NCBI GenBank assembly: GCA_026932235.1
Contig: JAIXKR010000086.1
Location: forward strand, 40,599-104,598
Length of the DNA: 64,000 nt
Reading direction: 5' to 3'
Source: Burkholderiales bacterium
GTDB taxonomy: Bacteria > Pseudomonadota > Gammaproteobacteria > Burkholderiales > Burkholderiaceae_C
In this document: piece by piece, positions 1-64,000 of the stretch
Numbering within the stretch: the first letter of the stretch is position 1
Layout of the letters: each line of letters begins with the position of its first letter
Program-made: the position numbers and the translations under genes
The notes under the pieces: generated by a model
What the model was told of the DNA's origin: nothing
Database searches by the model: none
What the model saw: only the letters and a program-made list of their open reading frames with translations

Positions 1-679
1 CCCTGCGGCTCGCCGACGAAGCCGCGCGTGCCACGCGCGCAAGAAGGCGCGCCTGGCGCTTCACGTCGTAGTCGATCTCCGCCGCGCGCTCGGCCAGACG
101 CTGGTTGAGGTGCGAGAGCAGATCCTGTGGCGGCAGGTGAAGGACGGCCGTCGACTCGGCGCCTTCGAACGTGACCTGCGCGCCGGCGCTGCGGGCGAGG
201 GCCAGCATCGCCGTGTTCTCGCGCGAGGCATGGACGAGCAGCCGATCGACGCCCCGGTTGCGCGCGTGCAGCGCGGCGTACGCGAACAGCTGCGTGCCGA
301 AGCCGCGCCCGCGATGACGCCGCGACACCGAGACGCCGAACTCGGCCGCGGCCATGTTTGCGGCATCCGACGTGGACGGGCAGGGCGACTCGGGGTCGGG
401 CTCCTCGAAGGCGAGGTGCGCGAAGGCCACCAGGACGAGGCGACGGCTGAAGACGCCGAACAGCAGGTCGCGCTCGAAGTCCAGACCCTCGACGTAGTGC
501 TCGATGTGGGGGTCGGCGGCGGCGAAGCCGAAGCGCAGGAGGCGGTCCGCCTCGTCGAGCGCGAGCAGATGTGCCCGGATGCGCGGCCGGTGCTGCGGCG
601 CCAGGGCCCGGATCGGGAGCCAGCGCGGCGCGTGTTCGGATGCCGTGGTCGCCTCCGCTGCGCGGGGGGAGTCACTCAT
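1..679 (-). CDS. GNAT family N-acetyltransferase (3' end outside window)
   Basis: This reading frame opens with ATG at 679 and stays open to the window edge (226 codons, no stop), so the C-terminus is missing. It shows the acetyl-CoA binding motif A of GNAT proteins, RRHRGRGFG at about residues 119-127, preceded by the beta strand AAEFGVSVS and followed by a helix (TQLFAYAALHARN). The later segment LLVHASRENTAMLALARSAG resembles GNAT motif B. The substrate cannot be inferred. It is divergent from rplM across a 340-base gap. The family call is good from the motif; the start is reasonable, but no clear ribosome binding site was seen. Confidence 0.75.
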   Translation of the reverse strand, partial: MSDSPRAAEATTASEHAPRWLPIRALAPQHRPRIRAHLLALDEADRLLRFGFAAADPHIEHYVEGLDFERDLLFGVFSRRLVLVAFAHLAFEEPDPESPCPSTSDAANMAAAEFGVSVSRRHRGRGFGTQLFAYAALHARNRGVDRLLVHASRENTAMLALARSAGAQVTFEGAESTAVLHLPPQDLLSHLNQRLAERAAEIDYDVKRQARLLARVARAASSASRR

Positions 680-1019
680 GCGTGTCTTGCGATGGGAGCT
701 TCGACGTTTGGTTGGTGTCCGGCGATGGTAGGCGAAAACCCAGGGGTTAACCCTTGGTCGATTGGAGGGTGCGGTCGAATTCCGACGGCGATGAATCGGT
801 CGTGGACTGCCGAACGCGTATAGAATGGCGGGCTTTCCCCGAAATCGGCGGGGGAAACGCGCCCGAGTGGCGCCAGGGTTCGAGCGGCCGCAGAGCGACA
901 AGCGGCACCGAGAATCGGGCGTGCACCGGGGCGCGCCGGGCGGCTCGCCCGGCCACAGCCGGACCCGCCGCGCGCGCCATCGGGCCAACCGATGGCCGGC
1001 GGCTATTCGAGAGACCCTC
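680..1019 (+). promoter_or_regulatory. intergenic region and long leader of rplM-rpsI
   Basis: This 340-base region separates the divergent acetyltransferase and rplM genes and holds no convincing gene. A possible -10 box, TAGAAT, lies at 821-826 without a recognisable -35, which would give a leader of nearly 190 bases for rplM. The leader contains a stable stem-loop at 976-996. Long leaders of ribosomal protein operons often serve feedback control by the encoded protein, but here that is inference. Confidence 0.4.
976..996 (+). promoter_or_regulatory. stem-loop in rplM leader
   Basis: A perfect 8-bp inverted repeat, GCCATCGG / CCGATGGC, surrounds a 5-base loop (gccaa). It ends 23 bases before the rplM start codon and is not followed by a T-run, so it does not look like a terminator. 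It may be an RNA structure for translational feedback; this is a suggestion only. Confidence 0.35.
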
Positions 1020-1448
1020 ATGAAGACCTTCAGCGCCAAGCCGGCCGAGGTGAGGCACGAGTGGTATGTGATTGACGCCACCGACAAGGTGCTCGGACGT
1101 GTCGCCAGCGAAGTGGCACTCCGTTTGCGCGGCAAGCACAAGGCCATCTACACGCCTCACGTCGATACCGGCGACTACATCGTCGTCGTCAACGCCGACA
1201 AGATCCGCGTCACCGGCTCCAAGGCCACCGACAAGATCTACTACCGCCACTCCGGCTACCCCGGCGGCATCACCGCCACGCCCTTCAAGGACATGCAGGC
1301 CCGGCATCCGGGCCGCGCGCTCGAGAAGGCGGTCAAGGGCATGCTGCCCAAGGGCCCGCTGGGCTACGCGATGATCAAGAAGCTGAAGGTCTATGCCGGC
1401 GCGACGCATCCGCACGCCGCGCAGCAGCCCAAGGCGCTGGCAATCTGA
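1020..1448 (+). CDS. rplM: 50S ribosomal protein L13
   Basis: The 142-residue product matches bacterial L13 in length and throughout its sequence: N-terminal [20 protein letters not shown], the segment [18 protein letters not shown], and the conserved C-terminal [20 protein letters not shown]13 binds 23S rRNA early in large-subunit assembly. The ATG at 1020 is chosen because it gives the family N-terminus; the frame is open further upstream, but those residues are not L13-like. rpsI starts 10 bases downstream, the universal rplM-rpsI pair. Confidence 0.98.
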
Positions 1449-1458
1449 GGAGCGGCTC

Positions 1459-1851
1459 GTGATCGGACAATGGAACTACGGCACCGGCCGCCGCAAGTCG
1501 TCGGTGGCACGCGTCTTCATCAAGAAGGGCAGCGGCCAGATCGTCGTCAACGGCAAGCCCATCGACAGCTATTTCGGGCGTCAGACCTCGATCATGATCG
1601 TCAAGCAGCCGCTGCTGCTGACGGCCAACGAGACGGCCTTCGACATCAAGGTCAACGTGCACGGCGGCGGTGAATCCGGCCAGGCCGGCGCGGTGCGGCA
1701 CGGCATCACGCGCGCCCTCATCGACTACGACGCGGAGCTCAAGGGCGAGCTCGGCCGCGCCGGCTTCGTCACCCGCGACGCGCGCGAGGTCGAGCGCAAG
1801 AAGGTCGGCCTGCACGGCGCGCGCCGCCGCAAGCAGTTCAGCAAGCGCTGA
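1459..1851 (+). CDS. rpsI: 30S ribosomal protein S9
   Basis: The 130-residue product is S9 end to end, from [19 protein letters not shown] to the invariant C-terminal SKR tail that reaches the decoding centre near P-site t[22 protein letters not shown] and [18 protein letters not shown] are typical. The start is taken as GTG at 1459, preceded by an AGGAG at 1448-1452 that overlaps the end of rplM, and it gives exactly the family length. The upstream extension of the frame overlaps rplM and is not used. Confidence 0.97.
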
Positions 1852-1924
1852 TCCGTCGGGCTCGCCGGGTCGACCGCAGGCGATGCGGCCCGACCCGTGG
1901 CGGCGGGCCGCGACGAAGCCCGGC

Positions 1925-2629
1925 ATGCGTTGGAAGCTGCTGCGCCGTCGCCTCTCGGTGAGTGCGCCGAGGGTGATCGTGCGCAGCCATCTGCCCTGGC
2001 CGCTGCGTTGGGCGGTGATTGCCCTGAGCCTGGGTTTTTCGGCCGCGCTGGCCTTGTGGGCGTTCGAGTTCGGCAAGGAGATCGCCGGGCTCGACCGCAG
2101 CTCGCGCCAGGAGCTGGCGCAATTGCGGCAGGAGGTGGCCGCGCTGCGCAGCGCCAACGAGCGAGCACGCGCCGTCGCCGATACCGCCGAGAGCCTGCTG
2201 AAGGCGGAGAAGGTGGCGCAGGAGCGACTCGCACTGCAACTGCGCCAGCTCGAAGCCGACAAGCTCGCGCTGCAGGCCGACCTCGGCTTCTTCGAGGGCC
2301 TGATGCCGGTGGTCGGGCAAGGCGTGCAGATCCGCGGGCTGAGGCTCGACACGGGAACGCCCGGGGAGTTGCGCTATCAGCTGCTGCTGATGCAGCCCGG
2401 ACGCGCCGCCAGCGACTTCAGCGGCCGCTGGGAGCTGACGCTGCAGGGCACGCGCGATGGGCGCACATGGACGGCGACGCATCCCGGCGAGCGCCTGCTG
2501 CAGTTCCGCCAGTACCTGCGCCTGGAAGGCCGCGTCGAGATCCCGGAGGGCGCCGTGATAAAAACGGCGCGCGCCCGGGTCTACGATCCCAAGGGCAGCA
2601 TGCGCGCCGAGCTGAGCGCAAGACCCTGA
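1925..2629 (+). CDS. DUF6776-type membrane protein with coiled coil
   Basis: The 234-residue product has a basic N-terminus, one membrane segment at about residues 22-42 (WAVIALSLGFSAALALWAF), a coiled coil at about 50-115 rich in L, E, Q and A, and a C-terminal beta-rich domain. I recall it as the DUF6776 family, which sits beside bactofilin and erpA in Burkholderiales; its function is unknown. An upstream in-frame ATG at 1883 is possible. I prefer 1925 because MRWKLLRRRLSVSAPR resembles family N-termini. It may work with the bactofilin gene that follows. Confidence 0.75.
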   Translation: MRWKLLRRRLSVSAPRVIVRSHLPWPLRWAVIALSLGFSAALALWAFEFGKEIAGLDRSSRQELAQLRQEVAALRSANERARAVADTAESLLKAEKVAQERLALQLRQLEADKLALQADLGFFEGLMPVVGQGVQIRGLRLDTGTPGELRYQLLLMQPGRAASDFSGRWELTLQGTRDGRTWTATHPGERLLQFRQYLRLEGRVEIPEGAVIKTARARVYDPKGSMRAELSARP

Positions 2630-2682
2630 TGCACGCAGGCGCCGAGTCCGCGTTCGATCGCCGTCCAGAGGAGAATCGCCCC

Positions 2683-3078
2683 ATGTGGTCGAGCCGCAGG
2701 AAGCCCCCCCCGATCCGCAACCTGGTGGGCGAGGGCGCCGTGCTGCACGGCGACCTGCGTTTTGCCGACGGCGTGCGCATCGACGGTGAAGTGCACGGCG
2801 ACGTCGTCGCCATCCAGGGCCGGGGTCTGGTCGTGATCAGCGAGAAAGCCCGAGTGCATGGCGAGGTCAAGGCCGCGCATGTGATCATCAACGGCGAGGT
2901 CGAGGGGCCCGTGCAGGCGACCGAACTGCTCGAGCTGCAGCCCAAGGCGCGCGTGGTCGGAGCTGTCCGCTACGAAGTGCTGGAAATGCACCCCGGTGCG
3001 ATCGTCGACGGCGAGCTCCGGCCCTTGAAAGCCGGCGAGAAACCCGCATTGGTCCTGGCAGCGTCCAACGACGCCTGA
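2683..3078 (+). CDS. bactofilin family polymer-forming protein
   Basis: The product is 131 residues with the repetitive hydrophobic/glycine pattern of a bactofilin beta-helix (VGEGAVLHGDLRFADGVRID, then GEVHGDV, GEVKAAHVIING, GEVEGPVQA), flanked by short disordered tails. Bactofilins self-assemble into cytoskeletal filaments that place cell-wall enzymes or organelles. The ATG at 2683 is chosen because a strong AGAGGAG lies at 2667-2673. An earlier in-frame ATG at 2629 overlaps the stop of the previous gene and would add 18 residues. It is co-directional with the DUF6776 gene and erpA. Confidence 0.88.
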   Translation: MWSSRRKPPPIRNLVGEGAVLHGDLRFADGVRIDGEVHGDVVAIQGRGLVVISEKARVHGEVKAAHVIINGEVEGPVQATELLELQPKARVVGAVRYEVLEMHPGAIVDGELRPLKAGEKPALVLAASNDA

Positions 3079-3138
3079 GCGCCCGGATGCGCCAGCAGCC
3101 CGCCCCTCGATTCGCCAGACCGCTTACTTGGAGTCGTG

Positions 3139-3513
3139 ATGAACGCCATCGCCCAGCCCCTGTCCCCATCCGCCGACGAAATGCCGCCGCCGCTGGTCTT
3201 CACGGACAACGCCGCGGCCAAGGTGGCCGAACTGGTCGCCGAAGAGGGCAACCCCGATCTCAAGCTGCGCGTCTTCGTCCAGGGCGGGGGCTGCTCGGGC
3301 TTCCAGTACGGGTTCACCTTCGACGAGGAAGTCAACGAGGATGACACGCAGATGGTCAAGAACGGCGTCACCCTGCTGATCGATGCGATGAGCCTGCAGT
3401 ACCTCGTCGGCGCGGAGATCGACTACAAGGACGAGCTGCAGGGCGCCCAGTTCGTGATCAAGAACCCGAATGCGGGAACGACCTGCGGTTGCGGGTCCTC
3501 GTTCTCCGGTTGA
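3139..3513 (+). CDS. erpA: iron-sulfur cluster insertion protein ErpA
   Basis: This 124-residue A-type carrier has the three conserved cysteines that bind the cluster: one in [12 protein letters not shown] and two in TTCGCGSSF near the C-terminus. ErpA delivers 4Fe-4S clusters to apo-proteins such as isoprenoid-synthesis enzymes. An N-terminal extension before the core ([12 protein letters not shown]) is usual in Burkholderiales ErpA. ATG at 3139 follows TTGGAG; a GTG directly before it is an alternative. It is convergent with anmK, with a gap of only 3 bases. Confidence 0.95.
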
Positions 3514-3516
3514 AGC

Positions 3517-4650
3517 CTACGCGCGCGCAGGTGCGGCGTAAACCGCACCGAGCACGCGCGCCGCGCGCGCGCCGGTGACCGACGGCAGGCTGGCGCTGCG
3601 CCCCGACAGGCGGCAAGCCGCCAGCCAGGCAAAGGCCAGGGCCTCGACCTGATCGGGTGGGATGCCGTCGGCGGCCGTCGATTCCGGTTCCACGCCCGGC
3701 AGCAGCGCGCGCAATCGCGCCATCAGGTGCCGGTTGAAGGCGCCGCCGCCGCAGATCCGCAGCCGACGCACCCCCGGCATCTGCGCACGCAGGGCGCGGG
3801 CGACGCCGACGGCGGTCAACTCGGCCAGCGTGGCCATGATGTCGGCCGCGTCCGCATCGCCGCGCGCCGTGCGGCGCAGGGCCCGGTCCAGCCATTCGGC
3901 GTGGAAATGGTCGCGCCCGGTGCTCTTGGGCGGCGGCTGCTCGAAGAATGGATCGGCAAGAAGCTCGGCCAGCAGGTCGGGGAGCACGGCGCCGCTGGCC
4001 GCAAGCACGCCATCGACATCGTACGGGTGCGGGCCGCAGCGTCGGCTCCAGAGATCCATCAGCAGGTTGCCGGGACCGACGTCGAAGCCGCTCACGCCGC
4101 CGGCTGCGGGCAGCAGCGTCAGGTTGGCGATGCCGCCGAGGTTGAGGACGGCCACGTCCTGCCCCGGGTGCGTGAAGCAGGCGGCATGAAAGGCCGGCAC
4201 CAGCGGTGCGCCCTGCCCCCCGGCGGCGAGGTCGGCGCTGCGGAAGTCGCACACCGTGGCGATGCCGCTGCGTTCGGCCAGCAGTGCGCCGTTGACGAGC
4301 TGCAGGCTGTAGCCGATGCCATCGAACGCCAGCGGGCGGTGGCGCACGGTCTGCCCATGCGCGCCCAGGGCGAGCACGTCGTCGGGGGCGAGCCCGGCCT
4401 CAGCCAGAAGGCGGGCGACGACATCGGCATAGAGCCGCATCAGCGCGTTCGCGGCCAGCGCGGCCCGGTGCAGTTCGTCAACGCCGCTCCGGTTCAGCGC
4501 CAGCATCTCCTCGGCCAGCGCCTCGGGCATCGCGGCATGAATGTGAGCCCGCAGGCGTGTCGGACGCAGTGTCGCCGCATCGAAATCGGCAAGCACGCCA
4601 TCGACACCGTCGAGCGAGGTGCCCGACATCAGGCCGATGCAGGTCGGCAT
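3517..4650 (-). CDS. anmK: anhydro-N-acetylmuramic acid kinase
   Basis: AnmK converts imported 1,6-anhydro-MurNAc into MurNAc-6-phosphate during peptidoglycan recycling. The 377-residue product begins with the family signature GLMSGTSLDGVDGVL, the phosphate-binding loop of the ASKHA fold. It also has GAHGQTVRHRP, NLGGIANLTLLP with the adjacent GFDVGPGNLLMD, and RLRICGGGAFNRHLM. Length fits the family (about 370). In many betaproteobacteria anmK lies beside an M23 peptidase gene and tyrS, as here; the shared cell-wall theme suggests co-expression with the upstream peptidase gene. Confidence 0.95.
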   Translation of the reverse strand: MPTCIGLMSGTSLDGVDGVLADFDAATLRPTRLRAHIHAAMPEALAEEMLALNRSGVDELHRAALAANALMRLYADVVARLLAEAGLAPDDVLALGAHGQTVRHRPLAFDGIGYSLQLVNGALLAERSGIATVCDFRSADLAAGGQGAPLVPAFHAACFTHPGQDVAVLNLGGIANLTLLPAAGGVSGFDVGPGNLLMDLWSRRCGPHPYDVDGVLAASGAVLPDLLAELLADPFFEQPPPKSTGRDHFHAEWLDRALRRTARGDADAADIMATLAELTAVGVARALRAQMPGVRRLRICGGGAFNRHLMARLRALLPGVEPESTAADGIPPDQVEALAFAWLAACRLSGRSASLPSVTGARAARVLGAVYAAPARA

Positions 4651-4681
4651 GGCGCGCAGCCAGACGCGGGCCGCGCTGCGG

Positions 4682-6148
4682 CTATTCGAAGCTCGCGCGC
4701 GCGCCGCCCCCGAGGCTGCCGGCGAGCGCCAGCTGGCCGAGCGCCAGCTGTGCCTGCCCGCCGAAGCGGCTGCGATCGGCGGCGCTCAGTTCCTGCGCCT
4801 GCGAGGCCCTGGCGACGAGCAGCGGATCCTGGTGACGGCCGTCGATGCGGAACTCGAAATGCAGGTGCGGCCCCGTGGCCCAGCCGGTGGCCCCGACGCC
4901 GCCGACGGTCTGGCCCTGTTCGACGCGTTCGCCCTTGCGCACGTCGATGCGGCTCAGGTGCGCGTAGAGCGTCGTATGGCGGGCATCGTGGCGGATCTCG
5001 ACGACGTTGCCGTAGCCGTTCTGGCGCCCGGCGAAGGAAACCGTGCCGTCCCCCACCGTGCGAACGTCGGTCCCGGTCGGCGCGCCGTAGTCGACCCCGA
5101 GGTGCGCACGCCAGGTCTTGAGCAGCGGATGCATGCGCATCTTGAAACCCGAGGTCACGCGCGAGAAGGCCAGCGGGCTGCCGAGGAAGGCGCGCTTGCG
5201 GCTCGCGCCATCGGGGCTGAAGTAGCCGCCGCGCCCCTGGGCGTCGACGAACCACATGGCCTGATGCCTGCGGCCGGCGTTGACGAACTCGGCTGCGAGC
5301 ACGCGGCCGCTGCCCTCGTTCCAGGGCACGGCCTGCCCGTCGGCGCTCAGGGCTTCGTAGGCGACCGCGAAGGTATCGCCCTTGCGCAGCTCGCGGTGGA
5401 AATCGATGTCGGGGGCGAACACCTCCACCAGTTGCGCCGCCACAGCGTCCGCAAGCCCGGCCTCGTCGGTGGCGGCGAAGAGACTGCTGCGGATCGTGCC
5501 GCTGCTCAGGCGCACGCTGGCTTCGAGCGCGGCGACTTCGACGCGCGAACGCCACTGACCGCCGGCGCGGCTGAGCGTGAGCCGCGTGAAGTGGGTGCGC
5601 CGCTGCGTCGCGTCCTCCGTCGGGTAGCGCGCCACCAGCCGCTCGAGCGTGCCGTTGCCGTCGGCAAGCGCTTGCACCAGCTTGCCCCGGCCCTGGAGCA
5701 GGCGGCGCGCCAGCGGATCCTGGCGGATGAAGGCCGCCGCAGACGCATCCGAGACGCCCAGGCGTTGCAGCAGCGCGTCGACGCTGTCGGTGCCGCGGGT
5801 GACGGTGCTGCGCGTCAGGCTCAGGTTCTGCGCAGCCAGCGCTTCGAGCTGGGCGTCCAGTCCATCGGGCTGCACACGCTCGCGGATCTCCTGCAGCGGC
5901 AGATCCGCGGCGTCGGGCATCAAGGGGGCGATGCCGAAGGCGGTGACGGTAAAGCCACCCAGGCCGGCAACGACGGCGGCGATGATGCGGCGGCGGTTGC
6001 GGGTGGAGAACTGCAGCGCCGCGGTACGCCAGGAAGCGAGGGATCGATGGGACAACGAGGGACTTCCGAAGCGGGGGGCAGGCGGACCAGGAGTCCGGCG
6101 CGGGTCTCGGGAGGCCGGCCCATCCTCGGACCGTCCACTAAAATCCAT
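4682..6148 (-). CDS. M23 family zinc metallopeptidase (cell-wall hydrolase, membrane-anchored)
   Basis: The C-terminal LytM/M23 domain keeps its zinc ligands: HLGVDYG at about residue 349 and HLHFEFRID at about 428 (counting from 6148), with GYGNVVEIRH and HTTLYAHL between. An N-terminal membrane segment (IIAAVVAGLGGFTVTAFGI) anchors it with a periplasmic body of about 400 residues. Such proteins are endopeptidases or NlpD/EnvC-like amidase activators. The start is uncertain. ATG at 6148 has its AAAGGA touching the start codon; a TTG at 6055 has GGAAG at good spacing and fits homologue length better. It lies upstream of anmK on the same strand, divergent from tyrS. Confidence 0.85.
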   Translation of the reverse strand: MDFSGRSEDGPASRDPRRTPGPPAPRFGSPSLSHRSLASWRTAALQFSTRNRRRIIAAVVAGLGGFTVTAFGIAPLMPDAADLPLQEIRERVQPDGLDAQLEALAAQNLSLTRSTVTRGTDSVDALLQRLGVSDASAAAFIRQDPLARRLLQGRGKLVQALADGNGTLERLVARYPTEDATQRRTHFTRLTLSRAGGQWRSRVEVAALEASVRLSSGTIRSSLFAATDEAGLADAVAAQLVEVFAPDIDFHRELRKGDTFAVAYEALSADGQAVPWNEGSGRVLAAEFVNAGRRHQAMWFVDAQGRGGYFSPDGASRKRAFLGSPLAFSRVTSGFKMRMHPLLKTWRAHLGVDYGAPTGTDVRTVGDGTVSFAGRQNGYGNVVEIRHDARHTTLYAHLSRIDVRKGERVEQGQTVGGVGATGWATGPHLHFEFRIDGRHQDPLLVARASQAQELSAADRSRFGGQAQLALGQLALAGSLGGGARASFE

Positions 6149-6256
6149 TCCTTTGGCGAGCCGCAGGCGCAACCCCCTCGGATGGGTGGCCGGAGTATAG
6201 CCAAGCTGCCCGCCGCGACTCAACCGCGAAACAGTTCACTTTCCGCCCCGATTCCC

Positions 6257-7498
6257 ATGACCGACGCCCCCGGTGCCGCGCCCGAGCACCCGATCACCGA
6301 CCGCGTGCGCGAGGCGCTGGCGATTTCGCTGCGCGGCTGCAACGAGTTGCTGCCCGAGGCCGACTGGGTGCGCAAGCTGGCGCGCGCCGAGGCCACCGGC
6401 ACGCCGCTGCGCATCAAGTTCGGCATGGACCCGACGGCGCCGGACCTGCATTTCGGGCATACCGTGGTGCTGAACAAGTTGCGCCAGTTGCAGGATCTGG
6501 GGCACGTGGTGATCCCGCTGATCGGTGACTTCACCACCACCATCGGCGACCCTTCGGGCCGCAACAGCACGCGCCCGCCGCTCACGCGCGAGCAGATCGA
6601 GGCCTACGCCAAGACCTACTTCGACCAGGTCGGGCTGGTGATCGATCTCGCGCGCGCCGAGGTGCGCTGGAACAGCGAGTGGAGCGACCCGCTGGGCGCG
6701 CGCGGCATGATCCAGCTCGCCGCCAAGTACACGGTGGCGCGCATGATGGAGCGCGACGACTTCAGCAAGCGCTTCCGCGAGGGCACGTCGATCAGCGTGC
6801 ACGAGCTCCTCTACCCGCTGATGCAAGGCTACGACTCGGTGGCGCTCAGGAGCGACCTCGAGCTCGGAGGCACCGACCAGAAATTCAACCTGCTCGTCGG
6901 GCGCACGCTGCAGCAGGAGTACGGGCAGGAGCCGCAGTGCATCCTCACCATGCCGCTGCTCGAGGGGCTGGACGGCGTCGAGAAGATGTCCAAGAGCAAG
7001 GGCAACTACGTCGGCATCACCGAGCCGGCCAACACGATGTTCGCCAAGGTGATGTCGATCAGCGACACGCTGATGTGGCGCTGGTACACCCTGCTGTCGT
7101 TCCGTGCCGAGGCCGCGATCGCCGCCCTGAAGGCCGAGGTCGAGGCCGGTCGCAACCCCAAGGACGCGAAGGTGATGCTGGCCAAGGAACTGACCGCCCG
7201 CTTTCACGGCGCCGCCGCGGCCGACGCCGCCGAGGTCGATTTCCACAACCGGGCAGCCGGCGGCATTCCCGACGAGATCCCGGAGCTTGCTCTCGGCGGC
7301 GCGCCGCTGGCCATCGGCGCCGTGCTCAAGCAGGCCGGGCTCGTGCCCTCGACGAGCGAGGCGATGCGCATGATCGAACAGGGCGGCGTGCGCGTGGACG
7401 GCAGCGCGGTGGCCGACAAGGGCCTGAAGCTGCCCGTCGGCACGTTCGTGGTCCAGGTTGGCAAGCGCAAGTTCGCGCGCGTCACGCTCGGCGCCTGA
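6257..7498 (+). CDS. tyrS: tyrosyl-tRNA synthetase
   Basis: This class I aminoacyl-tRNA synthetase of 413 residues has the HIGH-type motif as DLHFGHTVVLNKL and the KMSKS motif as VEKMSKSKGNYVG, with a C-terminal S4-like RNA-binding domain (MRMIEQGGVRVDG). It belongs to the group with an HFGH signature found in many proteobacteria. ATG at 6257 gives the family N-terminus (TDRVREALAISLRGCNEL); the frame is open far upstream, but that part is the antisense of the peptidase gene. A possible -10 box TAAAAT lies at 6139-6144 without a good -35. Confidence 0.97.
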   Translation: MTDAPGAAPEHPITDRVREALAISLRGCNELLPEADWVRKLARAEATGTPLRIKFGMDPTAPDLHFGHTVVLNKLRQLQDLGHVVIPLIGDFTTTIGDPSGRNSTRPPLTREQIEAYAKTYFDQVGLVIDLARAEVRWNSEWSDPLGARGMIQLAAKYTVARMMERDDFSKRFREGTSISVHELLYPLMQGYDSVALRSDLELGGTDQKFNLLVGRTLQQEYGQEPQCILTMPLLEGLDGVEKMSKSKGNYVGITEPANTMFAKVMSISDTLMWRWYTLLSFRAEAAIAALKAEVEAGRNPKDAKVMLAKELTARFHGAAAADAAEVDFHNRAAGGIPDEIPELALGGAPLAIGAVLKQAGLVPSTSEAMRMIEQGGVRVDGSAVADKGLKLPVGTFVVQVGKRKFARVTLGA

Positions 7499-7520
7499 GA
7501 GCGATCGACCGTCCTGCGCC

Positions 7521-8411
7521 GTGCAGGTCGCAAGCTACCTCAAGCTCTCGATCGCGGTCGCGCTGGCGACCATCGCGCTGAAGGCCGCCGCCTGGTGGGT
7601 CAGCGGCTCGGTCAGCCTGCTCTCCGACGCGCTGGAAGCACTGGTCAACCTCGCCGGCGCGTCCTTTGCGCTGGCGATGGTGGTCATCGCCGAGCGGCCG
7701 CCGGACGACGATCATCCCTACGGCCACCACAAGGCCGAGTACTTCTCGAGCGGCTTCGAGGGCGTGCTGATCTTCGTCGCCGCGCTGGCGATCATCGGCG
7801 CGGCGGTGCACCGCTTCCTCAACCCCCGGCCGCTGCAGGACCTCGGGCTCGGCCTCGTGCTTTCGGTGCTGAGCTCGGTGCTCAACGGCGCACTTGCCTG
7901 GGCGATGCTCGGGAAGGCGCGCAGCCATCGCTCGATCGCCCTCGAGGCCGACGCGCGCCACCTCTTCACCGACGTCTGGACCTCGGCCGGCGTCGTCGCC
8001 GGCCTGCTCGCGGTGATGGCCACCGGCTGGCAGTGGCTGGACCCGGCGATCGCGATCGCGGTCGCGCTCAACATCCTGCGCGAGGGCGCGCGCCTGGTCT
8101 GGCGCTCGGCGCAGGGGCTGATGGACCGTGCGCTCGAGCCCGACGTGTGCGCCGAGATCGACCGCACGCTCGCGGGCTTCGCGCGGCCCTCGGTCCGCTT
8201 CGACCACGTCGTCACGCGCCGTGCCGGCCAGCGGCGCTTCGTCGATCTGCACATGCACCTGCCCGCGGGCTGGACGCTGGGCCGTGCAGCGGCGCAGCGC
8301 GCCTCGGTGGAGCAGGCGCTGATGCGCGCGGTGCCGGGGCTGCGCGCGAGCATCCAGCTGCTGCCGACGAACGTCGAGGCGCATTTCGACGATCCGGACG
8401 AGCAGCCATGA
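7521..8411 (+). CDS. cation diffusion facilitator family transporter
   Basis: The 296-residue inner-membrane protein has the CDF layout: several membrane helices in the first 190 residues, then a cytoplasmic domain. Metal-site motifs are visible: [12 protein letters not shown] in helix 2, [14 protein letters not shown] after it, and [13 protein letters not shown] in helix 5, with the HxxxD pair of zinc/iron exporters. It probably exports a divalent metal such as Zn2+ or Fe2+ using the proton gradient. GTG at 7521 is the only sensible start after tyrS. Its stop overlaps the dtd start codon by 4 bases (ATGA), so translation is probably coupled. Confidence 0.9.
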
Positions 8412-8848
8412 TCGCCTTGCTGCAGCGGGTGCGCGAGGCGCACGTCGAAGTCGGCGGCGCGCTCGTCGGCCGCATCGGCCAGGGCCTGCTGATGCTGGTA
8501 TGCGCCGAGCCCACGGACACCGAGGCGCAGGCGGCGAAACTCGTCGACAAGGTGCTCAAGCTGCGCATCTTCGCCGACGAGCGCGGCAGGATGAACCGCA
8601 GCCTGCAGGACGTGGGCGGCGGCCTGCTCGTGGTGTCGCAGTTCACGCTGGCGGCGGATACGCGCGGCGGCAACCGGCCGAGCTTCAGCGCCGCGGCGCC
8701 GCCGGCCCGGGGCGAGGCCCTCTACGAGGCCGTGCTGCGCCTGGCACGGGAGCGCCACCCCGTCGTCGAAGCCGGGCGCTTCGGCGCCGACATGCAGGTG
8801 CACCTGATCAACGACGGGCCGGTGACGATCCCGCTGCAGCTGCGTTGA
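8408..8848 (+). CDS. dtd: D-aminoacyl-tRNA deacylase
   Basis: DTD hydrolyses D-aminoacyl-tRNAs (and Gly-tRNAAla), protecting translation. The 146-residue product carries both family signatures: [17 protein letters not shown] around residues 77-93 and [10 protein letters not shown] near the C-terminus, whose Gly-cisPro dipeptide enforces chirality. Length matches the family (145). ATG at 8408 lies inside the end of the transporter gene. Coupling with tyrS two genes upstream is sensible, since TyrRS is known to mischarge D-tyrosine; that link is inference. Confidence 0.95.
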
Positions 8849-8862
8849 ACCGCAGGCCGGAT

Positions 8863-10134
8863 TCAGGCGAGCTGGCGCAGGTCCTCGATCACCTTGCCGT
8901 CGTTGGGAAGGCTGCCGGGGGCGCAGAGTTCGATCTCGCCGCGCAGCTTGGTGATCTCGCGCACGCTCGCGGCGATCGCTTCGGACAGGCCCTCGGCGCG
9001 CCGGTCCACCTCCACGCGCAGCGTCATGCGGTCGGCGGCCATCTCGCCTTCGATCACCAGGCGCGCGCGCGCCACGCCTGGGTGGCGACGGACGACCTCG
9101 GCGATCTGGCTCGGGTGCACGAACATGCCGCGCACCTTGGCCGTCTGGTCGGCGCGCCCGAGCCAGCCGCGGATGCGGGTGTTCGTGCGCCCGGTGGGGC
9201 AGCGTCCCGGCAGCATGGCGGTCAGGTCGCCGGTGCCGAAGCGCACCAGCGGATAGTCGGGGTTGAGCACGGTGACGACGAGTTCGCCGACCTCGCCCTC
9301 GGGCAGCGGGTCGTTCGTGCCCGGACGCACGACCTCGACGATCACGCCCTCGTCGACGACCAGGCCTTCGCGCGCCGCGGTTTCGTAGGCGATCAAGCCG
9401 GCGTCGGCCGTGCCGTAACTCTGGTAGGCGTCGATGCCGCGCTCGCGCAGCCAGTCGCGCAGCGACGGTGGAAACGCCTCGGCGCCGACCGAGGCCTTGG
9501 TCATGGAGGCGATCGCGGTGCCGCTCTCCAGTGCCTTCTCGACCAGGATCTTGAGGAAGCTCGGCGTGCCGATGTAGCCGTGCGGGCGCAATTCGGCGAT
9601 GGCCTGCAGCTGCAGTTCGGTGTTGCCGACGCCGCCGGCGAAGGTGGTGCACCCGACCGCGTGCGCGCCCGACTCCATCATCGCGCCCGCCGGCGTGAGG
9701 TGATAGCTGAAGCTCACGTGCGCGAGATCCCCGGGGCGAAAGCCCGCGGCGAAGATGGCGCGGCCCATGCGCCAGTAGTCGGCCGCCACGCCTTCGGGTT
9801 CGTAGATCGGCCCCGGCGACTGGAACACGCGCAGCGCGCGGCCGGGGGCATGGATGCCGCGCCAGCCGATCGCCGCGAAGCCGCCGAAAGGGTTCTCGGA
9901 CCGCAGGGCCTTCTGGCGCTCGAGCAACTCCTGCTTGCGCGTCACCGGAAGCGCTGCCAGCGCATGGCGACTGGTGATCGCGCCGGCATCGACGTGGGCC
10001 AGGCGTTCGGCGAAGGCCGCAGTCGTGCCCTTGGCGTGCGCGACGTGCGCGGGCAGCGCCTGCATCAGCGCCGCCTCGCGCGCCTCGGGCTCGCGTGTCT
10101 CCAGCGAGTCGTAGTGTTCGGGCCTGCTCACCAC
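8863..10134 (-). CDS. phenylacetate-CoA ligase family (PaaK-like) AMP-forming enzyme
   Basis: This 423-residue adenylate-forming enzyme has PaaK-type features: the acceptor motif YQSYGTADAGLIAY at about residue 241, then VRFGTGDLTAML, and RIRGWLGRADQTAKVRGMFV leading into the short C-terminal ligase domain. The usual glycine/threonine-rich ATP loop (TSGTTG type) is not evident; its place seems taken by RVFQSPGPIYEPEG, which is unusual. It is the last gene of the importer/ligase cassette and probably activates an imported carboxylic acid to its CoA thioester. The substrate is unknown; aromatic acids are plausible for this family. Confidence 0.8.
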   Translation of the reverse strand: MVSRPEHYDSLETREPEAREAALMQALPAHVAHAKGTTAAFAERLAHVDAGAITSRHALAALPVTRKQELLERQKALRSENPFGGFAAIGWRGIHAPGRALRVFQSPGPIYEPEGVAADYWRMGRAIFAAGFRPGDLAHVSFSYHLTPAGAMMESGAHAVGCTTFAGGVGNTELQLQAIAELRPHGYIGTPSFLKILVEKALESGTAIASMTKASVGAEAFPPSLRDWLRERGIDAYQSYGTADAGLIAYETAAREGLVVDEGVIVEVVRPGTNDPLPEGEVGELVVTVLNPDYPLVRFGTGDLTAMLPGRCPTGRTNTRIRGWLGRADQTAKVRGMFVHPSQIAEVVRRHPGVARARLVIEGEMAADRMTLRVEVDRRAEGLSEAIAASVREITKLRGEIELCAPGSLPNDGKVIEDLRQLA

Positions 10135-10141
10135 GTGCTCC

Positions 10142-10438
10142 TCAATCCTCGTCCTGCCAGCGTCGCAGCCGGCGCTCGAGCTCGTCGAGCAGCTTGCGCT
10201 GTTCGGCCGCCGAGCGCAGCTGCCGCCGTTCCCAGGTCGGCGTCAGGGCCGGGCGCTGCGCGAGCAGCGCGGCAATGGCACCGTCCTCCACCTTCAGCCG
10301 CAGCACCGCCTTGCCCCGCAGCTCGAAGCCGTCGCCGCGCTCGCCGAGCTTCAGGTCGCGCAGCGCGCGCTTCAACTGCACGAGCGCGGCGTCGGCGTCG
10401 AACGCGGGCAGGGCCCAGCCGATGTCGTCGCCGTTCAC
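10142..10438 (-). CDS. hypothetical 98-aa protein between livF and the PaaK-like gene
   Basis: I do not recognise a family. The product is soluble, charged, and mostly helical in its C-terminal third (ERRQLRSAAEQRKLLDELER). Its N-terminal part (ALRDLKLGERGDGFELRG, then GKAVLRLKVEDGAIAALLAQRP) looks like an alpha/beta domain. The GTG at 10438 overlaps the stop of livF (GTGA), and the PaaK-like gene begins 7 bases beyond its stop, so it is embedded in the operon by translational coupling. The frame runs further upstream inside livF, but that part is antisense-like and unused. A role tied to the ligase is a guess. Confidence 0.7.
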   Translation of the reverse strand: MNGDDIGWALPAFDADAALVQLKRALRDLKLGERGDGFELRGKAVLRLKVEDGAIAALLAQRPALTPTWERRQLRSAAEQRKLLDELERRLRRWQDED

Positions 10439-11241
10439 GACAGCCACCGCTTGCGGCGTTTGTAGCTCTTCACGTCGCGGAAGCTCTTGCGGTCGGCGCC
10501 GCCGATGCCGAGGTAGAACTCCTTCACGTCCTCGTTCTCGCGCAGGTCGGCGGCCTTGCCGTCCATGACGATGCGGCCGTTCTCGAGGATGTAGCCCTCG
10601 TCGGCGTACTTGAGCGCGATGTTGGTGTTCTGCTCGGCGAGCAGGAAGGTCACGCGCTCCTTGGCATTGAGGTCCTTGACGATCTCGAACACCTCCTCGA
10701 CGATCTGCGGCGCAAGGCCCATGCTCGGCTCGTCGAGCAGCACCATCTTCGGGTTGGCCATCAGCGCGCGGCCGATCGCGCACATCTGCTGCTCGCCGCC
10801 CGAGGTGTAGGCGGCCTGGCTGCCGCGGCGGGTCTTCAGGCGCGGGAAGTAGGTGTAGACCTTCTCCAGCGTCTGCGCCACCGCCGCCTTGCCGTCGCGG
10901 CGCGTGTAGGCGCCGGTGAGCAGGTTCTCCTCGATCGTGAGGTGCGCGAAGCAGTGCCGCCCCTCCATCACCTGGATGACGCCGCGCTCGACCATCTGTG
11001 CCGGACTGAGCTTCTCGATGCGCTCGCCGCGCAGCTCGATGCTGCCCTTGGTGACCTCGCCGCGCTCGCCCGCCAGCAGGTTGCTGACGGCGCGCAGCGT
11101 CGTCGTCTTGCCCGCGCCGTTGCCGCCCAGCAGGGCGACGATGCCGCCCTCGGGCACCTGCAGGCTCACGCCCTTGAGCACCAGGATGACGTGGTTGTAG
11201 ATGACCTCGATGCCGTTGACATCGAGCAGCAGGCTGCTCAT
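10435..11241 (-). CDS. livF: branched-chain amino acid-type ABC transporter ATP-binding protein LivF
   Basis: This 268-residue ATPase has Walker A GGNGAGKTTTLR (about residue 40), an ABC signature TSGGEQQMCAIGRALM, and Walker B MVLLDEPSMGLAP. The pattern VMEGRHCFAHLTIEENL is LivF-like. TSGGE instead of LSGGE is a mild deviation. It is longer than E. coli LivF (237) through a lysine/arginine-rich C-terminal tail. It forms the ATPase pair with LivG and energises the LivHM channel. It follows the binding-protein gene and overlaps the downstream 98-aa gene. Confidence 0.92.
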   Translation of the reverse strand: MSSLLLDVNGIEVIYNHVILVLKGVSLQVPEGGIVALLGGNGAGKTTTLRAVSNLLAGERGEVTKGSIELRGERIEKLSPAQMVERGVIQVMEGRHCFAHLTIEENLLTGAYTRRDGKAAVAQTLEKVYTYFPRLKTRRGSQAAYTSGGEQQMCAIGRALMANPKMVLLDEPSMGLAPQIVEEVFEIVKDLNAKERVTFLLAEQNTNIALKYADEGYILENGRIVMDGKAADLRENEDVKEFYLGIGGADRKSFRDVKSYKRRKRWLS

Positions 11242-11272
11242 GGGCGCGCGCTCCGCTTGCCGGGATCCGGCC

Positions 11273-12604
11273 TCAGCTCTGGCACTCGGCCGCCGTGCGC
11301 GGCGTGATCTTCTTCTCCGTCGCGTACTTGGCGGCGGTGGCCTTGACCAGCGGCTTGAGGATGGTCTCGTCGGCCTGATACCAGTCGGAGCTGAACTTCC
11401 AGGCCTTGCCGTCCCAGGTGTGGATGCGCGCCCAGGCCGGACCCATGTGGTCGGCGCAGGTGGTCGAGACCGGGCGCATCACCTCGCCGAAGCCCAGCGC
11501 GTCGAGCTTCTTCTGGTCGAGGGCGAGGTTCTCCAGGCCCCAGCGCGTCTGCTCGGAGCTCATCCACTTGCCCTTGCCGTAGCGCTCCTGCGCGCGGCGC
11601 ACGCCTTCCACGCCCAGCATGGCGCTCATGACGCCGCGCATGTAGAGCACCGAGCCGACCTCCTCCTTGGGCCCCGTGCCCTGGCCCTTGTCGTGCACCA
11701 GGGCGAGGATGTCCTTGGTGACCTTGGCGCTGGGGTGGGCGCCGTGCTGCATGGCCAGGCCGTTGTAGCCCTTGGCGCCCTCGCCGACGTCCTTCACGTC
11801 GGGCTCGGCGGCCGACCACCAGACGCCGTACATCTTCTCGCGCGGGTAGCCGGTGGCCTGCGCCTCCTTGAGCGCCACCGAGTTCATCACCCCCCAGCCC
11901 CACAGCAGCACGTAGTCGGGCCGGCTCTGGCGCACCTGCAGCCAGGTCGACTTCTGCTCGACGCCGGGCGCGGTCACGGGAAGCAGCTGCAGCTCGAAGC
12001 CGTGCAGCTTGCTGCGCTCCTGCAGCAGCGGGATCGGCTCCTTGCCGTAGGGGCTGTCGTGGTAGACGAGCGCGACCTTCTTGCCCTTGAGCTTGTCGAA
12101 GCCGCCCTCCTTCTTCGCGATGTGCTGCACCAGCACGTCCGCGCCGACCCAGTAGGTTCCCGCCAGCGGGAAGTTCCAGCCGAAGACCAGGCCGTCCTGC
12201 GACTCGCTGCGCCCGTAGCCGGCGGTGATGAGCGGGATCTTGTCCACCGGCGCCTTGTCGGTGAGCGCGAAGGTGATGCCCGTGGACAGGGGCTGGAAGA
12301 GCGTGGCGCCGCCGTGCTTGCCCTTCAGGCGCTCGTAGCACTCCACGCCCTTGGCGGTGTCGTAGCCGGTCTCGCACTCCTCGTAGACGATCTTCACGCC
12401 GTTGATGCCGCCCGTGGCGTTGACGAGCTTGAGGTAGTCGGCATAGCCGTTGGCCCAGGGCGTGCCGTTGGGGCCGTAGGCGCCGGTGCGGTAGGGCAGA
12501 CCGGGGAAGAACTGCTCCTTGGCCTGCGCAAAGGCCGCGCCGCTGGCCAGCAGCGACGCGGCGGCGGTGATCGCGGCCGCGGCCGCAAGGGTCTTGACTC
12601 TCAT
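11273..12604 (-). CDS. Liv-type ABC transporter periplasmic substrate-binding protein
   Basis: The 443-residue protein starts with a clear Sec signal peptide (about residues 1-26, ending ASGAAFAQA) and has the type I periplasmic binding fold, e.g. LVNATGGINGVKIVYEECET and KGKKVALVYHDSPYGKEP. It is longer than LivK (about 345 mature residues), as is common for members of this family that bind aromatic or other hydrophobic acids. ATG at 12604 is chosen for the signal peptide; the open frame upstream is antisense to livM. With two CoA ligases in the same operon, a carboxylate ligand is more likely than an amino acid (inference). Confidence 0.88.
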   Translation of the reverse strand: MRVKTLAAAAAITAAASLLASGAAFAQAKEQFFPGLPYRTGAYGPNGTPWANGYADYLKLVNATGGINGVKIVYEECETGYDTAKGVECYERLKGKHGGATLFQPLSTGITFALTDKAPVDKIPLITAGYGRSESQDGLVFGWNFPLAGTYWVGADVLVQHIAKKEGGFDKLKGKKVALVYHDSPYGKEPIPLLQERSKLHGFELQLLPVTAPGVEQKSTWLQVRQSRPDYVLLWGWGVMNSVALKEAQATGYPREKMYGVWWSAAEPDVKDVGEGAKGYNGLAMQHGAHPSAKVTKDILALVHDKGQGTGPKEEVGSVLYMRGVMSAMLGVEGVRRAQERYGKGKWMSSEQTRWGLENLALDQKKLDALGFGEVMRPVSTTCADHMGPAWARIHTWDGKAWKFSSDWYQADETILKPLVKATAAKYATEKKITPRTAAECQS

Positions 12605-12666
12605 GTCTGCCTCCAGGGGTGAAAAGCGTCGTGCGCCGGGTGGTGGGAACTGCGATGGGTGCGCGC

Positions 12667-13743
12667 TCAGTGCGGGAAGGGCCACAGGCGCAGCTTCTCC
12701 TTGCCGATCGACCACAGGCGTGCCAGCCCGTGCGGTTCGACGACGAGGAAGAAGACGATCAGGGCGCCGAAGATCATGTAGACCACGTGCGAGACCGTCG
12801 CCGTGTCGACCGGGATCCCGATCGCGCCGCCGAGCGCCGGCAGCAGCTGGTCGAGCACGATGGGCAGCAGCACGATGAAGGCGGCGCCGAAGAAGCTGCC
12901 CATCACCGAACCGAGGCCGCCGATGATGATCATGAACAGCAGGTCGAAGGAGCGGTTGATGTTGAACGCCGCCGGCTCCCAGGAGCCCAGGTAGATGAAG
13001 GCCCAGAGCGCGCCGGCCACGCCGACGATGAAGCTGCTCACCGCGAAGGCCGAGAGCTTGGCGTAGACCGGGCGGATGCCGATCACCGCCGCGGCGACGT
13101 CCATGTCGCGGATGGCCATCCACTCGCGGCCGATATGGCCGCGCACGAGGTTCTTCGTCAGCAGCGCGAACAGGCACACGGTGGCCAGGCAGAAGAGGTA
13201 CTTCTGCAGCGGCGTCTCCACCGGCAGGCCGAGGAAGCCCAGTCCGGCCACCGACACCGAGCCCGAAGGCGTGTGGTTGGTGAACCAGCCGATGCGCAGG
13301 AAGGCCCAGTCGATGAAGAACTGCGCGGCCAGCGTCGTCACCGCCAGGTAAAGGCCCTTGATGCGCAGCGAGGGCAGGCCGAAGAGGATGCCCACGAGCG
13401 TGGCGCAGGCACCGCCCAGCAGCAGCGCCAGCGGCATGGGCATGCCGTCCAGGCGCACGAAGAAGTTGTAGGCCGCGTACGCCCCGACCGCCATGAAGGC
13501 GCCGGCTCCCAGCGAGATCTGGCCGCAGTAGCCCACGAGCACGTTCAGCCCGAGCGCGGCCAGCGACAGGATGAGGAAGGGGATGAGGATCGCGCGCAGC
13601 AGGTATTCGTCGGCCAGCAGGGGCACGGCGACGAAGGCCGCGGCCAGCAGCAGGCCGATGGCGACGCGGTCCTGCAGGATGGGGAAGATCTGCAGGTCGG
13701 CGCGGTAGCTGGTCTTGAACTGGCCGTTCTCGCGGTAGATCAC
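12667..13743 (-). CDS. livM: Liv-type ABC transporter permease LivM
   Basis: This 358-residue inner-membrane permease has about nine hydrophobic helices and the family motifs GLNVLVGYCGQISLGAGAFM in the N-terminal half and a REWMAIRDMDVAAAVIGI cytoplasmic coupling segment. A second conserved block, FIIGGLGSVMGSFFGAAF-like (seen as IIIGGLGSVMGSFFGA), is typical of LivM. It pairs with LivH, whose gene is immediately upstream (28-base gap). The substrate is set by the binding protein encoded next. Confidence 0.93.
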   Translation of the reverse strand: MIYRENGQFKTSYRADLQIFPILQDRVAIGLLLAAAFVAVPLLADEYLLRAILIPFLILSLAALGLNVLVGYCGQISLGAGAFMAVGAYAAYNFFVRLDGMPMPLALLLGGACATLVGILFGLPSLRIKGLYLAVTTLAAQFFIDWAFLRIGWFTNHTPSGSVSVAGLGFLGLPVETPLQKYLFCLATVCLFALLTKNLVRGHIGREWMAIRDMDVAAAVIGIRPVYAKLSAFAVSSFIVGVAGALWAFIYLGSWEPAAFNINRSFDLLFMIIIGGLGSVMGSFFGAAFIVLLPIVLDQLLPALGGAIGIPVDTATVSHVVYMIFGALIVFFLVVEPHGLARLWSIGKEKLRLWPFPH

Positions 13744-13771
13744 GTTCTCTTCCCCCGGCTGGCTTGCACGC

Positions 13772-14701
13772 TTACACGCGGTCGATGATCTTTTCGCCGA
13801 ACAGGCCCTGTGGCCGCACCAGCAGGACGAAGAGCACGAGCACGTAGCCGAACCAGATCTCGATGCCGCCGCCGACCATGGGGCCGATGTAGATCTCGGC
13901 CAGCTTCTCGCCCACGCCGATGAGCAGGCCGCCGACGATGGCCCCGGGCACGCTGGTGAGCCCGCCGAGGATGACCACCGGCAAGGCCTTCAGCGCCACC
14001 AGCGAGAGCGAGAACTGCACGCCCAGCTTGCTGCCCCAGATGATGCCGGCCACCAGCGCGACGAAGCCGGCCACGCTCCAGACGATGATCCAGATGCGCG
14101 ACAAGGGGATGCCGATCGACTGCGCGGCCTGGTGGTCGTCGGCCACCGCGCGCAGCGCGCGTCCGGTGCCGGTGTACTGGAAGAAGAGCGTGAGCAGCAG
14201 CACCAGCCCAGCGGCGATGGCCGCCGCGTAGAGGTCTTCCTTGTTGATGAGCACGCCGCCCTGGAACACCGACTCGAAGAGGAAGAGCGGGTCCTTGGGC
14301 AGGCCGATGTCGATCTTGTAGATGTCGCTGCCGAACACGGTCTGGCCGAAGCCGTCGAGGAAGTAGGCGATTCCCAGCGTGGCCATCAGCAGCGTGATGC
14401 CCTCCTGGTTGACGAGCCTGCCCAGCACCAGCTTCTCCACCAGCCAGGCCACGAGCACCATCACCAGGAGCGCCCCGCCGAAAGCCAGCAGGTCGGCGAG
14501 GATCTTGTTCTCGAAACCCAGCAGCCCGGGAATCCACTCGGAGAAGCGCGCCATCGCCAGCGCCGCGAACAGCACCATCGCGCCCTGCGCGAAGTTGAAG
14601 ACGCCGCTGGCCTTGAAGATGAGGACGAAGCCCAGCGCGATGAGCGAGTACAGCATGCCGGCCATGAGGCCGCCGAAGACGGTTTCGATGAAGAAGCCCA
14701 T
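13772..14701 (-). CDS. livH: Liv-type ABC transporter permease LivH
   Basis: The 309-residue permease has multiple hydrophobic helices and LivH signatures: GFVLIFKASGVFNFAQGAMV near the N-terminus, RAVADDHQAAQSIGIPLSRI as the cytoplasmic loop that contacts the ATPase, and VVILGGLTSVPGAIVGGLL. It forms the membrane channel with LivM. Its start codon lies 9 bases after the livG stop, consistent with one transcript running from the ligase gene through livG, livH, livM, binding protein and livF. Confidence 0.93.
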   Translation of the reverse strand: MGFFIETVFGGLMAGMLYSLIALGFVLIFKASGVFNFAQGAMVLFAALAMARFSEWIPGLLGFENKILADLLAFGGALLVMVLVAWLVEKLVLGRLVNQEGITLLMATLGIAYFLDGFGQTVFGSDIYKIDIGLPKDPLFLFESVFQGGVLINKEDLYAAAIAAGLVLLLTLFFQYTGTGRALRAVADDHQAAQSIGIPLSRIWIIVWSVAGFVALVAGIIWGSKLGVQFSLSLVALKALPVVILGGLTSVPGAIVGGLLIGVGEKLAEIYIGPMVGGGIEIWFGYVLVLFVLLVRPQGLFGEKIIDRV

Positions 14702-14710
14702 GCTGCGCCC

Positions 14711-15496
14711 TCAGTGGCCCGTGCCCAGGTAGGCGGCGACGACCTCGGGGTTGGCGCGCACCTCCGCGGGCGTGCCGTCGCCGATCTTGCGGCCGTAGTC
14801 GAGCACGACGACGCGGTCGGAGATGTCCATCACCACGCCCATGTCGTGCTCGATCAGCACGATGGTGGTGCCGAACTCGTCGTTCACGTCGAGGATGAAG
14901 CGGCTCATGTCCTGCTTTTCCTCGACGTTCATGCCGGCCATCGGCTCGTCCAGCAGCAGCACCTGCGGCTCCATGGCGAGCGCGCGGCCGAGGTCGACGC
15001 GCTTCTGCAGGCCGTAGGGCAGGCGTCCCACCGGCGTCTTGCGCCAGGCCTGGATCTCGAGGAAGTCGATGATGCGCTCGACGAACTCGCGGTGCGCGGT
15101 CTCCTCGCGCTCGGCGGCGCCGATGCGGATCGCCTGCTGCAGCAGGTTGGTGCGCATCTTCAGGTTGCGCCCGGTCATGATGTTGTCGAGCACGCTCATG
15201 CCCTTGAAGAGGGCCAGGTTCTGGAACGTGCGCGCGACACCCATCTCGGCGACCTGGCGCGAGTTCATGTGGCGGAAGCTGCGGCCGCGGAAGCTGATCT
15301 GCCCCTCCTGCGGCGCGTAGACGCCGTTGATGCAGTTGAGCATGCTGCTCTTGCCCGCGCCGTTGGGGCCGATGATGGCGCGCACCTCGTGCTCGCGCAC
15401 GTCGAAGCTGATGTCCGAGAGCGCCTTCACGCCGCCGAAGCGCAGCGAGATGTTCTTCACCTCGAGGATGACCTCGCCGATCCTGCGCCCGCTCAT
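14711..15496 (-). CDS. livG: Liv-type ABC transporter ATP-binding protein LivG
   Basis: The 261-residue ATPase has Walker A GPNGAGKSSMLNC (about residue 41), the LivG-style signature LPYGLQKRVDLGRAL, Walker B VLLLDEPMAGMN and the switch histidine region VLIEHDMGVVM. ATG at 15496 overlaps the stop of the upstream acyl-CoA ligase gene (ATGA), so the two are translationally coupled. That coupling is the best evidence that ligase and importer act on the same compound. The frame's upstream extension is antisense-like and was discarded. Confidence 0.93.
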   Translation of the reverse strand: MSGRRIGEVILEVKNISLRFGGVKALSDISFDVREHEVRAIIGPNGAGKSSMLNCINGVYAPQEGQISFRGRSFRHMNSRQVAEMGVARTFQNLALFKGMSVLDNIMTGRNLKMRTNLLQQAIRIGAAEREETAHREFVERIIDFLEIQAWRKTPVGRLPYGLQKRVDLGRALAMEPQVLLLDEPMAGMNVEEKQDMSRFILDVNDEFGTTIVLIEHDMGVVMDISDRVVVLDYGRKIGDGTPAEVRANPEVVAAYLGTGH

Positions 15497-17502
15497 GCCG
15501 CCTTCCTCGCCTGCGCAGGGAAGACCTTCGCATCGACGATGGCCAGCGTGGCGCTGACGTTGCCGCTGCGGCCGTCCTCGAACTTGACGGCGGTCTCGAT
15601 GAACTGCTCGCGCTTTCCCTCGTAGAGCGCGTCGACGAGCACCTTGTACTTCTCGTTGATGAAGCCGCGCTTGACCTTGCGCGTGCGCGTCATCTCGCCG
15701 TCGTCGGCGTCGAGTTCCTTGTGCAGCACGAGGAAGCGGCTGATCTGGCTGCCGGCCAGGCGCTCGTCCTGCGCGAGGTCGGCATTGACCTGCTCCACGC
15801 ACTCGCGGATGAGCTCCAGCACCTGCGGCTTGGCTGCCAGGTCGGTGTAGCCCGCGTAGGGCAGGTTGCGCCGCTCGGCCCAGTTGCCCACGGCCTCGAA
15901 GTCGATGTTGATGAAGGCGCAGACGCGTTCGCGGCCATCGCCGAAGGCCACCGCCTCCTTCACGTGCGGGAAGAACTTGAGCTTGTTCTCGACGTACTTG
16001 GGCGCGAACATCGCGCCGTCGTTGGCGCCGCCGACGATGCGCCCGACGTCCTTGGCGCGGTCGATGATCTTCAGGTGCCCGCTGCCGTCGAGGAAGCCGG
16101 CGTCGCCGGTGTGGTACCAGCCGTCGGCGCCCATCACCTCGGCGGTGGCGGCGGGGTTCTTGTAGTACTCCTTCAGCAGGCCGGGCGACTTCACCAGGAT
16201 CTCGCCGTTGTCGGCGACCCTGATCTCGACGCCCTCGATGGGCACACCGACGGTGTCGGCGTGGACCTCGTCGTCGGGCTGCAGGCAGACGAAGACCGCG
16301 GTCTCCGTGCTGCCGTAGAGCTGCTTGAGGTTGATGCCGATCGCGCGGTAGAAGGTGAAGAGGTCGGGGCCGATGGCCTCGCCCGCGGTGTAGGCCACGC
16401 GCACGCGCGAGAAGCCCAGCGAGTTTCGCAGCGGGCCGTAGACGAGCAGGTCGCCCAGCCTGTAGGACAGGCGCTCGCGCCACGAGACCGGCTTCCCGTC
16501 CAGCAGCCGCGGGCCGACGCGCCGGGCCACCGCCATGGCGCGATGGAAGAGGCGGCGCTTGAGCGCGCTCGCATCCTCCATGCGGATCATCACGCTGGTG
16601 AGCAGGCCCTCGAAGATGCGCGGCGGCGCGAAGTAGTAGGTGGGACCGATCTCCTTGAGGTCGATCGTCACCGTGCTTGCCGACTCCGGGCAGTTGACGA
16701 CGTAGCCGCAGGCCAGCCATTGCGCGTAGCTGAAGATGTTCTGTCCGATCCAGGCCGGCGGCAGGTAGGCCAGCACCTCCTCGCGCTCGGTGAGGCGGTC
16801 GAAGTCCGCGCCGGCGCGGGCGCGGTCGAGCAGCGTACGGTGGCTGTGGACGACGCCCTTGGGGTTGCCGGTGGTTCCCGAGGTGAAGAACATCGCCGCC
16901 ACGTCGTCGGGCTGCGCGCGCGCCACTTCGGCGTCGAAGAAGCCCGGCTGCGCGGCGTCGAAGGCGCGGCCGGCCTCGAGCATGGCCTCCAGCGACGCCA
17001 GCCCCGGCTCCTGGTAATTGCGCAGGCCGCGGCCGTCGTCGTACCAGATGTGCGCCAGCCGCGCGCACTGGGGACGGATCTCGAGCAGCTTGTCGACCTG
17101 CTCCTGGTCCTCGACGATCGCCAGGCGCACCTCGGCACTGTCGATCGGGAACACGTATTCGGTGGCGACCGCGTCCTGGTAGAGCGGCACCGGGATCGCG
17201 CCCAGCGACTGTGCGGCCAGCATCGCTGCGTACAGGCGCGGGCGGTTCTCGCCGATGACCACCACGTGCTCGCCCCGCACCACGCCCTGCGCGGCGATCG
17301 CACAGGCCATCGTGCGCACCAGTGCGGCGAGCTGCGACCAGCTGAAGGTCTGCCAGATGCCGTACTCCTTCTCGCGTAGCGCCGCGGCGTCGGGCCGTGC
17401 CTTCGCGTGATCGAGCAGCAGGCGGGGGAAGGTGGTCTGCACCGAGGTCGGCTCCGCATCAGGGGTGTCGGCCGCGCATCGGTCATCGCGCCCGTGCCAC
17501 AT
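15493..17502 (-). CDS. AMP-dependent acyl-CoA synthetase (long-chain FadD-like)
   Basis: This enzyme of about 669 residues has all hallmarks of adenylate-forming acyl-CoA synthetases: ATP loop FTSGTTGNPKGVVHSH at about residue 205, the YGSTETA motif, WYHTGDAGFLDGSGHLKIID, and a C-terminal lysine in TRTRKVKRGFI. It is larger than FadD (561), like the long-chain synthetases found inside Liv operons. ATG at 17502 is the likeliest start, but no Shine-Dalgarno is visible; an in-frame GTG about 20 codons later is possible. It is first in the cassette, divergent from the Crp-type regulator, and would trap imported acid as CoA ester. Confidence 0.88.
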   Translation of the reverse strand: MWHGRDDRCAADTPDAEPTSVQTTFPRLLLDHAKARPDAAALREKEYGIWQTFSWSQLAALVRTMACAIAAQGVVRGEHVVVIGENRPRLYAAMLAAQSLGAIPVPLYQDAVATEYVFPIDSAEVRLAIVEDQEQVDKLLEIRPQCARLAHIWYDDGRGLRNYQEPGLASLEAMLEAGRAFDAAQPGFFDAEVARAQPDDVAAMFFTSGTTGNPKGVVHSHRTLLDRARAGADFDRLTEREEVLAYLPPAWIGQNIFSYAQWLACGYVVNCPESASTVTIDLKEIGPTYYFAPPRIFEGLLTSVMIRMEDASALKRRLFHRAMAVARRVGPRLLDGKPVSWRERLSYRLGDLLVYGPLRNSLGFSRVRVAYTAGEAIGPDLFTFYRAIGINLKQLYGSTETAVFVCLQPDDEVHADTVGVPIEGVEIRVADNGEILVKSPGLLKEYYKNPAATAEVMGADGWYHTGDAGFLDGSGHLKIIDRAKDVGRIVGGANDGAMFAPKYVENKLKFFPHVKEAVAFGDGRERVCAFINIDFEAVGNWAERRNLPYAGYTDLAAKPQVLELIRECVEQVNADLAQDERLAGSQISRFLVLHKELDADDGEMTRTRKVKRGFINEKYKVLVDALYEGKREQFIETAVKFEDGRSGNVSATLAIVDAKVFPAQARKAA

Positions 17503-17515
17503 TGTCCGAAAGGCT

Positions 17516-17545
17516 TTGACGCCAACTTGTCGTTGTGGCGACAAT
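17516..17545 (+). promoter_or_regulatory. predicted sigma-70-type promoter of the Crp/Fnr regulator gene
   Basis: TTGACG at 17516-17521 and GACAAT at 17540-17545 are separated by 18 bases and lie upstream of the ATG at 17576. The palindromic operator at 17527-17544 fills the spacer and covers most of the -10 box, the arrangement expected for repression. Confidence 0.5.
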
Positions 17546-17547
17546 TT
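17524..17547. promoter_or_regulatory. Crp/Fnr-type palindromic operator
   Basis: TTGTCG-ttgtgg-CGACAA is a perfect 6-6-6 inverted repeat at 17527-17544; two more A/T pairs extend it outward (17524-17525 with 17546-17547). The half-site spacing is that of Crp/Fnr-family sites. It is central in the 73-base gap between the divergent regulator and ligase genes, so it could control both, including by autoregulation. Binding by the adjacent regulator is inferred from position and symmetry. Confidence 0.65.
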
Positions 17548-18330
17548 TCGGGTCATCACCAAGAGGTATTTCCCGATGGTCACACCGGCTTTCCCGTCGG
17601 CGCGGCAGGCGGCAACGGTGCGCGCGTCGCGCTCGCGCGCGATCCTGCCCGAAGAGCTGCGCGCGATTCCCTGGCTGGGCCGCCTGGACGCGCAGGAGCG
17701 CCAACGCGTCGTCGACGACCTGCGCGTGGTGCAGGTCGAGCCCGGTGAGCTGGTCTGCCGTGTCGGCCGGCCGGTGACCTACTGGTTCGGAGTCATCGAC
17801 GGCCTCCTGAAGATGAGCAACGACACTGCATTGGGCATGCCGATCACCTTCACCGGCCTGCCGCCGGGGGGGTGGTTCGGCGAGGGGACGGTGCTCAAGC
17901 GCGAGGCCTACCGCTACAACATCCAGGCGCTGCGCAGCAGCCTCGTGACCGGGATCACGGGAGACACCTTCCACTGGCTGCTGGACCGGAGCATCGGCTT
18001 CAACCGTTACGTGATGATGCAGCTCAACGAGCGCCTGGGGCAGTTCATCGCGGCGCGCGAGATCGACCGCATGACGAGCGCCAACGCGCGCGTGGCGCGC
18101 AGCCTGGGCTCGCTCTTCCACCCGGTTCTCTACCCGGGCGTGGGCGGCTTGCTTCGCATCACGCAGCAGGAGCTGGGATACCTGGTGGGCATGTCGCGCC
18201 AGCGCGTCAACGAGGCCTTGCAGGCCCTGCAGGCGGCGCGGCTGATTCGCATCGAGTACGGCGGGCTGCGCGTGCTCGATCTCGATGGGCTGCGCCGCTA
18301 CCTCGATCCCGGGCCCGCGGCGCGTGCGGC

Positions 18331-19624
<1,294 letters not shown>

Positions 19625-19635
<11 letters not shown>

Positions 19636-20584
19636 GGCGCGGGCTCCCCGAGGTCGGCGGTTCGTCGGGCGGAGCGTCGTCTTCGTCCGGGGCAGATCCG
19701 GGCTCAGCCTCCTCGTCCGGAGGCGGCAGCGCCCAGAAAAAGCGGTCCGGAACGACGTTGCCCATGCCGGGCCGGAAACCCGCGTCCAGACTCTGGTCGA
19801 GGAAGGCCAGCGTCTCGCCGACCGCGGCCTGCAGCTCGCTGCCCGCCGCCAGCAGCGCCGCCAGTGCGGCCGCCAGGGTGTCGCCGGCGCCGATGAAGCC
19901 GATGTCGAAGCGCTCGAACTTCTCGCCCGTGAGCGCGCCCTGCGGCGACGCGAGCACGTTGTCGATGTACTGCTCGGCGCCCTTGGCCGGCAGCATGACG
20001 CCGCTCACCAGCACGTAGCGCGTGCCGTGCTCGCCCGCGGCCACCGCGAGCTCGCGCGCCGACGGCGGGCGCTCGCTGTCCCATTCCGGCAGCAGGAAGT
20101 CGGTCAGCGTCTTGTGGTTTCCCACCAGCACCTCGGTGGCCGGCAGGATGAGCTCGCGAAAGGCGTCGAGATAGGGCTGCAGTTCGTCCTCCTCGAGCCA
20201 GGGCAGCGGCGGCAGGTAGCTCACCAGCGGCACGTCGGGATAGTCCGAAAGCACCTCGGCGACGGCGCCCACGGTCTCGGCGCTGCCCAGGAAGCCGACC
20301 TTCCAGCCCGCGATCGTCACGTCCTCGAGGATCGAGCGCGCCTGCTGCGCCACGAGGTCGGCGTCGAGCGCGTGCTGGTCGAAAACCTCGGCGGTGTCGC
20401 GCATGACGATCGCGGTCACCACCGGCAGCGCGTGCGCACCCATCGCGGCGACGGTGGCGACGTCGCCGGCCAGGCCGCCGGCGCCGCTCGGGTCACTGCC
20501 GTTGAAGCACAGCACGCAGGGCGGGGCCGGCGGCTCGGCCGCGGCGAGTTCGGCGTCTTGGGCCGTTGCGGGGGAGGGCTTCAT
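19625..20584 (-). CDS. thiD: hydroxymethylpyrimidine/phosphomethylpyrimidine kinase family (ThiD)
   Basis: The ribokinase-fold product (319 residues) has the N-terminal [20 protein letters not shown] and the anion-hole motif [17 protein letters not shown] with the catalytic aspartate of ThiD/PdxK enzymes. ThiD phosphorylates HMP and HMP-P in thiamine synthesis. ATG at 20584 is taken because the open frame beyond it shows no family similarity. The C-terminus has an acidic, proline-rich extension (from about residue 290) beyond the kinase fold. It is co-transcribed with hemL, which it overlaps, and divergent from the rubredoxin/pil operon. A pyridoxal-kinase-like activity cannot be excluded. 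Confidence 0.85.
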
Positions 20585-20700
20585 GGCGCTCGCTGAAGGG
20601 GCGTGGCTGCGGCGGGAGCCGGACCTCCGGGGTCGGCGAACCGGGCTTCGCGCAAGGTGAGAAGAAACCTTAGGATCGCGGCGTATGTGCGCACAAATCC

Positions 20701-20731
20701 TTGCTTTTTCGGCAATTGCCGTGGCTACAAT
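20701..20731 (+). promoter_or_regulatory. possible promoter of rubredoxin-pil operon
   Basis: TTGCTT at 20701-20706 and TACAAT at 20726-20731 are separated by 19 bases, slightly long for a sigma-70 promoter. TACAAT lies 33 bases before the rubredoxin GTG, in an AT-rich island within GC-rich DNA. It is the only promoter-like element seen upstream of the Pil-Chp genes. Confidence 0.4.
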
Positions 20732-20764
20732 CGTGGACCATTGTAGTGATCCGACGGTAGCAAC

Positions 20765-20938
20765 GTGAGCGAGCCCGATTGCTGGATGTGCCTGACCTGT
20801 GGGTGGATCTACGACGCGGCCAAAGGCGACCCGGAGCACGGCGTGGCACCCGGTACGGCCTGGGCGGACGTGCCCGCGGACTGGACTTGTCCGGAATGCG
20901 GCGCACCCAAGCACGATTTCATGAGGGTGCCGGACTGA
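20765..20938 (+). CDS. rubredoxin
   Basis: This short gene encodes 57 residues with both iron-binding CxxC knuckles: [14 protein letters not shown] (preceded by WM) and [13 protein letters not shown]. Between them is the family core [16 protein letters not shown]. Rubredoxins carry one Fe(Cys)4 site and transfer single electrons in the cytoplasm. GTG at 20765 is the start; no strong ribosome binding site is seen. It is first in the Pil-Chp gene line, 37 bases ahead of pilG, an order I know from other Burkholderiales. No functional link between rubredoxin and twitching is established. Confidence 0.95.
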
Positions 20939-20975
20939 ACCGCGCGGCCGCCCGCGGTGTCGAGGAGGGCAACTC

Positions 20976-21374
20976 GTGGTAGATGGCAGCACCGAGACCA
21001 GCGGCGGGACCAAGGTCCTCGTCATCGACGACAGCAACACCATCCGGCGCAGCGCCGAGATCTTCCTGCGCCAGGGCGGGCACGAAGTGGTGCTGGCCGA
21101 GGACGGCTTCGACGCCTTGTCCAAGGTCAACGACCACGACCCGCAGCTCATCTTCTGCGACATCCTGATGCCGCGCCTGGACGGCTACCAGACCTGCGCC
21201 ATCATCAAGCGCAACCCGCGCTTCGCGCACGTGCCGGTGATCATGCTCTCCTCCAAGGACGGGCTGTTCGACAAGGCGCGCGGCCGCATGGTCGGCTCGG
21301 AAGAGTACCTGACCAAGCCCTTCACCAAGGAACAGTTGTTGCGCGCGGTCGAGACCTTCCGCCCCGCAGCCTGA
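20976..21374 (+). CDS. pilG: twitching motility response regulator PilG
   Basis: This single-domain receiver of 132 residues has the acidic pair in VLVIDDSN, the phospho-acceptor aspartate in IFCDILMPRLDG, the switch Ser/Thr in VIMLSSKDG and the lysine in YLTKPFTKEQ. Homology to PilG is strongest in GYQTCAIIKRNPRFAHVPVI. In Pseudomonas, PilG receives phosphate from the ChpA kinase and promotes pilus extension and cAMP synthesis. GTG at 20976 is preceded by a strong GAGGAGGG. It is followed by pilH. Confidence 0.93.
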   Translation: MVDGSTETSGGTKVLVIDDSNTIRRSAEIFLRQGGHEVVLAEDGFDALSKVNDHDPQLIFCDILMPRLDGYQTCAIIKRNPRFAHVPVIMLSSKDGLFDKARGRMVGSEEYLTKPFTKEQLLRAVETFRPAA

Positions 21375-21420
21375 AGCGGCCCGTCGAATCCGCCTGCGTC
21401 GCATCCCGAAGGACCCCGTC

Positions 21421-21792
21421 ATGGCCATCCACAAGATCCTCGTCGTCGACGACTCGAAGACCGAGCTGCACCACCTCTCCGAGATGCTGGGCAAGCGCGG
21501 CTACAGCGTGCGCACGGCCGAGAACGGCGAGGAGGCGCTGCGTCGCCTGGCCGAGGACAAGCCCGACCTCATCCTGATGGACGTCGTCATGCCCGGGCAG
21601 AACGGCTTCCAGCTCACGCGCACGATCACGCGCGACCCGCGCTGGGCCACGGTGCCGGTCATCATGTGCACGAGCAAGAATCAGGAAACCGACAAGGTCT
21701 GGGGTCTGCGCCAGGGCGCCCGGGACTACATCGTGAAGCCGGTGAGCGCCGACGAGCTGATGAGCAAGATCCGCGCGTTCGACGCGGCCTGA
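21421..21792 (+). CDS. pilH: twitching motility response regulator PilH
   Basis: This CheY-like receiver of 123 residues has HKILVVDDSKTELHHLSEML, acceptor Asp in ILMDVVMPGQNGFQ, VIMCTSKNQETDKVWGLRQG and the lysine in YIVKPVSADEL. The segment KNQETDKVWGLRQGARDY is diagnostic of PilH. In Pseudomonas PilH acts as a phosphate sink or opposes PilG output. The PilG-PilH pairing ahead of pilI and pilJ matches the canonical Pil-Chp order. Confidence 0.93.
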   Translation: MAIHKILVVDDSKTELHHLSEMLGKRGYSVRTAENGEEALRRLAEDKPDLILMDVVMPGQNGFQLTRTITRDPRWATVPVIMCTSKNQETDKVWGLRQGARDYIVKPVSADELMSKIRAFDAA

Positions 21793-21814
21793 GGCGGGTG
21801 GGGCAGCGATTCCC

Positions 21815-22345
21815 ATGGCCAAGCGCGAAGCCCTGAGGGAACTGCAGAGCCGGCTGGCGGCACGTCTGCAGGCAGCGATGACGGAGGTGCCCGGGGCGTC
21901 CTGGCTGGCCGTGAATTGCGCCGGGCAGGGCCTGATCTTTCCGCTGCACACCGCGGGCGAGATCTTCACCGCCGCGGGCGTGCTGCCGGTGCCGCATACG
22001 CAGTCCTGGTTCCTCGGCGTGGCCAACCTGCGCGGCGGGCTGCATGGCGTCGTCGATCTCGGCGGCTTCCTGGGCCTGCGCGGCAAGCCGCCGGCGCTCG
22101 ACGGCCTGGGCGAGCAGGCGCGGCTGCTGGCGCTCAACCCGGCCGGCGGCGCGCACTGCGCGGTCCTCGTCGACCGCCTTGCCGGACTGCGCAATCCCGG
22201 GCAGTTGTCTCGCCTGCCCGACGAGGGCGGTGCGCGACCCGGTTTCGCCGGCGGGCGCTACCGCGACGAACAGGGCGCCGTCTGGCAGGAGATCGACCTC
22301 GCCGCGCTCGCGCGACAGGAGCAATTCCTGTCCATTGCCGCCTGA
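21815..22345 (+). CDS. pilI: CheW-like scaffold protein PilI
   Basis: The 176-residue product has a CheW domain ([50 protein letters not shown]), the adaptor that joins the chemoreceptor PilJ to the kinase ChpA. The motif [12 protein letters not shown] corresponds to the receptor/kinase contact loop of CheW proteins. It lies between pilH and pilJ with short gaps, consistent with a single transcript. Confidence 0.9.
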
Positions 22346-22401
22346 GCGTCTTCCTGCTCCGCTGTCGAATCGATGGACTGCCGCGAACCGATGAGGACCT
22401 C

Positions 22402-24705
22402 ATGAGCTTCCTGGACAAGATCGGCGCATCGCCGCGCAAGCATGACGACTCGGGGACGGAGGGCGCCTTGCCTTCGATGCTGCCGGAGAACGCGATGGAG
22501 CGCACGATGCGCCTGGGCTCCGGAAGCGTGCTGCCGGACTCGGCGCTGCCGCGGGAGGATTCGTCCATCATCTCCGAAGCGGCGCCGTCGGAGTTGACGG
22601 CCGACTTCAGCGAGTCCCGGCTGTCGGCCGAGTTGGACGAGGTCGCCGCCTCGGGTCTGCCCTTCATCGCCCACTGGGCGACGGCGCGCCAGCAGCGGCT
22701 GCTGCTGCTGCTGTTCGGCGTCGGTCTGGTGGCGCTGATCCTGGTCGCCGTGGCGGCGCTCACCAGCACCGGGCGCAGCGCGCTGCAGGTCACGGCCGCC
22801 GGACAGGCGCAGTTGCAGTCGCAGCGGCTGGCCAAGTCGGTCTCGCAGGCGCTGCAGGGCAATGCCTCGGCGTTCGCCGAGGTCAAGGACAGCGCCGAAG
22901 CGCTGGCGCGCAACGTGCGAGGCCTGAGCGCGGGCAGCGACGAGGTGCCGGCCGCCCCGGGTGCACTGCAGGCGCAGGTGCAGGAACTGCTGCCGATGGT
23001 CGAGCGGGCCGAGAAGAATGCCGCGACCGTGGTCGCGCAGCAGGCCACCCTGACGCAGGTGGGCCAGTCGCTGCGCAACATCAACCGGCAGTCGGGCGAC
23101 CTGCTCGAACTGGCGGAGTCGATTTCGGCGATGAAGCTGCAGCAGGGTGCGGCGGCGGCCGAGCTCTCGGCGATCGGGCAGGTCGTCATGCTGACGCAGC
23201 GCATCGCGCGCAGCGCGACCGAGTTCCAGGCCGCCGAAGGCGTCAGTCCGGAGGCGGTGGTCCTGCTGGGCAAGGATCTCGACACCTTCAAGATGCTGGT
23301 GCAGGGCCTGCTCGACGGCAGTGCCGAACTGCGCCTGCCCGGCACGCGCGACGCGACGCAGCGCGAACGCCTGCAGGAACTGAGCAAGCAGTACGAGGAG
23401 ACGCGCGCCCAGGCCGGCGCCGTCCTCGGCAACGTGCAGGGGCTGGTCGCCGCGCGTGACGCCAATGCGACCATCGCCAAGGACAGCGAACCGCTGCGGC
23501 GCGCGCTCGGCAGCCTGCAGCAGGCCCTGGCCGAGACCGGCGGCGTCGGCCCCTGGTCGCTGCTGGCCGCGCTGCTCGCGGTGCTGCTGATGCTCGTCGG
23601 CGGCCTCGGGCTGCTGCGGCTCTTCGTCGTCGATCAGACCGCGCGTTCGCGCCTGGCCGAGTCGCAGCGGCAGGAAGCCGAGCGCCAGGAGTACGAAGCC
23701 AAGCGCGTCAACGACGCCAACCAGGCGGCGATCCTGCGGCTGATGAACGAGCTCCAGATCGTCGCCGAGGGCGATCTCACGCAACAGGCGACGGTCACCG
23801 AGGACATCACCGGCGCCATCGCCGACTCGGTCAACTACACCGTCGAGGAACTGCGCTCGCTCGTCGAGGCCGTGCAAAGCACCGTCTCGCGCGTGACCGA
23901 CACGACGCAGCAGGTCGAGCAGACCTCGATCGAGCTGCTGGCGGCGTCGACCGAGCAGTTGCGCGAGATCCGCGAGACCGGCGAATCGGTGCTCGAGATG
24001 GCCGGCCGCATCAACGAGGTCTCGGCGCAGGCGCAGCAGACGGCGCAGGTCGCGCGCCAGTCGCTGGAGGTCACCGAGTCCGGCCTGACGGCGGTGCAGA
24101 ACACGATCGGCGGCATGAACTCGATCCGCGACCAGATCCAGGAGACCGCCAAGCGCATCAAGCGCCTGGGCGAGTCGTCACAGGAGATCGGCGAGATCAC
24201 CGAGCTGATTTCGGACATCACCGAGCAGACCAACGTGCTTGCGCTCAACGCCGCCATCCAGGCGGCATCGGCGGGCGAGGCCGGGCGCGGCTTCTCGGTG
24301 GTGGCCGAGGAAGTGCAGCGCCTGGCCGAGCGCTCGGGCGACGCGACGCGGCAGATCGCGGCGATCGTGCGCACCATCCAGACCGACACCCAGGACGCGG
24401 TGGCGGCGATGGAGCGTTCGACGCAAGGGGTGGTCGACGGCGCGCGGCTGTCCGACGCCGCGGGCTCGGCGCTCGCCGACATCGATCGCGTGACGCGCCA
24501 GCTCTCCGACCTCATCGCGCAGATCTCGGAGCAGGCGTTGCGCGAAGCCGATTCGGCCAACGTGGTGGCGGCCAACATCCAGCACATCTTCGCCGTCACC
24601 GAGCAGACCGGCGAAGGCACGCGCTCGACCGCGCAGATGGTGCGCGAACTCTCGCGCACGGCCGATGATCTGAAGGCCTCGGTGGCGCGCTTCAAGGTGG
24701 CCTGA
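22402..24705 (+). CDS. pilJ: methyl-accepting chemotaxis protein PilJ
   Basis: This 767-residue chemoreceptor has a long cytoplasmic N-terminus (about 95 residues), a first membrane helix ([20 protein letters not shown], about 98-117), a periplasmic helical region, a second membrane helix near 390-410 ([18 protein letters not shown]), a HAMP region and a cytoplasmic signalling domain. The kinase-contact hairpin reads [20 protein letters not shown], followed by [20 protein letters not shown], typical of PilJ. It is longer than Pseudomonas PilJ (about 680) because of the N-terminal extension. ATG at 22402 follows GAGGA; the frame is open further upstream in antisense-like sequence. Confidence 0.93.
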
Positions 24706-24760
24706 CCCGCCCCGGCGCGCGCTTCCGCCCGTCCCTCCTCACCTCATTCGCAGGACTGCC

Positions 24761-27700
24761 GTGGCCGATACGCTGGACAACAAGCCGATCGACGACCTGA
24801 GCGCGCTCGCCTGGGTCCAGGCCGAGCTGCGGCGCTCGCTGGAGAGTGCCAACAAGGCGCTGCGGCGCTGCCTGCGCGATACCGAGGCTGCGGCGCAGTC
24901 CGATGTCGATGCCCTGGACCCGGCGGCGCTGCGCAGTGCGCGCAGCCAGCTGCACCAGGGTGCGGGCGCGCTCGAACTCGTCGCGCTGCCGGCCGCGGCG
25001 CGCGTGCTGCGGGCGGCGGAGGCCGGCGTGCAGCGCATGCTCGTGCGGCCCGCGCTCGTCACCGAGGCGGCGGTGCACACGATCGAGCGCGCCAGCTATG
25101 CCGTGATCGACTACGTCGGGCGGCTGCTGGCGGGCAAGCCGGTCTCCCCGGTGGGCTTGTTCCCGCAATACGCCGCCGTGCAGGCGCTGGCAGGGGCCGA
25201 CCGCGTCCATCCTGCGGATCTGTGGGAAGCCGATTTCTCCTGGAAGGCGCTGCCCGGCGAGACGGCGGTCGTGCCGCGCAAGGCCGACGACGCCGCACGC
25301 GGCATCATGGAAGCGGTGGTGCTGCGGCTGATGCGCCGCGGGGACGCGGCGGCGTGGCGCCGCCTGTCGGACCTGTGCGCCGAACTCGCCGCCGGTGCCG
25401 ATGCGCGCAGCGCCGCGCTGTGGCAGCTCGCCGCGGCCTTCGCCGAGGCCGAGGCGGCGCGCCTGCTGCCGCAGGGCGACGTGCACACCAAGCGCATGGC
25501 CGCGCGGCTGCTGGCGCAGCTGCGGCTGGCCTCGCGCGGCGAGGACGAACCCTCCGAGCGCCTGGCGCAGGATCTTCTTTTCTATTGCGCCCATGCGCGC
25601 GCGACCGGCGAGGGCGGCGAGTCCGAGCCGCCGACGCCGCGGCTGGACGCGGTGCGGCGCAGCTGGCGGCTGCTGCCGCAATCGCCTCTCGACTACGAGC
25701 AGGAGCGACTCGGGCGTTTCGATCCGGCCTGGATCGCGCAGGCGCGCAAGCGCGTCGCCGGTGCCAAGGACGTCTGGTCGGCGGTGGCCGGCGGCGAGCA
25801 GCACCGGCTGCCGGGGCTGTCGGAGCAGATGGCGCTGCTCGGCGAATCGGTGGAGCGGCTGTTCCCGGGCGGCGCGCGCCTTGCGCGTGCGCTGCAGGAG
25901 ACGGCGGCCCAGGTGCAGGCCGGCGACGGCGACGCGCCCGCGGCGCTGGCGATGGAAGTCGCCACCTCGATCCTCTATCTGGACGCCACGCTCGAGGACG
26001 GCGAACTCGACCAGCCCGAACTGGCCGCGCGCGTGCAGCGCCTTGCCGAGCGCATCGAAGGCGTGCAGCGCGGCGCCGAACCGCAGCCGCTCGAAGCGTG
26101 GATGGAGGAGCTCTACCGTCGCGTCTCCGATCGCCAGACCATGGGCAGCGTGGTGCAGGAACTGCGCGCCTCGCTCTCCGAGGTCGAGAAGCAGATCGAC
26201 CAGTACTTCCGAGACCCCTCGCATCGCGAGCTGCTGATCCCCGTCCCCGGCCAGTTGCAGGCCATGCGCGGCGTGCTCTCGGTGCTCGGCCTGGACCAGG
26301 CCTCCGCGGCGGTGCTGCACATGCGCGACGACATCGATGCGCTCGCGCAGACCGAAGTCGATCCGGATTTGGCGTCCAAGGCCGGCACCTTCGATCGCCT
26401 CGCCGACAACCTCGGCGCCCTGAGCTTTCTCATCGACATGCTCAGCGTCCAGCCGGCGCTGGCGAAGTCGCTTTTCCGATTCGATGAGAAGGAAGGCAGC
26501 CTCACGGCGGTGATGGGTCAGCGTCCGCGTTCGACCGTCTTCGCGCCCGCCGAACCGGACGACTCGAGCGAGCCCAGCGGCGCGATGGACGCGACATCCC
26601 CCGTGGCGAGCCCACTGGGGTCCGCGCCGGCCGCGGCGCCGAATCCTCTGGCCGACGAGGTGCGTGCAGTGCTCGACCAGGTGAGCAGCGCGCCCGAGGC
26701 CGACCATGGTCCGGCGCTCGAACGCCTGAGCCAGCGCGCGCTCGCGGCCGACCTGCCCGGCGTGGCGGGTGCGGTCAGCAGCGCGCGCCAGGCGCTCGAC
26801 CGAAGCAGCGACGAGCAGGAACGCCAAGCCGTCGGCGCCCGACTGGCGCAGACGGTCGACAGCCTGTTGCCGTCGTCGCCCGTCCCCGAACCCGCCGTCG
26901 CGCCGGCTCCGCTGCCGCCCCCGACGCAGGCGATCGAGGACGACGCCGAGATGCGCGCGATCTTCCTCGACGAGGCGCGCGAAGTCGTCGCCACCGCACG
27001 CGCCGCGCTGCAGTCGCTGGCCGAAGCGCCGGACGACCTGGGTGAGCTGACGACCGTGCGTCGGGCCTTCCATACCCTCAAGGGCAGTTCGCGCATGGTC
27101 GGACTGCGCGACTACGGCGATGCCGCCTGGGCCTGCGAGCAGCTCTACAACGTGCGCCTGGCGAGTGCGCCGAGTCTGGATGCCGACCTCGACGCCTTCA
27201 CGCGCGACGCGCTCGATCACCTGTCGTCCTGGATCGAGGCCATCGACTCGGGGGACGCCGCGGGATGGCACGCGGCACCCGTCGTCGCCGCCGCGGATGC
27301 GCTGCGCTTGCACGGGCAGCGCCTGCCGATCGCCGTCGCGGCGGCGCCGCCTGCGCCGCCCTCGCTGCAAGACAAGGCTCCGGAGACGCCCGCTGCGTTC
27401 GACCTCTTGCCCGTGCTGGATGAACCGGCGCTGCAGGAGCCGGACGCGAGCATGGCCTTGGGCGAACTCGTTCCCGGGCTGCCGCTGGCCAGCGATCTCG
27501 ATCTCGGTGCGCCGGCGCCCGTCGACGCGCCAGCAGCCGCGCCCGACTTCCAACTCGATCTCGGCGAGATGGAGGCCGTCGAGCTCGATCCGACGGGCGA
27601 GACACCGGCCATCTTCGATCCGGAGCCCGAGCCGGAGCTGCCGCAGGCAGCGGACCTCGCCGAGGTGCTCGAGGTCGATTTCGCCGCGTTCGACGACTGG

Positions 27701-30700
27701 CCGGTCGATGCCTCCGGCGCCGTGCCGGCGCCCGTGCCGGCGACCGACGCGCCGCTCGAGGGGACGGAGGCGGTGCATGAGGAGCGGCCGGATGAGACGG
27801 TCGCCGAGGCCGATGAACAAACGCGCGTCATCGGTCATTTGCGCATTCCGATTCCGCTCTTCAACATCTACCTCAACGAGGCCGACGAGCTTTCGCGACG
27901 GTTGTCGACCGAGCTGGCCGAGTGGAGCGTCGAGCACGATCGGCGGCCGCCGGGGCAGTCGACGGTGGCGCTGGCGCATTCGCTCGCGGGCAGTTCGGCC
28001 ACGGTCGGCTATGCCGAACTCTCGAGCCTGGCGCGCGCGCTCGAGCACGCGTTGCTGCGCGCCGTCGACCTGGCGCGGGGATCGGCGACCGACGCCGAGC
28101 TCTACTGCGAGGCGGCCGAGGAGATCCGCCGCCTGCTGCACCAGTTCGCCGCGGGCTTCCTGAAGCCGATGACGCCCGACCTGCTCGATCGCCTGATTCG
28201 CGCCGAGCAGCAACTGGCGCATGCCGCGCCGGCGCCCGAACCGGAGTCCTGCGCCGCGCCGGAAGCCGAGGCGGAAGCCGAAATCGAGACGCAGACCGAG
28301 CGCACGGCGCCGCCCTCCGTGCTGGCGACGAGCTTCGCGGCACTCGATGCCCGCGCGGCGACGCCGCTCGCTGCGTCGGTGGTGCGCGACGATGCGTTCG
28401 ACGACGACGAGGATCTCGAGGCCGTCGATGCGATCGACCACGACCTCTTCCCGATCTTCGAGGAGGAGGCCGAGGAGCTGCTGCCGCAATTGCACGCGCG
28501 GCTGCGCGACTGGCTCGGCGACCCCCACGGCGCCGACGCGCCTTCGGCCTGCATGCGCACGCTGCATACCTTCAAGGGCGGCGCACGCCTGGCGGGGGCG
28601 ATGCGCCTGGGCGAGATGGCCCACCGGCTCGAGACGGCGATCGAGCACTCGAGCGCGGCAACCGCCGTCGATCCCGGACGGATCGAATCCCTGCTCGCCC
28701 GCGCCGAGGCGATGCAGGCGGCTTTCGAGGCCCTGCGCGGCCCGGGCCGGGGCGCATCGGTTGCGCCCGCCTTGCCCGCGATCGCCGAGCCGGTGGCCTT
28801 GCCGCTGGCGCTCGCCGAGCAGGCATCGGAGGAGCCGCAGGCGACGGCCGCGGCCGCCGGGGATCGGACGGAGGCCGGCGCGCCGCCGGCCGAAGGCGCA
28901 GGCGCTGCCCAGGCGGCGGATGCCGTCGTCGCCGCGAGTGCCGCCGCGTTCGACTGGTCACGCTTCGCGGATGCGGGCGCCGGCGACACGACGAGCGTCG
29001 ACGAAGCGCCTGCCGTGGCGCCCGGCGGCGGTCACGCGGTGCGCGTGCGCGCGGCGCTGCTGGACCGGCTCGTCAACCAGGCTGGTGAGGTCAGCATCAC
29101 CCGCGCGCGCATCGACGCCGAGATGCGCCAGATGCAGGGCGCGATCAACGACCTCACCGACAACCTCGAACGCATGCGCAGCCAGCTGCGCGACATCGAG
29201 CTGCAGGCAGAGACGCAGATCGGCTCGCGCATCGAGGCGGCGAAGGCGGCTTCGCAGGCCTTCGACCCGCTGGAGATGGATCGCTTCACGCGTTTCCAGG
29301 AACTGACGCGGATGATGGCCGAGTCGGTCAACGACGTCGCCACCGTGCAGCGCGCCGTGCAGCGCACGCTGCAGTCGACCGAGGACCAGCTCGCGGCGCA
29401 GGCGCGACTCACGCGCGAGCTGCAGGATGACCTGCTGCGCACGCGGATGGTCGAGTTCGAGAGCCTGGCCGACCGCCTCTACCGCGTCGTGCGCCAGGCG
29501 GCCAAGAGCAGCGGCAAGCAGGTGCGGCTGGACATCCTCGGCGGCTCGATCGAAGTCGATCGCGGCGTGCTCGACCGCATGGTCGGCCCCTTCGAGCACC
29601 TGCTGCGCAACTGCGTCGTGCACGGCATCGAGGACGCGGACGCGCGTGTGGCCGCCGGCAAGGAGGCGGTGGGCGGGATCAGCGTCATCGTCACGCAGGA
29701 GGGCAACGAGATCGGTGTCGAGTGCAGGGACGATGGTTCCGGCCTGGACCTCGCCCGCATCCGCGCCCGTGCCGAGGAGCGCGGCCTGTTGAAGCCGGGC
29801 GATGCCGTCGATGACGGTGCGCTCGCCGACATGATCTTCCGCCCGGGCTTCAGCACCGCCGCTGCGGTGACCGAGCTCGCCGGGCGCGGTGTCGGGCTGG
29901 ATGTCGTGCGTGCCGAGGTGAATGCGATGGGCGGCCGCATCGAGACCGCCAGCACGCCGGGGCAGGGCACGAGCTTCAAGCTCGTGCTGCCGCTGACGAC
30001 GGCGGTGACGCAGGTCGTGTTGCTGCGCTGCGAGTCCATGCAGGTGGCGGTGCCGTCGACGCTGGTCGAGGTCGTGCGCCGCATCCCGAACGAGGAGATC
30101 GAGCGCGCCTATGCCGATGGCGGCCTCTCGATCGGCGGCGAGCGTGTCCCCTTCTTCGCCTTCGGCGCCCTGCTTCAGCTGGGCGCGCGTGCCCGCACGC
30201 CCGGGCGCGCCCAGGTGGTGGTGGTCGTGCGCAGCGCGGCGCAGCGCGTGGCGCTGCACGTCGACGAAGTGATCGGAAACCAGGAAGTGGTCGTCAAGCA
30301 CGTGGGTCCGCAGCTCGCGCGGCTTCCGGGCCTGGCGGGCGTCACCCTGCTGCCTTCGGGCGCCGTGGCGCTGATCTACAACCCGGTCGCGCTGGCGGCA
30401 CTGTTCGGCGACGAGGCGCGCGCGCGTGCCAGGAATGCGCCGAGCGCGCTCGACGCGCCGACGCCGGCCGAGCCGGTGCCGCAGGCGCCCCTGGTGCTGG
30501 TCGTCGACGATTCGCTCACCGTGCGCCGCGTGACGCAGCGCCTGCTCACGCGCGAGGGCTACCGGGTCGCACTCGCCAAGGACGGCCTGGAAGCCATCGA
30601 GCGCCTGGCGCAGGAGCGGCCGGCCATCATGCTCAGCGACATCGAGATGCCGCGCATGGACGGCTTCGACCTCGTGCGCAACGTGCGCAGCGACCCGGCG

Positions 30701-30865
30701 CTGGCGGGGTTGCCGATCGTCATGATCACGTCGCGCATCGCGCAGAAGCATCGCGACTACGCTGCCGAGCTGGGCGTGGACCACTACCTCGGCAAGCCGT
30801 ATGGCGAGGAAGAGCTGCTGCGCCTCGTCGCCGCGCACGTGGGCGTGGTCGCCGCCGCAACCTGA
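24761..30865 (+). CDS. chpA: ChpA/PilL-type hybrid chemotaxis histidine kinase
   Basis: This 2034-residue kinase drives the Pil-Chp pathway. Readable modules: an N-terminal HPt-like domain with LHQGAGALELV (His about 65); a degenerate HPt-like region near 497 where Gln replaces His; HPt with FHTLKGSSRMVGL (about 770); HPt with AHSLAGSSATVGY (about 1072); HPt with LHTFKGGARLAG (about 1268); a CheA dimerisation helix LLDRLVNQAGEVSITRARID (about 1431); a HATPase with LLRNCVVHGIED, DDGSGLDLARI and GRGVGLDVVRAEV; a CheW domain; and a C-terminal receiver with acceptor Asp in MLSDIEMPRMDG (about 1959). Long Ala/Pro/Glu-rich linkers separate the HPt modules. It starts at GTG 24761, 55 bases after pilJ. 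Confidence 0.95.
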   Translation: MADTLDNKPIDDLSALAWVQAELRRSLESANKALRRCLRDTEAAAQSDVDALDPAALRSARSQLHQGAGALELVALPAAARVLRAAEAGVQRMLVRPALVTEAAVHTIERASYAVIDYVGRLLAGKPVSPVGLFPQYAAVQALAGADRVHPADLWEADFSWKALPGETAVVPRKADDAARGIMEAVVLRLMRRGDAAAWRRLSDLCAELAAGADARSAALWQLAAAFAEAEAARLLPQGDVHTKRMAARLLAQLRLASRGEDEPSERLAQDLLFYCAHARATGEGGESEPPTPRLDAVRRSWRLLPQSPLDYEQERLGRFDPAWIAQARKRVAGAKDVWSAVAGGEQHRLPGLSEQMALLGESVERLFPGGARLARALQETAAQVQAGDGDAPAALAMEVATSILYLDATLEDGELDQPELAARVQRLAERIEGVQRGAEPQPLEAWMEELYRRVSDRQTMGSVVQELRASLSEVEKQIDQYFRDPSHRELLIPVPGQLQAMRGVLSVLGLDQASAAVLHMRDDIDALAQTEVDPDLASKAGTFDRLADNLGALSFLIDMLSVQPALAKSLFRFDEKEGSLTAVMGQRPRSTVFAPAEPDDSSEPSGAMDATSPVASPLGSAPAAAPNPLADEVRAVLDQVSSAPEADHGPALERLSQRALAADLPGVAGAVSSARQALDRSSDEQERQAVGARLAQTVDSLLPSSPVPEPAVAPAPLPPPTQAIEDDAEMRAIFLDEAREVVATARAALQSLAEAPDDLGELTTVRRAFHTLKGSSRMVGLRDYGDAAWACEQLYNVRLASAPSLDADLDAFTRDALDHLSSWIEAIDSGDAAGWHAAPVVAAADALRLHGQRLPIAVAAAPPAPPSLQDKAPETPAAFDLLPVLDEPALQEPDASMALGELVPGLPLASDLDLGAPAPVDAPAAAPDFQLDLGEMEAVELDPTGETPAIFDPEPEPELPQAADLAEVLEVDFAAFDDWPVDASGAVPAPVPATDAPLEGTEAVHEERPDETVAEADEQTRVIGHLRIPIPLFNIYLNEADELSRRLSTELAEWSVEHDRRPPGQSTVALAHSLAGSSATVGYAELSSLARALEHALLRAVDLARGSATDAELYCEAAEEIRRLLHQFAAGFLKPMTPDLLDRLIRAEQQLAHAAPAPEPESCAAPEAEAEAEIETQTERTAPPSVLATSFAALDARAATPLAASVVRDDAFDDDEDLEAVDAIDHDLFPIFEEEAEELLPQLHARLRDWLGDPHGADAPSACMRTLHTFKGGARLAGAMRLGEMAHRLETAIEHSSAATAVDPGRIESLLARAEAMQAAFEALRGPGRGASVAPALPAIAEPVALPLALAEQASEEPQATAAAAGDRTEAGAPPAEGAGAAQAADAVVAASAAAFDWSRFADAGAGDTTSVDEAPAVAPGGGHAVRVRAALLDRLVNQAGEVSITRARIDAEMRQMQGAINDLTDNLERMRSQLRDIELQAETQIGSRIEAAKAASQAFDPLEMDRFTRFQELTRMMAESVNDVATVQRAVQRTLQSTEDQLAAQARLTRELQDDLLRTRMVEFESLADRLYRVVRQAAKSSGKQVRLDILGGSIEVDRGVLDRMVGPFEHLLRNCVVHGIEDADARVAAGKEAVGGISVIVTQEGNEIGVECRDDGSGLDLARIRARAEERGLLKPGDAVDDGALADMIFRPGFSTAAAVTELAGRGVGLDVVRAEVNAMGGRIETASTPGQGTSFKLVLPLTTAVTQVVLLRCESMQVAVPSTLVEVVRRIPNEEIERAYADGGLSIGGERVPFFAFGALLQLGARARTPGRAQVVVVVRSAAQRVALHVDEVIGNQEVVVKHVGPQLARLPGLAGVTLLPSGAVALIYNPVALAALFGDEARARARNAPSALDAPTPAEPVPQAPLVLVVDDSLTVRRVTQRLLTREGYRVALAKDGLEAIERLAQERPAIMLSDIEMPRMDGFDLVRNVRSDPALAGLPIVMITSRIAQKHRDYAAELGVDHYLGKPYGEEELLRLVAAHVGVVAAAT

Positions 30866-30888
30866 CCGACCGCGTCGCCGCCCGCGCC

Positions 30889-30926
30889 GTGGACGTGCGG
30901 AAGTGCACGCATCCTGGCGCGTCCAC
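30889..30926 (+). terminator. large stem-loop after chpA
   Basis: GTGGACGTGC (30889-30898) pairs with GCGCGTCCAC (30917-30926) in a 10-bp stem with one G-U pair and an 18-base loop that itself contains GTGCAC. No T-run follows, so it is either a weak or Rho-assisted terminator for the pil operon or an mRNA-stabilising structure ahead of the diguanylate cyclase gene. Confidence 0.4.
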
Positions 30927-30989
30927 AGTCAGGAGACCCATGGTGCGGCCGATGAATAGGCCAACAGAAGCTCCAGCCCGCGCGCGGCC

Positions 30990-32018
30990 ATGCCTGAAGT
31001 CGTCGATCATCTTGCCGAACTGACGGGATTCCGGGACCGGGATGTCGTCGACGTGACGCTGGTGAGCGCGTTTCGGGACCTGCTGCAGCCCGACAGCGTG
31101 GCCATCTACCGTCCCGTGGGCGACCCGGACGCGCAGCGCTGGCTGACGCGGGCGCGGCTGCGCGCGCACGAGACGACGCCGGCCGCCGACTCGGCCTGGG
31201 CCGAGCTCGACGACCTGCCTCCCCTGGCAACGATGCCGCACCATGAGCGCTGCCTGCGCGAGCAGGCGCCCTTGTCCGTCAGGAGCGCCGGCGGCACGAT
31301 CAGCCTGTTCCCGCTGGCCAGCGATCGCGAAGTCGCTGCCGTGCTCGACATCCGTACGCAAGGGGCGCTCAGCGACGAGCAGCGGCGCCTGGTCTGCAGC
31401 ATCCTGCGCGTCTACCGCAATTTCCAGGGCTTGCTGGACTACAGCGAGCGCGACACGCTCACGGGGCTGCTCAACCGCAAGGCCTTCGACGGTGCCTTCC
31501 TCGATGTCGCCGCCCAGAGTGCCGCGACTCCGGTTGCGCAAGCCCGCGACGCCACCGGCGCGTCGGTGCGTGCCAGCTGGCTCGGGGTGATCGACATCGA
31601 TCACTTCAAGGCGGTCAACGACAGCCACGGCCACCTGATCGGAGACGAGGTGCTGCTGCTCATCGGGCGCCTCATGCGCAGCAGTTTCCGCTACCGTGAC
31701 CAGCTCTACCGCTTCGGCGGCGAGGAGTTCGTCGTGCTGCTGCGCGGCGGCATCCTCGAGCAGGCGCACATGGCCTTCGAGCGCCTGCGCAGCAACGTCG
31801 CCGCCTACGTCTTCCCGCGCGTGGGCCGGATCACGATCTCGATCGGCTTCACGCAGATCCGCGCGGGGGACTCGCCCGCGGCGGCCTTCGAGCGCGCCGA
31901 CAAGGCCGTCTACCACGCCAAGCAGTCGGGCCGCGACCAGGTCGTGCACCACGGCGACCTGCTCGAACGCGGCCTCCTCGTCGAGCAGTCGCACACCGGG
32001 GCGATGGAGCTGTTCTGA
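30990..32018 (+). CDS. diguanylate cyclase (GGDEF) with N-terminal GAF-like sensor
   Basis: The 342-residue soluble protein ends in an intact GGDEF domain: RDTLTGLLNRKAF, DIDHFKAVNDSHGHLIGDEV and active site RFGGEEFVVLL (GGEEF at about 243-247). An inhibitory I-site RYRD lies exactly five residues before GGEEF, predicting product feedback inhibition. The first 150 residues resemble a GAF domain. It should make cyclic di-GMP in the cytoplasm. It follows chpA on the same strand, separated by 124 bases with a stem-loop; a role in switching between twitching and attachment is likely by context only. Confidence 0.92.
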   Translation: MPEVVDHLAELTGFRDRDVVDVTLVSAFRDLLQPDSVAIYRPVGDPDAQRWLTRARLRAHETTPAADSAWAELDDLPPLATMPHHERCLREQAPLSVRSAGGTISLFPLASDREVAAVLDIRTQGALSDEQRRLVCSILRVYRNFQGLLDYSERDTLTGLLNRKAFDGAFLDVAAQSAATPVAQARDATGASVRASWLGVIDIDHFKAVNDSHGHLIGDEVLLLIGRLMRSSFRYRDQLYRFGGEEFVVLLRGGILEQAHMAFERLRSNVAAYVFPRVGRITISIGFTQIRAGDSPAAAFERADKAVYHAKQSGRDQVVHHGDLLERGLLVEQSHTGAMELF

Positions 32019-32070
32019 CCTGGTCTCGGGGCGCGCCGCGGCTGCCGTGCCGTGGTCGGCCGCGCGGAAC

Positions 32071-32076
32071 TAAAAT
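32071..32076 (+). promoter_or_regulatory. -10 box of yqgE, predicting a leaderless mRNA
   Basis: TAAAAT ends 6 bases before the yqgE ATG at 32083, so the usual start point would fall on or next to the A of the start codon. No ribosome binding site lies before the ATG. No consensus -35 was seen. Confidence 0.5.
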
Positions 32077-32082
32077 TCGGCC

Positions 32083-32664
32083 ATGGCCAGCGCCACCCGC
32101 ATCGACCTCACGAACCAGTTCCTGATCGCCATGCCGGGCATGGCGGACGACAACTTCGCCGGTTCGGTGGTCTACCTGTGCGAGCACAGCGAACGCGGCG
32201 CGCTCGGGCTGGTGATCAACAAGCCGATCGACATCAAGCTCAAGAACCTGTTCGAGAAGGTCGAACTGCCGCTGGCGCGCGCCGAGCTCGCCGAGCAGCC
32301 GGTCTTCTTCGGCGGACCGGTGCAGACCGAGCGCGGCTTCGTGCTGCACGAGAAGCAGGGCGAGGGCCAGAGCCCCTACACCTCGACGATGTCGGTACCC
32401 GGCGGCCTCGAGATGACGACGAGCAAGGACGTGCTCGAGGCCATGGCCGGCGGCGCCGGGCCGCGCCGCGTGCTCGTGACGCTGGGCTGCAGCGGCTGGT
32501 CGGCCGGGCAGCTCGAGGAGGAGATCGGGCGCAACGGCTGGCTGACCGTGGGCGCCGATCCGGCGATCATCTTCGACACGCCCGTCCCGCAGCGCTACGA
32601 GCGTGCCGTTTCGCTGCTGGGTTTCGATCCGCGCATGCTCTCCAACGAGGCGGGGCATGCCTGA
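32083..32664 (+). CDS. yqgE: YqgE/AlgH family protein
   Basis: The 193-residue product belongs to the YqgE/AlgH (DUF179) family: LTNQFLIAMPGMADDNFAGS, VVYLCEHSERGALGLVINKP, FFGGPVQTERGFVLH and GCSGWSAGQLEEEI are its conserved blocks. The biochemical role is unknown; AlgH was first linked to alginate regulation in Pseudomonas. It leads a tightly overlapped gene line with ruvX, pyrR, pyrB and pyrC', a common proteobacterial arrangement. Its promoter box sits immediately before the ATG. Confidence 0.93.
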   Translation: MASATRIDLTNQFLIAMPGMADDNFAGSVVYLCEHSERGALGLVINKPIDIKLKNLFEKVELPLARAELAEQPVFFGGPVQTERGFVLHEKQGEGQSPYTSTMSVPGGLEMTTSKDVLEAMAGGAGPRRVLVTLGCSGWSAGQLEEEIGRNGWLTVGADPAIIFDTPVPQRYERAVSLLGFDPRMLSNEAGHA

Positions 32665-33082
32665 GCCGGTGCCGGCCGCCTCGCGCCCGCGCTCCTTCCT
32701 GGCATTCGACTACGGCACGCGCCGCGTCGGCGTGGCCAGCGGCAACACCTTGCTGGCGCAGGCGCGCGCGCTGCGCACCATCGCCGCCGAGGGTGACGCC
32801 CGCTTCGCCGCCATCGGCGAGCTCATCGCCCATTGGCAACCCGACGCGCTGGTCGTCGGCGTGCCCTTCCACCCGGACGGTGCCGAGCACGAGAACACGC
32901 GCCGCGCGCGCCGCTTCGCGCGCCGGCTGCAGGGGCGTTTCGGCTTGCCGGTGCACGAGGTCGACGAACGCTACACGACCACCGAGGCGCTGGCCGCGGG
33001 TGCGCGCGACGCCGACGCCGCGGCGGCGGCGCTGATCCTCGAGCAGCACCTGCGCGGCCTCGGGCCCGCATCGCCGCCGTGA
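32657..33082 (+). CDS. ruvX: Holliday junction resolvase-like pre-16S rRNA nuclease RuvX (YqgF)
   Basis: The 141-residue RNase H-fold protein keeps the acidic catalytic set: Asp in [14 protein letters not shown], Glu/Asp in [13 protein letters not shown] and Asp in [16 protein letters not shown], with [10 protein letters not shown]. YqgF trims the 5' end of 16S rRNA precursor in E. coli. ATG at 32657 overlaps the end of yqgE by 8 bases, and its own stop overlaps the pyrR GTG by 3 bases, so translation is likely coupled through the series. Confidence 0.93.
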
Positions 33083-33579
33083 CCGCGCTGCAGCTCGACG
33101 CCGAGGCCCTCTACGCCGAGCTGCGCGCGGGCGTGCGCGGCCTGCTGCAGGCGGACGCGGCGCTGGTGGGCATCTGGTCCGGCGGCGCCTGGCTGGCCGA
33201 GCAGCTGCACGCCGACCTGGCGCTGCCCGGACGGCCGGGCGTCATTTCGAGCGCGCTGCACCGCGACGACTTCGGTTCGCGCGGCCTCGCGGCGGCGCCG
33301 GCGACCCACCTTCCCTTCGAAGTCGAGGGCCGCCCCATCGTGCTCGTCGACGACGTGCTCTACACCGGGCGCACCATCCGCGCCGTCGTCAACGAGCTCT
33401 ACGACTTCGGCCGGCCCGCGAGCGTGCGCCTGGCCGTGCTCGTCGACCGCGGCGGGCGAGAGCTGCCGATCGAAGCCGCCTACGCCGCCGCGCGCCTCGT
33501 GCTGCCGTCGACACAGTCGCTGCAGCTGGCGCGAGACGAAGGCGGGCGCTTCAGCTTCAGCGTGCGGGAGCGCCGCTGA
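33079..33579 (+). CDS. pyrR: bifunctional pyrimidine regulator / uracil phosphoribosyltransferase PyrR
   Basis: The 166-residue type I phosphoribosyltransferase has the PRPP-binding motif [16 protein letters not shown] and the PyrR-like HRDDF segment, plus [18 protein letters not shown] near the C-terminus. In Gram-positives PyrR binds pyr mRNA for attenuation; in betaproteobacteria its regulatory role is less clear. No attenuator hairpin is visible before pyrB, which overlaps pyrR by one base, so any control would act upstream or be purely enzymatic. GTG at 33079 is inferred from overlap and family length. Confidence 0.9.
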
Positions 33580-34541
33580 TGGCCGCGCGCCGCAACCCGC
33601 AGCTCAACGTCCACGGCGAGCTCATCCACCTGCTGTCGGTCGAGGGCCTGCCGCGCGAGGTGCTGGTGCAGATCCTGGACACCGCCGGCACCTTCCTGAG
33701 CGTGAGCGAGCGCGAGGTCAAGAAGGTGCCGCTGCTGCGCGGCAAGAGCGTCTTCAACCTCTTCTTCGAGAACAGCACGCGCACGCGCACGACCTTCGAG
33801 ATCGCCGCCAAGCGCCTCTCGGCGGACGTCTTCAACCTCGACATCGCGCGCAGCAGCACCGCCAAGGGCGAAAGCCTGCTCGACACCATCGCCAACCTCT
33901 CGGCGATGCACGCCGACATGTTCGTCGTGCGCCACAGCGAGAGCGGCGCGCCGCACCTGATCGCGCAGCACTGCGCGCCGCACGTGCACGTCGTCAACGC
34001 CGGCGACGGGCGGCATGCGCATCCCACGCAGGGCCTGCTCGACATGTACACGATCCGCCACTACAAGCGCGACTTCACGCGCCTTTCGGTCACGGTGGTC
34101 GGCGACATCGTGCACTCGCGCGTGGCGCGCAGCGACATCCACGCGCTGGTGACGCTGGGCGTGCCCGACATCCGCGCGGTCGGTCCGAAGACGCTGGTTC
34201 CCGGCGACCTCGCGGCGATGGGCGTGCGCGTCTGCCATGACATGACCGAGGGCATTCGCGACGCCGACGTCGTCATCATGCTGCGGCTGCAGAACGAGCG
34301 CATGAGCGGCGCGATGCTGCCCAGCGCCAGCGAGTACTTCAAGACCTACGGCCTGACGCCCGAGAAGCTGGCGCTGGCGCGGCCCGACGCGATCGTGATG
34401 CACCCGGGGCCGATCAACCGCGGGGTCGAGATCGACTCGGCGGTGGCCGACGGCGCGCAGAGCGTGATCCTGCCGCAGGTGGGCTTCGGCATCGCGGTGC
34501 GCATGGCGGTGATGTCGATCATCGCGGGAAACCCGGCATGA
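33579..34541 (+). CDS. pyrB: aspartate carbamoyltransferase catalytic subunit
   Basis: PyrB joins carbamoyl phosphate and aspartate in UMP synthesis. The 320-residue chain has the carbamoyl-phosphate motif [42 protein letters not shown] and the aspartate-side loop MLRLQNERM. There is no pyrI next to it. It overlaps pyrR by one base and pyrC' by four (ATGA). By analogy with Pseudomonas class A enzymes, PyrB is expected to assemble with the adjacent inactive PyrC'. Confidence 0.96.
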
Positions 34542-35845
34542 GGATCACGATCCACGGCGGCCGCGTCGTCGATCCCGCTTCGGGGCGCGACGAGATTGCC
34601 GACGTCGCCATCGCCGGCGACCGCATCGTCGCCATCGGCGCCAAGGCCGCCGAGCTCGAGGCCGAGCGGCGTATCGACGCCCAGGGGCTGGTGGTGGCGC
34701 CGGGCCTGGTGGACCTGGCGGCGCGGCTGCGCGAGCCGGGGCAGGAGCACGAGGGCATGCTGGAGAGCGAGCTCCAGGCGGCCGCGGCCGGCGGCGTCAC
34801 CAGCCTCGTCTGCCTGCCCGACACCGACCCGGTGCTCGACGAGCCGGGCCTCGTCGAGATGCTCAAGTTCCGCGCGCGCAAGCTCTCGCGCTGCCGCGTC
34901 TTCCCGCTGGGCGCCCTCACGCGCAGCCTGCAGGGCCAGGCGCTGACCGAGATGGTCGAACTCACCGAGGCCGGCTGCGTCGGCTTCTCGCAGGTCGAGG
35001 TGCCGATCGTCGATACCCAGGTGCTGTTGCGCGCGCTGCAGTACGCGGCCACGCACGGGCTCTCGGTCTGGCTGCGGCCGCAGGAGGCCTGGCTCGGCAA
35101 GGGTGTCGCCGCCAGCGGCGCCGTCGCCACGCGCCTGGGGCTTTCGGGCGTGCCGGTGGCGGCCGAGACGATCGCCTTGCACACCCTGTTCGAACTCGTC
35201 CGCGCCACGGGCGCACGCGTGCACCTGTGCCGGCTCTCGAGCGCCGCGGGCGTGGCGCTGCTGCGCGCGGCCAAGGCCGAGGGCCTGCCGGTGACCGCCG
35301 ACGCGAGCATCAACTCGCTGCACCTCATCGACGAGGACATCGGCTACTTCGACGCCGACTTCCGGCTGGCGCCGCCGCTGCGCCAGGCCGCCGATCGCGA
35401 GGCACTGCGTGCAGCGCTCGCCGATGGCACGCTGGACGCGCTCGTCTCCGACCACAATCCGGTCGCCGCGGACATGAAGGTCCTGCCCTTCGGCGAGGCC
35501 GAGCCCGGTGCCAGCGGCATCGAGATGCTGCTGGCGCTGGCGCTGCGCTGGGGGCGAGAGCTGGGGCTGCCGCTCGTGCGCACGCTGGCACCGGTGAGCT
35601 GCGCCCCGGTGCGCGTGCTCGGCGACGCGCTCGGTTCGCTGGCGTCCAGCGCGGGGCGCCTCGTCGAGGGGGGCGTCGCCGATCTCTGCCTCTTCGATGC
35701 CGACGCCGAGTGGCCCGTGACCGCGGCCACGCTGTGCAGCCAGGGCAAGCACACGCCTTTTGCGCAGGCGAGCAGCGGTGGCATGCTGCAGGGGCGCGTC
35801 GTCACGACGCTGGTGGCCGGCACGATCGCGTTCGACCGCCGTTGA
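34538..35845 (+). CDS. pyrX: dihydroorotase-like protein PyrC' (probably non-catalytic)
   Basis: The 435-residue product has the overall sequence of class I dihydroorotase ([43 protein letters not shown]). The metal-binding residues are missing. The HxH of the usual DLHVHLREPG is replaced ([10 protein letters not shown]). The carboxylated-lysine site reads GFSQVEVP without Lys. The later His pair is absent around [11 protein letters not shown]. This is the PyrC' (PyrX) pattern known from Pseudomonas, where the inactive homologue is needed for ATCase assembly. A catalytic pyrC must lie elsewhere in the genome. It overlaps pyrB by 4 bases. Confidence 0.88.
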
Positions 35846-35875
35846 GGCGGCGCTCGACCGCCGACACTCCGCTCC

Positions 35876-37441
35876 ATGACGACCTCCCTCTCGGCCCTGC
35901 GCATCCGCCGTGTCGGCATCGACACCTGGCGCGAGAACGTCGCCTTCCTGCACCGCAGCTGCCCGGTGGTGCGCGCCGCGGGCTTCCAGGCGCTGGCCAA
36001 GGTGACGGTTCGCGCCAACGGGCGCTCGATCGCCGCCGTGCTCAACGTCGTCGACGACGACTGCATCGTCGGGCCGCTGGAGCTGGGCCTGAGCGAGGAG
36101 GCCTTCGACCGCCTCGCCGTCGAGGCCGGCCGCGAGGCCTTCATCGAGCACGCGGAGCCGCCGGCGTCGATCGCCGCGCTGCACCGCAAGATCGCGGGCG
36201 AGCGGCTCTCGCGCGAGGACCTGGCGGGAATCATGCGCGACATCGCCGCGGCGCGCTACTCGAAGATCGAACTGGCGGCCTTCGTCGTCGCCACGCACCA
36301 TTCGGAGCTGGACCGCGACGAGGTGCTGCACCTCACCGAGGCGATGATCGCCGTGGGCCGGCGCATCGACTGGCGTCACGACGTGCTCGGCGGCCCCATC
36401 GTCGACAAGCACTGCATCGGCGGCATCCCGGGCAACCGCACCTCGATGCTCGTCGTGCCCATCGTCACCGCGCACGGCATGCTGTGCCCGAAGACGAGCT
36501 CGCGCGCGATCACCTCGCCTGCGGGCACGGCGGACACGATGGAGGTGCTGGCCGAGGTCGAGCTGCCGCTGGCGCGCCTGCAGCAGATCGTGCGCCAGAC
36601 GCGCGGCTGCCTCGCATGGGGCGGCACGGCCGATCTCTCGCCGGCCGACGACATCCTGATCTCGGTCGAGCGCCCGCTGGCGATCGACTCGCCGGGGCAG
36701 ATGGTGGCATCGATCCTCAGCAAGAAGATCGCCGCGGGCTCGACGCACCTGGTGCTGGACATCCCGGTGGGCCCGAGCGCGAAGGTGCGCAGCATGGCGG
36801 AGGCGCAGCGCCTGAAGCGGCTCTTCGAGTACGTCGCGCAGCGCCTGGGGCTGCAACTCGACGCGGTGATCACCGACGGCCGCCAGCCGATCGGGCGCGG
36901 CATCGGCCCGGCGCTGGAGGCGCACGACGTGATGCAGGTGCTCGCGAACCACCCGGAGGCGCCGCAGGACCTGCGCCAGAAATCGCTGCACCTGGCGGGG
37001 CGCGTGATCGAGTTCGATCCCGACGTGCGCGGCGGCGACGGCTGGCGCATCGCGCGTGACATCCTGGATTCGGGTCGTGCGCTGGCGCAGATGAACGCCC
37101 TCATCGAGGCGCAGGGGCGCCGCGGCCCCATCCCGCCGCCGGCGCCGCTGGCGTTCGAGCTCGAGTCGCCCGCGGACGGTGTCGTCGTCGGCATCGACAA
37201 CCTGCGCCTGGCGCGCATCGCGCGCATGGCCGGCGCGCCGCAGGTCAAGGACGCGGGCGTCTGGCTGGCGCGCAAGCTCGGCGAGCCGGTGCGCGCGGGC
37301 GAAGTGCTCTACCGCCTGCACGCGCGCCACGAGGTCGACCTCGGCTTCGCGCGCCGCCTGGTGATGCAGGACAGCGGCTACCGCATCGGGCGTGCCGACG
37401 AACTGCCGCAGGCCTACACGCGCAACGGGGGCATGTCTTGA
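35876..37441 (+). CDS. AMP phosphorylase / thymidine phosphorylase family protein
   Basis: This 521-residue protein belongs to the nucleoside/nucleotide phosphorylase family, but to its archaeal-type branch. Active-site segments read [20 protein letters not shown] and [19 protein letters not shown], the pattern of archaeal AMP phosphorylases, rather than the KHSTGGVGD and SGRGLGHTGGTLDKLE of DeoA. An N-terminal domain of about 90 residues before the phosphorylase core is also typical. Expected chemistry: phosphorolysis of a nucleoside 5'-monophosphate to base plus ribose-1,5-bisphosphate; a thymidine phosphorylase role remains possible. The last codons overlap a downstream PRPP-synthetase-like gene. 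Confidence 0.85.
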
Positions 37442-38325
37442 ACGCGCTGCTGCTGGCCTTCGACGACGAGTGGCCGCTGGCCGAGCGCCTGGCCGCGGCG
37501 CTCGCCTGGCCGCTGCAGCCGCTTGCGCGACACCGCTTTCCCGACGGCGAGACGCGGCTGCGCCTGCCGCCGCGCCTGCCCGCGCGGGTGGCGCTGCTGC
37601 GCGGCCTGCAGCAGCCCAACGACAAGCTCACCGAGCTCTGGCTCGCCGCCGCCGGCGCGCGCGAACTCGGCGCGGCGCAGCTCGCGCTGGCCAGCCCCTA
37701 CCTGGCCTACATGCGGCAGGACATCGCGTTCACGCCCGGCGAAGTCGTCAGCCAGCGGCACGTCGGCCGGCTGCTGGCGCTGGCCTTCGATGCCGTGGTC
37801 ACGATCGACCCGCACCTGCACCGCGTGCGCACGATGGATGAAGTCGTTCCCGGCCGGCGCGGCGTCGCGCTGAGCGCGGCGCCGCTGCTCGGACAGTGGA
37901 TCGCGGCGCAAGTCCCCGGTGCGCTGCTCGTCGCCCCGGATGAAGAGGCCGAGCAATGGGTCGCCGCCGCGGCGCACGCGCACGGCCTGCGCTACCTGGT
38001 GGCGCGCAAGCAGCGCCTGGGCGACCACGAGGTGCGCGTCAGCCTGCCGCCGGCCGACCTGCAGGGTCGCGCCGTGGTGCTGCTGGACGACGTCGCCAGC
38101 ACCGGCCGCACGCTCGTCGACGCGGCCTCGGCGCTGCGCGCGCGCGGTGCGGCCAGCGTCGACGTCGCCGTCACGCACGGCCTCTTCGTCGGCGACGCCG
38201 TCGCGCGCCTGCACGCTTGCGGCGTGCGTCGGGTCTGGAGCACCGACAGCGTGCCGCACCCAAGCAACTGCGTCAGCGTCGCGCCGCTGCTGGCGCAGGC
38301 GCTGGCGGAATGGGCCGCAGGCTGA
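37438..38325 (+). CDS. PRPP synthetase-like protein (ribose-phosphate pyrophosphokinase family)
   Basis: The 295-residue product has PRPP-synthetase features: [43 protein letters not shown], a lysine in [14 protein letters not shown] at the flexible loop, and the PRPP site [16 protein letters not shown]. It is shorter and more divergent than housekeeping Prs (about 315) and resembles archaeal/class III forms. The start is TTG at 37438, sharing bases with the stop of the phosphorylase gene (TTGA), so synthesis is coupled. It probably uses or makes PRPP in the same nucleotide-salvage route; it is unlikely to be the main Prs (inference). Confidence 0.82.
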
Positions 38326-38340
38326 GGAGTCCGCGGCCCC

Positions 38341-39087
38341 TCAAGCGCCCTTGCCCTGGCTCGCGACCGCGGCGGCGGCCTGGGCCGCAGCTTCGGCGTC
38401 GCCGAGGTAGTAGTGGCGCAGCGGCCGCAGTTCGTCGTCCAGTTCGTAGACGAGCGGGATGCCGTTGGGGATGTTGAGGCCGACGATCTCGGCGTCGCCG
38501 ATGCCGTCGAGGTACTTCACCAGCGCGCGCAGGCTGTTGCCGTGCGCGGCCACCAGCACGCGTTGTCCGCTGCGGATCGCCGGCGCGAGCTGCTCGTGCC
38601 AGCAGGGCAGCACGCGTGCGACCGTGTCCTTCAGGCACTCGGTGAGCGGGATCTGCGCGCGCGCCAAGCCGGCGTAGCGGCGTTCCCCGTGCTCGCAGCG
38701 CGCGTCGCCGGGCTCGAGCGCGGGCGGAGGCGTGTCGTAGCTGCGGCGCCAGAGAAGCACCTGCTCCTCGCCGTACTCGCGCGCGGTCTCGGCCTTGTTC
38801 AAGCCCTGCAGCGCGCCGTAGTGGCGCTCGTTGAGGCGCCAGTCGTTGACGACCGGAAGCCAGACGCGGTCCATCGCGTCCAGGCCGTGCCACAGCGTCC
38901 AGATCGCGCGCTTGAGCACCGAGGTGTAGGCGAGGTCGAACTCGAAACCCGCAGCGGCCAGCAGCCGGCCGGCTTCGCGGGCCTGCTGCACGCCGGTTTC
39001 CGTCAAGGGGACGTCGGTCCAGCCGGTGAACCGGTTCTCGAGGTTCCAGGTCGATTCGCCGTGGCGGATCAGGACAAGCTTGTGCAT
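38341..39087 (-). CDS. gpmA: 2,3-bisphosphoglycerate-dependent phosphoglycerate mutase
   Basis: GpmA interconverts 3- and 2-phosphoglycerate in glycolysis. The 248-residue product has the phosphohistidine motif [38 protein letters not shown] and the second histidine in [17 protein letters not shown]. Length is that of the family plus an alanine-rich tail. It is convergent with the PRPP-synthetase-like gene (15-base gap) and divergent from the rhodanese gene. A 7-bp inverted repeat (GGGCCGC at 38312-38318 with GCGGCCC at 38333-38339) spans the convergent gap but lacks T-runs. Confidence 0.96.
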
Positions 39088-39130
39088 GGGGTCGCGCGCC
39101 GCGCTCGGGGTTCTGCTGGATGCGCGATTC

Positions 39131-39136
39131 TATAAT
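39131..39136 (+). promoter_or_regulatory. -10 box upstream of rhodanese gene
   Basis: A perfect TATAAT lies in the gpmA-rhodanese divergent gap, 42 bases before the GTG start at 39179. No consensus -35 hexamer is found at 16-18 bases. It is likely the promoter for the rhodanese-grx-secB-gpsA line. Confidence 0.5.
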
Positions 39137-39178
39137 TCGCGGTTTCCCCGCCCTGCGGGCCCTGCGCCCATCCGCACC

Positions 39179-39595
39179 GTGAGCTTCATCCTCGAGAACT
39201 GGCCCCTGATCCTGCTCGCGCTGGTCTCCGGCGGCATGCTGGCCTGGCCGGCACTGGGCAAGGGTGGTGGCGCCCGCGTCACGCCGGCCGAGGCGGTGCA
39301 GCTCATCAACCGCGAGAAGGGCGTGCTGATCGACGTCAGCGAGCCCGCGGAATTCGCGGGCGGCCACGCCGCGGGGGCGCGCAACGTGCCGATGTCGGCA
39401 CTGCCCGGGGCCAAGGAATTGCCGAGCAACAAGGCGCTGCCGGTGATCCTGCTGTGCACATCCGGCGTGCGCGCCGGACGTGCCGCGGCGATGCTGCGCA
39501 AGGCTGGCCACGAGCGGGCCGTGGCGGTGGCCGGCGGCAATGGCGCCTGGCGTGACGCGAACCTGCCGATCGAGAAGTCGACGCGGCCGGCCTGA
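39179..39595 (+). CDS. membrane-anchored rhodanese-like protein
   Basis: The 138-residue product has an N-terminal membrane helix (WPLILLALVSGGMLAWPAL) and a single rhodanese domain: GVLIDVSEPAEFAGGHAAGA, ARNVPMSALPG and the active cysteine loop VILLCTSGVRAGRAAAML, so it should be able to carry persulfide sulfur. Its place just before glutaredoxin and secB is a common proteobacterial arrangement (YibN-GrxC-SecB in E. coli), which supports the call as YibN-like. GTG at 39179 is chosen because it begins the membrane helix at the usual distance. Confidence 0.9.
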   Translation: MSFILENWPLILLALVSGGMLAWPALGKGGGARVTPAEAVQLINREKGVLIDVSEPAEFAGGHAAGARNVPMSALPGAKELPSNKALPVILLCTSGVRAGRAAAMLRKAGHERAVAVAGGNGAWRDANLPIEKSTRPA

Positions 39596-39667
39596 GCGCC
39601 CGACGGCGCGCAAGGGCATGGCGTCGCCGTGAAAATGCGGCCACCCGAGCAGCGCGAGGATCCCGGC

Positions 39668-39931
39668 ATGAACGCCGTCCGCATGTACACGACCCAGGTC
39701 TGCCCCTACTGCCAGCGCGCCAAGGCGCTGCTGCGCCAGCGCGGCGTCGAGCAGATCGAGGAGATCCGCATCGACCTCGACGCGGCACAGCGCGACCACA
39801 TGATCCACCTCACCGGGCGGCGCACGGTACCGCAGATCTTCATCGGCGAGACGCATGTCGGCGGGTGTGACGACCTGATCGCGCTCGACCGTGCCGGCGG
39901 CCTGCTGCCGCTGCTGGGCGCGGCACCATAA
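39668..39931 (+). CDS. grxC: glutaredoxin 3
   Basis: The 87-residue glutaredoxin has the dithiol active site CPYCQRAK at about residue 14, the cis-proline TVPQIFIGE and the glutathione-binding GGCDDLIALDRAG. It reduces disulfides using glutathione. ATG at 39668 follows CGAGGA at good spacing; an upstream in-frame ATG at 39629 would add residues outside the fold. It is followed by a hairpin and then secB. Confidence 0.94.
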   Translation: MNAVRMYTTQVCPYCQRAKALLRQRGVEQIEEIRIDLDAAQRDHMIHLTGRRTVPQIFIGETHVGGCDDLIALDRAGGLLPLLGAAP

Positions 39932-39941
39932 TCGCGCGCTT

Positions 39942-39970
39942 GCCCGCCGCCTTTCCCTGGCGGGCTTCTT
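39942..39970 (+). terminator. probable attenuating terminator between grxC and secB
   Basis: GCCCGCC (39942-39948) and GGCGGGC (39959-39965) form a perfect 7-bp stem with a 10-base loop, followed by TTCTT. It lies in the 57-base gap between grxC and secB and may partly terminate or tune read-through into secB. Confidence 0.5.
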
Positions 39971-39988
39971 CATCCCGAGAGACGACCG

Positions 39989-40459
39989 ATGGCCGACGAA
40001 GCGAATCCCGTGTTCAACATCCAGCGCATGTACCTGAAGGACTTGTCGCTGGAGCAGCCCAACTCGCCGCAGATCCTGCTCGAGCAGCAGCAGCCGCAGG
40101 TCGACATCCAGCTTGCCGTCGGCGCAGGGCAGATCGCCGACGGCGTGTACGAGGTCACCGTCACCGCCACCGTGACGACCAAGGTCGCCGAGAAGACGCT
40201 CTTCCTCGTCGAGGCCAAGCAGGCCGGCATCTTCGAGATCCGCAACCTGCCCGAGGACCAGATGCAGGGCATCATCGGCATCGTCTGCCCGCAGATGATC
40301 TACCCCTACCTGCGCGCCATCGTCTCCGACGTCTGCACGCGCGCGGGCTTCCCGCCGATCCTGCTCAACGAAGTGAACTTCCAGGCGATGTTCCAGGCGC
40401 AGCAGGAGCAGGCGGCACAGCAGGGCAACGGCTCGCGCATCATCACGGGCCTGAACTGA
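39989..40459 (+). CDS. secB: protein-export chaperone SecB
   Basis: SecB is a cytoplasmic tetrameric chaperone that keeps precursors unfolded and hands them to SecA. The 156-residue product is standard: [20 protein letters not shown], the acidic SecA-contact region, and [20 protein letters not shown] followed by [16 protein letters not shown] at 39989 gives the family length (155 in E. coli). It is encoded with glutaredoxin and gpsA, as in gammaproteobacteria. Confidence 0.96.
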
Positions 40460-40527
40460 GGTTCTGAACGCGTGAGGCCGCGCGCGGTGTCCGTCTCCCC
40501 GCAGCGTTCCCTGCAGCGGCGAACGCG

Positions 40528-41529
40528 ATGAGAGTCGCGGTCCTCGGTGCCGGGGCCTGGGGCACGGCGATGGCCGTGGCCCTCGCGGCCCGCCACGACA
40601 CCCTGCTGTGGGCGCGTGACGCGGCGCAGGCCGCAGCGATGACGCAGGTGCGCTGCAACGCGCGCTACCTGCCCGAAGTCATGCTGCCGCCGGCCTTGCG
40701 CATCGACGCCGACCTGGCTGCCGCCTGCACGCATGCCGCGGGCGGGATGCTGCTGCTGGCAACGCCGATGTCGGGCCTGCGCGGGCTCTTGCAGGCGCTG
40801 CCCGGGCGGCAGCCGGCGCTATGGCTGTGCAAGGGATTCGAGGCCGGCAGCGGCCTGCTCGGGCACGAGATCGCGCGCGAATTGCGGCCGGAAGTCCCCT
40901 GTGGCGTGCTCTCGGGCCCGAGCTTCGCGCTCGAGGTCGCGCGCGCGCAGCCGACCGCACTGGTGGTGGCGAGCGCCGACGAGGCGCTGGCGGCGGCCGC
41001 AGCGCAGGCGCTGCACGGCGAGGCGCTGCGCGTCTATACCGTTGCCGATGTCGTCGGCGTCGAGGTCGGCGGCGCGCTGAAGAACGTGCTCGCGATCGCC
41101 ACCGGCATGCTCGACGGCCTGGCGGCGACGGGGGAGCCCGGAGCGCCCGGCCTGAACGCGCGCGCCGCGTTGATCACACGCGGCCTGGCCGAGATGACGC
41201 GCTTGGGCGTGGCGCTGGGAGCACGGGCCGAGACTTTCATGGGGCTCTCGGGTCTGGGCGACCTCGTGCTCACCGCCACCGGCGACCTCTCGCGCAACCG
41301 CAGGCTCGGCCTGCTGTTGGCGCAAGGCCTGGCGCCTTCCGCGGCGCTGGCGCGCCTCGGGCATGTCGCCGAAGGCGCGTACACGGCACGCACCGCGGCC
41401 GAGCGCGCGCAGCGCCTGGGCGTGGAGATGCCGATCACGCAGGCGGTCGTCGCCGTGCTCGAGGGCCGCCTGCAGCCGCGCGCGGCGATGGCGCTGCTGA
41501 TGTCGCGGCAGAGCCGGGCCGAGAGCTGA
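40528..41529 (+). CDS. gpsA: NAD(P)-dependent glycerol-3-phosphate dehydrogenase
   Basis: GpsA makes sn-glycerol-3-phosphate from DHAP for phospholipid synthesis. The 333-residue product has the NAD loop [32 protein letters not shown], the catalytic lysine in [15 protein letters not shown], and [19 protein letters not shown] with RNRRLG. Length fits the family (about 339). It follows secB, as in E. coli, and is convergent with trmL 7 bases later. Confidence 0.96.
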
Positions 41530-41535
41530 AGCCGT

Positions 41536-42006
41536 TCAGGTCGCGCCGTCGAAGCCGTTCTGGCGCCAGGCCTCGAACACCGCCACCGCGACTGCGTTGC
41601 TGAGGTTGAGGCTGCGTTGCCGCGGCCGCATCGGCAGGCGCACGCGGCGTGCCGAGGCGAAGCCCTGGCGCAGCGCCGCAGGCAGCCCGGCGCTCTCGCT
41701 GCCGAAGACCAGCCAGTCGCCGGCACGCCAGTCGATCTCGTGGTGCGCGCGCGTTCCCTGCGTGGTGAAGGCGAAGCAGCGTTCCGGGTCCGGTGCGGCG
41801 TCGGCCAGCCAGCGCTCCCAGTTCGCATGCCGATGCAGCGTTGCGTACTCGTGATAGTCGAGCCCCGCGCGGCGCAGCAGGCGGTCCTCCATCGCGAAGC
41901 CCAGCGGCTCGACGAGGTGCAGTTCGCAGCCGGTGTTGGCCGCCAGGCGGATGACGTTGCCGGTGTTGGGCGGAATCTCCGGCTGCACGAGCACGATGCG
42001 GAACAT
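41536..42006 (-). CDS. trmL: tRNA (cytidine/uridine-34 2'-O)-methyltransferase
   Basis: The 156-residue SPOUT methyltransferase has the small-family signature IVLVQPEIPPNTGNVIRLAA, VFGSESAGLPAAL and the knot region RSLNLSNAVAVAVFEAWRQ. TrmL methylates the wobble ribose of certain tRNALeu. The length is exactly that of TrmL (157). ATG at 42006 was chosen at the family start; the longer frame upstream is antisense-like within comF. It follows comF on the same strand with an 8-base gap. Confidence 0.93.
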   Translation of the reverse strand: MFRIVLVQPEIPPNTGNVIRLAANTGCELHLVEPLGFAMEDRLLRRAGLDYHEYATLHRHANWERWLADAAPDPERCFAFTTQGTRAHHEIDWRAGDWLVFGSESAGLPAALRQGFASARRVRLPMRPRQRSLNLSNAVAVAVFEAWRQNGFDGAT

Positions 42007-42014
42007 GCACGCGC

Positions 42015-42746
42015 CTACCGATCTTCGCGCGGCGCCGGAGTGCGCGCGACGATCCACAGATCGACGCGAGCGGCGCCGGCCTCGAGCAGGGCGCGCGCGG
42101 CTTCGCCTGCGCTGGCGCCGGTGGTCATGACGTCGTCGACGAGGGCCAGGTGCCGTCCCTCGACCTGTCGCCGCGCGTGCGCGGGCACGGTGAAGGCGCC
42201 CTTCAGGTTGCGCATGCGCTGCGCGCGCGCGGAGCGCGCCTGCGGCGGCGCGTCGAAACCGCGCTCGAGCATTCTTGCATGCGCCGCGCGCCCGGTCTGG
42301 CGGCCGAGTCGACGCGCGAGCTCCCAAGCCTGATCGTAGCCGCGCTCGGCCAGACGGCGCGGCGACAAGGGCAGGGCGGCGAAGGCTTGCGGCCGCGGCG
42401 CGCGATCGCGATCCGCGCTCGCCAGCATGGCGGCGGCGAGCAACGCCGCCAGTTCGGGCGCCTGCCCGTACTTGAAGCGCGCGATCAGGCCCTGCCAGGG
42501 ATAGCCGTAGTCCGCCACGCAGACGCAGTGCGCGAACGGCGGCGGTTCGCGTGCGCAATCCGTGCAGACTTGGAGGCCATCGACGAGCCGCAGCGCGCAG
42601 CGCCGGCAGCGATGCACGTGCGGCGCGAAGCGCGCGCTGCAGGCGGCACAGAGCCCGTCGCTCGACCAAGTGCCGCACACCTCGCAGCAGCCCGGCAGCC
42701 GCGCGCGCCGGCGGTTCGCAAGCCCCTCGTTCGCGGCTCCCTGCAT
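42015..42746 (-). CDS. comF: ComF family phosphoribosyltransferase-like protein
   Basis: The 243-residue product has the ComF layout: an N-terminal zinc-finger region with four cysteine pairs (CCEVCG, LCAAC, CRRC, CTDC), then a phosphoribosyltransferase domain with ALPLSPRRLAERGYDQAWEL and PRPP motif LALVDDVMTTGASAGEA. ComF is needed for DNA uptake in several naturally competent bacteria, and its relative GntX for gluconate use. Its occurrence here beside type IV pilus genes elsewhere in the window is compatible with competence but does not prove it. It is divergent from the methyltransferase gene, 21 bases away. Confidence 0.9.
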   Translation of the reverse strand: MQGAANEGLANRRRARLPGCCEVCGTWSSDGLCAACSARFAPHVHRCRRCALRLVDGLQVCTDCAREPPPFAHCVCVADYGYPWQGLIARFKYGQAPELAALLAAAMLASADRDRAPRPQAFAALPLSPRRLAERGYDQAWELARRLGRQTGRAAHARMLERGFDAPPQARSARAQRMRNLKGAFTVPAHARRQVEGRHLALVDDVMTTGASAGEAARALLEAGAARVDLWIVARTPAPREDR

Positions 42747-42754
42747 CGGCTCAA

Positions 42755-42760
42755 TATACT
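42755..42760 (+). promoter_or_regulatory. -10 box of the BioC-like gene, predicting a leaderless mRNA
   Basis: TATACT ends 7 bases before the ATG at 42768, placing the likely transcription start at or within 1 base of the start codon. No Shine-Dalgarno precedes the ATG. The whole comF/bioC-like divergent gap is only 21 bases. Confidence 0.45.
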
Positions 42761-42767
42761 TCTCCGC

Positions 42768-43640
42768 ATGCAGCCTGGACAGCGCGACGACCGGCAAGGC
42801 GCCGCGCTCGACCGCATCGCGCTGGCACGCACCGCCCGGCGGCTTTGCGCCGCGCCGGGCGTGCCCTGGTTGCATTCCGAGGCGGCGCGACGCATGGCCG
42901 AGCGCCTGCCTCTGATGCGGCGACGGCCCGAGCGGCTGCTCGACTGGAGCGGGCCGCTGGGCGGCAGCGCCGAGCTGCTCCGCGCCGCTTATCCGAAGGC
43001 CCGGCACGCGGTGGTGCGCGTCGAGGGCGCACCCACGGTGCGCGCGGCCGCTGCACCGCCGTGGCGTCGGCTCTGGCCGGCGAGCCGGCGCGACGCCGGA
43101 TCGGTCGCCGAGGCGGAGATCGAGCCCGGTGGCGCGCAGCTGCTGTGGTCCAACATGCTGCTGCAGGCCTGCGCCGACCCGCGCGCGCTGCTGGCGAAGT
43201 GGCAAGAGGCGCTGGCGGTGGAGGGCTTTCTGATGTTCGCCACGCTGGGGCCCGGTTCCCTGCCGGAACTGCGCTCGATCTACCGCGCGCAAGATTGGGG
43301 CGAGCCCATGCAGGCCTTCATCGACATGCATGACCTCGGCGACATGCTGGTCTTTGCCGGGTTCGCCGACCCGGTGATGGATCAGGAGATCGTCACGCTC
43401 ACCTGGCCCGACGTGCCGGCGCTGATGCGCGAATTGCGCGAGCACGGATCCAATCTTTCACCTCACCGCCATCAGGGTCTGCGCACGCCGCGCTGGCGCG
43501 AACGGCTGATGCGGGCGCTGGCGGAGACGGCGCGCGACGGGCGACCACGGCTGAGCTTCGAAATCGTCTACGGTCACGCGTTCAAGGCCGCGCCACGAGC
43601 GCCGGTGCAGATCAGCAAACGCAAGCCGGGCCCGTCGTGA
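42768..43640 (+). CDS. BioC-like SAM-dependent methyltransferase family protein
   Basis: The 290-residue product resembles betaproteobacterial proteins annotated as BioC/biotin-synthesis methyltransferases: GGAQLLWSNMLLQACADPRA, ALAVEGFLMFATLGPGSLPE and DMHDLGDMLVFAGFADPVMD match the BioC C-terminal half. The SAM-binding motif I is poor: RLLDWSGPLGGSAELL stands where an LDLGCGxG motif is expected. It may therefore not be an active malonyl-ACP methyltransferase. ATG at 42768 is inferred from the promoter box and the N-terminal arginine/alanine-rich segment. No other bio gene is nearby. Confidence 0.65.
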   Translation: MQPGQRDDRQGAALDRIALARTARRLCAAPGVPWLHSEAARRMAERLPLMRRRPERLLDWSGPLGGSAELLRAAYPKARHAVVRVEGAPTVRAAAAPPWRRLWPASRRDAGSVAEAEIEPGGAQLLWSNMLLQACADPRALLAKWQEALAVEGFLMFATLGPGSLPELRSIYRAQDWGEPMQAFIDMHDLGDMLVFAGFADPVMDQEIVTLTWPDVPALMRELREHGSNLSPHRHQGLRTPRWRERLMRALAETARDGRPRLSFEIVYGHAFKAAPRAPVQISKRKPGPS

Positions 43641-43950
43641 GGGCCTGCCACGCGTACGGGCGACATGCGCCCGGGGCCACAACGGCCATGGGGTTGCCAT
43701 TAGGCAAAACACTATCCCAGGCAAACGCCCAATCGGGGCATCTTGTAGCCGAGCTAGAATTTCGCCGTTTTGAGCCTGCGCAGATTCGAGGCGAATCGGC
43801 GGCCCGGGCGTCAAGCCCACACCTCCGCATCCGAAACCACTTGCCGTGAACCCCGCTGCCATCCCTCGCGCCTGGGGCCTGGAACCGCTGAACGCCCCGC
43901 CGCAGGGGGGCGAGTGTCGGGACCAGGGCGCCGTTTGCGGAGTTCCCGGC
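43641..43950 (+). promoter_or_regulatory. non-coding region upstream of the cytochrome oxidase locus
   Basis: These 310 bases lie between the BioC-like gene and the DUF2244 gene. The first half is relatively AT-rich and holds a possible -10 box TAGAAT at 43755-43760, likely the promoter of the cox genes, without a recognisable -35. The second half is open in the DUF2244 frame back to a GTG at 43846, but that part reads unlike the family. I see no RNA gene or repeat here. Confidence 0.4.
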
Positions 43951-44433
43951 ATGGCGCCCGCGCCGACCTGGCGCCTGCAGCGACGGTGCGCGCTCTCGCC
44001 GTCCCAATTCGCCGCCTGCCTGGGCTGCGTCGTGGCCTTGTCGATCGTGCTCGCGCTGTTCTTCTGGTCGCTGGGCGTCCCCTTGATCAGCGGATTCCTC
44101 GCCGTCCAGGTGCTGCTCGTCGCCGCCGCGTTCGCGCATCACGCCGTGCACGCGGCCGATGGCGAGACACTGAGCATCGACGGCGATCGACTGCATGTCG
44201 AGAACCGCGAGGGTCTGCGGCAGTGGCGCGAAGGTTTCGACCTGTCGTCGCTGCGCATCGTGCGCGCCGACGACGATCTCATCGAATTGCGCGCACCGGG
44301 TCGTTGCGTCAGGGTCGGGCGCCATGCGCAGGCCCCGCAGCGCCTGCGGGTACTCGCCGAGTTGCAGCATCTCGTGCCGGGCTGGTCGGTGCGCGGATGC
44401 GAGCGGGCACGAATCGAAGTGGAGCAGACGTGA
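43951..44433 (+). CDS. DUF2244 membrane protein
   Basis: The product (160 residues from ATG 43951) has the DUF2244 pattern: WRLQRRCALSPSQFAACLG, two adjacent membrane helices (about residues 23-65; VALSIVLALFFWSLGVPLIS) and a cytoplasmic C-terminal domain (DGDRLHVENREGLRQWRE, then CVRVGRHAQAPQRLRVLAEL). Its function is unknown; members often sit directly ahead of coxB, as here (2-base gap). ATG 43951 has GGAG at suitable spacing; GTG at 43846 would add 35 unusual residues. An oxidase-linked role is inferred from position. Confidence 0.8.
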   Translation: MAPAPTWRLQRRCALSPSQFAACLGCVVALSIVLALFFWSLGVPLISGFLAVQVLLVAAAFAHHAVHAADGETLSIDGDRLHVENREGLRQWREGFDLSSLRIVRADDDLIELRAPGRCVRVGRHAQAPQRLRVLAELQHLVPGWSVRGCERARIEVEQT

Positions 44434-44435
44434 CG

Positions 44436-45614
44436 ATGAAGACGAAGAGCAGCCTGCAGTCGCGCCTTGTCGCAGGCGCGGCGATGCTGGGTTCGGCCCT
44501 GTCCGCGCCCTGGGCGCTGGCCAAGGTCAACGACCTTCCGGGCGGCCCCGGGGTGAACCAGCTCAACCTGACGCCGGGCGCAACGGCGATGAGCCTGCAC
44601 CTCTACGACCTGCACAACTTCGTGATGTGGGTCTGCCTGGTGATCTTCGTCGGTGTCTTCGGGGTCATGTTCTATTCGATCCTCAAGCACCGCAAGTCGC
44701 TCGGCTACAAGGCCGCGAACTTCCACGAGAGCGTGACGATCGAGATCCTCTGGACGCTGGCGCCCTTCCTCATCGTCGTCGCCCTGGGCGCGCTGGCCAC
44801 GCGCGCCGTCGTGGCGCAGAAGGACACCTCCAACGCCGACATCACGATCAAGGCCACCGGTTACCAGTGGAAGTGGGGTTACGACTACCTCAACGGCGAG
44901 GGGCAGGGCATCCAGTTCCTCTCCACGCTCGATCCGGCGCACCGTGCGATGTCCGACGCCGGCGCGCCCGAAGGTGACGACTACCTGCTCAAGGTCGACA
45001 ACCCGCTGGTGGTCCCGGTCGACCGGAAGATCCGCATCGTCACCACCGCCAACGACGTCATCCACGCCTGGATGGTGCCGGCCTTCGGCGTCAAGCAGGA
45101 CGCCATTCCCGGCTTCGTGCGCGACACCTGGTTCCGCGCCGAGCGCACCGGCGACTTCTACGGCCAGTGCGCCGAGCTCTGCGGCAAGGAGCACGCCTAC
45201 ATGCCGATCCACGTGAAGGTCCTGAGCCAGGAGGACTACACCAGGTGGGTCGACGAGGAACTGAAGAAGATCGCCGCGGCCGCCGACGACCCGAGCAAGG
45301 TCTGGGAACTGGACGCCTTGATCGCCCGCGGCGAGAAGGTCTACGCCGCCAACTGCGCCGTCTGCCACCGCAACGACGGCAAGGGCGCGGCACCGATCAA
45401 GCCGCTGGACGGCTCGGCCATCGTGCGCGACGACGACCACAGCAAGCAGATGGCGATCGTGCTCAATGGCGCGGCAGGTGGCGCGATGCCCGCCTGGAAG
45501 CAGCTCAGCGACACCGAGCTCGCCGCGGTCATCACCTACACCAAGAATGCGTGGAGCAACAAGACCGGTCAGCTGGTGCAGCCAGCCGAACTGTCTGCGG
45601 CCCGCGGCAAGTGA
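44436..45614 (+). CDS. coxB: cytochrome c oxidase subunit II with C-terminal haem c domain
   Basis: The 392-residue subunit has a signal peptide (ending PWALA), two membrane helices, and the cupredoxin domain with the full CuA ligand set [15 protein letters not shown]. The aromatic path [10 protein letters not shown] precedes it. After the cupredoxin there is a class I cytochrome c domain with haem motif CAVCH at about residue 308 and a likely axial Met in AMPAWKQL. Such fused CoxB proteins occur in caa3-type and many Burkholderiales oxidases. It accepts electrons from cytochrome c and passes them to haem a in CtaD. ATG at 44436 follows the upstream stop by 2 bases. Confidence 0.96.
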
Positions 45615-45639
45615 GATCCTCGTCCCGAAGGAACCCGAC

Positions 45640-47259
45640 ATGAGTGCTGTTCTCGACCACCCCGGCGGTCACGCACACGAGCACGATCACGCGCAGCCGC
45701 ATGGCTGGCGGCGCTGGCTCTTTGCCACCAACCACAAGGACATCGGCACGCTCTACCTGCTCTTCAGCTTCACCATGCTGATGGTGGGCGGCCTGCTGGC
45801 GCTGGGCATCCGCGCCGAGCTGTTCCAGCCCGGGCTGCAGTTCGTGAACCCCGAGCTGTTCAACCAGTTCACGACCATGCACGGCCTGATCATGGTCTTC
45901 GGCGCCATCATGCCGGCCTTCGTGGGCTTCGCGAACTGGATGATCCCGCTGCAGATCGGCGCTTCCGACATGGCCTTCGCGCGCATGAACAACCTCAGCT
46001 TCTGGTTGCTCATCCCCTCGGCCATCATGTTCGTGGGCTCCTTCTTCGTGCCCGGCGGCGCGACCGCCGCGGGCTGGACGCTCTACGCGCCGCTGACGCT
46101 GCAGATGGGCCCGGCGATGGACATGACCATCTTCGCCATGCACCTCTTCGGCGCCAGCTCGATCATGGGCGCGATCAACATCATCGTCACCGTGCTCAAC
46201 ATGCGCGCGCCGGGCATGACGCTGATGAAGATGCCGATGTTCTCGTGGACCTGGCTCATCACCGCCTACCTGCTCATCGCCGTCATCCCGGTGCTCGCCG
46301 GCGCGATCACCATGACGCTCACCGACCGCCACTTCGGCACCAGCTTCTTCAACCCGGCCGGCGGCGGCGACCCGGTGATGTACCAGCACATCTTCTGGTT
46401 CTTCGGCCACCCCGAGGTCTACATCATGATCCTGCCGGCCTTCGGCATGATCAGCCAGATCGTGCCGGCCTTCGCGCGCAAGAAGCTGTTCGGCTACACC
46501 TCGATGGTCTACGCCACCGCCTCGATCGCGATCCTCTCGATGATCGTCTGGGCGCACCACATGTTCACCACCGGCATGCCGGTGACGGGGCAGCTCTTCT
46601 TCATGTACGCGACCATGCTGATCGCCGTGCCCACCGGCGTGAAGGTCTTCAACTGGGTCGCCACGATGTGGCGCGGTTCGATGACCTTCGAGACGCCGAT
46701 GCTCTGGGCCGTGGGCTTCATCTTCGTGTTCGTGATCGGCGGCTTCACCGGCGTGATCCCGGCGATGGCGCCGATCGACATCCAGCTCCAGGACACCTAC
46801 TACATCGTCGCGCACTTCCACTACGTGCTCGTCGCCGGTTCGCTGTTCGCGATGTTCGCCTCGGTCTACTACTGGGGGCCGAAGTGGACCGGCGTGATGT
46901 ATTCGGAGGCGCGCGGCAAGTTCCACTTCTGGGGCAGCATCATCACCTTCAACATCACCTTCTTCCCCATGCACTTCCTGGGTCTTGCCGGCATGCCGCG
47001 CCGCTATGCCGACTACCCGATGCAGTTCGCCGACTTCAACGCCATCGTCTCGGTCGGCGCGCTGGGCTTCGGGCTGATGCAGGTCTATTTCTTCTTCTTC
47101 GTCGTGCTGCCGATGATGCGCGGCCAGGGCGAGCCGGCGCCGCAACGTCCCTGGGAAGGCGCGGAAGGCCTGGAGTGGGAGGTGCCTTCGCCCGCGCCCT
47201 GGCACACCTTCGAGAACCCGCCCAAGCTCGACGCCAGCGCCACGCGCGTCGTCGGGTGA
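45640..47259 (+). CDS. ctaD: cytochrome c oxidase subunit I
   Basis: The 539-residue subunit has about twelve membrane helices, the haem a ligand region ([20 protein letters not shown]), the D-channel asparagine cluster region ([18 protein letters not shown]), the CuB/tyrosine motif [30 protein letters not shown] with the paired His, and [15 protein letters not shown]. The glutamate of GHPEVY marks a type A1 oxidase. ATG at 45640 follows AAGGA. The N-terminus is histidine-rich ([17 protein letters not shown]), as is frequent in this order. Confidence 0.97.
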
Positions 47260-47288
47260 CGGGCGGCGCGGTGCACAAAGGCCGATCG

Positions 47289-47408
47289 ATGGCGCCCGAT
47301 CCCGGTCAACGCAAGTCCAACCTGCGGCTGGCACTCGTGCTGGCCAGCGTGGCGCTGGCCTTCGCGCTCGGTTTCGTGGCCAAGATCTGGCTGCTGGGGC
47401 CGTACTGA
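47289..47408 (+). CDS. cytochrome oxidase small assembly protein (39 aa)
   Basis: This tiny gene encodes 39 residues: a short polar start, SNLRLALVLASVALAFALGF as a single membrane helix, and KIWLLGPY. A small membrane protein at this exact place between ctaD and ctaG is known in Burkholderiales and is annotated as an oxidase assembly protein. ATG at 47289 is preceded by AAAGG at 7-base spacing. Its detailed role is unknown. Confidence 0.8.
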   Translation: MAPDPGQRKSNLRLALVLASVALAFALGFVAKIWLLGPY

Positions 47409-47434
47409 AGCCGCGAGAGGAGGTCGAGCAAGCC

Positions 47435-48058
47435 ATGTTGTCGCCCCTTGGCGCGATTCCCAACCGGCGCCTTCTGGGCAAGCTGCTGGTGATCGTCGCG
47501 CTGATGTTCGCCTTCGGCTACGCGCTGGTGCCGATGTACCGCGCGATCTGCCAGGTACTGGGAATCAACGTGCTCTCGATCACCGAGCAGCGCACGCAGT
47601 CATGGCTGGGCCTGGCGGGCTCGGCGCGTAACACGCAGGTCGACAGCACGCGCACGATCACCGTCGAGTTCGACGCCAACGCGCGCGGGCCCTGGGACTT
47701 CAAGCCGGCCCAGCGCTCGCTGCAGGTGCACCCGGGCCAGATGACGACAGTGATGTACGAGTTCAGGAACGTCCAGAACCGTACCATGTCCGCGCAGGCG
47801 ATCCCGAGCTACGCGCCGCGCCAGGCGCAGCCGCACTTCAACAAGCTCGAGTGCTTCTGCTTCAGCGAGTACACGCTGGCGCCGGGCGAGAGCAAGCAGT
47901 GGCCGGTGGTGTTCGTCATCGACCCGCGCCTGCCCAAGGACGTGACGACGATCACGCTCTCCTACACCTTCTTCGAGGTCGGCGGCAAGGTTCCGGCGGC
48001 GCCGGCCGGCGCGCTCGGACGCAGCGCTGCGCTGGCCGATCGGGGAGGAAAGGCGTGA
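47435..48058 (+). CDS. ctaG: cytochrome c oxidase assembly protein CtaG/Cox11
   Basis: Cox11 inserts copper into the CuB site of subunit I. The 207-residue product has one N-terminal membrane helix (VIVALMFAFGYALVPMYRAI), then a periplasmic immunoglobulin-like domain with copper-binding CFCF in FNKLECFCFSEYTLAPGE. PMYRAICQVLGINVLS, with its further cysteine, is conserved. Length fits the family. The stop overlaps the GTG of the DUF2970 gene by three bases (GTGA). Confidence 0.95.
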   Translation: MLSPLGAIPNRRLLGKLLVIVALMFAFGYALVPMYRAICQVLGINVLSITEQRTQSWLGLAGSARNTQVDSTRTITVEFDANARGPWDFKPAQRSLQVHPGQMTTVMYEFRNVQNRTMSAQAIPSYAPRQAQPHFNKLECFCFSEYTLAPGESKQWPVVFVIDPRLPKDVTTITLSYTFFEVGGKVPAAPAGALGRSAALADRGGKA

Positions 48059-48294
48059 CCGCGCCGCCGCCGCTCGGCGGGCAACTGCCGCCGCGCAAGG
48101 CGACGGCGCTCGAGGCCTTGCGCGCCGTGGTGTGGTCGTTCTGCGGCATCCGCGGCGGTGCGGCCTACGAACAGGACGTGCAGCGCCTGAGTCCGCTGCA
48201 GGTCATCGCCGCGGGAATCGTCGCCGCGCTCGCCTTCATCGGTGCACTGGTCCTGCTGGTGCGCTGGGTGGTGGGCAGCGGCGTGGCCGGGTGA
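48055..48294 (+). CDS. DUF2970 small membrane protein
   Basis: The 79-residue product has a soluble N-terminus (LEALRAVVWSFCGIRGGAAY) and one membrane helix (VIAAGIVAALAFIGALVLLV). This matches DUF2970 proteins located in cox operons of betaproteobacteria, whose role is not known. GTG at 48055 is preceded by a strong GGGGAGGA. Co-transcription with ctaG and coxC is evident from the overlap and the 63-base gap downstream. Confidence 0.8.
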   Translation: MTAPPPLGGQLPPRKATALEALRAVVWSFCGIRGGAAYEQDVQRLSPLQVIAAGIVAALAFIGALVLLVRWVVGSGVAG

Positions 48295-48357
48295 GGGCCG
48301 GCCGGGACCTCTCACTCCAAGCGCAATCACTCGAACCGACCCAGGAGACTTCTTCCG

Positions 48358-49242
48358 ATGTCAGCCGCAACGAAAGCGGGCAGCGCGCCCTACTACTTCG
48401 TCCCGTCGCCGTCGCGCTTCCCGGTGCAGGCGGCATTCGGCCTGCTGCTGGCCATCGTCGGCGCGAGCGCGTGGTTCAACGACTACGCATGGGGTCGATG
48501 GGTGTGCTTCGCCGGCATGGCGGTGTGGCTGGCGGTGCTCTACCAGTGGTTCGGGCAGGCGATCCGCGAGAGCGAGGGCGGGCTCTACTCCGAGCGCATC
48601 GACCTCTCCTACCGCTGGAGCATGAGCTGGTTCATCTTCTCGGAGGTGATGTTCTTCGCCTCCTTCTTCGGCGCGCTGTACTACGCCCGCGTGCATACGC
48701 TGCCGATGCTGGGCGACATCGACCACCAGCTCCTGTGGCCCGACTTCAAGGCCATCTGGCCCAGCGCCGGCGGCGGACACACGGCGTCGCCGACGAACAC
48801 GGTCGAGCCCTTCGCGACGATGGGCCCGTTCTGGCTGCCGACGATCAACACCGCGCTGCTGCTGACCTCGGGCGTCACGCTGACCATCGCGCATCACGCG
48901 CTCATCGACAACCGCCGCGGCACGACGGTTTTCTGGATGTGGATCACGGTGATCCTGGGCGCGACCTTCCTGTGCGTGCAGGCCTACGAGTATGTCCACG
49001 CCTACCGCGACCTCAACCTCAAGCTCAGCTCGGGGATCTACGGCTCGACCTTCTTCATGCTCACCGGCTTCCACGGCTTCCACGTCTTCGTGGGCATGTT
49101 GATGCTGCTGTTCATCACGCTGCGGCTGATGAAGGGGCACTTCACCCCGACGCGGCACTTCGGCTTCGAGGGCGCGGCCTGGTACTGGCACTTCGTCGAC
49201 GTCGTCTGGCTGGGCCTGTACATGCTCGTGTACTGGCTCTGA
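48358..49242 (+). CDS. coxC: cytochrome c oxidase subunit III
   Basis: The 294-residue subunit has seven membrane segments and the subunit III signatures WFIFSEVMFFASFFGALYYA, LLLTSGVTLTIAHHAL, QAYEYVHAYRD and HGFHVFVGMLMLLFI, ending FEGAAWYWHFVDVVWLGLYM. Subunit III stabilises proton pumping by subunit I. ATG at 48358 follows AGGAG about ten bases upstream. Confidence 0.97.
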   Translation: MSAATKAGSAPYYFVPSPSRFPVQAAFGLLLAIVGASAWFNDYAWGRWVCFAGMAVWLAVLYQWFGQAIRESEGGLYSERIDLSYRWSMSWFIFSEVMFFASFFGALYYARVHTLPMLGDIDHQLLWPDFKAIWPSAGGGHTASPTNTVEPFATMGPFWLPTINTALLLTSGVTLTIAHHALIDNRRGTTVFWMWITVILGATFLCVQAYEYVHAYRDLNLKLSSGIYGSTFFMLTGFHGFHVFVGMLMLLFITLRLMKGHFTPTRHFGFEGAAWYWHFVDVVWLGLYMLVYWL

Positions 49243-49258
49243 CGCCAGGGGCTCTGCC

Positions 49259-49480
49259 TCAGCGGCCCATCGGCAGCCCGGTGGGCGCGATCCAGCCCAT
49301 CTTCCACGCCAGCAGAACGAGCAGGAAGACCGCCACCGACAAGCCCACGCGCAGCGCCAGCGCGTGCGCCATGCGGCGCTCGGCGGCGGCGCCCTCGGGC
49401 CGCTTGCGCAGCATGAAGACGCCGGCGCCGGCCAGCGCCGCGACCACCAGCGCGAGCATCAGCACGATGACGATCTTCAT
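49259..49480 (-). CDS. twin-transmembrane DUF2909-like small protein
   Basis: The 73-residue product has two membrane helices (IVIVLMLALVVAALAGAGVF and VGLSVAVFLLVLLAWKMGWI) joined by a basic loop (RKRPEGAAAERRMAHALALR). This is the twin-transmembrane pattern of DUF2909 proteins found in proteobacterial cox loci. It is the only gene of the locus on the minus strand, sitting between coxC and surf1. ATG at 49480 begins the first helix; the open frame upstream is antisense to surf1. Its function is unknown. Confidence 0.75.
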   Translation of the reverse strand: MKIVIVLMLALVVAALAGAGVFMLRKRPEGAAAERRMAHALALRVGLSVAVFLLVLLAWKMGWIAPTGLPMGR

Positions 49481-49528
49481 GGCGTCGAGCGTACCGCATC
49501 GGCCCGCGCGCGCAGACGTGCACCCGGG

Positions 49529-50242
49529 ATGAGCGCGCGCGAGAGCGTCTTGCTCACGGCCGTGCTGCTGCTGGCAGCGCTCACCGCGGGCCTCGGCGTG
49601 TGGCAACTCGGACGGGCGGCGCAGAAGACGGAGCTCGAGCAGATGCGCGAAGCGCGCGCGCAGCTGCCGCCGCTGCCGGGCGAAGCCTTCGCCGCAGCCG
49701 AGCAGCCCGACGCCGCTTGGTGGCAGCGGCGGGCCGTCTTCGAGGGTCGCTGGCTGCAAGCCGAGACGGTCTACCTCGACAACCGGCCGATGAATGGCCG
49801 TCCAGGCTTCTACGTCGTCACGCCGCTGCTGCTGGACGACGGCCGCGCCGTGCTGGTGCAGCGGGGCTGGCTGCCGCGCGACGCGCAGGAGCGCACGCGC
49901 ATCGCCGCCTACGACACCGCGGCGACGCGGCTGCGCGTGGCCGGGCATATCGCCCCCGAGTTCGCGCGCCTGTACGAGCTGGGCGGAGCGGGCACCGGGG
50001 CCATCCGGCAGAATCTGGACTTGACGTCCTACGCCCGCGAGACGCGTCGACGGCTGTTGCCGCTGGTGCTCGTGCAGGACGAGGGCGACGACGACGGCCT
50101 GCTGCGCCAATGGCCGCGGGCCGCCTCCGACGTGCACAGGAATTATGGCTATGCGCTGCAGTGGTTCGGCCTGTGCGCGCTGGTGATCGGTCTGTATGTC
50201 TGGTTTCGAATCATCCAACCGCGACGCCGCGCCGGCCGTTGA
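49529..50242 (+). CDS. SURF1 family cytochrome oxidase biogenesis protein
   Basis: SURF1 (Shy1) helps insert haem a into subunit I. The 237-residue product has the two flanking membrane helices (LLTAVLLLAALTAGLGVWQL and ALQWFGLCALVIGLYVWF) and the periplasmic domain with GLGVWQLGRAAQKTEL, NRPMNGRPGFYVVTPLLL, LVQRGWLPRDAQ and the C-terminal NYGYALQWFGL. Its end overlaps the next gene by 47 bases. Confidence 0.93.
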   Translation: MSARESVLLTAVLLLAALTAGLGVWQLGRAAQKTELEQMREARAQLPPLPGEAFAAAEQPDAAWWQRRAVFEGRWLQAETVYLDNRPMNGRPGFYVVTPLLLDDGRAVLVQRGWLPRDAQERTRIAAYDTAATRLRVAGHIAPEFARLYELGGAGTGAIRQNLDLTSYARETRRRLLPLVLVQDEGDDDGLLRQWPRAASDVHRNYGYALQWFGLCALVIGLYVWFRIIQPRRRAGR

Positions 50243-50897
50243 TCCGCTGGCCTTGACGGTCTACGAACTCGACGGGTCGCGCAGCAGGGAGGATCAGCGC
50301 CGCGTGCGCAGCGGCCGCATCAAGCTGCTGCTGGTGCTGCTCGTGTGCGCGCTGCCGGTCATCGCCTCCTACTTCACCTACTACGTCGTCCGGCCGCAAG
50401 GACGCACCAACTACGGCACGCTGATCGAGCCCTCGCGTGCCCTGCCGGACGTCACCCTGACCGCGCTCGACGGTGCGCGCGTGCCGCTGTCCTCGCTGCG
50501 CGGGCAGTGGCTGCTGCTGGCCGTCGGCGCGGCGTCGTGCGACGCGCCTTGCGAGGCACGGCTCTATGCCCAGCGCCAGTTGCGCGAAATGCTCGGGCGC
50601 GAGCGCGAGCGGCTGGACAAGGTGTGGCTGGTGACCGACGGCGGCATGCCCGGCGCCGCGCTGCAGCAGGCGCTGCGGGCGGAGCCTGCGGTCACGGTGC
50701 TGCGCTACCCCGAAGACGAGCTGGCGCGCTGGCTCGCAGCCGAGCCCGGGCGCGCACTGCAGGAACACCTGTACCTCGTCGATCCGGTCGGGCAGTGGAT
50801 GATGCGCTTCCCGGTCGATTTCGACCCTTCCAAGGTCAAGCGCGACATCGATCGGCTGTTGCGCGCGTCCGCGGCCTGGGATCGCCCCGGGCGCTGA
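50196..50897 (+). CDS. SCO-like thioredoxin-fold membrane protein of the cox locus
   Basis: The 233-residue product has a cytoplasmic N-terminus, one membrane helix (LLLVLLVCALPVIASYFTYY) and a periplasmic domain resembling the SCO/peroxiredoxin fold: ALPDVTLTALDGARVPLSSL, then GQWLLLAVGAASCDAPCEAR with a CxxxC pair at the SCO metal-site position. HLYLVDPVGQWMMRFPVDFD matches the C-terminal SCO strand, but the usual SCO histidine is not evident. It may handle copper or reduce the CuA cysteines. I know this unnamed gene from the same place, between surf1 and the haem A/O synthase genes, in Burkholderiales. The start lies within surf1. Confidence 0.75.
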   Translation: MSGFESSNRDAAPAVDPLALTVYELDGSRSREDQRRVRSGRIKLLLVLLVCALPVIASYFTYYVVRPQGRTNYGTLIEPSRALPDVTLTALDGARVPLSSLRGQWLLLAVGAASCDAPCEARLYAQRQLREMLGRERERLDKVWLVTDGGMPGAALQQALRAEPAVTVLRYPEDELARWLAAEPGRALQEHLYLVDPVGQWMMRFPVDFDPSKVKRDIDRLLRASAAWDRPGR

Positions 50898-50942
50898 GCC
50901 GCCACGGGAAGCACGCGCTCCGCGCCCTTGAACCGCCACCCG

Positions 50943-51860
50943 ATGAGCACTGCCGCCACCGCTTCTGCTGCCCCGGCGTCGCGCCTTGCCCAGTACTACG
51001 CGCTGACCAAGCCGCGCGTGGTGCAGCTGATCGTCTTCTGCGCCGTCATCGGCATGCTCCTGGCCGAGCCCGGCGTGCCAGACTTCGCGCTGCTCGTGCC
51101 GGCGACGATCGGCATCTGGCTCGTCGCCGGCGCCGCGGCCGCGTTCAACTGCCTCGTCGAGCAGCACATCGACGCGCGCATGCAGCGCACGGCCTGGCGA
51201 CCCACCGCCAAGGGCGAGTTGAGCCCCGCACAGGCGCTGCTCTTCTCGGCGCTGCTGTGCGCGCTGGGCAGCGCGATCCTGTGGCGGTGGGTCAATCCGC
51301 TGACGATGGCGCTGACCTTCGCCACCTTCATCGGCTACGCCGTCATCTATACGGTGGTGCTGAAGCCGCTGACGCCGCAGAACATCGTCATCGGCGGCGC
51401 CTCGGGCGCCATGCCGCCGGTGCTGGGCTGGGCGGCGATGACCGGCGAGGTCGGCGGCAAGGCGCTGATGCTCTTCCTCATCATCTTCCTGTGGACGCCG
51501 CCGCACTTCTGGGCGCTGGCGCTCTACCGCGCCGAGGACTACCGCAAGGCCGGGCTGCCGATGCTGCCGGTGACGCACGGTTCGGAGTTCACGCGGCTGC
51601 AGGTGCTGCTCTACACCGTGCTGCTTTTCGCCGCCTCGCTGCTGCCCTTCGTCTACCGGCAGAGCGGCTGGATCTACCTCGCCGCGGCCGCGCTGCTGGG
51701 CCTGCGCTTCATCCAGTACGCTTGGCACCTCTGGCGCGACTACAGCGATGGCCTCGCGCGGCAGACCTTCCGCTTCTCCATCTGGCATCTCTCGCTGATT
51801 TTCGCGGCGCTCCTGCTGGACCACTATCTCGAGCCATGGCTTCACCGACTCGTCGCCTGA
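50943..51860 (+). CDS. ctaB: protoheme IX farnesyltransferase (haem O synthase)
   Basis: CtaB attaches a farnesyl group to haem B, giving haem O. The 305-residue prenyltransferase has [20 protein letters not shown], the first Asp-rich motif [35 protein letters not shown] and the second region [20 protein letters not shown]. About nine membrane helices are expected. ATG at 50943 was chosen over an in-frame TTG at 50928. The usual neighbour ctaA (cox15, haem A synthase) is missing: only 45 bases separate this gene from the SCO-like gene. Confidence 0.96.
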
Positions 51861-52450
51861 TCCTTGCCACTGCCGCGGCGAGCGCGCTGCTCGCCGCCTG
51901 CGACCGCCCGGGCGGAGGCGACAAGCCCCGGTTCCAGGGCGTGGACATCACCGGAGCCGATTTCGGGCAGCAGCTCGCGCTGCACGACGGCGACGGCAAG
52001 CTCTACACGCTGGCCGATTTCAAGGGCAAGGTCGTCGTGCTCTTCTTCGGCTATACGCAGTGCCCCGACGTCTGCCCGACGACGCTGCTGGAGCTGGCCG
52101 AGGTGCGCAAGCTGCTCGGCGCCGACGGCCAGCGCGTGCAGGGCGTGTTCGTGAGCCTCGATCCCGAGCGCGACACGCCCGAGGTGCTCAAGGCCTACGT
52201 GGCCAGCTTCGGCGCCGACTTCATCGGCCTGCGCGGCAGCGAGGAGGAAACGCGCGCCGCCGCCAAGGAGTTCAAGATCTTCTACAGCAAGGTGCCGGGC
52301 AAGACCGAGAACAGCTACACCGTCGACCACACCGCGGGCTCGTACGTCCTCGATGCGCAAGGGCGCATCCGCCTCCTCGAGCGCTACGCGATCGGCGCGG
52401 ACAAGCTCGCCGCGGACCTGAAGATCCTGCTCGCCGAAGGGGCGAGCTGA
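51836..52450 (+). CDS. SCO1/SenC family copper chaperone lipoprotein
   Basis: The 204-residue product carries a lipoprotein signal (lipobox LLAAC, Cys about 22) and a thioredoxin-fold domain with the copper-binding set CPDVCPTTL and the distal histidine in [16 protein letters not shown] proteins deliver copper to the CuA site of CoxB or keep its cysteines reduced. Its ATG lies within the end of ctaB (25-base overlap). It is the last gene of the cox line and convergent with rpoH. Confidence 0.94.
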
Positions 52451-52522
52451 TCGGCGCTCCGGAAGGCGCGCCGAGGCCCTCCGACGACGTGCGGCAGAGC
52501 GGCCGCGTGCCCGTCGGGCCTT

Positions 52523-53452
52523 TCAGGCCGCAACCGCCTCCAGCGCCTTGCGCATCTTCTTCATCGCCGCGACCTCGATCTGGCGGATGCGCTCGGCCGA
52601 GACGCCGTATTCGGCGGCCAGCTCGTGCAGCGTCATGCCGCCGCTGCCGTCGTCGTTGACGGCCAGCCAGCGCTGCTCGACGATGCGCCGGCTGCGCGCA
52701 TCCAGCGCCTGCAGCGCCTGCACGATGCCGTCGCTGGCCAGCCAGTCGCGCTGCCGTGCTTCGAGCGCCCGCGTCGGCTCGTGCGTCTCGTCGGCAAGGT
52801 AGGCGATGGGGGCGAAGCTCTCCTCGCCGTCGTCGCCGGTCTGCGGTTCGAGCGCGACGTCGCCGCCGGCCAGCCGCGTCTCCATCTCGACGACCTCGGC
52901 GGGCTTCACCGCCAGCTCGGCGGCCACGGCCTCGATCTCGGCTGCGGTGAGCGTGCTGCGGTGCGTTTGCCCGTCGGCGCCCTCGCCCTTGAAGCCCTGC
53001 TTCATCGAGCGCAGGTTGAAGAAGAGCTTGCGCTGCGCCTTGGTCGTGGCGACCTTGACCATGCGCCAGTTCTTCAGGATGTACTCGTGGATCTCGGCCT
53101 TGATCCAGTGCAGCGCGTAGCTCACCAGGCGCACGCCCTGGTCGGGATCGAAGCGCTTCACCGCCTTCATGAGGCCGACGTTGCCTTCCTGGATCAGATC
53201 CCCCTGCGGCAGACCGTAGCCCAGGTACTGGCGCGAGATCGACACCACGAGGCGCAGGTGCGAGAGCACCAGCCGCCCCGCAGCCTCGATGTCGCCGTGC
53301 TGCTGCAGCCGGCGGCCCAGATCGGCTTCCTCGCCCGCGCTGAGCATCGGCAGGCGGTTGACGGCCGAGATGTAGGCGTCCAGATTGCCGAGTGATGGCA
53401 CCAGCGCCCAGGGGTCGCGCAGCGTCAGAGCAGTCGATGAGGTGTGGTTCAT
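52523..53452 (-). CDS. rpoH: RNA polymerase sigma-32 (heat-shock) factor
   Basis: The 309-residue sigma factor has region 2 (HLRLVVSISRQYLGYGLPQG, QEGNVGLMKAVKRFDPDQGV, LVSYALHWIKAEIHEYILKN), the RpoH box QRKLFFNLRSMKQGF that marks sigma-32, and region 4 with the helix-turn-helix TLHELAAEYGVSAERIRQIE. It directs transcription of chaperone and protease genes. ATG at 53452 gives the family N-terminus; an upstream in-frame TTG at 53467 is the alternative. A perfect CIRCE operator lies in the leader, 40 bases upstream of the ATG, so transcription is probably also controlled by the HrcA repressor. Confidence 0.97.
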   Translation of the reverse strand: MNHTSSTALTLRDPWALVPSLGNLDAYISAVNRLPMLSAGEEADLGRRLQQHGDIEAAGRLVLSHLRLVVSISRQYLGYGLPQGDLIQEGNVGLMKAVKRFDPDQGVRLVSYALHWIKAEIHEYILKNWRMVKVATTKAQRKLFFNLRSMKQGFKGEGADGQTHRSTLTAAEIEAVAAELAVKPAEVVEMETRLAGGDVALEPQTGDDGEESFAPIAYLADETHEPTRALEARQRDWLASDGIVQALQALDARSRRIVEQRWLAVNDDGSGGMTLHELAAEYGVSAERIRQIEVAAMKKMRKALEAVAA

Positions 53453-53492
53453 GTCCCTTGGGATCAAGAGGCAGCCTTGAAGTTCCGGAATG

Positions 53493-53519
53493 TTAGCACT
53501 CTCGGTCTTCGAGTGCTAA
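53493..53519. promoter_or_regulatory. CIRCE element (HrcA operator) in the rpoH leader
   Basis: TTAGCACTC (53493-53501), a 9-base spacer, and GAGTGCTAA (53511-53519) match the CIRCE consensus with no mismatch in either half-site. It lies 40 bases before the rpoH ATG and just downstream of the predicted rpoH promoter, the usual position for HrcA repression. Confidence 0.92.
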
Positions 53520-53546
53520 GAATCTCGGTCGATGCGCTCCATACCT

Positions 53547-53576
53547 CTTGTACGTGCGCGCTTACATCTGATGCAA
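53547..53576 (-). promoter_or_regulatory. predicted promoter of rpoH
   Basis: Reading on the minus strand, TTGCAT (53576-53571) and TACAAG (53552-53547) are separated by 18 bases, a fair sigma-70-like promoter. The start point would be near 53540, so CIRCE would occupy roughly +20 to +47. Confidence 0.5.
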
Positions 53577-53579
53577 GGC

Positions 53580-54656
53580 TCAGTCAGCAGCTTCGACATG
53601 CCGCGCCAGCGCCTGGCCCAGGGTGGTGGTGTCGGCGTCGCCGCCCAGGTCCGGCGTGCGCGGCCCGTCGCGCAGGACGATCTCGATCGCGCGCAGAATG
53701 GCGTCGTGGGCCTCGCGGTGGCCCAGGAAGTCCAGCATCATCGCCGCGCTCCAGACCATGGCCACGGGGTTGGCGATGTTGCGGCCGTAGATGTCAGGGG
53801 CCGAGCCGTGCACCGGCTCGAACAGGCTCGGGAAGCGGCGCTCGGGGTTGAGGTTGGCGCTGGGCGCGATGCCGATGGTGCCGGTGCAGGCCGGTCCCAG
53901 GTCGGAGAGGATGTCGCCGAAGAGGTTGGTCGCCGCGACGACGTCGAAGCGCTGCGGCTGCAGCACGAAGCGCGCGGCGAGGATGTCGATGTGCTGCTTG
54001 TCCCAGCCCACGTCCGGGTGGCGTGCCGCGGCCTCGGCGGTGCGTTCGTCCCACCAGGGCATGCTGATCGCGATGCCGTTGCTCTTCGTCGCCACGGTCA
54101 CGTGCCGGCGCGCGCGCTTGCGCGCAAGCTCGAACGCGAAGTTCAGCAGTCGCTCGCTTCCCGTGCGAGTGAACACGGACTCCTGCAGGACGAATTCGCG
54201 CTCGGTGCCGGCGAACATCACGCCGCCCACCGTGCTGTATTCGCCTTCGGTGTTTTCGCGCACGATCAGCATGTCGATGTCGCCGGCGCGGCGCCCCGCC
54301 AGCGGACACGGCACACCGTCGAAGAGCCTTGCCGGGCGCAGGTTGACGTACTGGTCGAATTCGCGCCGGAACTTCAGCAGGCTGCCCCAGAGCGAGACGT
54401 GGTCGGGCACCGTCGCCGGCCAGCCCACGGCCCCGAAGAGCAGGGCGTCCATGCCCTGCAGTTGCGCTTTCCAGTCGTCGGGCATCATCTGCCCCGTCCG
54501 TGCGTACCAGTCGCAACTCGCCCAGGCGATCGGCGTCACCTCGAGCGCGATGCCGAAGCGCCGCGCCGCCACGTCGAGCACGCGCAAGCCCTCGGGCATG
54601 ACCTCCTTGCCGATGCCGTCGCCGGGGATGACGGCGATGCGGTGGGGTCTGTTCAT
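53580..54656 (-). CDS. tartrate / D-malate dehydrogenase (decarboxylating) family protein
   Basis: This 358-residue enzyme belongs to the isocitrate/isopropylmalate dehydrogenase family: IAVIPGDGIGKEVMPEGLRV, LLIVRENTEGEYSTVGGVMF, and the metal aspartates in LFGDILSDLGPACTGTIGIA, followed by FEPVHGSAPDIYGRNIANPV. The pattern SVFTRTGSERLLNFAFELAR and the 355-residue size fit tartrate/D-malate dehydrogenases (TtuC/DmlA) better than LeuB, and no leu genes are near. It would oxidise D-malate, tartrate or a similar hydroxy acid with NAD+. It lies 13 bases downstream of ychF on the same strand. Confidence 0.88.
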   Translation of the reverse strand: MNRPHRIAVIPGDGIGKEVMPEGLRVLDVAARRFGIALEVTPIAWASCDWYARTGQMMPDDWKAQLQGMDALLFGAVGWPATVPDHVSLWGSLLKFRREFDQYVNLRPARLFDGVPCPLAGRRAGDIDMLIVRENTEGEYSTVGGVMFAGTEREFVLQESVFTRTGSERLLNFAFELARKRARRHVTVATKSNGIAISMPWWDERTAEAAARHPDVGWDKQHIDILAARFVLQPQRFDVVAATNLFGDILSDLGPACTGTIGIAPSANLNPERRFPSLFEPVHGSAPDIYGRNIANPVAMVWSAAMMLDFLGHREAHDAILRAIEIVLRDGPRTPDLGGDADTTTLGQALARHVEAAD

Positions 54657-54669
54657 CGCCGCACCACCG

Positions 54670-55764
54670 TCAGACGTTGAAGAGGAAGTTCATCACGTCG
54701 CCGTCCTTCACGACGTACTCCTTGCCTTCGGCGCGCATGCGGCCGGCGTCCTTGGCGCCTTGCTCGCCGCCGTGGGCGATGAAGTCGTCGAAGGCGATGG
54801 TCTGCGCGCGGATGAAGCCGCGCTCGAAGTCGGTGTGGATCACGCCCGCGGCCTGCGGCGCGGTATCGCCGGCGTGGATCGTCCAGGCGCGCACTTCCTT
54901 GACGCCGGCGGTGAAGTAGGTCTGCAGGCCCAGCAGCTTGAACGCGGCGCGGATCAGGCGGGCGAGGCCCGGCTCCTCCTGCCCCATCTCGGCCAGGAAC
55001 AGCGCCCGGTCCTCTTCGGAGAGGTCGGCCAGCTCCGCCTCGGTCTTGGCGCAGATCGCGACCACGGGCGCGTTCTGCGCGGCGGCGTAGGCCTGCAGGC
55101 GGTCGAGCAGCGGGTTGTTCTCGAACCCGTCCTCGCTGACGTTGGCGACGAACATCGCCGGCTTGGCGGTGATCAGGCACAGGGGCCTGAGCACCGCCAG
55201 CTCTTCCTTGCTGAAATCGATCGAGCGCACGGGCCGCGCCTCGTTGAGCGCCGCCTCGCACTTCTGCAGCACGTCGACGAGGCGCTGCGCCTCCTTGTCG
55301 CCGCCGGCCTTGGCCACCTTGGTGTAGCGCGCCAGGCTCTTCTCGACGGTGGCCAGGTCCGCCAGGCAGAGCTCGGTCTGGATGACCTCGATGTCGGCCA
55401 CCGGGTCGACGCGGCCGGCGACGTGCACGACGTTGTCGTCCTCGAAGCAGCGCACGACGTTGACGATGGCGTCGGTCTCGCGGATGTGGCTCAGGAACTG
55501 GTTGCCCAGGCCCTCGCCCTTGCTCGCCCCGGCCACCAGGCCGGCGATGTCGACGAACTCGACGATCGCCGGCACGATGCGCTCGGGCTTGACGATGGCC
55601 GCCAGCTGCGCCAGCCGCGGGTCGGGGAGCTCGACCACGCCGACGTTGGGCTCGATGGTGCAGAAGGGGTAGTTCTCGGCCGCGATGCCGGCCTGGGTCA
55701 GAGCGTTGAAGAGGGTGGACTTGCCGACGTTGGGCAGGCCCACGATGCCGCACTTGAGGCTCAT
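54670..55764 (-). CDS. ychF: redox-regulated ATPase YchF
   Basis: YchF (Ola1) is a universally conserved P-loop ATPase of the Obg group that binds ribosomes. The 364-residue product has [39 protein letters not shown], the NxxE-type specificity region that favours ATP, and a C-terminal TGS domain ([36 protein letters not shown]). Length is that of the family (363). It is transcribed together with the downstream dehydrogenase gene. Confidence 0.97.
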
Positions 55765-55931
55765 GGCGTGCTTTCGCGGGGATGCGCGCGGGGACGGTGG
55801 AGGAGGGCGCCGATTGTCCTACAGCGTTCCTTCGTTCCCCGGTGAGCGCCCCGGGGTGCCGACCCGGGCGCAAGGGCGCTGCGGCGCGTCTACCATCGCC
55901 TCACATCACGAAGCTGCGTTGCGGGAGCACC

Positions 55932-56177
55932 ATGAACGAGCGAGTCACGCTGCGGCAAAGCATGCCGCCTGTGCGCGAACTCGAGAGCACCTCGGGTCGC
56001 GTCGTGCAGGCGGGTGCACGCCCCTTGCCCCAGACCGAATTGAGCAACCAGTTGCCCAATCTGGGGCCTTACCGCATGGGCGGAACGATCTACTACGAAC
56101 TGCAGGTCTATCCCGGGCCATTGCTGAAGATGGTCGGCGCGCCGGCACGCACGCCGGCGCTGGACACTTCGGCCTGA
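55932..56177 (+). CDS. hypothetical 81-aa protein
   Basis: I recognise no family. The 81-residue product is soluble, without signal or membrane segment, rich in Pro, Leu and Arg, with the segment NLGPYRMGGTIYYELQVYPG. ATG at 55932 has GGGAG 6 bases upstream, and TACCAT at 55891-55896 could be a -10 box, so it looks like a genuine single-gene unit. It is divergent from ychF and convergent with the MOSC gene. Codon use resembles its neighbours. Confidence 0.6.
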   Translation: MNERVTLRQSMPPVRELESTSGRVVQAGARPLPQTELSNQLPNLGPYRMGGTIYYELQVYPGPLLKMVGAPARTPALDTSA

Positions 56178-56195
56178 GCAGGTGCGCGGCAGCGA

Positions 56196-57050
56196 TCAGG
56201 CGACCCGCGCAGCGCTCGCCTGCTGCCCCGGACGCAGCACGCGATCGATGCCTTCGAGGATGACGCCGTTCATCGCGAAGCTGATGCCGCCCTGCACGCG
56301 TGCGTCGGCCCGGTAGGTCGACAACGTCTGCCAGGGTTCCCTGCCGACTTCGGCGTTGCCGGGGTCGACGTTGGGGATGACGCAGCGCACGCAGGGCTTG
56401 ACGAGCCGGATCCGCACCGGGCCGCCTTCGGCGTCGATCGTGATCTCGTCGATGCGGTCCTCGTCGTGTGCCTGCAATCCCTCGAGCCAGAGGTTGGCGC
56501 GAAAGCGCTCGGCCCCGACGGCGGCATTCCCGCCCTCGACCAGGCGCCGGTTGAGCTCGGCGAGCGACGCCGTCGAAGCCACGAGCAGCGGAAAGCCGTC
56601 GACGAAGGCGACCTCGGCCTCGACGTCGCCCGTCCAGGCGCGATCGGCCAGGCGCTTCTCCTCGGGGTCGAAGCGCACGAGCCGCGCCGGCGTGCCGAGG
56701 AAGTCGCTGAACCACTGCGCAGCCAGGGCCCCCATGTCGTAGGCCTTGACCTCGTCGCGCCAGACGCGGACCTGCGCCGGCGCTTCCACCGCGTCGAGCG
56801 AGACGTGCAGCGCCAGCATGCCCGGCGCACGCAGCACCATGTCGTCCTCGCGCAGCCGCATCTGCACCAGCGCCATGCGCGGGAGCGCCCGCTGCGTGAG
56901 CATGACCCCCTTGGCATCGACCACCATCCACGCCCGGTCCAGTTGCAGCCCGGTTTCGATCAACAGCGCCTCGTCGACCGGAACGGCAGCGCAGGACTTG
57001 ATCGGGTGCAGGTTCACTGCGGCGAGGCGGCAGTCGATGCGTTCGGTCAC
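56196..57050 (-). CDS. MOSC domain protein (N-terminal beta-barrel plus MOSC)
   Basis: The 284-residue product has the MOSC N-terminal domain (LAAVNLHPIKSCAAVPVDEA, ETGLQLDRAWMVVDAKGVML, TQRALPRMALVQ) and a C-terminal MOSC domain with its conserved cysteine in LVKPCVRCVIPNVDPGNAEV. Relatives (YcbX, mARC) are molybdenum-cofactor enzymes that reduce N-hydroxylated compounds. No [2Fe-2S] domain as in YcbX is present, so it resembles mARC size. The start is taken as GTG 57050, at the family N-terminus; the frame is open further upstream but unlike the family. Confidence 0.88.
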   Translation of the reverse strand: MTERIDCRLAAVNLHPIKSCAAVPVDEALLIETGLQLDRAWMVVDAKGVMLTQRALPRMALVQMRLREDDMVLRAPGMLALHVSLDAVEAPAQVRVWRDEVKAYDMGALAAQWFSDFLGTPARLVRFDPEEKRLADRAWTGDVEAEVAFVDGFPLLVASTASLAELNRRLVEGGNAAVGAERFRANLWLEGLQAHDEDRIDEITIDAEGGPVRIRLVKPCVRCVIPNVDPGNAEVGREPWQTLSTYRADARVQGGISFAMNGVILEGIDRVLRPGQQASAARVA

Positions 57051-57330
57051 GGAAGTCGGCTCGGCTCTGGGGTTATCGGCGCAGGGCGGTGATTGTGCCC
57101 GTACCCGCCCCCGATCGATCCGGCCGCATGAAGGTCGAGTGCCGCGTGACCGATGGGGTCGTGGCGTCATGGACGAGGAAGGCGCTCGATGCGGCGGGGT
57201 GGCGCACCATGGCGCGACGTTGCTTGCGGCCGGCTCTGCCGCCGCGACAGGCGACGGGAACGACAAAGGGCGACCACCGGTCGCCCCGTCTCGGCGGCGG
57301 CGCCGGCATGGCCGGCGCGCGGCTCCTTGC
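57051..57330. other. intergenic region between MOSC and PEP-CTERM genes
   Basis: These 280 bases hold no supported gene. The notable element is an intrinsic terminator for the PEP-CTERM gene at 57262-57286 on the minus strand. The remainder would contain the promoter of the MOSC gene, but I could not recognise one. Confidence 0.4.
57262..57286 (-). terminator. intrinsic terminator of the PEP-CTERM gene
   Basis: On the minus strand, GGGCGACC-ggt-GGTCGCCC forms a perfect 8-bp stem with a 3-base loop (57286-57268), followed by TTTGTC. It lies 45 bases beyond the stop of the PEP-CTERM gene, in the right orientation for it. Confidence 0.7.
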
Positions 57331-58155
57331 TCAGGCGCGGCGGCGCGCAGCCGAACCGGCGGCCAGCAGCGCCGTGACCACGAGGGCCAGCGACACCGGT
57401 TCCGGAACCTGCGTCGGCGGCTCAACGGTGCCGTTGCGAACGTTGAAAATGTAGCGGCCGGCGACGTTGCTGTTCAGCGAACCGCTGATCAGCGCGTTCG
57501 GACCGCCGTCCAGGAAGGCCCCGTTGATGGCGGAACCGGCCAGTTCGAACGTGGCCGCGCCCCCGTTGGACCAGCCCACGCGCGCCGAGCTGCCGCCCAG
57601 ACCGTTGGCGTTGCCGCCGCTGGCCGTACCGGCCTCCCACTGGATCTGGTCGTAGTTGAACTCGAAGTCGAAGTCGCCGGCCGCGATGTCCGAGCGGTCG
57701 GTGATGATCAGCTGGAAGCTGTTCAGATTCCCGTAGTACTGGCTGTAGTAGCCGACATCGATCCAGTTGACGCCGAAGACGCTCCGGCCGCCGATCGTGG
57801 CCTGACCGAAGCGGACCACGTCGCTGCCCGAGCCGCGGGTATCGACGTCGGCGAAGAACGGCGCCAGGATCTCGCGGCTCGTCGTCGACAGGCTGAACGG
57901 AGTGTAGGTCGACAGCGGTGCGTCGAAGGTGACATTGCCATTGTTGTTGACGAACAGTTGGCTGAAGCTCTGCCCGAAGAAGTTGATCGTGAAGCCCAAG
58001 CCCTGTGCGGCGGTCGAACCGTCGTCGTTTGCGGCCAGCACGTTGGTGAACAGTGCCGCATCGCGGATGGCCGCCGCCTGCACGTCGCCCGCCGGCGTCG
58101 CCAGCACCAGCGCCAGCGCGGCGGCGGACACCGAACCCATCAGCGCCTTCGTCAT
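57331..58155 (-). CDS. NIDO-domain PEP-CTERM exported protein
   Basis: The 274-residue product has an N-terminal signal peptide (ALMGSVSAAALALVLATPAG), a NIDO-like extracellular domain (FFGQSFSQLFVNNNGNVTFD, then SREILAPFFADVDTRGSGSD and VRFGQATIGGRSVFGVNWID) and a C-terminal PEP-CTERM sorting signal: VPEPVSLALVVTALLAAGSA followed by ARRRA. Exosortase is expected to cleave at the PEP motif and place the protein at the cell surface or in exopolysaccharide. ATG at 58155 has GGAG 9 bases upstream; ATG 58170 is the alternative. It stands alone, with a sigma-54-type promoter and its own terminator. No exosortase gene lies in the window. Confidence 0.9.
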   Translation of the reverse strand: MTKALMGSVSAAALALVLATPAGDVQAAAIRDAALFTNVLAANDDGSTAAQGLGFTINFFGQSFSQLFVNNNGNVTFDAPLSTYTPFSLSTTSREILAPFFADVDTRGSGSDVVRFGQATIGGRSVFGVNWIDVGYYSQYYGNLNSFQLIITDRSDIAAGDFDFEFNYDQIQWEAGTASGGNANGLGGSSARVGWSNGGAATFELAGSAINGAFLDGGPNALISGSLNSNVAGRYIFNVRNGTVEPPTQVPEPVSLALVVTALLAAGSAARRRA

Positions 58156-58221
58156 TTCTTCAATCTCCATTTCATGTTGCCGCTGCGTGCAACACCGCGT
58201 CGCACACTGCCAAAATGACAG

Positions 58222-58236
58222 GCAAATCCCGCGCCA
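58222..58236 (-). promoter_or_regulatory. sigma-54 (RpoN) -24/-12 promoter of the PEP-CTERM gene
   Basis: On the minus strand the sequence reads TGGCGCG-ggat-TTGC, with the invariant GG and GC exactly 10 bases apart; it differs from the consensus TGGCACG-N4-TTGC at one position. The start point would be near 58210, giving a leader of about 55 bases before ATG 58155. RpoN-dependent transcription of PEP-CTERM genes has been reported in floc-forming Zoogloea, which supports this reading. Confidence 0.65.
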
Positions 58237-58593
58237 ATCATCGTAAGTCTTTGATTTTCTTGGTTATCTCTAGCGGCGCGCGGCAAGAGTGTCAGAAATC
58301 TCGACAGCCCGGCCGGGGCGCCCCCGACTTCAAGCGCCGACCGGCCCGCCTGCACCGGCCGGCCGGTATGCACACCGCCCGAGGTGCGCGATGTTGACCT
58401 TCGGGTCCAGCGCGCGGTCTGCACGCTGGCGTCGTCGCCGTCGTCGATGGGTCGCCATTCGACGCTGCGGACGTTCATCTCGAGCCGACCTGATCTGCGA
58501 GGCATCTCCGCCGGTCCGGGCTGTGGAGCTACACCACCAGCCGGGACACGACCCTCCCTGCCGCAGCGTGAGGACTTCAGGTTGTCGGATCAA

Positions 58594-58599
58594 TAGAAT
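58594..58599 (+). promoter_or_regulatory. -10 box of the UbiH-like gene, predicting a leaderless mRNA
   Basis: TAGAAT ends 6 bases before ATG 58606, so transcription should begin at or next to the start codon. No ribosome binding site is present. No consensus -35 was found. Confidence 0.45.
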
Positions 58600-58605
58600 G
58601 GCCGC

Positions 58606-59712
58606 ATGGCGGCTTTCGACGTCTGCGTGCGCGGCTCGGGCTCCGTGGCGATGGCCGCGGCGCTCGCGCTTGCGCGCCTGGGGCTGTCGGTGGCGTGGAC
58701 GGGCGCGCATGCCGCAGGCGCCGCGGCCGACCTTCGCACCTATGCGCTCAACGAGTGCTCGGTGCGGTTGCTGCAGACGCTCAAGGTCTGGGACGGCCTG
58801 CCCGTCGATGCGCGTACCGCGGTGCAAGACATCCGCGTCGAAGGCGACCGTCCCGGAGCGACGCTGCACTTCGACGCCGGCAGCAGCGGCGTCGGCGCCC
58901 TGAGCTGGATCGTCGATGCCGCCGAACTCGATGCCGGTCTCGGCGCGGCGCTCCGCTATGCCCCGCACGTCAGCCACCTGCCCGACGGGGCCGACGCCGC
59001 GCTGCAGGTGCTGGCCGAGGGCCGCGACTCGGCGGCGCGCAGGCGCCTGGGCGTGGCGATGCCGTCGCACGCGTACGGCCAGCGCGGCCTGGCGGCGCGG
59101 CTGCTCGCCGACCGCGCGCACGAGGGCGTGGCGCGGCAATGGTTCCGCGCGCCGGACGTGCTCGCCCTGCTGCCTTTCGACCGCCCGCAGGCCGGACATG
59201 GCTACGGCCTCGTCTGGTCGCTGCCGCAGGAGCGTGCGCTCGCGCTGCAGCAGTGCGACGCCGCGGCCTTCGAGGCCGAGCTCGCGCAGGCCACCGGCGG
59301 TGCGGCAGGCACACTGCGCCTGGCCAGCGAGCGCGCGAGCTGGCCGCTCGCGCTCGCCCAGGCGGAGGCCGTCTGCGGCCCCGGCTGGGTGTTGCTGGGC
59401 GACGCCGCGCACCTCGTGCACCCGCTCGCCGGGCAGGGGCTCAACCTCGGTCTGGCCGACGTCGCGGTGCTGGCCGAGCAGCTCGCCGCGCGCGAAAGCT
59501 GGCGCGGACTCGGTGACGAGCGCCTGCTGCGCCGCTACGCGCGTGCGCGGCGGCTGCCGACGCAGGCGATGGGCCTGGTCACCGACGGCCTGCTGCAGCT
59601 CTTCGCGCATCCGAACCCGGTGGCGCGGGAACTTCGCAACCGCGGGCTCGGTCTCGTCGAGCACCTGCCGCTGCTCAAGCGCGCGCTGGTGCGCCGGGCG
59701 ATGGGCGCCTGA
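58606..59712 (+). CDS. UbiH/UbiF/VisC family FAD-dependent monooxygenase
   Basis: The 368-residue product has an N-terminal FAD-binding fold (FDVCVRGSGSVAMAAALALA) and the second FAD motif VLLGDAAHLVHPLAGQGLNL typical of ubiquinone-ring hydroxylases. The dinucleotide loop is GSGSVA rather than GxGxxG. It is somewhat shorter than E. coli UbiH (392). It probably hydroxylates a ubiquinone precursor; which ring carbon is not clear. It is followed by the DsbC-like gene, an order common in Burkholderiales. Confidence 0.88.
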   Translation: MAAFDVCVRGSGSVAMAAALALARLGLSVAWTGAHAAGAAADLRTYALNECSVRLLQTLKVWDGLPVDARTAVQDIRVEGDRPGATLHFDAGSSGVGALSWIVDAAELDAGLGAALRYAPHVSHLPDGADAALQVLAEGRDSAARRRLGVAMPSHAYGQRGLAARLLADRAHEGVARQWFRAPDVLALLPFDRPQAGHGYGLVWSLPQERALALQQCDAAAFEAELAQATGGAAGTLRLASERASWPLALAQAEAVCGPGWVLLGDAAHLVHPLAGQGLNLGLADVAVLAEQLAARESWRGLGDERLLRRYARARRLPTQAMGLVTDGLLQLFAHPNPVARELRNRGLGLVEHLPLLKRALVRRAMGA

Positions 59713-59738
59713 GCGCTGCCTTCAAGGACTCACCCGTG

Positions 59739-60518
59739 ATGACCGTCTTCAAGCTCCGTATCGCGGCGTTCGCCTCTGTGCTTGCGCTTTCGGCGCCGCT
59801 GGCCGTGCAGGCCCAGGCGACCGCGCCGGGTCAGGCCGCGGCCAGCGCCGCGGGGGTCGAGGCCACGCTGCGCAAGAACCTGGCCGAGCGGCTGCCGGGC
59901 CTGCCGCCGATCGACGAGATCTCGAAGACGCCGATCGCGGGCCTCTACGAAGTGCGCATCGGCCACGAGCTCTATTACGCCGACGAGCAGGGCGATCACC
60001 TGATCGTTCAGGGCTCGATCGTCGACACGCGCACGCGCGTCAACCTTACCGAGGAGCGCATCGACAAGCTCACCGCGGTGGCCTGGGACGCATTGCCGCT
60101 CAAGGACGCGATGGTCATCAAGCAGGGCAACGGGCAGCGCAAGCTCGCGGTCTTCGTCGACCCCAACTGCAGCTACTGCAAGCGCTTCGAGCGCGACCTC
60201 GCGGCGGCCAAGGACATCACCGTCTACGCCTTCCTCTACCCGATCCTCGGTGCCGATTCGCAGGCCAAGTCGCGCGACATCTGGTGCGCCAAGGACGCCG
60301 CGAAGACCTGGCGCGCCTGGATGCTGGACGGCGTCACGCCGCCGAAGGTCATGGGCCGCTGCGACACCGCGGCGCTCGAGCGCAACCTCGAGTTCGGCCG
60401 CAGGCACCGCGTGCAGGGCACGCCGGCGCTCTTCTTCGAGGACGGATCGCGCCGGCCCGGGGCGATCCCGGGCGCCGAACTCGAACGGCTCCTGGCCGCC
60501 GCAGCGCGCAAGAACTGA
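59739..60518 (+). CDS. dsbC: periplasmic thiol:disulfide isomerase DsbC
   Basis: DsbC corrects wrong disulfides in the periplasm as a V-shaped dimer. The 259-residue product has a signal peptide (ending LAVQAQA), an N-terminal dimerisation domain ([39 protein letters not shown]) and a thioredoxin domain with active site [12 protein letters not shown] and cis-proline [12 protein letters not shown]. The second cysteine pair (WCAKD, GRCD) is also present. AAGGA lies upstream; the start may be GTG 59736 or ATG 59739. Confidence 0.94.
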
Positions 60519-60609
60519 ACGGCCGGCGGCGACCGGATCGAGGGGCAGGGGAGCGCGCGGCCGGCGCCCGTATAGTGGCGCGCATCGACGCCCGACGGAG
60601 CTTCATGCC

Positions 60610-61398
60610 ATGACCGAACCGCTGATCCTCACCGAAATCCACGGCGACGGCGCGCGCCGCACCGCGCTCATCCGCATCAACCGCCCCAAGCAGCTCAACG
60701 CGCTCAACGACGCGCTGATGGTCGAGATGGGCCAGGCGCTGATCGGCTTCGACCGCGACGACTCGATCGGCTGCATCGTCATCACGGGCAACGAGAAGGC
60801 CTTCGCGGCCGGTGCCGACATTGCCGCGATGGCGAAGTACGACTACATGCACGTGCACCAGACCGAGTACATCACCCGCAACTGGGAGACGCTGCTGCAG
60901 GTGAGGAAGCCGGTGATCGCGGCCGTCGCGGGCTTCGCGCTCGGCGGCGGCTGCGAGCTGGCGATGATGTGCGACTTCATCATCGCCGCCGACAACGCCA
61001 AGTTCGGCCAGCCGGAGATCAAGCTCGGCATCATTCCCGGTGCCGGCGGCACGCAACGCCTGCCGCGCGCGGTGGGCAAGGCCAAGACCATGGACCTCGT
61101 CCTCACCGGCCGCATGATGGACGTGCAGGAGGCCGAGCGCTCGGGCCTGGTCTCGCGCGTCGTGCCGGCCGACAAGCTGCTCGAGGAGGCGCTGGCCGCC
61201 GCCGCCGCCATCTGCGCCTACAGCGGCCCGAGCCTGGCGCTGGCCAAGGCCTGCGTCAACAAGGCGTTCGAAGGCGGCCTGCGCGACGGCATCGACCACG
61301 AGCGCCGCATCTTCCACTCGCTCTTCGCCACCGAGGACCAGAAGGAAGGCATGGACGCCTTCCTCAACAAGCGCGCGCCGCGCTTCAGGCAGCGCTGA
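60610..61398 (+). CDS. enoyl-CoA hydratase
   Basis: The 262-residue crotonase-fold protein has both catalytic glutamates in their usual blocks: [20 protein letters not shown] and [20 protein letters not shown], with oxyanion segment [12 protein letters not shown]. It is a close match to mitochondrial-type short-chain enoyl-CoA hydratase (FadB1x/PaaF-like) for beta-oxidation. A box TATAGT at 60571-60576 could be its -10, with ACGGAG ahead of the ATG. It stands alone and is convergent with the CotH-kinase gene. Confidence 0.94.
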
Positions 61399-61410
61399 AC
61401 GCAGCCCGTT

Positions 61411-61437
61411 GCCGCGGCCGTTGCCCGAGGCCGCGGC
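61411..61437. terminator. hairpin between convergent enoyl-CoA hydratase and CotH genes
   Basis: GCCGCGGCC (61411-61419) and GGCCGCGGC (61429-61437) form a perfect 9-bp GC-only stem with a 9-base loop, touching the stop codon of the CotH gene. No T-run is present on either side, so it may block converging transcription or need Rho. Confidence 0.45.
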
Positions 61438-63309
61438 TCACCGGGCCGTGTCGCCGGGCAGCGCCCATTGCGCGTCCAGCCAGGCCGCACGCTGCTCGAG
61501 CCAGTCGCTGAGGTAGGCGACCTCGCCCGCGTACGAGCCGGCGAGCGTGCGGTTGTGGGGCCAGCCCGGTTCCTCCCCGATGTTCCAGATGGCGTAGTTG
61601 CGCGTCTGGGCTGCGTCCAGCGCGGCGGCGCTGTCGTGCACGAAAGCCAGCAGAGCCGGGACGCGGCTGCCGAGGAACTGCCAGCGCGCCGCCACCTGGC
61701 GCGCGAACCCCGGGTCCTTGAACAACTGCGACATGTAGCCCAGGTCGTGCGCCCACCAGCCCCCCGGGCTTTCGTGCCCTTCGGGGTTGATGTTCCCGGC
61801 AGCGAGGTCGAAGTCCCACAGCGGCCCGAACACCAGCTTGCCCTGGTCCTTGCGATGCACGAAGGTGCTGGAGAAGAACACGTCGTTGTTGCGCATCAGC
61901 TCGTTGATCAGGTAGTAGTCCACCAGCGCTTCGACATCCAGCCGGGCCGCATAGCCGGTTGCGGGGTCGGTGAAATCGGCCCCGAAGAGGCGTTGCTCGA
62001 AATCGTCGATCACCGCCGCGATGCGCGCGGTCTGCGCGGCGTCGGTGTCGGACTTCACCGTGTACGGCATGTTCAAGGGTTCCCTGCCGTAGAACCAGTA
62101 GTCCTCGTCCAGTCGCGCGTCGATCTCCAGCAGGAAGCCGCCGGGGTCGTCCGCCGTGGCGGCCGAGGTGCCGATGTCCACCCGCTGCGGGCCGACCTTG
62201 ATGTGCTCGGTGAGTTCGTACACGCCGCGGTACTGGCCGTTGAGCCGCAGTTCGACGAAGCGGGATGCCGGTGTGTAGTCCATCCCCAGTTGCCGGCCCA
62301 TGCAGAAGGCGAGCGCGTTGCGCAGCATCGTCTTGTCAAGGTAGTTGGCCAGCAAGGCCCAGTCGCGCTCGGCCGGCAGGCCCAACAGGGAGGAGGCCTG
62401 GCCGAGCTTGATGCGATAGGGCTTCTTCGGCAAGGCCCAGGTGGCGTTGCCGCGGCCGCGGATGGACAGCGGCAGCGCCTCGGCTGCCGCCTCGCCGGGC
62501 GCTTCGATGCGCAGCCGGCCCTTGACGTAGTCGGTCTTGGTCAGGATGGGTGCGGCGTCGTCGGTATCGATCTCCATCACCACCGGGCTGGCAGTGGTGC
62601 AGCTCGACGGATCGAGGGTTTGCGCCACTTCCCAGCCCAGCGTGCGCGCCGTGACACCGGGCAGCAGCCGGTGGCGCTCGGGGTCGAGGTAGCGCGCTGT
62701 CGTTCCCATCAGTGCCGCGGCCAGTGCCAGCGCCCCTTCGCCGTCCGCGCCGCGCCGGGCCAGCGCGGCGTTGCCGGCCTGCCAGGCGCCATGGAGCGCA
62801 CGGGCCGTGGTCTGCAGCGCCGCGTCGTCCGACCAATTGGCGGCGTCGAGCAGGTCGACGTGCTCGTCGAGGCCGAACAGTTCGCGCAGGGGCCGCTGCG
62901 CCGCGTCCACGCCCTCGTCCGGGCTGATCTGCCATTGCAGAGCGACCAGCGTGCTGAAGACGCTCATGCTGGCGGCCGTTGCCGGCGCCGCCAGCCAGCT
63001 GCGCTGCGTTCCTTCGCCGCGTTCGGCGACCAGCAGCGTGTCGTCCGGGCTGGAACGACGGGGGAGCGTGAGCCGGTAGTGGCCGCTGACGTCGGCCTGG
63101 GCGCGAACGACTTCGTCGTCGTTGCAGGCGAAGTCACGGTTGGCGTCGGCGCAGACGGTCCAGGGCCCGTCGCCGTCCGTGGGCAGGATTCGACCTTGCA
63201 CCTCGACGCCGGATCCGCCGCCGCAGCCGGTCAGGCTCATCGCGGCCAGGCTGAATGCGATCGCCAGCAGCGCGTGCGCGCCCTGCAGCGGATGAACTTT
63301 GCTCGTCAT
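61438..63309 (-). CDS. CotH kinase family lipoprotein
   Basis: This 623-residue secreted lipoprotein (lipobox SLTGC, Cys about 29, followed by Gly-rich linker) has an N-terminal region resembling a carboxypeptidase-regulatory or dockerin-like fold (DANRDFACNDDE, GHYRLTLPRRS) and a CotH domain: IRGRGNATWALPKKPYRIKL, RLNGQYRGVYELTEHIKV, LVDYYLINELMRNNDVFFSS and FGPLWDFDLAAGNINPEG. CotH proteins are atypical protein kinases first known from Bacillus spore coats; the conserved lysine in KKPYRIKL and the WDFD motif suggest activity. It starts 6 bases after lysS ends, on the same strand. Target and purpose are unknown. Confidence 0.85.
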   Translation of the reverse strand: MTSKVHPLQGAHALLAIAFSLAAMSLTGCGGGSGVEVQGRILPTDGDGPWTVCADANRDFACNDDEVVRAQADVSGHYRLTLPRRSSPDDTLLVAERGEGTQRSWLAAPATAASMSVFSTLVALQWQISPDEGVDAAQRPLRELFGLDEHVDLLDAANWSDDAALQTTARALHGAWQAGNAALARRGADGEGALALAAALMGTTARYLDPERHRLLPGVTARTLGWEVAQTLDPSSCTTASPVVMEIDTDDAAPILTKTDYVKGRLRIEAPGEAAAEALPLSIRGRGNATWALPKKPYRIKLGQASSLLGLPAERDWALLANYLDKTMLRNALAFCMGRQLGMDYTPASRFVELRLNGQYRGVYELTEHIKVGPQRVDIGTSAATADDPGGFLLEIDARLDEDYWFYGREPLNMPYTVKSDTDAAQTARIAAVIDDFEQRLFGADFTDPATGYAARLDVEALVDYYLINELMRNNDVFFSSTFVHRKDQGKLVFGPLWDFDLAAGNINPEGHESPGGWWAHDLGYMSQLFKDPGFARQVAARWQFLGSRVPALLAFVHDSAAALDAAQTRNYAIWNIGEEPGWPHNRTLAGSYAGEVAYLSDWLEQRAAWLDAQWALPGDTAR

Positions 63310-63315
63310 CGGTTC

Positions 63316-64000
63316 TCAAGCCTCGCGCCGCAGCGCCGGGAAGAGGATCACGTCGCGGATGCTCGGGCTGTCGGTGAGCAGCATCACCAGGCGGTCGATG
63401 CCCACGCCGCAGCCGCCGGCCGGCGGCATGCCGTACTCGAGCGCGCGCACGAAGTCGGCGTCGTAGTACATCGCCTCCTCGTCGCCGGCGTCCTTGTTCG
63501 CCGCCTGGGCGGCAAAGCGCGCGGCCTGATCCTCGGCGTCGTTGAGCTCGGAGAAGCCGTTGGCCATCTCGCGCCCGGTGACGAAGAGCTCGAAGCGCTC
63601 GGTGATCTGCGGATTGGCGTCGCTGGCGCGCGCCAGCGGGCTGACGTCGACGGGGTAGTCGACGATGAAGGTCGGCTGCCAGAGCTTGTCCTCGACCGCC
63701 GCCTCGAAGAGGCCGAACTGCAGCTCGGCGAGCTTCCAGTGCGCGGGCGGCTCCTGCCCGAGCGCGCGCAGCCGCGCCTGCAGCTCGGCTGCATCCTCGG
63801 CCTGCGCGGGCGTGAGGCCGGCGTGCACGACCAGCGCCTCGCGCACCGACAGGCGCGCAAAAGGCTTGTCCAGGTCGACCGCGCGCCCGCCGTAGCTGAG
63901 CGCGGCGCTGCCCGTGGCCATGCGCGCGGCGTGGCGCAGCAGCTGCTCGGTGAAGTCCATCAGCTCGTGGTAGGACCAGTACGCCGCGTAGAACTCCATC
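63316..64000 (-). CDS. lysS: lysyl-tRNA synthetase, class II (5' end outside window)
   Basis: The C-terminal 228 residues are present; the gene begins beyond the window. Class II features include motif 2-proximal LEFY-type [57 protein letters not shown], and motif 3 as [20 protein letters not shown] followed by DVILFPALR. It charges tRNALys. The CotH lipoprotein gene lies immediately downstream. Confidence 0.96.

Follow-up and report, generated by a model that had tools for sequence, protein, structure and literature searches.

The CIRCE operator is bound by the repressor HrcA, and its usual targets are groESL and hrcA-grpE-dnaK-dnaJ. Textbook accounts of heat-shock control describe E. coli, where HrcA is absent, and Bacillus, in which HrcA acts on chaperone operons. 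In E. coli, a sigma-E-dependent promoter is found among the promoters of rpoH, the sigma-32 gene; the consensus of sigma-E promoters is GGAACTT followed, after 16–17 nt, by TCnnA. For Geobacter sulfurreducens, a perfect CIRCE located at −51 relative to the start of rpoH was predicted in 2004 (PMC545781, Table 8), and this was the only CIRCE at rpoH found in the portions of the open-licence literature that were searched. The same publication refers to a survey from 2003 that covered beta, gamma, and epsilon proteobacteria. Permina and Gelfand (2003), who treated the regulons of these three groups, may already list some of the sites described here. In Agrobacterium, HrcA and RpoH are both present and both act on groE according to the available part of PMC11764788, in which a cited title describes their roles as differential and independent.

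Operator, rpoH, and hrcA in the analyzed genome

The window, namely the whole 64-kb stretch of Burkholderiales DNA that was analyzed, contains a CIRCE at positions 53493–53519 (no strand assigned), which consists of the half-sites TTAGCACTC and GAGTGCTAA separated by the 9-nt spacer TCGGTCTTC. We predicted this to be an HrcA site from the sequence match and from its conservation in relatives. The site shows 0/18 mismatches to the consensus and is located 40 nt ahead of the rpoH ATG, confirming what an earlier note on this DNA had reported. It was the sole CIRCE at ≤3 mismatches within the window, and none of 100 dinucleotide shuffles contained such a match. The rpoH gene is on the minus strand and runs from the ATG at 53452 to 52523, thereby encoding the sigma-32 heat-shock sigma factor of 309 aa counted from this ATG; its product scored 390 bits against TIGR02392, for which the cut-off is 323.1. 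A Shine-Dalgarno-like AAGGGA was observed at 53454–53459 on the same strand, and an alternative in-frame TTG start is located at 53467, 15 nt upstream of the ATG. The upstream neighbour, a tartrate dehydrogenase-like gene at 53580–54656, is also on the minus strand and has its 3′ end at 53580, indicating that rpoH is the only plausible target of the CIRCE.

The assembly of the window is a draft MAG of 169 contigs, with 80.9% completeness and 5.8% contamination. The earlier note had proposed a search of this genome for hrcA and for other CIRCE sites, and both were found. One hrcA was detected (PF01628, E 2.6e-66; TIGR00331, 312 bits with the cut-off at 197.2), and CIRCE at ≤3 mismatches occurred twice, namely at rpoH and, with 1 mismatch, ahead of the Cpn10 (groES) gene. 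Because the assembly is 80.9% complete, further CIRCE sites may be absent from it. One RpoE scored above the model cut-off. The neighbours of hrcA were an NAD kinase gene, a RecF/RecN/SMC-like gene, and a PEP-CTERM protein gene; no CIRCE at ≤3 mismatches was located near hrcA, and autoregulation of hrcA by CIRCE was thus rejected for this genome. The ORFs at 57331–58170 of the window and at 11026–11982 of L280 share an ending composed of VPEP, hydrophobic residues, and arginines; Pfam assigned PEP-CTERM to the hrcA-adjacent ORF and a Nidogen-like domain to the window ORF.

Conservation of the rpoH site and its association with hrcA

At least 585 RpoH relatives were confirmed, and the best 80 of these were used, whose titles named Burkholderiales genera or, for some MAGs, broader groups only. 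CIRCE was present within 300 nt from the match start in all of these best 80 of at least 585 relatives, with no mismatch in 63, one in 15, and two in 2; conservation of the site ahead of rpoH in related Burkholderiales, which had been named as a check, was thus borne out. Farther upstream in the same best 80 of at least 585 loci, of which 78 had a testable stretch, the best CIRCE match carried 6–8 mismatches. Furthermore, 73 different spacers were observed across these 80 sites, which argues that selection, beyond mere recent shared ancestry, has kept the arms.

The presence of the site was compared with that of hrcA in 200 genomes of the order, including the window's own, from 50 families. 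CIRCE at ≤2 mismatches was observed in 176 of the 200 genomes, with exactly two in 150 as counted from the listing; the reversed CIRCE pattern, used as a chance control, matched in 11 genomes of this 200-genome listing. The hrcA gene was found in 178 genomes; 20 of the 22 hrcA-minus genomes were listed as such, and the other two were assigned by elimination. Excluding the window's own genome, rpoH leaders were readable in 195 of 199 genomes, leaving out G029, G044, and G121, which had no RpoH match at E 1e-60, and G129, whose gene was truncated at the contig end; two RpoH loci were read in G046, and the better one was counted. Among leaders from hrcA-containing genomes, 172/174 had CIRCE at ≤4 mismatches (164 at ≤2 mismatches), compared with 0/21 of those from hrcA-minus genomes, where the best match carried 5–9 mismatches (Fisher p 3e-26, kinship ignored). 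One of the two exceptions, G083, had no site and a weak hrcA match (E 1.5e-10). In the other, G169 (L183), both arms were intact before rpoH with a spacer of 10 nt, a possible case of shifted HrcA geometry. Five families (f4, f24, f31, f34, and f50) each mixed hrcA-containing genomes that had the site with hrcA-minus genomes that did not, which suggests several joint losses of hrcA and the rpoH site. This joint absence, repeated several times inside one family, links the site with HrcA.

A similar association was observed in the class. An RpoH match at E 1e-70 was obtained in 179 of 187 genomes, three of which belonged to the window's family, its own genome included. From the remaining 176, we read 70 leaders outside the order, a non-random set of the 30 best-scoring ones and 40 picked down the listing; hrcA-minus status beyond 20 listed genomes was assigned by elimination. 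CIRCE at ≤3 mismatches was present in 53/56 leaders with hrcA and in 2/14 without it (Fisher p 4e-9, kinship ignored). The two hrcA-minus genomes keeping the site were G271 (1 mismatch) and G361 (3 mismatches). The three leaders with hrcA but without the standard site were those of G285, where one arm had 3 mismatches and the spacer was 8 nt, G337, and G225, where one of the two RpoH copies was read. Thus, in both samples the site occurred with hrcA and was absent without it, apart from the seven exceptions named here. Two or three RpoH matches per genome were observed in G225, G341, and G270; in family f76, the copy read in G341 had a 3-mismatch site, and the copy read in G225 had none. The idea that a half-site, namely the left arm with the promoter bases, is kept after hrcA loss found no support; GCACTC and GAGTGC were each found in 1/33 hrcA-minus leaders within the last 280 nt.

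In the phylum sample, CIRCE at ≤1 mismatch was detected in 134/299 genomes. We fetched 30 loci, all labelled as outside the class, and assigned their genes by tblastn with proteins of the window's genome; 29/30 were located before groES and 1/30 before rpoH. Therefore, in the loci read, the rpoH site is mainly, though not exclusively, a trait of this class. The one outside-class locus with CIRCE ahead of an rpoH-like gene, L316 (G498), is possibly an independent gain. An inner base of the operator was changed in L285 (G344), L311–L314, L316, and L339, giving TTAGCAGTC and/or GACTGCTAA; both arms were changed together in L285, for which an HrcA with altered specificity may be considered.

Promoter-like bases at the operator

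We aligned 308 rpoH sites, comprising the 80 named ones (the best 80 of at least 585 relatives), the window, 172 from the order, and 55 from the class, among which species may recur across sets. For comparison, 60 order genomes were searched for groES leaders, and 30 were obtained. An operator was present in 28 of these; the two leaders without it (G018 and G033) were both from hrcA-minus genomes. Read in the rpoH sense, the right arm ends in TAA and is followed by nAT, so that the hexamer TAnnAT was formed in 259/308 sites, including all 80 named loci (best 80 of at least 585), and its final T was present in 299/308. By contrast, TAnnAT was found at only 1/28 groES operators, whose flank was mostly CA. 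The arms of the rpoH sites were also unequal, such that position 3 of the left arm was G in 89/308 while its mirror base, T25, was unchanged in 308/308; at groES, positions 3 and 25 were equally variable (2/28 and 2/28). Furthermore, TTGAAA occurred within 36 nt before the operator in 19/28 groES leaders compared to 6/308 rpoH leaders, indicating that the operator follows the promoter at groES.

These patterns fit a −10 box built from the right arm together with the three bases after it, combined with a −35 element made of the left arm as TTAGCA or TTGGCA, which would be a tolerated or improved −35, at a distance of 18 bp. The promoter-like bases are locked to the rpoH operator, and this TAnnAT arrangement appears to be new here. 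In the window, the proposed −35 hexamer is TTAGCA at 53514–53519 (minus strand; 4/6 against TTGACA), and the proposed −10 hexamer is TAACAT at 53490–53495 (minus strand; 4/6 against TATAAT). The pair matched 8/12 consensus bases, and a plain sigma-70 scan of 53400–53700 at a threshold of 9/12 found no promoter; the proposed sigma-70 promoter is put forward on the conservation of these bases and not on the consensus score. The earlier note had placed the CIRCE just after a plausible promoter. A position on the promoter describes it better.

A second promoter-like pattern was observed around the operator. GGAAC was present in the 40 nt ahead of the operator in 158/308 rpoH leaders, compared to 0/28 groES leaders, and we take its spacing to TCnnA at the rpoH leaders to be that of a sigma-E promoter. 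A strict sigma-E-like pattern occurred in 149/308 leaders (shuffles: mean 1.1, maximum 8), and a relaxed one, GAAC-N18/19-TCnnA, overlapped or adjoined the operator in 204/308 (shuffles: mean 4.0, maximum 11). In a recount of the relaxed pattern, which gave 205, the TC came from the operator arm only in 125 and from elsewhere in 72, and in 8 the pattern itself occurred downstream only. When sorted by the phase of GGAAC to CIRCE, TCnnA was found at +23/+24 in 10/11 (phase −31), 21/25 (−17), 60/62 (−16), 9/12 (−14), and 30/30 (−12). Because the operator arm itself supplies the TC at −16 and −17, only the three remaining phases are independent tests. In the 38 leaders without a standard site, the strict and relaxed patterns were found in 4 and 10 whole leaders, respectively, with shuffle means of 0.5 and 2.1 and maxima of 2 and 7. 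In many related leaders, the putative sigma-E-like promoter overlaps the operator, so that HrcA would gate envelope-stress input as well.

The window itself matches the sigma-E-type sequence pattern downstream of the operator, at 53486–53459 on the minus strand. The −35-like box GGAACTT is located at 53480–53486, and the inferred −10-like box TCCCA at 53459–53463 follows after 16 nt and is located 6 nt upstream of the ATG. Such a downstream pattern was shared by the window, L004, L005, L006, L008, and L010 and was absent from L007 and L009, and its −10 ends 5–7 nt before the rpoH ATG. A start at this sigma-E-like promoter would presumably give an almost leaderless rpoH message beyond the reach of HrcA.

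Alternative readings and the proposed control of rpoH

From these data, we consider it very likely that the repeat is a working HrcA operator placed on the rpoH promoter and that HrcA would repress rpoH by covering it. The same inverted repeat could instead form a hairpin in the rpoH mRNA leader that acts in stability or as a thermosensor and binds no protein. Its symmetry indeed permits a perfect 9-bp stem, and the CIRCE in the groE leader RNA of Bacillus reportedly affects mRNA stability. However, the site was missing in 33/35 hrcA-minus leaders, the arms were lopsided at positions 3 and 25, and the bases past the right arm were conserved as a −10 box, which implies that the transcript of that promoter would start downstream of the repeat. 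Moreover, an Rfam search of 53300–53700 returned only one miRNA model with E 0.48, far below its cut-off. Given the joint absence with hrcA, the asymmetry of the arms, and the −10-like bases, an RNA element was judged highly improbable. It is also unlikely, though less so, that TAnnAT is an extended HrcA recognition sequence peculiar to rpoH sites and not a −10 box. These bases lie immediately next to the operator, their conservation is strong, and the hexamer of the window is a poor −10 match; nevertheless, groES operators of the same order are flanked differently, and the mirror flank of the rpoH sites was AT in only 10/308.

Somewhat more room must be given to the doubtful but possible case that HrcA binds with minor effect, such that sigma-E-like or other promoters, or post-transcriptional steps, govern rpoH and CIRCE only fine-tunes it. 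The sigma-E-like pattern at 204/308 sites, its position outside the operator in the window and five relatives, the rpoH of Xylella that does not track hrcA in the available data of PMC3224663, and rhizobia in which CIRCE was no guarantee of HrcA control in the available part of PMC3989490 are all in its favour. Against it, the operator was kept in nearly all of the hrcA-containing leaders that we read from the order and the class, which argues for a strong selected effect, and it covers the sigma-E-like −10 at many sites. The operator-promoter reading itself is weakened by the seven hrcA/site exceptions and by the weak −35/−10 pair of the window (8/12).

Under HrcA repression of rpoH, the HrcA system would probably govern the sigma-32 system, so that one form of heat-shock control is set over the other. 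Control of the sigma-32 gene by HrcA, as the earlier note had put forward, gained support from the presence of hrcA, the conserved site, and the joint absence of both. In unstressed cells, GroE would keep HrcA active, and active HrcA would cover rpoH from the −35 (left arm) to the −10 (right arm plus three bases), block the polymerase, and thereby hold rpoH low; at groES, it would sit past the promoter instead. When misfolded protein occupies GroE, HrcA would release DNA and free groESL and rpoH together, after which sigma-32 would switch on the other heat-shock genes. The downstream sigma-E-like promoter of the window and five close relatives could bypass the operator. We infer this two-tier circuit through chaperonin load from published GroE-HrcA work in other bacteria (PMC8533110); the part available describes an increase in HrcA binding caused by GroE in Campylobacter and cites the titration model of Bacillus.

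Published expression data point in both directions. In a Variovorax transcriptome from a consortium, rpoH, hrcA, groES, groEL, dnaK, and dnaJ were up and grpE was down (available part of PMC5911999), a pattern consistent with HrcA control of rpoH but no test of it. Under nitrogen starvation in Xylella, hrcA was four-fold up at 2 h with chaperone genes down, yet rpoH showed a two-fold increase at 8 and 12 h (available part of PMC3224663). These data count against HrcA repression of rpoH, and they bear on it only if the Xylella rpoH has the site. The rhizobial data also count against it, since there a CIRCE consensus was no guarantee of heat induction and one CIRCE-bearing groESL operon was unresponsive to hrcA knockout (available part of PMC3989490).

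If the proposed control is true, many beta- and gammaproteobacteria would stack both systems, with HrcA sensing chaperonin load and setting the sigma-32 level. Deletion of hrcA would then raise the whole sigma-32 regulon, the increase of rpoH mRNA would precede that of sigma-32 targets, and envelope and cytoplasmic folding stress could converge on one 27-bp operator.

Compared with HrcA/CIRCE control at groESL, the operator sequence and the repressor family are the same, and groES of the window's genome carries such an operator. However, the target here is rpoH, and the rpoH operator contains −10-like bases, whereas groES operators follow the promoter. The control of hrcA-grpE-dnaK-dnaJ differs in that no CIRCE is located near hrcA in the window's genome. 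A predicted CIRCE before rpoH was already known; the −10-like bases in the operator and the sigma-E-like overlap are new here, and neither these nor joint absence with hrcA was found in the portions of the open-licence literature searched. In G. sulfurreducens, a deltaproteobacterium, a perfect CIRCE before rpoH was likewise a prediction (available part of PMC545781); here, the site extends over many of the sampled families of a different class and shows both joint absence with hrcA and overlap with promoter-like bases. Agrobacterium similarly has both regulators, but their roles there are independent according to the title cited in PMC11764788. The rpoH of E. coli shares a sigma-E-type promoter, which is a sequence pattern in the case of the window; on the other hand, E. 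coli, included in the control set of the profile search, had no HrcA match, whereas the window's genome has hrcA. We see about an even chance that HrcA control of rpoH was ancestral in Gammaproteobacteria sensu GTDB (betas included), with the operator as the core promoter that also gated the sigma-E promoter. Control without HrcA, as in E. coli, would then be derived after repeated hrcA loss, and the sigma-E-like promoter below the operator in the clade of the window would provide an almost leaderless, HrcA-independent transcript.
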